From a virus: a stretch of DNA of 21,868 bases. Where the stretch lies: positions 1 through 21,868 of IMG/VR virus record IMGVR_UViG_3300045912_000065, one strand, 5' to 3'. Position 1 is the stretch's first letter, and each line of letters begins with the position of its first letter. Position numbers and translations under genes: made by a program. The notes below the pieces were generated by a model. The model saw only the letters and a program-made list of their open reading frames with translations, was not told where the DNA came from and searched no databases. Shown here piece after piece: positions 1 to 21,868 of the stretch.

Positions 1-98
1 AGGAAATCAAGCGCCTCAGCAAGGCGCTGAAGGAGCGCCGCGTCTTTGGCGAAATCGACCACCCGTCTGACGGACAAACCGAGCTGGCCCGAGTCAGC
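1..98 (+). repeat. 98-base direct repeat, left copy
   Basis: This segment matches 269-366, inside the protease gene, at 97 of 98 bases; the only difference is G at 81 against A at 349. The match stops at base 99. It may extend left of the window, which I cannot see. It is either a recent partial duplication of the protease gene or an assembly artefact near a contig end. Confidence 0.95.
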
Positions 99-119
99 TT
101 CAGGTGGCGGAAACACTGA
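3..119 (+). pseudogene. 3' end of an upstream reading frame made from a partial protease-gene copy
   Basis: Read in the same codon phase as the protease gene, bases 3-98 repeat protease residues 51-82 with one change, Lys to Glu. The frame then diverges, reads FRWRKH and stops at TGA 117-119. It therefore ends one base before the protease ATG at 121. The visible part is open, but its 5' part is outside the window, so it could be a truncated duplicate, the tail of a chimeric gene, or an assembly error. No function should be assigned to it. Confidence 0.5.
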
Positions 120-120
120 G

Positions 121-1692
121 ATGAGCAAGACACTCCTGAGCGACGTCTCGTATGTTCGACTGACGCTGGTAGAGTCGAACGGGAATCGGGTCAAGGTGCG
201 CGGTGAGTTCGCCAAGTGCGGAGTCGCCACGGAGAACAAGCGCGTCTACCCGAAGCACGTGTGGGAAAAGGAAATCAAGCGCCTCAGCAAGGCGCTGAAG
301 GAGCGCCGCGTCTTTGGCGAAATCGACCACCCGTCTGACGGACAAACCAAGCTGGCCCGAGTCAGCCACGTCGTCACGGACCTCCGCATCAAGGACGGAA
401 TCGTCGAGGGCGAGGCCGAGATTCTCCCGACCGAAGCAGGGAAGAACCTCATGGCGCTGCTCCAGTCGAATGTCCTGGTTGGCGTCTCCAGTCGGGGCTT
501 CGGTAGCGTCAAGACGAACGACAAGAACGAAGACGTGGTGCAGGACGACTACAAGCTCGTGACGTTCGACTTCGTGGCGGACCCGGCCGATGTCGATGCC
601 TACCCGCAGGTGTCCGAGAGCCGACGCCTCTTCGAGGGCGTGGAGTTCGACGCCGACGAGGAGCAGGAAAAGGCCATTGAGTGGGCGCGACGCATCGAGG
701 CAGAGAAGACTGGAAGGCAGGTGGAGGCCAAGGAGACTCTCCGCGAGGAGTTTTCCCGCACCCTCCTGTCGAACCTTGCTGCCCTTCGCGAAGAGGCGAA
801 GGATGCTGTGCGGAAGGAGTTTCTCAACGACCCCGAAGTCGGTGCCGCCAAGCAGGCACTTGAGTCGGTGAAGGAAATCCTCAAGCCATTCATCCTTCCA
901 GGTGACGTCGCTGCTGTCGTCCGAGAGAAGGACGCGGCCATTCAGAAGCTCCAGATGGAGACGGCGGAGCTTTCCCTCAAGCTGAAGACGCTGGAGGAGG
1001 AGAACGCCTCTCTCGCGGCGATGGCGAAGGAGGTCGGCTACAGGTTCTACCTGGAGCGCATCCTCTCCAATGACCCGCAGGCCGAGTCGATTCGCGCCCT
1101 TGTGGGAGATGTGACGGAATTTGGGTCGTCCGACGAACTGAAGCGGAAGGTCGAGTCGGTGCGCGCCGAATTGTCGCGCAAGAGCGAGGAAACCAAGAAG
1201 GCCGTAGAGGCCAAGTCCAAGGAAGTCGAGAGCGCTCGCGCCGAAGAGTCTCGCCTGCGTGCGGAATTCGACAAGAAGCTCCAGCTCATCGAGGACCGTA
1301 TGGTCCGTGAGCAGCAGAAGGCCGACGAGCTGATGGCCAAGCTCCAGAAGGCCGAGGCCGAGAAGCAGGAACTGGAGTCTCGCCTCTACGCCGAAGAGCG
1401 CCTCAAGACGCACCCGAACAAGAACCTGAAGAAGCTGGTGGAGTCGGTCCGTCCGACGAAGTCGGAAATCGACGACCTCGTCGAAAGCAACCGCGAGCCC
1501 GTTCGTGATGCGGACGACTTGCAGCAGATTCGGGCCAAAATTCGCTCCAGGATGTCTGGCGGAGTCGAACGAGTACCTGAGGAAATGCAGGAAAGCGTCA
1601 ATCCACGCCGAAACGACTCGAAGTCGTCGGACTACATGGGCCTCGGGATTTCTCTCGATTCCCTGCGTCGCTTGAGTGGTATCGGCAACTAG
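121..1692 (+). CDS. Prohead core protease (T4 gp21 / S80-like) with long coiled-coil C-terminus
   Basis: This 523-residue protein should cleave scaffold and capsid proteins inside the prohead during maturation. The N-terminal domain, about residues 10-170, has the gp21-type pattern: GEF near 28-30, GEIDHP with His70, VGVSSRG with Ser123/Ser124, and a FDFVADPA block around Asp150. These fit the usual His/Ser/acid arrangement of capsid proteases; exact catalytic assignments are inferred. Residues about 200-480 are highly charged and rich in Glu, Lys, Ala and Leu, as in a long coiled coil. T4 gp21 is only about 212 residues and scaffold gp22 is separate; no separate scaffold gene sits before the capsid gene here, so a protease-scaffold fusion is likely. 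ATG at 121 is preferred because a TTG at 46 lies inside the repeat and in the wrong frame for the copied protein. The Shine-Dalgarno is weak, and the upstream frame ends one base earlier, allowing coupling. Confidence 0.85.
   Translation: MSKTLLSDVSYVRLTLVESNGNRVKVRGEFAKCGVATENKRVYPKHVWEKEIKRLSKALKERRVFGEIDHPSDGQTKLARVSHVVTDLRIKDGIVEGEAEILPTEAGKNLMALLQSNVLVGVSSRGFGSVKTNDKNEDVVQDDYKLVTFDFVADPADVDAYPQVSESRRLFEGVEFDADEEQEKAIEWARRIEAEKTGRQVEAKETLREEFSRTLLSNLAALREEAKDAVRKEFLNDPEVGAAKQALESVKEILKPFILPGDVAAVVREKDAAIQKLQMETAELSLKLKTLEEENASLAAMAKEVGYRFYLERILSNDPQAESIRALVGDVTEFGSSDELKRKVESVRAELSRKSEETKKAVEAKSKEVESARAEESRLRAEFDKKLQLIEDRMVREQQKADELMAKLQKAEAEKQELESRLYAEERLKTHPNKNLKKLVESVRPTKSEIDDLVESNREPVRDADDLQQIRAKIRSRMSGGVERVPEEMQESVNPRRNDSKSSDYMGLGISLDSLRRLSGIGN
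269..366 (+). repeat. 98-base direct repeat, right copy (inside the protease gene)
   Basis: Second copy of the repeat at 1-98. It encodes protease residues about 50-82, including the GEIDHP motif that carries the likely catalytic histidine. The surrounding gene is intact, so this is the functional copy. Confidence 0.95.
1293..1306 (+). repeat. Dyad repeat GGACCGTATGGTCC, copy 1
   Basis: Exact copy of the 14-base near-palindrome, with arms GGACC and GGTCC around GTAT. It lies inside the protease gene and is read there as DRMV. The other copies are at 4814, 7145, 12693, 15178 and 18683. Confidence 0.85.
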
Positions 1693-1700
1693 CTGTAGAG

Positions 1701-1746
1701 TTTGGCAGTCGGTGTGACTGTCGAAAGAAACAGGCGGAGATTTCCG
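1701..1746 (+). promoter_or_regulatory. Structured leader of the capsid gene (two hairpins)
   Basis: GGCAGTC (1704-1710) pairs with GACTGTC (1716-1722) over a five-base loop with one G-U pair, and flanking T/A pairs can extend it. A second short hairpin, CGGA (1735-1738) with TCCG (1743-1746), follows. There is no T run, so it is not an intrinsic terminator. A 5' stem before a very abundant capsid message could stabilise the RNA or mark a processing site. I saw no convincing promoter here. Confidence 0.35.
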
Positions 1747-1770
1747 TCAAGAAACCGCAAGGAGAAGAAA

Positions 1771-3264
1771 ATGGAAGCTCGAAACATGCTGCTGGAAGAC
1801 AGCAAGCGCACCATCGCCGACAAGACCTACGTCGGGGCGCTGGTTCGCAAGTGGAAGGGTCTGCTGGAGGGCCTGCCGGACCGCACGGAGCGCGACCGCT
1901 ACGTCCTTGGCACCATCGCGGTGCTGATGGAGAACGAGTCGCAGCACCTTCAGTCGCTGGAGGAGGAGACGCGCCTCGTCAACGTGGGCTCGTTCACGAA
2001 GTTCATCTTCCCCGTACTGCGCCGGGTGTTCCCCAACCTCATCGCGCACGACATCGTGTCAGTGCAGCCGATGACGGCGAGCGTCGGGGCGGTGTTCTTC
2101 CTCGACTACATCTACGACCTCACCAAGGGCGGCGTGCAGAAGGGCAACGTCTTCCCGCGTGACTTCGACCGCACCTACACCTCGGAGCGCATCGACGGTG
2201 AGATTCTCGGTGTCGGCGACGGCTCGAAGTTCGGCGGTGCGGGCACCCCACTCGCCATCAACCTGTCGTTCTTCCCGGTGCGTCCGCTCAACCAGTCGCT
2301 CGGCTACCAGCTCGTCATTCGCGAGTTGAACGCCACGACGGGCGCGGTGGTGCAGGAGGCCGTGGACAACGGCGCTGGCGGTTTCACCGGCGATGTCTCT
2401 GCGGGCACCGTCAACTACGCCAATGGCGCGGTGTCGGGCTTCCTCTTCACGGCTCCTCCGGCATCGGGGAACCCGGTCAAGGCGTTCTACACCTACGACG
2501 GTGAACTGAACACCAAGATTCCATCGATGAAGTTGGACGTCCGCAAGGCCCCAGTCGAGGCCCAGCCTCGCCGACTGAAGGCGCTCTGGTCGTCTGAGGC
2601 TGCGGAAGACCTCCGCGCCTTCCACGGCATCGACGCCGAGACGGAGATTGTCTCGGCCGTGGCGCAGGAGATGGCGCTCGAAATCGACCGTGAAATCATC
2701 GACGACCTGTTCGCCAGTTCGACGACGACGACGGGCGCGTTCGACCGCATTCCTCCCGCTGGCATCTCGGAGCTGGACCACCTGCGCTCGATGCTGACAG
2801 TCATCAGCACGGTGTCGAACCAGATTCACAAGAAGACGCTCCGCGCTCCGGCCAACTTCATCGTCACCAGCCCGGACATCTCGGCGCTGCTGGCGCAGCT
2901 CACGACGCACGGCGACTTCCGGGCCGCCTACGTCTCGGGCGCTGAGTCGCCGTATGGCCCTGCGGACATGCCCCGTCCGCTGAACGCCCACGGCCAGTTC
3001 GGCATCTACAAGGTCGGCACGCTGCAGAACAAGTGGATGGTCTACGAGGACCCGTTCTTCACGCGCGACCAGATGCTCATCGGCCTCAAGGGTGGCAGCT
3101 TCCTCGATGCCGGGTACGTCTGGGCCCCGTACATCCCGCTGCAGGTCACGCAGACGTTCCTCGACCCGAACGACTTCTCGCTGCGCAAGGCGATGCGTAC
3201 TCGCTACGCGAAGAAGATGCTTCGTCCAGAATACTATGGACAAATGCGTGTGACCGGCCTCTAA
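1771..3264 (+). CDS. Major capsid protein (T4 gp23-like)
   Basis: This 497-residue protein forms the head shell. Residues about 89-117 carry the gp23-type signature: NLIAHDIVSVQPM, then a hydrophobic strand ending in DYIYDL. Downstream, an FHGID block and EIDREIIDDL near 300-315, and the IVTSPDISALL stretch, fit the conserved core of this family. A Gly/Asn/Thr-rich beta module at about residues 170-243 resembles a module in the tail sheath and looks like an inserted surface domain. The start is ATG 1771, six bases after AGGAGAA, a strong ribosome site expected for the most abundant virion protein. A TTG start at 1702 would lie within the leader hairpin. The gene follows the protease and ends just before a strong terminator. 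Confidence 0.93.
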   Translation: MEARNMLLEDSKRTIADKTYVGALVRKWKGLLEGLPDRTERDRYVLGTIAVLMENESQHLQSLEEETRLVNVGSFTKFIFPVLRRVFPNLIAHDIVSVQPMTASVGAVFFLDYIYDLTKGGVQKGNVFPRDFDRTYTSERIDGEILGVGDGSKFGGAGTPLAINLSFFPVRPLNQSLGYQLVIRELNATTGAVVQEAVDNGAGGFTGDVSAGTVNYANGAVSGFLFTAPPASGNPVKAFYTYDGELNTKIPSMKLDVRKAPVEAQPRRLKALWSSEAAEDLRAFHGIDAETEIVSAVAQEMALEIDREIIDDLFASSTTTTGAFDRIPPAGISELDHLRSMLTVISTVSNQIHKKTLRAPANFIVTSPDISALLAQLTTHGDFRAAYVSGAESPYGPADMPRPLNAHGQFGIYKVGTLQNKWMVYEDPFFTRDQMLIGLKGGSFLDAGYVWAPYIPLQVTQTFLDPNDFSLRKAMRTRYAKKMLRPEYYGQMRVTGL

Positions 3265-3291
3265 TCAGGTTGCTGCATGCCTGAAGCACTA

Positions 3292-3330
3292 GGCCCATCA
3301 ACCCGACGGTTGGTGGGCCGAAGTGTTTTT
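3292..3330 (+). terminator. Intrinsic terminator after the capsid gene
   Basis: GGCCCATCAACC (3292-3303) pairs with GGTTGGTGGGCC (3308-3319) over a four-base CGAC loop, 12 pairs with one G-U. Five T residues follow at 3326-3330. It closes the protease-capsid unit and should lower or end transcription into the neck genes. Confidence 0.88.
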
Positions 3331-3336
3331 GACTGT

Positions 3337-3366
3337 TTGCCAGCGCTTGACCCTGAATTGTAGATG
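3337..3366 (+). promoter_or_regulatory. Weak candidate promoter downstream of the capsid terminator
   Basis: TTGCCA (3337-3342) and TAGATG (3361-3366) are spaced 18 bases apart, a poor sigma70-like pair. TTGACT and TTGACC hexamers also occur at 3329 and 3347 without good -10 partners. The best argument is position: the genes after the strong terminator need a new start or readthrough. Confidence 0.2.
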
Positions 3367-3394
3367 CCGTTTCGAGTTTGCTACGGTCCACGCC

Positions 3395-3823
3395 ATGAGA
3401 ATTCAAGACAGAATGTTGGTTTTGCTTGAATCCGATGACAACGTCGAGAAAGCCGCCAAGAAACTCGAACAAATCGTCAAGCGGTACAAGAAATACGAAC
3501 GCCTCGACAGAGAACCGCCACCGAAGGTCGGAACATACTGGAGTCCAGCGGACGGCTCCCTGCGCGTCGTTCGTGACGTGTTTTTCTACTCGGCCTACTT
3601 CACCAAAAAAATGGCACTGGGCGTACATATTGGAAGCAAGTTCGCTGAACCAAAAGGCGAGCCAGACCCGAAAAAGGCCGTGAAAGCACAGATGGAGGTT
3701 GTTTCAAAAATTCGCGACGAAGTACGAGACGTGTTGATGGACCTCATCAAGTCCGAGGGCGGCACGATTGAGGGCACGGACGGTACGTCGTACTCCCTGC
3801 TCGGCTGGGTAGCGAAGGACTAG
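3395..3823 (+). CDS. Unknown protein, 142 residues, first gene after the capsid terminator
   Basis: I do not recognise this protein. The N-terminal half is helical and charged, with a Lys/Glu-rich stretch about residues 17-45. A WSPADGSLRVV strand region follows, then a helix rich in Lys, Val and Asp about residues 95-120. No membrane segment or cysteine motif is visible. ATG 3395 is preferred over an in-frame GTG at 3323, which lies in the terminator tail. No Shine-Dalgarno precedes the ATG. The DNA is visibly more A/T-rich at third codon positions than the capsid gene, which suggests a later-acquired cargo gene. A half site resembling the dyad repeat, TACGGTCC, lies at 3382-3389, just upstream of the start. 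Confidence 0.7.
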   Translation: MRIQDRMLVLLESDDNVEKAAKKLEQIVKRYKKYERLDREPPPKVGTYWSPADGSLRVVRDVFFYSAYFTKKMALGVHIGSKFAEPKGEPDPKKAVKAQMEVVSKIRDEVRDVLMDLIKSEGGTIEGTDGTSYSLLGWVAKD

Positions 3824-3837
3824 ACAGGGCAGACCAG

Positions 3838-4131
3838 ATGAATACAAAAGTCATCACCATCATCGTCGTCGCCGTCACTCTCGGAGGGCTCGTCGTCTAC
3901 GACCTCGTCGTCAACTTCAACAAGGTGACGGGCGACACCATCAGCGAAGTGTTGGCGCACGCCTTCCGCGAAGCTCCGATTCTGTCAGTCACCGTTGGGG
4001 TCGTGGCGGGGCACCTTGCCAGCGAGTGGGAAGGCGTTGAGGGCCTGACGAAGTGGATTTCCCTGCGACCTCTCATTCCGCTTCTGTACGGAGTCCTCGG
4101 CGGATTCCTGTTCTGGAACCAGAGCCGGTAG
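3838..4131 (+). CDS. Small membrane protein, 97 residues (holin-like candidate)
   Basis: The protein has an N-terminal hydrophobic helix (about residues 4-25, rich in Ile and Val). A second apolar segment lies at about 48-64 with a GVVAGHL motif, and a third at about 78-93 ends in FLFW. It should sit in the host inner membrane. ATG 3838 follows AGGG at 3826-3829, and the gene starts 14 bases after its neighbour. Size and two to three membrane segments would suit a holin or another small phage membrane protein, but no lysis enzyme is visible nearby, so the role is unassigned. Confidence 0.7.
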   Translation: MNTKVITIIVVAVTLGGLVVYDLVVNFNKVTGDTISEVLAHAFREAPILSVTVGVVAGHLASEWEGVEGLTKWISLRPLIPLLYGVLGGFLFWNQSR

Positions 4132-4185
4132 CTATTCCACGTCCTTCAGCGGTGGTGTATAGCCTCTGCACTCAGGAGGAAGGAC

Positions 4186-4599
4186 ATGGCACGGCTTCAG
4201 GACGTGATGGACGAGTTGTCGAGGCTTGGGGCTGTAGGGAAGTCTCCAGCAAGGCCCACAGAGGCACCCCCAGCATCTCCGGGGCGGCGCGAAGAGCCCT
4301 CGGTGCAGGACACTCCAGATGCGCCAACTGAGGACGACGCGGGGCCGGTCGATGCGTTCCTGACTCCAGAAGCAGAGGAGACCGTTCGAGCCTTGACTTC
4401 CGGGTTTTCAGAGGGGCTTGGAGAGGAGTCCGGCGAAGAAGGAGAGCCTGCCAAAGAGCCGAAATCTGACGAGACTGGCGTGTCTCAGAATAAAGAGGCG
4501 GCGCTTCTCCTCGACGTCCTGTGTACGCAGTTCGACCAGTTCGAGCTGTCGCTCAAAGAATTCAAGGAGAAGCTCTCCGCGCTGAAGGAGCTGCTGTGA
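4186..4599 (+). CDS. Acidic, largely disordered protein, 137 residues
   Basis: I do not recognise the family. After a short N-terminal helix, residues about 18-100 are rich in Pro, Glu, Asp, Ser and Gly and probably disordered. Residues about 100-137 form a leucine-patterned amphipathic helix that may mediate oligomerisation. A good ribosome site, AGGAGGA (4174-4180), precedes ATG 4186. The stop overlaps the next gene's GTG in GTGA, so the two are translationally coupled. An acidic linker with a helical end could suit a scaffold, chaperone or head accessory protein; this is only inference. Confidence 0.72.
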   Translation: MARLQDVMDELSRLGAVGKSPARPTEAPPASPGRREEPSVQDTPDAPTEDDAGPVDAFLTPEAEETVRALTSGFSEGLGEESGEEGEPAKEPKSDETGVSQNKEAALLLDVLCTQFDQFELSLKEFKEKLSALKELL

Positions 4600-5093
4600 G
4601 GTACTTCAAGAAACTCGTCAGCCTCCCCATTGTCATTCTTCCTGAACGTGGCCGCGTCTACGACACGGACCTGCTGGGAGGAGACGAGTACGCCAAGTAC
4701 GTGCCCCTGTACCTGTACGAGACGGACGCGCGAGGGTGGCCGATTCAGAAATCTGGACAGGGGGCCAGCCCAACGCCGGTAAACCACGTACAGCCGACAC
4801 AACCACCCGTGCCGGACCGTATGGTCCGCCCAACAGATGGCCCGACCCAAGCCGTTGCAGAGCCAGAACGACCGTCAGTCGTCTCGGCGCTGGAGGCCGA
4901 GTTGGAGCGCGCAAGGCGTGAGACTGTCCCACTGGAGGAGCCGACACCGCAGCAGCCGACACCGCAGCAGCCGCAGCAGGACACAAGTTCGACCACGCTG
5001 GCCAGTCGGGATACGCTTCAAGATGAAGCAAAGGAACCGCAGGGCAAAAAGAAGAAACGAAAGTACGTCGTCTCGTTTCCAGACGACGTGTGA
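4596..5093 (+). CDS. Small structural-type protein with Pro/Gln-rich linker, 165 residues
   Basis: The GTG start at 4596 overlaps the previous stop (GTGA) and has AAGGAG at 4585-4590, so coupled translation is likely. The first ~45 residues look folded, with alternating strands and a GGDEYAKYVPLYL segment. The rest is probably disordered: a proline-rich stretch, a short helix near residues 95-110, a TPQQP repeat and a basic GKKKKRKY stretch before a YVVSFPDDV end. The architecture, a small N-terminal domain with a long linker, recalls the protein at 9290. Function unknown; a minor head or neck component is plausible from position. Confidence 0.7.
   Translation: MRYFKKLVSLPIVILPERGRVYDTDLLGGDEYAKYVPLYLYETDARGWPIQKSGQGASPTPVNHVQPTQPPVPDRMVRPTDGPTQAVAEPERPSVVSALEAELERARRETVPLEEPTPQQPTPQQPQQDTSSTTLASRDTLQDEAKEPQGKKKKRKYVVSFPDDV
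4814..4827 (+). repeat. Dyad repeat GGACCGTATGGTCC, copy 2
   Basis: Exact 14-base copy, in the same orientation as copy 1. It lies inside the gene at 4596, in its disordered linker, where it is read as DRMV. Confidence 0.85.
4941..4979 (+). repeat. Tandem 15-base repeat coding for PTPQQ
   Basis: CCGACACCGCAGCAG occurs twice head to tail (4941-4955 and 4956-4970), followed by the partial unit CCGCAGCAG. It encodes the Pro/Gln linker of the protein at 4596. Such a repeat can vary in number by slippage. Confidence 0.9.
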
Positions 5094-5109
5094 AGCGTGA
5101 GGCAAGTCC

Positions 5110-5952
5110 ATGAGCCTGCCCGGATGTGGCGTCGGCCCCAACAATCAGTTCGATGTCGACGACCTCTCCACATGGATTCTGCGCCGCCTCGGGGCCCCGC
5201 TTCTCAAGGTTGAGCTGACGGAGGAGCACCTTCGGGACTGCATCGCGATGGGCCTGCGCTGGTACGCCGCCAAGAAGGGGTTCATCAAGACGTACAAGCA
5301 GCAACTCACGCCAGGTACTACGGAGTACCCGCTCCCAGACGACGTCAACATCGTCACTGACGTCGTGTTTCCACTCACGACTTACGACCTCACGCCGATT
5401 ACATCGCCGTGGGGATGGGCTTGGCCTTCTGAGAATCTCGGGATGCCGTTGAACGGCGTCTACAACGGATTCGGGCGCTCCGGCGGGCAGACGCTTGGCG
5501 TCGTCAGCACCTTCTACCAGGCGATGCAGTATTCCGAGACGGCACGTCGAGTCCTCAACGGAGAGCTGGAATGGCGGCAGGAGGACAGGCTCCTCTACAT
5601 CATGCCGAGGAGCGAGGCGAACTACTACCCGCAGGCCATCGTCTACTACGCCGCCAACTCGTTCAACATTCTCGACCTCAACCAGCGAGACTTCGACTTG
5701 GTGAGAAGGTACGCGCTCGCAAAGGCCAAGCGTGACTTGGGGAGAATCCGCTCGAAGTATTCAGAGCTGCCAGGAGCCCAAGGAAGCGTCGGGCTTGACG
5801 GAGAGCGACTTCTCAGTGAAGCCGACCAAGAAGAGCAGGTCCTCGAAGAGGAGATTGGGCAGAGCGCCATGCCGATTGGCTTCCTCACCGGGGCACTGGT
5901 GGCAGGGTTGGTGTCTTGGGTTCTTTCTTCTTGGGGAGGCGGCCTTGTCTAA
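5110..5952 (+). CDS. Neck protein (T4 gp13-like candidate)
   Basis: This 280-residue protein probably joins the head vertex to the tail. The N-terminal pattern, TWILRRLGAP, then KVELTEEHLRDCI and a run of aromatic residues, is typical of gp13-like neck proteins in T4-related and more distant myophages. The middle holds beta-rich PDDV and DVVFPL segments, and a DLVRRYALAKAKRDLGRIRSKY helix lies near 210-230. The last ~30 residues are unusually hydrophobic (GFLTGALVAGLVSWVL), which could be a buried contact or a membrane-seeking tail. ATG 5110 has GAGG at 5099-5102. The stop overlaps the next gene by eight bases, matching the usual gp13-gp14 pairing. Confidence 0.6.
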   Translation: MSLPGCGVGPNNQFDVDDLSTWILRRLGAPLLKVELTEEHLRDCIAMGLRWYAAKKGFIKTYKQQLTPGTTEYPLPDDVNIVTDVVFPLTTYDLTPITSPWGWAWPSENLGMPLNGVYNGFGRSGGQTLGVVSTFYQAMQYSETARRVLNGELEWRQEDRLLYIMPRSEANYYPQAIVYYAANSFNILDLNQRDFDLVRRYALAKAKRDLGRIRSKYSELPGAQGSVGLDGERLLSEADQEEQVLEEEIGQSAMPIGFLTGALVAGLVSWVLSSWGGGLV

Positions 5953-6562
5953 GTGCAAGCCGCTGTCAGCCTACCTGTGCCCCAAGCCGACGATGGCCGT
6001 GCGCCCGATGAAGGAGGGTGAGGACTTCAACCTCGGAGACTCCGAGAGGGCGCTGTTCGACTGCATCATCAACGAGCACACGGGTATTGTCGGAACCAAG
6101 TTCGAGTATTTTCAGAACCTCCAGGAGGGGGTGACGGACCCGCTCTACAACGAGCCCGCTGTGAGGAAATACAACGGGCCATTCATCCTGAAGGGATTCT
6201 TCACATTCCCGGAGGACGCCCCAACGTCGGCGCAAGAGGGCTTCTACAACTCGTTCGACGGGCAGCTCTTTGTACCAAGGTCAGAGTTTGAGAAGGTTGG
6301 GGCAACTTGGGGACCCAGCGAGTCCGACATCGTGAGAATCCTCAAGTCGCCGTACTGGAATCAAGAGTCTGTCGATGGGTTCGACTTGCAGCGCGGTAGC
6401 ACGCTCAACGGACTCATCCCAAACGCCGGAATGTATTTCGCGGTAACAGACGTTCGGCAGAGCGGACTCCTGTTTGACACGACTTCCTTCGTGGGGTTTG
6501 AACTCACGATTCGCAGGAACACGCAGCAGACACCCGAGCGAAAGCTCACCAACTCCATCTAG
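5945..6562 (+). CDS. Neck / head-completion protein (T4 gp14-like candidate)
   Basis: The 205-residue protein starts at TTG 5945, five bases after GGGAGG (5934-5939). An in-frame ATG at 5993 has no ribosome site, so the rare start is preferred. A DPLYNEPAVRKYNGPF block (about residues 60-75) is followed by beta-rich segments with a SESDIV stretch, a GMYFAVTDV strand and an aromatic FVGFELTIRR end. The order of a D-LY-E motif, a beta domain and a final strand resembles gp14-like head closure proteins. Its overlap with the gp13-like gene supports a neck pair. The similarity is by pattern only and could also fit another head closure family. Confidence 0.5.
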   Translation: MSKCKPLSAYLCPKPTMAVRPMKEGEDFNLGDSERALFDCIINEHTGIVGTKFEYFQNLQEGVTDPLYNEPAVRKYNGPFILKGFFTFPEDAPTSAQEGFYNSFDGQLFVPRSEFEKVGATWGPSESDIVRILKSPYWNQESVDGFDLQRGSTLNGLIPNAGMYFAVTDVRQSGLLFDTTSFVGFELTIRRNTQQTPERKLTNSI

Positions 6563-6571
6563 GAGAAGACG

Positions 6572-6826
6572 ATGATTGCAGACCGAATGAACGCCATTCT
6601 GGAGTCCGAGGAGGCGCTGGAGCCGAACCTGAAGGCCATCCTTCCGCAGCTCGCTCTCGCGATGGATGCGGCAGGCATGGATCCTTCAAACGAGGAGCAC
6701 CAAGACCAGTTCGTCACGCTCCTCAAGAAGCTGGCGACGAACAAGGCGGCGCTCAAGAAGGCCATGCGGACGTTCACCGCGTCCAAGGCGATGAAGGCCG
6801 TGAAGGCCGCGAAGGCCGCCATCTGA
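6572..6826 (+). CDS. Small helical, basic-tailed protein, 84 residues
   Basis: I do not recognise this protein. It looks all-helical: an acidic N-terminal half, including ESEEALEPNL, then a Lys/Ala-rich C-terminus with repeated KAMKAVKAAKAA-type turns. ATG 6572 is well supported by AGGAGAA (6561-6567). The stop is one base before the next ATG. A positively charged amphipathic tail could bind DNA, RNA or acidic proteins, but nothing specific can be claimed. Confidence 0.72.
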   Translation: MIADRMNAILESEEALEPNLKAILPQLALAMDAAGMDPSNEEHQDQFVTLLKKLATNKAALKKAMRTFTASKAMKAVKAAKAAI

Positions 6827-6827
6827 G

Positions 6828-7319
6828 ATGCCGCTCAATCCAGCCAAAGTCGCACTGGCGGTGCAGGGCGGACTCAGCGTCGTGTGTGCAACGTGCGAGC
6901 GGTACTGGGAGGGCCGAGACAAGGGCCTTCCTGGCGACCGCTGCACGTCACTGCGTCCGTGTGGCTCTCCCTTGGCGGGGGACGACTTCCACGCCTACAA
7001 GGGGCCGATGACGGAATTCAGCCTGTGGTGCTTCGTCTGTGGGCTGGATTCTGTCGGTGCCATTAGCAAGCCAGGGTCTAAGCGTCGATTCGGAGTCTGC
7101 GCTGTCCACAAGCAGATGGTGCCGACGATGAAGCCGATGGCGCAGGACCATACGGTCCCGCAGCAGCGCGCGTCATTTCACAGCGCTTCTGGACAGGAAG
7201 TGTCCATCGACTCTCTCATCCAGCCGAAGAAGCCGTCCGTCTGGGAAGTCATTCAGCAGACTGAGGCTGAATTCGAGAAGCGGGACAAAGAGCGCGGCCT
7301 CATTCCAGAGGACACGTGA
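6828..7319 (+). CDS. Cysteine-rich putative zinc-binding protein, 163 residues
   Basis: The N-terminal ~95 residues hold four evenly placed metal-type pairs: Cys20/Cys23, Cys39/Cys45, Cys68/Cys71 and Cys91/His94, enough for two zinc sites. Conserved-looking aromatic and glycine turns (RYWEGR, CGSPLAGDDF, WCFVCG) lie between them. The C-terminal ~65 residues are polar and end in a charged helix. ATG 6828 comes one base after the previous stop, so it is probably coupled. I do not know a named family. Position between neck genes and a tail-completion candidate suggests an assembly or minor structural protein rather than an enzyme. The dyad repeat copy 3 lies inside it. Confidence 0.72.
   Translation: MPLNPAKVALAVQGGLSVVCATCERYWEGRDKGLPGDRCTSLRPCGSPLAGDDFHAYKGPMTEFSLWCFVCGLDSVGAISKPGSKRRFGVCAVHKQMVPTMKPMAQDHTVPQQRASFHSASGQEVSIDSLIQPKKPSVWEVIQQTEAEFEKRDKERGLIPEDT
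7145..7158 (-). repeat. Dyad repeat, copy 3 (reverse orientation)
   Basis: The + strand reads GGACCATACGGTCC, the exact reverse complement of copies 1 and 2. It lies inside the gene at 6828 and is read there as DHTV, so a protein motif is not what is conserved. Confidence 0.85.
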
Positions 7320-8119
7320 GAAAAGCCGACCTAGAATTCTCGTTTTCTCTGTCGCAAAGCGCGCGGAGAAACATCGCCATGTTTTCGAGTCGGCAGATTT
7401 TCATGCGCGTTGAGGCACTGCGGAGAGAACTGGCCTACCAGTCCGCCAAGACGCTCCTCGACACGGCAAAGAGCAAGATTCCAAAGACGGACGAGTACGC
7501 GCGGTACAGAGATGCGCTCCGGCTCTACCAACACGGCAGCAGCAGGCACCCGGACTACGCCGTGCTGGGGCTCGACCCGAAGACCGACACCGTCGAAAAG
7601 ACGACAGACATCATCTACTTCAAGGGCAGGAAGGGTCGGTCACTCAGCCCGGCGGTAGAGATTCTGATGAAGTACCAGCCGTGGACCCAGGAGACGCTTC
7701 CGTTTGCACCTGAGCCGCGCGAAGCGCGCATGGTGGTCCGCCGAGTTTCGACAAGAGAAGTTCGCGCCGTCACGGAGATGCGGAACAAGGACAGGCCGAG
7801 ATGGACGAAGGAACTGGCGCAGGTAGGAGCGCCAACGTCAAACAAGCTCTCCCCGGCTAAACCTACGAGTACGCTGGACCTCGTCTACATGGCCCTCCGA
7901 CTTGAGTTTGGGATTGGGGGGACTCGCGCAGTCGCGCACTGGCGTCCAGCCATCGTGGCCTCCAAAAGGACACTCAAGGAGTTGTTTGATGACGGCTTCG
8001 CGGCGCAGGCATTCGACTGGAGAAATGTTGCATGGAAGCGCTGGTTGTCCAGAGCATCGCCCAAGGTTCCAGAACCTGAGGTAGAGTCCGCGTCCGGGTT
8101 TGAGGACAAATTCATCTAG
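7316..8119 (+). CDS. Tail completion / connector candidate (HK97 gp10-like)
   Basis: The 267-residue protein starts at GTG 7316 within GTGA, with AGAGGA at 7307-7312, so it is coupled to the gene before it. An N-terminal helix of the type LAYQSAKTLLDTAKSKIPKTD is followed by LRLEFGIGGTRAVAHWRPAI at about 195-215. An early helix with AK..P and a late EFG...PA block fit HK97 gp10-like tail completion proteins. Residues about 60-190 include a basic middle section and a proline/threonine stretch not usual for that family. It would sit at the head-tail joint. The match is by motif order only. Confidence 0.45.
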   Translation: MRKADLEFSFSLSQSARRNIAMFSSRQIFMRVEALRRELAYQSAKTLLDTAKSKIPKTDEYARYRDALRLYQHGSSRHPDYAVLGLDPKTDTVEKTTDIIYFKGRKGRSLSPAVEILMKYQPWTQETLPFAPEPREARMVVRRVSTREVRAVTEMRNKDRPRWTKELAQVGAPTSNKLSPAKPTSTLDLVYMALRLEFGIGGTRAVAHWRPAIVASKRTLKELFDDGFAAQAFDWRNVAWKRWLSRASPKVPEPEVESASGFEDKFI

Positions 8120-8153
8120 GCGGTGTAAGAATCCGCCCAAGGAGAGAAACACC

Positions 8154-8561
8154 ATGAACGCAGAAATGTCAGCGAAACTGGAGAGCATTCGCGCCCGGCT
8201 TCAGGAGGGCGAGGAGGCATGGGGCCCCTCTTCGGAGCCTGAGACGGCGCATGCTGAGGGCGAGCCCGGAGAGAGCGATGCCACGAACGTGTCTGATGTC
8301 CTCGACGTGTTCGACTCGTACATTCTCTCGGTCGTCGATGCCATCCTCGACGAGTGGGACATGACGGAGGATGAGGCCGTTGAGGCCGTGTTCGATGTCG
8401 CCGCAAGTCTCGAAGAGGACGGCTCCCTGCCACCGATGCCCGAGGAGGACAACGAGGTTGCCGTGGCCGAGTGGGTCGGGAAGGCGAAGACGATGGGATT
8501 CGCCGACCTCGTTCTCGCCGCGCTGGACGCAGAGGAAGACGAAGTCGACTCCGAGGAGTAA
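8154..8561 (+). CDS. Acidic protein, 135 residues
   Basis: The family is unknown. The protein is very acidic, with a disordered Glu/Pro/Ser section at about residues 20-50. A central helical segment (DVFDSYILSVVDAILDEW, then EDEAVEAVFDVAASL) and a final acidic EEDEVDSEE tail follow. ATG 8154 has AAGGAG (8139-8144) nine bases upstream; an in-frame ATG at 8100 lies inside the previous gene. The end of this gene carries GAGGAG, the ribosome site of the next one. A small acidic helical protein beside tail genes could be a chaperone or DNA-mimic-like factor, but there is no direct evidence. Confidence 0.75.
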   Translation: MNAEMSAKLESIRARLQEGEEAWGPSSEPETAHAEGEPGESDATNVSDVLDVFDSYILSVVDAILDEWDMTEDEAVEAVFDVAASLEEDGSLPPMPEEDNEVAVAEWVGKAKTMGFADLVLAALDAEEDEVDSEE

Positions 8562-8564
8562 TCC

Positions 8565-9287
8565 TTGCCACATTCATCGGACGCTCTCCAGCAGCAGATT
8601 CGCGGAGAGCGCCCAAACGGGACGGTGACGCTGCGGTCGTTCGACCAAGGCATCGTCGAAGCGTTGGGCGCACAGGTGAATGGCGACAGGTATTACGTCA
8701 ACATTGAAGGAGTGAATCCACCAGACGGTGACCCCGGTATTCCCGTCCACTTCTTCTTCCCGGAAGACTTGTACGCAAACTTCCGCTACCCGGCCTTTGT
8801 CGTCTCGCGCGACGACATGAGCATCTCGTTCAACAGAATCCACCCGTTTCAGGCCCAGTACCGGGCCCCGGCCAAGACGGCGCTGGAGACGGTTGCGGCA
8901 GGCCCAGGCGGGACGCAGGTGGTCGGCTTCGACGCGATGTCCAGCAGGCTGGACGCAGCGCCCTACGACATCACCTACACCATCAACATCTACAACAACC
9001 TGCGCGGCGGATTCGGTGGCCGCGCGGCTGGAAACAAGATGCTGGACCACGTCCTGCGAAGATTTCCGCCATACGGAGCCATCTTCGTCAAGGACTCCCT
9101 CGGCGTCGTTCGCTCCTATGAGGCGTTCAACGAGGGAATTGCCAATCTCGACGACATCGCTGGCATTTCAGAGAGAACGATTCTGTTTGCCGTGACGGTT
9201 CGCGTCGAAGCAGAGTACGATTTGGCAGACGAAACGACTTCTCGTACTGTCACTCGGCAACCGACAGTCAACGTGTCTGGGAGATAA
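8565..9287 (+). CDS. Tail terminator / tail-end structural protein candidate
   Basis: The 240-residue protein begins at TTG 8565, six bases after GAGGAG (8553-8558), which lies in the end of the previous gene. The N-terminal half is beta-rich, with FPEDLYANFRYPAFVVSRDD at about 65-85. The C-terminal half has APYDITYTINIY, a helix ending VLRRFPPYGAIFV, and RTILFAVTVRVEAEYDL. That order of strand, helix, RFPP and a late veAEYDL strand is common in tail terminator proteins, which are often encoded just before the sheath. The position agrees. The family assignment is inferred. Confidence 0.5.
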   Translation: MPHSSDALQQQIRGERPNGTVTLRSFDQGIVEALGAQVNGDRYYVNIEGVNPPDGDPGIPVHFFFPEDLYANFRYPAFVVSRDDMSISFNRIHPFQAQYRAPAKTALETVAAGPGGTQVVGFDAMSSRLDAAPYDITYTINIYNNLRGGFGGRAAGNKMLDHVLRRFPPYGAIFVKDSLGVVRSYEAFNEGIANLDDIAGISERTILFAVTVRVEAEYDLADETTSRTVTRQPTVNVSGR

Positions 9288-9289
9288 AG

Positions 9290-9775
9290 ATGCCCAAGTT
9301 TTTCAACACCTCTCGCGGTCCTGTCTCCTTCATCACGACGAGTGGGAAGGTTGCGTCTGCAGCCCCGAAGACGTGGATTCAACTCGATTCTCGGGAAGCG
9401 ACGTCGGACTCGCTCCTTCAGCTTGTCCGCCGAGGGATTCTCGTCCGGGCCGCAGAGGAGGACACGTCCAACCCACCACAGGCCCATGCACCCGTCACCA
9501 AGAAGCCTGTGTCGGAAGCTCCAGTCCCTCAGGCACAAACCATCTCGACGCCACTGGTGACGGAACCCGTCGCTCCGCAGACTGAGTCCATCCTCCCTGT
9601 CTACACCACGACGGCTGAACCTCCGGCCAAGTCACAGATTGAGGAAGTTTCGGCTCCTGCCGTCAACTCGGCTCCGACTGGGGAACCCTCTCCGACGGAA
9701 ATCAAGCCCGAGAAGCAACCACAAGAAACGCCGAAGTACGAAACGAGGGCACAGCGTCGCTCCCGTAGGGCGTAA
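9290..9775 (+). CDS. Small structural protein: N-terminal beta domain plus Pro/Thr-rich tail
   Basis: Residues 1-55 look like a compact beta domain: FNTSRGPVSFI, then GK, AP, IQLDSREA, and a final LVRRGILV helix and strand. A similar layout starts the protein at 12748. Residues about 56-150 are rich in Pro, Thr, Glu and Ala and probably disordered, and the end is basic (RAQRRSRR). ATG 9290 follows GGGAGA (9279-9284), and the previous stop is within this spacer. The 40 bases to the sheath gene include a small hairpin, GAGTC/GACTC. A minor tail or neck component is likely; a specific role is unknown. Confidence 0.65.
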   Translation: MPKFFNTSRGPVSFITTSGKVASAAPKTWIQLDSREATSDSLLQLVRRGILVRAAEEDTSNPPQAHAPVTKKPVSEAPVPQAQTISTPLVTEPVAPQTESILPVYTTTAEPPAKSQIEEVSAPAVNSAPTGEPSPTEIKPEKQPQETPKYETRAQRRSRRA

Positions 9776-9815
9776 CAAATAGAGTCCAATCGAGACTCAA
9801 TCAGGAGAATTCAAA

Positions 9816-12689
9816 ATGGCTGACACTCTTTCGGCAGGCGTTTTCATCGAGGAAGTCCAGACGGCCGCCCAAATCGTCCCAGGCGTCACCACGTCGAACA
9901 TGGGCATCGTCGGGTACGCTGCGCGCGGTCCGGCAAACGTGGCGGTGCTGGTGCAGTCATTCGAGCAATACACCCGGACCTTCGGCGGTCTTGTCTCTCA
10001 GAGCCGAATGCCGCTGTCCATTGCGGCCTTCTTTGCCAACGGCGGTCGGCGCGCCTACGTGGTGCGCGTCCCTCCTGCCGACGCTGTGGCGGCTCAGGCC
10101 AACATCCAGTCCGTTCGGAAGAACGAGCTGGTGGCCGAAGGTGACGGCACGACTACTCCGATTGTCGGTTCCGTCAACACGGCCTCTGGGGCTGCCCCGG
10201 TGGTGCCAGCCTCGTTCACCGTGGAGTGGCGGCAGGCGGGGACTCCTGTGCTGGCGCAGAACACCAGGAACCGCGACAACACGGCCAACCTCGCGCTTGT
10301 GGATGGGCAGGCCAGCTACGAGGGGCGCATCAATCCATCGTCGCTTCCGGCCTTCGACAGCCGCCTCGACGCGGTCGAGCGCGGCACCGTCACCATCACC
10401 TTCGACGTGGCCGCCTCGACGGGCGGCCCGACGCAGTCGGTGTCGATTCCCGTGGGTACGTCGGCCATCGCGCAGGGTTCGGTCGGAGACGCTACAAATG
10501 GCGCGGTTGTCGTGCTGGACCATCGCTCCGGCCGATTCTCGTTGCGCACCTTCGGTAACTTCGTCCCGGCCGTCGCGGACGACGGAAATCTGGTGACGGC
10601 CGACTTCACGCCTACGTCTGCCACCAGGACGGCACAGGATGCGTTGGCCTCCATTCAGGTCGTCGCTGGCTCCTTGCTGGTGGACGCAGAGACTGTCGTC
10701 ATCGACGATGGTGTGACTGCGCCCATCACATTCGAGTTCGACTCGAACGGAATCGCCACGGGCGTCCCCGTCCCATTCTCCGGGACGGACACGGCTGAGC
10801 AGGTGCGCGATGCCCTCGTGTCGGCCATCAACACTTCAACGACGTTGTTGCTGCGAGCTGAGGCAGTCTCCGGCTCGACGAACAAGCTGCGGCTGCTTCC
10901 CAAGAGCAGCACGTCTCCAGGCGCCGTGCTTCTGTCGGACACCGTGGCGGCAGCGGGCTTCGTGGTGGCCCCGACTACGGCATCGTCCGAGGGCCTCTGG
11001 GTTGGGGATGTCAGCGCCCCAGGTTCCATCAACTACTCGACTGGGGCATTCTCCATTCCCGTCGCCGGCTTCGTGCCTCACGTCAAGTCGCCCATCCTGG
11101 CGACGTACACGCGGGCAGCATGGACTCTGAATCCAATCTCGGTGGGGGCATGGGGCAACGACGTGCGCGTTCGCCTGTCTGGCTCTCCCAACTTCTTCGA
11201 CGCGCCAACGGGTACGTACTCGCGCTTCGACGTGGTGGTGGAGCTGCTGAATCCACAGACGGGCAACTTCGAGGCGGCGGAACAGTACGAGGAGCTGGTC
11301 TTCGACGACCCGACGTCGCCTGTCTACTTCGCCGACGTTCTCAACGAATTGTCGGACCTCGTGACGGTACAGGAGCCAGCCGGGGACGAGGCTCCTGGAC
11401 AACTCGCGGCGACGCCAGTGTCGGTGGTGCTCGCCGGTGGCAACGGGCTCGCGCCAAACCGAGCGGTGTCCGCTGTTCTCCCCGGGGTCCCCCTCCAACC
11501 GCGCACCATCGTCGTGTCCTACACGGACACGTCTGGTACGGCGCGCTCCATCACCGACAACGGCACTGGCGCACTCGTTGGCGACGTGGATGCCAGTCCC
11601 GGTGTCGTCAACGAGGTGAACTACACGACGGGTTCTGTCTCATTCACCACGGGGTTCCCAATTCGCGGGGGCTCGCTGGTGGTGGCCTCCTACCGTTCGG
11701 CCCCAGCACTTACCTCCCAAGTCGAGCGCTTCGGCGACAGCACCAAGCTCTACAAGCAGGGGAGCGAGGGCACTTTCGACGGCATCAACTGGGGCCGGGA
11801 CCAGTTCACCAACGCGGCGACGCTGGTTTCGTCCAACGGGGGAATGTACGCCTTCAACCGAGTGGAGGAGATTCTCCACATCGTCATCCCCGACTACGCG
11901 GGCAATTCGCTGATTGCCAGCGACCAACTCGACTACGCGGCCACGCGCGCTGCGTCGGCCTCGGGTGGCGACCGCTTCATCATTCTGACGACTCCTGCTG
12001 GGTACGACGCCCAGCAGGCCGTGGACTGGTTGCGCTTCTCCCTTGGCCGTAACTCCGACTACGCGGCCGTCTACTGGCCGTGGGTCCGCGTGGCAGACCC
12101 GCTCAACAACAACCGCCCGACAACCTTCCCGCCCCTGGCGCACATCGCGGGCATCTACGCGCGCACCGACGCGACGCGGAATGTCGGGAAGTCGCCCGGC
12201 GGCACCGTTGACGGCGCACTCAACTACATCGTCGGGATGGAGCGCACCACGACGCTGGAAGAGCGCAACATCGTCTACCCCAACAGAATCAACCCGCTCA
12301 TCGACAGCACTCAGACGGGCCGTGCGGTGTGGGGTGTGCGTACCATCTCGAATGTCCCGGACTGGCGGTACATCAACGCGCGCCGCCTGTTCATGTTCCT
12401 CCAGAAGTCCATCTACAACGCGACGTGGTGGACGACGTTCGAGAACAACGGCCCCGCCCTCTGGTCGAAGATTTCGGCCCAAATCGGTTCGTTCCTCTCG
12501 AACCTCTTCTCACAGGGCTACTTCGCCGGAACGAGTCCGGCGCAGGCGTACTTCGTGGTGTGCGACGCCAGCAACAACACGCCTGAAACCATCGAGGCGG
12601 GTCAAATCATCGTCGATGTCGGCGTGGCCCCCAACAAGCCCGCAGAATTCGTCAGAATCAGGTTCCAGCAGAAGTCGCTGAACAGCTAA
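9816..12689 (+). CDS. Tail sheath protein, unusually long
   Basis: The 957-residue protein forms the contractile sheath. The N-terminus (SAGVFIEEVQ, GVTTSNMGIVGYA, FGGL, AAFFANGGRRAYVVRV) is the classic sheath start. The C-terminus has VWGVRTISN, RYINARRLFMFLQKSIYNATWWTTFENN and VDVGVAPNKPAEFVRIRF, the usual sheath core that packs between subunits. It is far longer than T4 gp18 (about 659) or P2 FI (about 396); the extra length lies in the middle, with repeated Gly/Thr/Ser beta modules at about 222-265, 393-436 and 557-629. These resemble the module in the capsid protein. ATG 9816 follows AGGAGAA (9803-9809). Confidence 0.95.
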   Translation: MADTLSAGVFIEEVQTAAQIVPGVTTSNMGIVGYAARGPANVAVLVQSFEQYTRTFGGLVSQSRMPLSIAAFFANGGRRAYVVRVPPADAVAAQANIQSVRKNELVAEGDGTTTPIVGSVNTASGAAPVVPASFTVEWRQAGTPVLAQNTRNRDNTANLALVDGQASYEGRINPSSLPAFDSRLDAVERGTVTITFDVAASTGGPTQSVSIPVGTSAIAQGSVGDATNGAVVVLDHRSGRFSLRTFGNFVPAVADDGNLVTADFTPTSATRTAQDALASIQVVAGSLLVDAETVVIDDGVTAPITFEFDSNGIATGVPVPFSGTDTAEQVRDALVSAINTSTTLLLRAEAVSGSTNKLRLLPKSSTSPGAVLLSDTVAAAGFVVAPTTASSEGLWVGDVSAPGSINYSTGAFSIPVAGFVPHVKSPILATYTRAAWTLNPISVGAWGNDVRVRLSGSPNFFDAPTGTYSRFDVVVELLNPQTGNFEAAEQYEELVFDDPTSPVYFADVLNELSDLVTVQEPAGDEAPGQLAATPVSVVLAGGNGLAPNRAVSAVLPGVPLQPRTIVVSYTDTSGTARSITDNGTGALVGDVDASPGVVNEVNYTTGSVSFTTGFPIRGGSLVVASYRSAPALTSQVERFGDSTKLYKQGSEGTFDGINWGRDQFTNAATLVSSNGGMYAFNRVEEILHIVIPDYAGNSLIASDQLDYAATRAASASGGDRFIILTTPAGYDAQQAVDWLRFSLGRNSDYAAVYWPWVRVADPLNNNRPTTFPPLAHIAGIYARTDATRNVGKSPGGTVDGALNYIVGMERTTTLEERNIVYPNRINPLIDSTQTGRAVWGVRTISNVPDWRYINARRLFMFLQKSIYNATWWTTFENNGPALWSKISAQIGSFLSNLFSQGYFAGTSPAQAYFVVCDASNNTPETIEAGQIIVDVGVAPNKPAEFVRIRFQQKSLNS

Positions 12690-12692
12690 CCC

Positions 12693-12706
12693 GGACCATA
12701 CGGTCC
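12693..12706 (-). repeat. Dyad repeat, copy 4 (reverse orientation, intergenic)
   Basis: The + strand reads GGACCATACGGTCC, three bases after the sheath stop, in the 58-base gap before the gene at 12748. This is the only exact copy outside genes. It could form an RNA hairpin at the 3' end of the sheath message. No T run follows. Confidence 0.85.
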
Positions 12707-12747
12707 TTCGCAGTTTCACTGGGCCCACGCCCGAGGAGAAGAAAAAA

Positions 12748-13395
12748 ATGGCAACCCTCAGAATCACCAACCTCACGACGTCGGACTACTGGCTCAACGA
12801 CATCTACTCGGCCGTTCCGGCTGGTTCGTTCGTGGACGTCACCCGCTCCCCTGCCGAAATCTCCGCGATGCGGGGCCTTCAGGACGCCGTGGCTGCCGGC
12901 AAGCTCTCGGTGGACACGACGTTCTCGGCCGAGGAGCTGGCGGCCATCAGCGCCGCCAACCAGCCGCTGGCTTCGACGCTGGTTCCAGGCTCTCTGACTG
13001 CCGATGCTGTGGCCCCGGTGGCTGCTGCTGTCGCTGCGGCAGCCCCCATCACCATCTTCAAGGCATTCAGCGCAGGCTCTGGTGGCTCTCCAGACGACGT
13101 GGTGGTGTACGCCGTCAACACCCTCCCGTACAAGATTCGGATTCTCGACGCGATGGCTACCATTTCGACGGCCGTGGCGTTGTCGTCGCTCGATGTTCGG
13201 TCTGCTGCGGCTGGCGGCGGCACCCTGGTGGCTACCATCCCGTCGGCATCGACTGGAGTGCAGCGCGCCGCTTCGCTCGGCTCCGGGAACACGTCTGTCG
13301 TACTGACTCCGGGTGCGACTGTGGGCCTCTTCATTCGGCGCAGCGACTCGGGCGTGGCGGGCGAAGTGGTGCTGACGGCCCGGCGCGAGTCGTAA
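12748..13395 (+). CDS. Tail-associated structural protein, probably abundant
   Basis: The 215-residue protein has a very strong ribosome site, GAGGAGAA (12733-12740), followed by an A-rich spacer, like the capsid gene, which suggests high expression. Residues 1-57 form a small beta-type domain (RITNLTTSDYW, VPAGSFVDV, then a helix ending VAAGKLSV) similar in outline to the start of the protein at 9290. An alanine-rich hinge (about residues 80-103) leads to a beta-rich C-terminal domain with Gly/Ser/Thr repeats and a VGLFIRRSDSGVAGEVVL end. Between sheath and tube it may be a tail or decoration component. I cannot name a family. Confidence 0.68.
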   Translation: MATLRITNLTTSDYWLNDIYSAVPAGSFVDVTRSPAEISAMRGLQDAVAAGKLSVDTTFSAEELAAISAANQPLASTLVPGSLTADAVAPVAAAVAAAAPITIFKAFSAGSGGSPDDVVVYAVNTLPYKIRILDAMATISTAVALSSLDVRSAAAGGGTLVATIPSASTGVQRAASLGSGNTSVVLTPGATVGLFIRRSDSGVAGEVVLTARRES

Positions 13396-13400
13396 TGGCC

Positions 13401-13429
13401 GAATCCTTGCCCCGGATTCAGTCCGGGGC
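13401..13429 (+). terminator. Overlapping alternative hairpins before the tail tube gene
   Basis: GCCCCGGA (13409-13416) pairs exactly with TCCGGGGC (13422-13429) over a five-base loop, a terminator-grade stem. However, the following bases contain no clear T run. An alternative stem, GAATCC (13401-13406) with GGATTC (13414-13419), uses some of the same bases, so only one can form. It may be a weak terminator, a pause, or a message-protecting stem for the tube gene. Confidence 0.45.
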
Positions 13430-13463
13430 GTAGGCTTCTCTCAAACCACGCAGAGGACAACAC

Positions 13464-14054
13464 ATGGCACGCGCTGCACAAAGCGACTTCCTGCATTCAA
13501 TGCGGTTTCACGTCACGACGAACTTCAGTGACGCGAGCCTCAACATCGACACGTTCGGAGCCAACGTCCCTGCGGGCTTCATGTCTGTCACCACGCCGGA
13601 GGCCACCACGGAAGCGGTGGAGTACCGGGAGGGGACGTACAACTACGCCAGGAAGTTTCCAGGCACGACGACTGTCTCGGACGTGTCCCTCCAGAAGGGC
13701 GTGGTGCCTGGCTACTCGACGTTCTGGGCGTGGCTCCGCATCATCATCGAGGGCGAGGGCGACTACCGCTGCGACATGACCATCAAGCACTTCAACCGCT
13801 CGGTGCTGACGCAGCAGGCGCTGACGGGCTCGAACCGCGCGACGTTTGGGTCTTCGATGGCAACGTTCGACCCCGGTGCGACGGCGACTCGGGAGTACGT
13901 CCTCTACAACGCCTTCGCCACGCGCCATAAGGTGGCTGGAGACATGGACGCATCCTCATCGGACATCTCGATTCAAGAAATCGACGTGGCCTACGAGAAC
14001 TTCGACGTCATCGAGAACGGCGCGCAGCCTACGGGCACCCGGCGCTCTGTCTGA
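13464..14054 (+). CDS. Tail tube protein (T4 gp19-like)
   Basis: The 196-residue protein forms the inner tube of the tail. AGFMSVTTPEATTEAVEYREG (about 33-53), then KFPGTTTVSDVSLQKG and a WLRIIIEG segment, follow the gp19-family pattern. The family usually has about 165 residues, so this one is somewhat longer. The C-terminus, DASSSDISIQEIDVAYE, is shared with the next protein. ATG 13464 has AGAGGA (13452-13457). A strong terminator follows 22 bases after the stop, in keeping with high tube expression followed by lower expression of hub genes. Confidence 0.9.
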   Translation: MARAAQSDFLHSMRFHVTTNFSDASLNIDTFGANVPAGFMSVTTPEATTEAVEYREGTYNYARKFPGTTTVSDVSLQKGVVPGYSTFWAWLRIIIEGEGDYRCDMTIKHFNRSVLTQQALTGSNRATFGSSMATFDPGATATREYVLYNAFATRHKVAGDMDASSSDISIQEIDVAYENFDVIENGAQPTGTRRSV

Positions 14055-14076
14055 GACGCTTCATTCTGACTGGACG

Positions 14077-14114
14077 ACGCCGGGGCGGATACACTCGCCT
14101 CGGCGTTTTCTTTT
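14077..14114 (+). terminator. Intrinsic terminator after the tail tube gene
   Basis: ACGCCGGGGCG (14077-14087) pairs with CGCCTCGGCGT (14096-14106), 11 pairs with one G-T, over an eight-base loop. TTT C TTTT follows at 14107-14114. The next start codon is at 14124, leaving no room for a separate promoter, so readthrough must supply the genes downstream. Confidence 0.82.
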
Positions 14115-14123
14115 GGGGCCACC

Positions 14124-14903
14124 ATGACAGCATCGTCCGCCGCACCGCTTGTCTCACTTCGACGCGCCGCCATCTTCGACCCGATTCCGGCTTCGCGCTT
14201 CTGGCTGTACGACGTTGCGCCGATTGACGGGCTCTCCCTGCCCCTGTTTTCACCTCTTGCCGGATTCACCTCCATCTCCGCGCCAGAGATTTCTGCGGAG
14301 ACGATGGACATCACAGAGGGCAACGCGATGTACCCCACCAAAGTCATCAAGGGGGCGTCCGTCGGCTCAATTACCCTGTCCAGAGGCGTCACCTTCTACA
14401 ACTCGGACTTCTTCAACTGGATGAAGGCGGCCGTCAGCGGGACTACCGCGAACCTCACAAATTTCAGCTCCACTGGAATCGGAGGAGTAGGCGGGGTCAC
14501 GTACAGGCGCTCCCTGTTGCTGGTCCACTTCTTCCGCAACTTCGGGCTCGGCACACCTACGGCCGACGACGAGACGAGGCGTGCCTCTGCTGCGGCGGCT
14601 GCGGCGGCCACAGGCGCGGCGGTGTCTGCGGCGACTGGGGTACTCCTCGGAGCAGGCCAATCGCTTCAGGCGGGCGTAGCAGGGGGCTCCAGTGCGTTGC
14701 TCCAGTACGGGGCCCTATGGGGTGCCAGAGAGTTCAACAACTCACCCGTGTTGGTTCCAGCGAGGGCATTTCTCCTCCATAAGTGTGTTCCTGTGCGCTA
14801 CAGGTCCGGCTCGGACTTCGACGCTTCCACTGGAGACATTTCTATTCAGGAGCTTGAGGTTGACGCCGAGATGGTGGAGGAAATCTCCCTCTCGTCCGTA
14901 TAG
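14124..14903 (+). CDS. Tail tube paralogue with alanine-rich insertion (tube initiator/junction candidate)
   Basis: The 259-residue protein shares the tube pattern: AGFTSISAPEISAETMDITEG aligns with the tube's AGF block, then GSITLSRGV, FFNWMKAAVSG, and a C-terminal DASTGDISIQELEVDAE nearly matching the tube end. Between them, about residues 145-195, is an Ala/Gly-rich hydrophobic insertion that looks like a membrane-type helix pair. A tube-like protein encoded near hub genes could cap or start the tube, as gp54/gp48-type proteins do in T4, but that is inference. ATG 14124 has a poor ribosome site (GGGG) just after a terminator, so low expression, fitting a minor component, is expected. Confidence 0.7.
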   Translation: MTASSAAPLVSLRRAAIFDPIPASRFWLYDVAPIDGLSLPLFSPLAGFTSISAPEISAETMDITEGNAMYPTKVIKGASVGSITLSRGVTFYNSDFFNWMKAAVSGTTANLTNFSSTGIGGVGGVTYRRSLLLVHFFRNFGLGTPTADDETRRASAAAAAAATGAAVSAATGVLLGAGQSLQAGVAGGSSALLQYGALWGAREFNNSPVLVPARAFLLHKCVPVRYRSGSDFDASTGDISIQELEVDAEMVEEISLSSV

Positions 14904-14912
14904 AATTCCAGC

Positions 14913-15137
14913 ATGGGAAACAACTCAGGTTGGAAGACTCTCGACGTTCGCGCCCTCCTCGCCCGGAGAGAGGAGGCCACGACGACTGCCAACGTCGGCT
15001 CCTACCCCGTGCCCCTTGGACAGCCCCTTCGGCGGACGCCTCCGCTTGCTGACGGGCCGGTGGAGCGCCTCGCGGCGGCGGACCCGGAGTACGCCAGGGC
15101 CCTCCGCGCGATGGGCTGGGTTGTCGGGGAGGAGTAG
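14913..15137 (+). CDS. Small protein of unknown function, 74 residues
   Basis: The protein has a helical, charged start (LDVRALLARREEA), a central proline-rich SYPVPLGQPLRRTPP stretch and a C-terminal helix ending in RALRAMGWVVGEE. I do not recognise it. The reading frame begins at ATG 14913, nine bases after the previous stop, with no clear ribosome site, so translation may depend on coupling. It is in the tail-assembly position just before the DNA-binding gene. Codon use and tight spacing support it as a real gene. Confidence 0.6.
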   Translation: MGNNSGWKTLDVRALLARREEATTTANVGSYPVPLGQPLRRTPPLADGPVERLAAADPEYARALRAMGWVVGEE

Positions 15138-15143
15138 ACCTTC

Positions 15144-15183
15144 CTTCAAAAGTGAAGTAAGTCGGTCCCTTCTTCGGGGACCG
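15144..15183 (+). promoter_or_regulatory. Two-hairpin leader of the HNH/RHH gene
   Basis: CTTCA (15144-15148) pairs with TGAAG (15153-15157), and CGGTCCC (15163-15169) pairs exactly with GGGACCG (15177-15183) over a seven-base loop. The second stem ends two bases before the ATG at 15185 and would hide the GGGGA ribosome site. There is no T run, so it is more likely a translation control element than a terminator. Confidence 0.55.
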
Positions 15184-15191
15184 TATGGACC
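15178..15191 (+). repeat. Dyad repeat, copy 5 (one mismatch, spans a start codon)
   Basis: GGACCGTATGGACC differs from the exact copies only in the right arm, GGACC for GGTCC. The ATG of the HNH/RHH gene is bases 15185-15187, inside the motif. It also overlaps the right arm of the leader hairpin. Confidence 0.7.
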
Positions 15192-15730
15192 TCACCCGGA
15201 CAAACGAAAAAGACTGGGCAACGCGGGCCGTAGAGGAAGCTCGTGGCCTGTGCGCGAATTGCGGGAGCGAGCACAAGGTTTCGGCTCGCCTCATTGTTCC
15301 AGTTGAGGCGGGCGGAAAGACGATTCCAGGAAACATCGTCGTGTTGTGCCGGGCGTGCGAGCTGGCTTCTGGGTACGCCCTGAAACAGATTTCTGAAAAG
15401 AGTCGGAGACTCGTCAACATCTGGGTTTCACACCGGCTCTACAAGAGTCTGTTGGTGCGCAAAGAACGCGGTGTTTCCAGCATCTCGTCGCTGGTTCGTT
15501 TCCTGATGGCGCAGTACGTCGCAACGCAGAGTCGGTTCGACGACATCACGCAGTACCAAGATGGCGGGTCAGACGTGCGCCTGAACATCTGGGTGGACGC
15601 GGACTTGTACCAGTCGTTCAAGACGCTGGTGGACCGACAGGGGATGACCGTCACGTCGGCCCTGAAGTCGCTGTTCTGCATGTACGAAGCTGAAGCCATC
15701 CCACTCGTCGAGCTGAGGAATCTCCCATGA
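15185..15730 (+). CDS. DNA-binding protein: degenerate HNH-type zinc finger plus two ribbon-helix-helix repeats
   Basis: The 181-residue protein begins with an HNH-like finger: Cys23/Cys26, a Pro39 and GG (43-44) spacer, Asn50, then Cys55/Cys58. The catalytic Asp-His of true HNH nucleases is replaced by Arg35-Leu36 and the final Asn by Glu59, so zinc binding is likely but cutting is not. Two repeats follow: a NIWV strand at 78-81 with two helices to about 112, and a matching NIWV at 134-137 with helices to about 168. Each fits the strand-helix-helix plan of ribbon-helix-helix (Arc-like) proteins, so one chain may make a full DNA-binding pair. It is an unexpected regulator or structural DNA binder among tail genes. 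The start codon lies in the near copy of the dyad repeat. The stop overlaps the next ATG in ATGA. Confidence 0.7.
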   Translation: MDLTRTNEKDWATRAVEEARGLCANCGSEHKVSARLIVPVEAGGKTIPGNIVVLCRACELASGYALKQISEKSRRLVNIWVSHRLYKSLLVRKERGVSSISSLVRFLMAQYVATQSRFDDITQYQDGGSDVRLNIWVDADLYQSFKTLVDRQGMTVTSALKSLFCMYEAEAIPLVELRNLP

Positions 15731-16530
15731 GCGGACAAGTCACGTTCTCTGAAGTCGTCAACCAGAACCTTCTGGAGACGCCGAAATCCACGCAAGCCGA
15801 ATACACGCTTCCGTGCGGGTACTTGGCCCCCGACGGAACGCTGCACACCGAAGTCCGACTGCGCGAGATGACGGGACGGGAGGAGGACTTGCTCGCCTCA
15901 ACCAAGCTGTCTCCGCTGCGGAAAATCAACGCACTCATCGTCAACTGCGTGGAGCAGGTTGGAACCATCACAGACAGGAATCAGTTCGCTGCCATCGTGC
16001 AGGAGCTGCCAGTTGGCGACAGAATCTTCCTGCTGCTTGCCCTTCGGCGGACGTCTCTTGGAGACGAGTACCCTGTGGAGCAGGAGTGCCCGGCGTGCAA
16101 GGTGAAGAGTCGCTACGTCCTCAATCTCGGAGACCTCGAAACCAAGCCCATGAAAGACCCGAAGAGGCGCGTCTTCGACACGACGCTTCCTTCTGGCAAG
16201 ACGGCACGCTTCAGACTGGCGACCGGGGCCGACGAGGAGCGCGTCTCCAAGGTTCCAGACGAGGAGAAGCCCAGCATGACGTTGCTGTGTCGGCTGGAGT
16301 TGCTCAACGGCAAGGCCCCAACCATGCCGGACATCAAGGCGCTGTCCTTCCGGGACCGTTCAGCCCTACGAGAGGCCCTTGAGGAGAATGATGGCGGGGT
16401 AGACACTGCCATGCAGATGACTTGCCCTGCCTGTGGGCACGACTTCGAGACGGAGCTGGACCTCGGGCAGGCCGGTTTTTTCTTCCCGCATCGGGTCCAG
16501 AAGGACTGGAGGACGAAATCTTCTACCTGA
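15727..16530 (+). CDS. Zinc-ribbon baseplate hub / tail assembly protein (T4 gp26/gp28-type candidate), zero-frame product
   Basis: The 267-residue protein has a MTGREEDLL stretch near 48-56, a DRIFLLLALRRTSLGDEYP block near 98-116, and two Cys-Pro-Ala-Cys pairs (121-124 and 233-236) that should bind one zinc. This layout resembles T4-like hub/assembly proteins encoded beside the tape measure. ATG 15727 overlaps the previous stop and has GAGGAA (15715-15720). A TTTTTTC slip site at 16476-16482 near the end could shift ribosomes into a second frame that runs to 16682. The zero-frame end, after the slip, is only 15 residues long and looks like the short form of a G/GT-type pair. Confidence 0.65.
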   Translation: MSGQVTFSEVVNQNLLETPKSTQAEYTLPCGYLAPDGTLHTEVRLREMTGREEDLLASTKLSPLRKINALIVNCVEQVGTITDRNQFAAIVQELPVGDRIFLLLALRRTSLGDEYPVEQECPACKVKSRYVLNLGDLETKPMKDPKRRVFDTTLPSGKTARFRLATGADEERVSKVPDEEKPSMTLLCRLELLNGKAPTMPDIKALSFRDRSALREALEENDGGVDTAMQMTCPACGHDFETELDLGQAGFFFPHRVQKDWRTKSST

Positions 16531-16682
16531 TGGAGAGCTGGCATCTTCCTTACGACGCCATCATGTCGATGCCGACGACTCGGCGGCAGCGGCTCCTCAA
16601 GAAGAAACTGGAGTTGGAGCAGAAGCGAGAAGACGCCCAGCGTCAGCAGGCTGCCAATTCGCGCTCTCGAATGAGGCGGTAG
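16476..16682 (+). CDS. Minus-one frame extension of the hub/tail-assembly protein (programmed frameshift)
   Basis: The codons GGT TTT TTC (16474-16482) form the slippery heptamer TTTTTTC. A -1 slip there continues as CTT from 16482 and yields 66 further residues to the stop at 16680-16682, giving a product of about 318 residues. The added part (GLEDEIFYLMESW, then YDAIMSMPTTRRQRLLKKK and a basic helix) looks like a real protein tail. A small stem, TCCAG/CTGGA (16496-16510), lies 13 bases downstream. This sits just before the tape measure gene, where tail chaperones use such shifts in many phages. An alternative is restart at ATG 16530, which overlaps the zero-frame stop as TGATG. Confidence 0.62.
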   Translation, partial: FFLPASGPEGLEDEIFYLMESWHLPYDAIMSMPTTRRQRLLKKKLELEQKREDAQRQQAANSRSRMRR

Positions 16683-16716
16683 GCGACATCTGATAGAACA
16701 TGAGGCTGAGGGCTGA

Positions 16717-19700
16717 ATGGCACTGAATCTCGGCTTCAATTTCACGGCGCGGGCCAACCCGGTTGTCCGGGCCCTCTCCGACCTCACGTCTGAGTTTCGG
16801 TCTCTCGGGAAGGAGATTCTCGGCCTTTCCCGGATTCAGACGATGCTGTCGGCCTTCTCGTTCGACAAGCTCGACCAGATGGCCGACAGGCTCAAAACCA
16901 TCGGCACAGGAGGGATGGAGCTGACGTCCTCGTGGGAGGCAGCGTTCAAGGCGAACGCCGTCGCCATGTCGAAGTTGGGCGCTCAGACTGGCTTTACCGC
17001 CGAGCAGTCTCGGGAAATGGCACGGCAGTCATTTGCCATGTCCAAGAGCATCGGCATGTCCACGGACGTTGCCAACGAAGCACTCATTGGCATGCGGTGG
17101 GCAAGTGCCGAAACAAAGGCCGCGTTCGAGTCTGCCTTCGGCGTCAAGACGGCAGAGGACCTGGCCAAGTTCGCCACCCAGTCTGGACTGAGCGCCAAGG
17201 ACTTCATCTACGCGCAGAGCCAACTGCAGAAGTCGCTTGGGTTCACCTCGGAGCAGCTCGCCGAGATGAATGCGATGGCAGCCACCGTCGGGAAAGAGTC
17301 TGGCAACATGCAGGAGGCGTTCAACGCCCTTGCGGGAATGGCCGACAAGATGAAGGCGCGAAAAAACGTCTTCGTCTCGATGGGGCTGGACGCCAAGGAG
17401 GCCACGAAGCGGGTCGCCGAGCAGACGAAGCAGACACTCGGGCTGGGCAAGGTTCTCCAGGCCCAGGGCATCGCGGGTGGCCTTGAGGCCGCAGTCAAGC
17501 TGCAGGATGCCCTTGCGGAGTCGGCGTCGCAATTCAAAGACCTCATCGATGGAGCGGCGACGGAGTTTCCGGGACTCCTGACGGCGCTTACCAAGGTCGG
17601 CGTCTCCCAAGACGCAGTCATGCAGTCGATGGCCGAAGGGCCGCAGGACTTCATGCGAATGATGGCGAAAGCCGTCGACGAATTGGAGCGCCGGGGACAG
17701 GACACTGGACAGGTACTCGGGTTTGTTGAGTCGCAACTCAAGGGCGCGCTGGGCGACGAGGCTGCTACCAAACTTGCGGACGGACTGAGAGACGCCAGCA
17801 AGCGGACCCAGTACCTGACGTTGGACCTCAAGAAGCTGGGTGAGGAGGGAAAAAAGGCCGGGAAGGAAATCACCAAGAGTTACCAAGACCCTCGTACCGC
17901 GCAGGAAATCTTCGCCGACCAGCAGGCGGCCTTCCTCCAACGCTTCCGCGCGCTTGGGACGATGACGACAAATGAGTTCCTCAAGGGGACGAGCCAGTCC
18001 TTCAGGGACTTCGGGAACCTCATGCAGAAGACGGCCTCGGAGGGTGGGCCGCTCGCACTCGTCCTCAACAAGATGGCGGACATTCAGAAGTTCGGCGCAG
18101 CCGGACTTTTCCCGCCGGACATGCAGGGCCCGCTGGTTGCGCTTGGTAGCACGACAGAGACGCTCATCTCCCCGCTTGCCAAGCTTCGGGCCGCAGGCAT
18201 CAACATCCTGTCTCCATTCGGACTGCTGACTGCCGCCGCAGCAGGACTCGCCGCGAAGTTCGTATCCCTCAAGGCGCAGGGGAAGACAACAGAGGAGGCG
18301 TTCAACGAGATAGCCGCGACGGTAGAGAAGTTCGTCACTGTGACGCTGCCGAAGTACGCCAAGCTCGCCTCAAAGGCGATTGCCTCTTTCATCAAGGCGC
18401 TCTTCAGGCCAAAGGACACGGAGAACCAGACGACCTACGAGGCTTGGGCGAAGAAAATCCTCGATGGCATCACCTCTGCCCTCAAGTCGGCTTTTGCGTT
18501 TGCGCAGGAGGTCGTCGTCTCACTGTGGGCAGGCTTGAGCGGGAAGATGACTGGAACGGACGTCCTGACAGGATCGGACGCAGAGGCTATCGGCGCAGGA
18601 ATCGGCACCAAACTCCGCGAGGCGCTGGGTTGGGCCAAGGAGGAGACGCTTGGGTACATCGATGGATGGTGGAAGGAGATGTGGACCGTATGGTCCGACC
18701 CCAGCATGACGATGTCCGACAAGATGGCGTCATCTTTCGTGCCGTCTCTGCCGTTGATTGCTACAGGTGTCATCGCCTTCGGGCCTCTCGTTCGGGTTCT
18801 GAGTCTCGTTGGAACAGTAGCGCAGGTGGCCTTTACGGCTTTCAGCTACCTCGGAAGCGCAGTCGGTTTTTTCGTGAGACTCCTCCCGTCTGCAGGGACA
18901 CTGCTGAGCGGGCTCTGGAACGTCCTGAGTGGGGTTGCCGGTATTGCAACAGAGGTTGTTGGATTCCTCACCGGGACGACAGGTGCCGCGGCGGGTGTCC
19001 TGACGGCAGTAGCTGCGCTGACGGCAGGATTCCTGTTCTTCCCGGATGCGACGGCGCAGGCAGTCGATGCTGTAGCTGGATTTGCAGGGGATGCCGGGGA
19101 GCTGCTTGGAAATCTTGCCGGGTACATCGTCTCGTTGCCGGTAAAATTCCTAGGCTTCCTGTTCGAGTCACCAGGCTTCGTACTGGACTGGATAGGGATG
19201 CTTGTCGGCATCATCCAGCGTCTCCCCGTTGCGCTTGCCGACGCACTGGTCGGCGCACTCGAAATCGTCAAGAGCTTCGTCGCCGGTCTGATTTCTGGAA
19301 TCCGTGACCAGCTGGCGAGCCAGTTTCCGGCCGCTGCAGGTCCAATTTTCACAGTCTTCAACGCCATTCAGTCCATCGTCGAGACAGTCGTCGGAACGTT
19401 CCAGCTCGGATTCACCGTCGTCGGAGAGGTGCTCTCTACGTTTCTGTACGTCATCGAGCGCGTCTACGGGACAGTCAGGCTGGCGTTCGAGGTGATGTAC
19501 GCCGTCATCAAGGAAAAGTTAGTCGGCGGATTCCTGTCCGGCTTCAGTGTCGTCGGAGACGCACTCAGTCGGTTTGGAAACTACCTCTGGGAGACGTTCG
19601 GAGGAATCCTTGGGCCGATTGGTGAATTCTTCAAGACGTTCTACGAGGCCACCGTCACAAAACTGGCCGACGGAATCAAACTCATCAAGGATGCCTTCGG

Positions 19701-20292
19701 AAGTCTGAAGGACATCATCGGAAAGGCATTCGACTTCGTGGACGAGAAACTCCGCTCGTTCCTCCCGAAGTCGGCGCAGCCTCAAAAGCCTACGGCAGAG
19801 GCGGCTGTCCAAAGGCCAGTGTCGCCTGCAACACAGACAACGCCCACCATGACGCCGCCGCCGACGACTACAAGCGTCCCGACAGGTGCAGTGGCGACTG
19901 GGTTCCAGATGCCGTTTAGTTCCCTGAAGCTCGGGGCCGGTAGTTCCCTGAAGTTCGGGGCCGGAGCTTCGGCTTTCAAGGGAATTCCGCAGCTCTCAGC
20001 CGGAAGCCGGTCTCCGGCAGGGCTCTCGCAGGCAACCTCCGCCTCTGCACCGCCAGCAGTCAACCCGGAAAGACTGAATGATGCCCTCGTCGAGGCCATC
20101 AACCACCCGGCGTGGGTCGACGGGTACATCGCCCTCCTCAAGCAGCAGCACAGCGCACTGCTTGAAGCACTCAGGAGGCAGACGAAGGAAGTTCCGCCGT
20201 CCGTGCCTACAACAGGCCCAGTTCGCCGCCCTATTACAACGCAGCCTGCGCCACCAAAGCCGGTCGCCGGGGCAACCAAGCCGACGAGGTAG
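16717..20292 (+). CDS. Tape measure protein
   Basis: The 1191-residue protein fixes tail length and is threaded inside the tube. At about 1.5 angstroms per residue it predicts a tail near 180 nm. Residues 1-670 are mainly helical and rich in Ala, Lys, Glu and Gln, as expected for a tape measure. Residues about 677-960 hold several long hydrophobic segments (FVPSLPLIATGVIAFGPLV, LTAVAALTAGFLFF) that could enter the host membrane during DNA delivery. A Pro/Thr-rich linker with a duplicated eight-residue unit (about 1067-1083) leads to a final helix and a basic tail. ATG 16717 has GAGG and GAGGG just upstream. A dyad repeat copy lies inside the gene at 18683. Confidence 0.92.
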   Translation: MALNLGFNFTARANPVVRALSDLTSEFRSLGKEILGLSRIQTMLSAFSFDKLDQMADRLKTIGTGGMELTSSWEAAFKANAVAMSKLGAQTGFTAEQSREMARQSFAMSKSIGMSTDVANEALIGMRWASAETKAAFESAFGVKTAEDLAKFATQSGLSAKDFIYAQSQLQKSLGFTSEQLAEMNAMAATVGKESGNMQEAFNALAGMADKMKARKNVFVSMGLDAKEATKRVAEQTKQTLGLGKVLQAQGIAGGLEAAVKLQDALAESASQFKDLIDGAATEFPGLLTALTKVGVSQDAVMQSMAEGPQDFMRMMAKAVDELERRGQDTGQVLGFVESQLKGALGDEAATKLADGLRDASKRTQYLTLDLKKLGEEGKKAGKEITKSYQDPRTAQEIFADQQAAFLQRFRALGTMTTNEFLKGTSQSFRDFGNLMQKTASEGGPLALVLNKMADIQKFGAAGLFPPDMQGPLVALGSTTETLISPLAKLRAAGINILSPFGLLTAAAAGLAAKFVSLKAQGKTTEEAFNEIAATVEKFVTVTLPKYAKLASKAIASFIKALFRPKDTENQTTYEAWAKKILDGITSALKSAFAFAQEVVVSLWAGLSGKMTGTDVLTGSDAEAIGAGIGTKLREALGWAKEETLGYIDGWWKEMWTVWSDPSMTMSDKMASSFVPSLPLIATGVIAFGPLVRVLSLVGTVAQVAFTAFSYLGSAVGFFVRLLPSAGTLLSGLWNVLSGVAGIATEVVGFLTGTTGAAAGVLTAVAALTAGFLFFPDATAQAVDAVAGFAGDAGELLGNLAGYIVSLPVKFLGFLFESPGFVLDWIGMLVGIIQRLPVALADALVGALEIVKSFVAGLISGIRDQLASQFPAAAGPIFTVFNAIQSIVETVVGTFQLGFTVVGEVLSTFLYVIERVYGTVRLAFEVMYAVIKEKLVGGFLSGFSVVGDALSRFGNYLWETFGGILGPIGEFFKTFYEATVTKLADGIKLIKDAFGSLKDIIGKAFDFVDEKLRSFLPKSAQPQKPTAEAAVQRPVSPATQTTPTMTPPPTTTSVPTGAVATGFQMPFSSLKLGAGSSLKFGAGASAFKGIPQLSAGSRSPAGLSQATSASAPPAVNPERLNDALVEAINHPAWVDGYIALLKQQHSALLEALRRQTKEVPPSVPTTGPVRRPITTQPAPPKPVAGATKPTR
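18683..18696 (+). repeat. Dyad repeat GGACCGTATGGTCC, copy 6
   Basis: Exact 14-base copy inside the tape measure gene, same orientation as copies 1 and 2. It is read as WTVWSD, in a frame different from the DRMV reading at 1293 and 4814. This argues that the DNA sequence, not a peptide, is conserved. Confidence 0.85.
19917..19964 (+). repeat. 24-base tandem repeat in the tape measure gene
   Basis: Two 24-base units (19917-19940, 19941-19964) differ by one base and encode SSLKLGAG and SSLKFGAG. This is a recent in-frame duplication near the C-terminus. Length changes of this kind are a known way to alter a tape measure. Confidence 0.9.
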
Positions 20293-20295
20293 CCG

Positions 20296-20616
20296 ATGCC
20301 CGCCAACGTCAACGTCAGAAGCAGGTTGCGCTTCAAGCAGTTCGTCGAAGTTGGAGGTGTCGAGTTCTGGGATTTCGACAACCTCCCGGACATCCCCCAG
20401 TCCAAGGACGACATCTATTACTGCGTTCAGGAGGGAGACAGAATCGACCTGCTTGCGGCGCGCTTCTACGGAGACCCAAATCTCTGGTGGGTCATCGCCG
20501 AGGCCAACAACATCGAGCTGGTTCCAACACAGCTCGTTCCTGCCACCACCATCAGGATTCCGTCTCCCGCTTACGTGAACGAGACTCTCTTCAACACCCC
20601 GGAAGTCCAGCAGTAA
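20296..20616 (+). CDS. LysM-containing baseplate protein
   Basis: The 106-residue protein has a single LysM-type domain at about residues 40-90: YYCVQEGDRIDLLAARFYG, LWWVIAEANN and a final TTIRIPSP strand. LysM domains in small tail proteins (T4 gp53, P2 gpX-like) link the tube or hub to the baseplate rather than digest peptidoglycan. The N-terminal 35 residues include strands and a WDFDNLPDIP segment. ATG 20296 has GAGG (20286-20289) in the end of the tape measure gene, whose stop is three bases earlier. Position between tape measure and hub genes fits. Confidence 0.85.
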   Translation: MPANVNVRSRLRFKQFVEVGGVEFWDFDNLPDIPQSKDDIYYCVQEGDRIDLLAARFYGDPNLWWVIAEANNIELVPTQLVPATTIRIPSPAYVNETLFNTPEVQQ

Positions 20617-20622
20617 CAGGTC

Positions 20623-21868
20623 ATGCTGAAGCCGCTCCTCGACTTCTCAAGTCCGTTTTTCTCAGCGGCGATTGTCGTCAACCCGAAGCAAGGCGTCGGG
20701 GAAAGACGTTACCCGCTCTGGTTCAGCGGCTCCCCAGTCGTGGCTCGACAAGGGCGCAACCTGACTGAAGTCAACGGCTTCACGGGAAGCACAGAGGACA
20801 TCAGTTTTGAGTCGCTCTCGTATGTTGAGTCCGTCAGCGTGGAGTTGGGTTTGGCCTACGTGCCCGTGTTGTCGGCCAGCCTGACGCCACCGTTTCACGA
20901 GGCAAAGAAGCTGCTGGACTCTGAAATCATCGAGTGGGCTACTTCGGCTCTGGAAATACAATTCGGGTACACCACGGGTGTTGGTGGAATTTCTCCGCCT
21001 TTTCGAGGGCTGATTCAGGCTCCAGACATCTCCTACGGCGGTGACATCACCATCAACCTCAAGGCGCAGGGCGCGTCTGGCTACTTTCTGGACACGACTG
21101 GGCTGGTGGGCGTGTTCGACTCGAAGGCCGGAATCGACCACATCAACGACTTCGCGAAGAAACTTGGCGTCGAGCGCGATGCCGACTTACTGGATGACAG
21201 CACGGCCCAGCTTCTACTGGCCCCGCGCGCGGTCATTTCGGCCACCAAGTCCTACCTAGGGGCCATCTACGAGATTGCGCGGGCCTGCGGGTGTTGGTTG
21301 GACCTCTCCAACAACAAACTCCGGCTCGTGTCGATGGCGGCCATCGTTCTTCGGGAGCCCGTCGCAGAGCTACGGCTCTTCGACTTCCCGGCGGGGCGAC
21401 TGACGACGAGCTTCTACCCCATCCTGAGCGCCAGCAGCGACACGACGGGCGTCTATCTCTCCTCGTACTCCAAGACGGCCATCCGAAGGGCGCTCGACAA
21501 GACGACAAAGACGGAGTTCGAAGCAGAGATGAACCCGGCGTCTGCACCAGCGCAGACGAAGGGGCAGCAGGTTGGGTACGACAGGAAAGACTACGCAGAG
21601 AGTAGCCGCATCGAGCAGGCGGACGACCAGACGGACGAAGCGGCATCCAGAGTCAACCAAGAGGCCGCAAAGGCCATGAATGCACTCGTCTCGGCAGACG
21701 GGTCAGGCATCGAGCTTGAAGTGGAGACGCTCGGTGCCCCCAACCTGCTGCCAGGCCAGAATGTGCGAGTCACGGGCCTAGGAAAGCGTCTGGACGACGT
21801 CTACACCATCTTCTCGGTGTCGCATCAGCTTTCAGGCGGAGGATTCTCGACGAGGCTCACGCTGAAGC
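20623..21868 (+). CDS. Baseplate hub protein (gpD/gp27-type), partial at right edge
   Basis: The frame is open from ATG 20623 to the end of the window, at least 415 residues. The beta-rich start includes FSGSPVVARQGRNLTEVNGF and ESVSVELGLAYVPVLSASLTPP. A middle stretch of LEIQFGY, FRGLIQAPDISYGGDITINLKAQG and helices follows, and the visible end is PNLLPGQNVRVTGLGKRLDDVYTIF with SHQLSGGGFSTRLTLK. The late GxxVxVxGLG...Y.I..V.H....G..T.L pattern is typical of gpD/gp27-type hub proteins that form the tail axis. The stop and any lysozyme or spike domains lie outside the window. The LysM gene ends six bases before its start, with a weak AGG ribosome site. Confidence 0.85.
   Translation, partial: MLKPLLDFSSPFFSAAIVVNPKQGVGERRYPLWFSGSPVVARQGRNLTEVNGFTGSTEDISFESLSYVESVSVELGLAYVPVLSASLTPPFHEAKKLLDSEIIEWATSALEIQFGYTTGVGGISPPFRGLIQAPDISYGGDITINLKAQGASGYFLDTTGLVGVFDSKAGIDHINDFAKKLGVERDADLLDDSTAQLLLAPRAVISATKSYLGAIYEIARACGCWLDLSNNKLRLVSMAAIVLREPVAELRLFDFPAGRLTTSFYPILSASSDTTGVYLSSYSKTAIRRALDKTTKTEFEAEMNPASAPAQTKGQQVGYDRKDYAESSRIEQADDQTDEAASRVNQEAAKAMNALVSADGSGIELEVETLGAPNLLPGQNVRVTGLGKRLDDVYTIFSVSHQLSGGGFSTRLTLK

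Follow-up and report, generated by a model that had tools for sequence, protein, structure and literature searches.

A dispersed network of lineage-specific palindromes in myoviruses with T4-like capsids, and a conserved tail-operon protein with a predicted tandem ribbon-helix-helix fold

Described operator networks and the phages compared

A handful of temperate phages are known to have dispersed, lineage-specific operator networks, which determine their immunity. The stoperators of Cluster A mycobacteriophages, which are temperate siphophages with a known immunity repressor, are asymmetric 13-bp sites (PMC6550527, PMC9283540). SPBRE, a 15-bp intergenic element of the Bacillus phage SPbeta, lies at promoters of a temperate phage and was noticed from the sequence long before its reader, the recombinase-derived repressor MrpR (PMC10516654). 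The palindromes described here likewise recur in many copies throughout the phage genome, close to gene junctions. They resemble stoperators in being short, spread genome-wide, mostly in one orientation to transcription and variable in motif among related phages, and they share with SPBRE the character of a dispersed element in intergenic regions. Unlike stoperators, they are palindromic and belong to phages with T4-like capsids in which no integrase was found; unlike the SPBRE system, they come with no MrpR-like protein that we could identify. Searches of 12 records, all of them fragments, found no tyrosine integrase and thus gave no indication of a temperate life style. Because neither that life style nor a reader was found, we do not file the network as a member of either system.

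The stretch analysed, called the window here, is a whole IMG/VR record of 21,868 bp, itself a fragment, that covers a myovirus structural region: major head protein, head-tail adaptor, sheath, tail tubes, a baseplate-hub family protein and the tape measure. The phages of its clade are uncultured, large myoviruses with T4-like capsids. It was compared with a near-identical relative (G001) and with distant relatives, which were gathered via their capsid, hub and tube proteins. Every record analysed is a metagenomic fragment, with genes called by a simple script.

Lineage-specific palindromes at gene junctions

The first-pass annotation had described repeats of a dyad spread over the genome, and these are real. 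The dyad GGACCRTAYGGTCC occurs in five exact copies in the window (1293, 4814, 7145, 12693 and 18683), against none in 60 trials with codon-shuffled versions of the window's genes, and G001 carries seven exact copies and one variant. The copies in the window, including one with a mismatch at the start of the gene considered in the next section, are:

1293..1306, + strand: dyad GGACCGTATGGTCC, within gene 46-1692
4814..4827, + strand: dyad GGACCGTATGGTCC, within gene 4596-5093
7145..7158, + strand: dyad GGACCATACGGTCC, within a gene
12693..12706, + strand: dyad GGACCATACGGTCC, at the junction of the tail sheath gene and the next gene, a position kept in relatives
15178..15191, + strand: dyad copy GGACCGTATGGACC, mismatched at one position, with the ATG (15185-15187) of the HNH-RHH gene inside it
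18683..18696, + strand: dyad GGACCGTATGGTCC, within the tape-measure gene

The contig also begins with a 98-nt direct repeat (1-98 and 269-366, 99% identity), probably an assembly artefact that also lengthens the reading frame 46-1692.

Related myoviruses show the same architecture in other letters, each lineage having its own 13-16 bp palindrome. De novo counts gave 26 exact copies of CGAACTNNAGTTCG in G035 (195 kb; 0.012 expected), 11 of GGATCGNNCGATCC in G016 (0.05 expected), 10 of GTCCGTACGGAC in G031 (0.009 expected), nine of CGACCANNTGGTCG in G025 (0.02 expected) and eight of CGTCCANNTGGACG in G036 (168 kb; 0.03 expected). Further lineage palindromes are CGACCANTGGTCG in G024 (nine copies), CGCAAGNNCTTGCG in G023 (seven copies) and TGCACANNTGTGCA in L186, which has 11 copies in 17.3 kb, at almost every tail-gene junction (L186:993-13233). 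Among the versions is also CGACCACGTGGTCG, with nine copies. Codon-shuffled genes yield essentially no palindrome copies. Counts of perfect dyads alone missed the type found in G009, with its imperfect arms, which k-mer over-representation recovered: G009 (91.5 kb) has 15 sites at up to one mismatch and 17 at up to two, and at the latter threshold G007 has 10 and G002 has 12. A clear dyad was not seen in G027, G028, G029 and G038-G041, possibly because their sites are imperfect and escape the search. A repeat in G003, CCTTGNCAAGG, was rejected as a dyad, being coding repetition within the tape-measure gene.

The sites are dispersed and biased towards junctions, with 93 of 144 outside genes compared with 18.5 expected. 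TATGGTCC is the top over-represented 8-mer of the sense strand in G001, G009 and G002, and it favours one direction, 24 to 6. In G001, G007, G009 and G035 the sites are spaced more evenly than expected by chance (P 0.003-0.02); in other records they are not. A palindrome of the lineage's own type lies directly before the tape-measure gene in L094, L095, L097, L148, L150, L153, L157, L160, L170, L174 and L185, and just before it in G035 as well. Apart from this junction, few of the gene families behind sites recur across lineages; given these differing genes, roles for the whole genome, such as packing or segregation, fit as well as gene control does.

Three of the 11 sites in G016 lie 10-15 bp behind the -10 element of sigma-70-like promoters (TTGACW-N17-TAnnnT; P 0.002 each). 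A general reading of the palindromes as T4-like late promoters is unlikely, because some genes begin within a dyad, with their own ribosome site upstream. A separate, non-palindromic over-represented motif, GGAAAACT/AGTTTTCC (and GAGTTTGC), occurs in G009 (L024-L028), G026, G040, G041 and G013 and is a candidate phage promoter element.

A conserved tail-operon protein with an inactive HNH finger

The gene that starts within the dyad copy at 15178-15191 encodes a dead-HNH, tandem ribbon-helix-helix (RHH) protein, HNH-RHH for short. The features around it are:

15163..15183, + strand: hairpin CGGTCCCTTCTTCGGGGACCG, spanning an upstream half-site and the left arm of the dyad
15185..15730, + strand: dead-HNH and tandem RHH protein, 181 aa, ATG start
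15251..15361, + strand: HNH-type zinc finger without the catalytic His, residues 23-59
15404..15523, + strand: predicted RHH unit 1, residues 74-113
15575..15694, + strand: predicted RHH unit 2, residues 131-170 (AF2, Foldseek)
15727..16530, + strand: baseplate-hub family gene (phrog_150), the conserved downstream neighbour

In profile searches, residues 23-59 match the HNH_5 and HNH models below threshold (E 7e-4 and 2.5e-3), and the RHH_5 model weakly matches residues 78-114 (E 4.5e-3). The zinc-binding CxxC...CxxC motif is present, its four cysteines (C23, C26, C55 and C58) invariant in 33 orthologues. The catalytic histidine pair is gone: none of 35 relatives has a histidine at either position, which are occupied by ARL/PRL/RMI and by E/D/Q. 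An AF2 model built with the 33 orthologues (pLDDT 87.9) has an HNH-like core followed by strand-helix-helix units at 74-113 and 131-178. In Foldseek the RHH pair matched F-plasmid TraY (9f11_G; TMt 0.71, rmsd 2.6, probability 1.00), while for the N-terminus the match was the HNH enzyme 4h9d. Because the Foldseek E-values against the PDB are weak (0.02-0.1), the fold assignment rests jointly on topology, TM-score and sequence matches. Judged by its modelled fold, the protein belongs with the TraY-type tandem RHH proteins and not with the HNH nucleases: it is a predicted single-chain RHH pseudo-dimer atop an inactive HNH zinc finger, and it probably binds DNA. Both structural proposals of the first-pass annotation, a zinc finger stripped of its catalytic pair and two RHH repeats in one chain, thus agree with the cysteine and histidine patterns and with the model.

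TraY is described as a monomer whose single chain comprises the complete RHH dimer fold (PMC12117103). TraY is the closest solved match to the RHH part and shares this one-chain fold, but it has no HNH zinc finger, acts at oriT and is 14% identical to the window protein. The HNH endonuclease Gme HNH (4h9d) has the same N-terminal zinc-finger fold, whereas the family described here lacks the catalytic His throughout and is fused to RHH units. The fusion is a core protein conserved in the clade, and its parts reach known families only at scores under the curated cut-offs.

A DNA-binding gene within a tail-assembly operon had been thought unusual. In this clade it is not: the HNH-RHH gene occupies the slot between the tail-tube and baseplate-hub genes in about 50 related records or loci and counts among the conserved core genes of the clade. 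Close relatives of the protein were found in ten records. Among the isolated phages of INPHARED no full-length HNH-RHH protein was found, the matches covering the HNH half only, and genome_contigs contained no relative. In G028 the profile match to the gene (36711-37217) crosses one in-frame TGA.

Of the ten close relatives examined, nine have a dyad at the 5' end of the HNH-RHH gene; only one sublineage has a dyad at the start of this gene. The earlier observation that the ATG lies inside a dyad copy is correct for the window. In other members of the sublineage, in contrast, the dyad (GGGCCATATGGTCC or similar) sits within the gene, about 17 nt from its 5' end; the ATG there lies upstream of the dyad and is preceded by a good ribosome site, GAGGTAAGG. 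The hairpin described over the ribosome site, 15163-15183, is predicted to form eight pairs (seven had been counted), including one U-G, at -14.1 kcal/mol, a stability matched by 5 of 200 shuffles. Relatives do not conserve it (z +0.39 and -0.86).

Candidate readers of the sites

The reading that we favour, with about even confidence, is a dispersed operator network of the stoperator or SPBRE kind with a dimeric reader, in which the HNH-RHH gene is a target and not the general reader. The dyad at 15178-15191 is one site of the genome-wide network. A dimeric DNA-binding protein most likely occupies the dispersed sites and, in the manner of stoperator or SPBRE networks, blocks or tunes transcription through the gene junctions or from them. 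As the HNH-RHH gene carries a site in the window's sublineage, it is itself a likely target.

The first-pass annotation had proposed instead that the HNH-RHH protein may read the repeats, and that gene and dyad would occur together in other phages. Gene and dyad, however, also occur independently of each other. Dyads are present where the gene is absent in at least three phages (G035, with 26 exact copies; G036, with eight; L186, with 11 in its 17 kb), as we confirmed for G035 and L186 by reading the region downstream of the tube directly, and G003, whose copy of the gene is 65% identical, shows no dyad across its 14.4 kb. The outward residues of the predicted DNA-contact strand, moreover, are mostly N-W or K-N-W whether the half-sites are GGACC, CGACC or CGAAC; the strand is near-constant while the palindrome changes. 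The protein is therefore not the general reader, and what is left of the claim is limited to particular lineages. There the protein may read sites of the GACC type, one pseudo-dimer per half-site and two molecules filling the dyad, and control its own gene in the window's lineage, while phages without the gene use another reader; we regard this as possible though doubtful. The TraY-like fold and the dyad at the gene's 5' end in close relatives are consistent with it. Half-site centres 9 bp apart suit RHH pairs, and this is the spacing seen here. GACC-type half-sites occur in 17 of 22 lineages with the gene and in none of six without it (P 0.001, uncorrected for, and confounded by, kinship; the rows of this table were entered by hand from earlier results). 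G023, which has an altered strand (NFL), has CGCAA sites, and among 51 proteins of G009 no other regulator fold was found. Against it stand the constant strand, the phages in which gene and dyad part company, and the lack of a dyad at the gene's start in G011, G015, G023-G025 and G030-G033.

The sites could alternatively be centromere-like, of parS type, and serve genome-wide as loading points for a ParB-like protein of the phage, or for another clamp or architectural protein, in condensation or segregation. Both parS and the sopC of F and N15 are likewise palindromes of 14-16 bp, and several palindrome versions have the CCACGTGG core found in chromosomal parS together with GGACC arms like those of F sopC. 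Even spacing fits this idea, as do a ParB_N family (f60) in most dyad-bearing records and a second family, f62 (phrog_17202; L026:18642-19700 and orthologues), in all long records that have dyads and include its region. Here, however, arms and spacers differ by lineage and some phages with sites lack ParB: f60 is absent from G035, which has the most sites and whose ParB_N domain is fused to a methyltransferase, and G024, G030 and G041 have similar f60 proteins but differ in site status. These absences, together with the lack of any ParB_N in G037, exclude the ParB_N family as universal reader, and we consider the centromere reading unlikely. The family f62 is missing from G028, G029, G038 and G039, four records without clear sites, and is the only candidate whose presence tracks the sites, by correlation only. 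A host protein, for example of LexA or Noc type, could also bind the sites, the lineage following the host's motif. The CGAAC-N4-GTTCG sites of G035, L150 and L198 resemble the Gram-positive LexA box, and motifs do vary by lineage; a single phage with 26 sites, most of them at gene junctions along the whole genome, does not look like an SOS regulon, and a host reader is quite improbable. A phage-encoded LexA was rejected, the LexA-type DNA-binding domain PF01726 being found nowhere above cut-off in the 12 records; with no tyrosine integrase either, a lysogeny repressor is not evident. Least probable is that the dyads act as RNA hairpins in the mRNA, in processing, translation control or as tips of terminators. 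Sites do fall between a stop codon and a ribosome site, and two dyads of G009 (28841 and 90574) form the tips of terminator-like hairpins. Yet the dyad centre is often a perfect palindrome (CACGTG, GTAC, ATAT), so that symmetric bases are retained in the would-be loop, many sites lie within genes, and the arm changes seen in the window's lineage disrupt pairs and are left uncompensated. The palindromic centres and uncompensated changes argue for recognition as DNA.

A network of this kind across a clade with T4-like capsids and without tyrosine integrase makes it testable what such sites are for in lytic-type phages, and how reader and sites change together; the palindromes can serve as bait for the reader. 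We can speculate, with rather low confidence, that every lineage of this apparently lytic clade has a private palindrome read by a fast-evolving phage protein, as a code of identity or superinfection without lysogeny, and that in lineages with the gene this reader would be the HNH-RHH protein. Small CopG-type RHH proteins are further reader candidates: one is encoded in G035 (L278:4283-4495), which has no HNH-RHH gene, and two in G016 (80867-81175 and 93622-94137), whose record ends before the HNH-RHH region.
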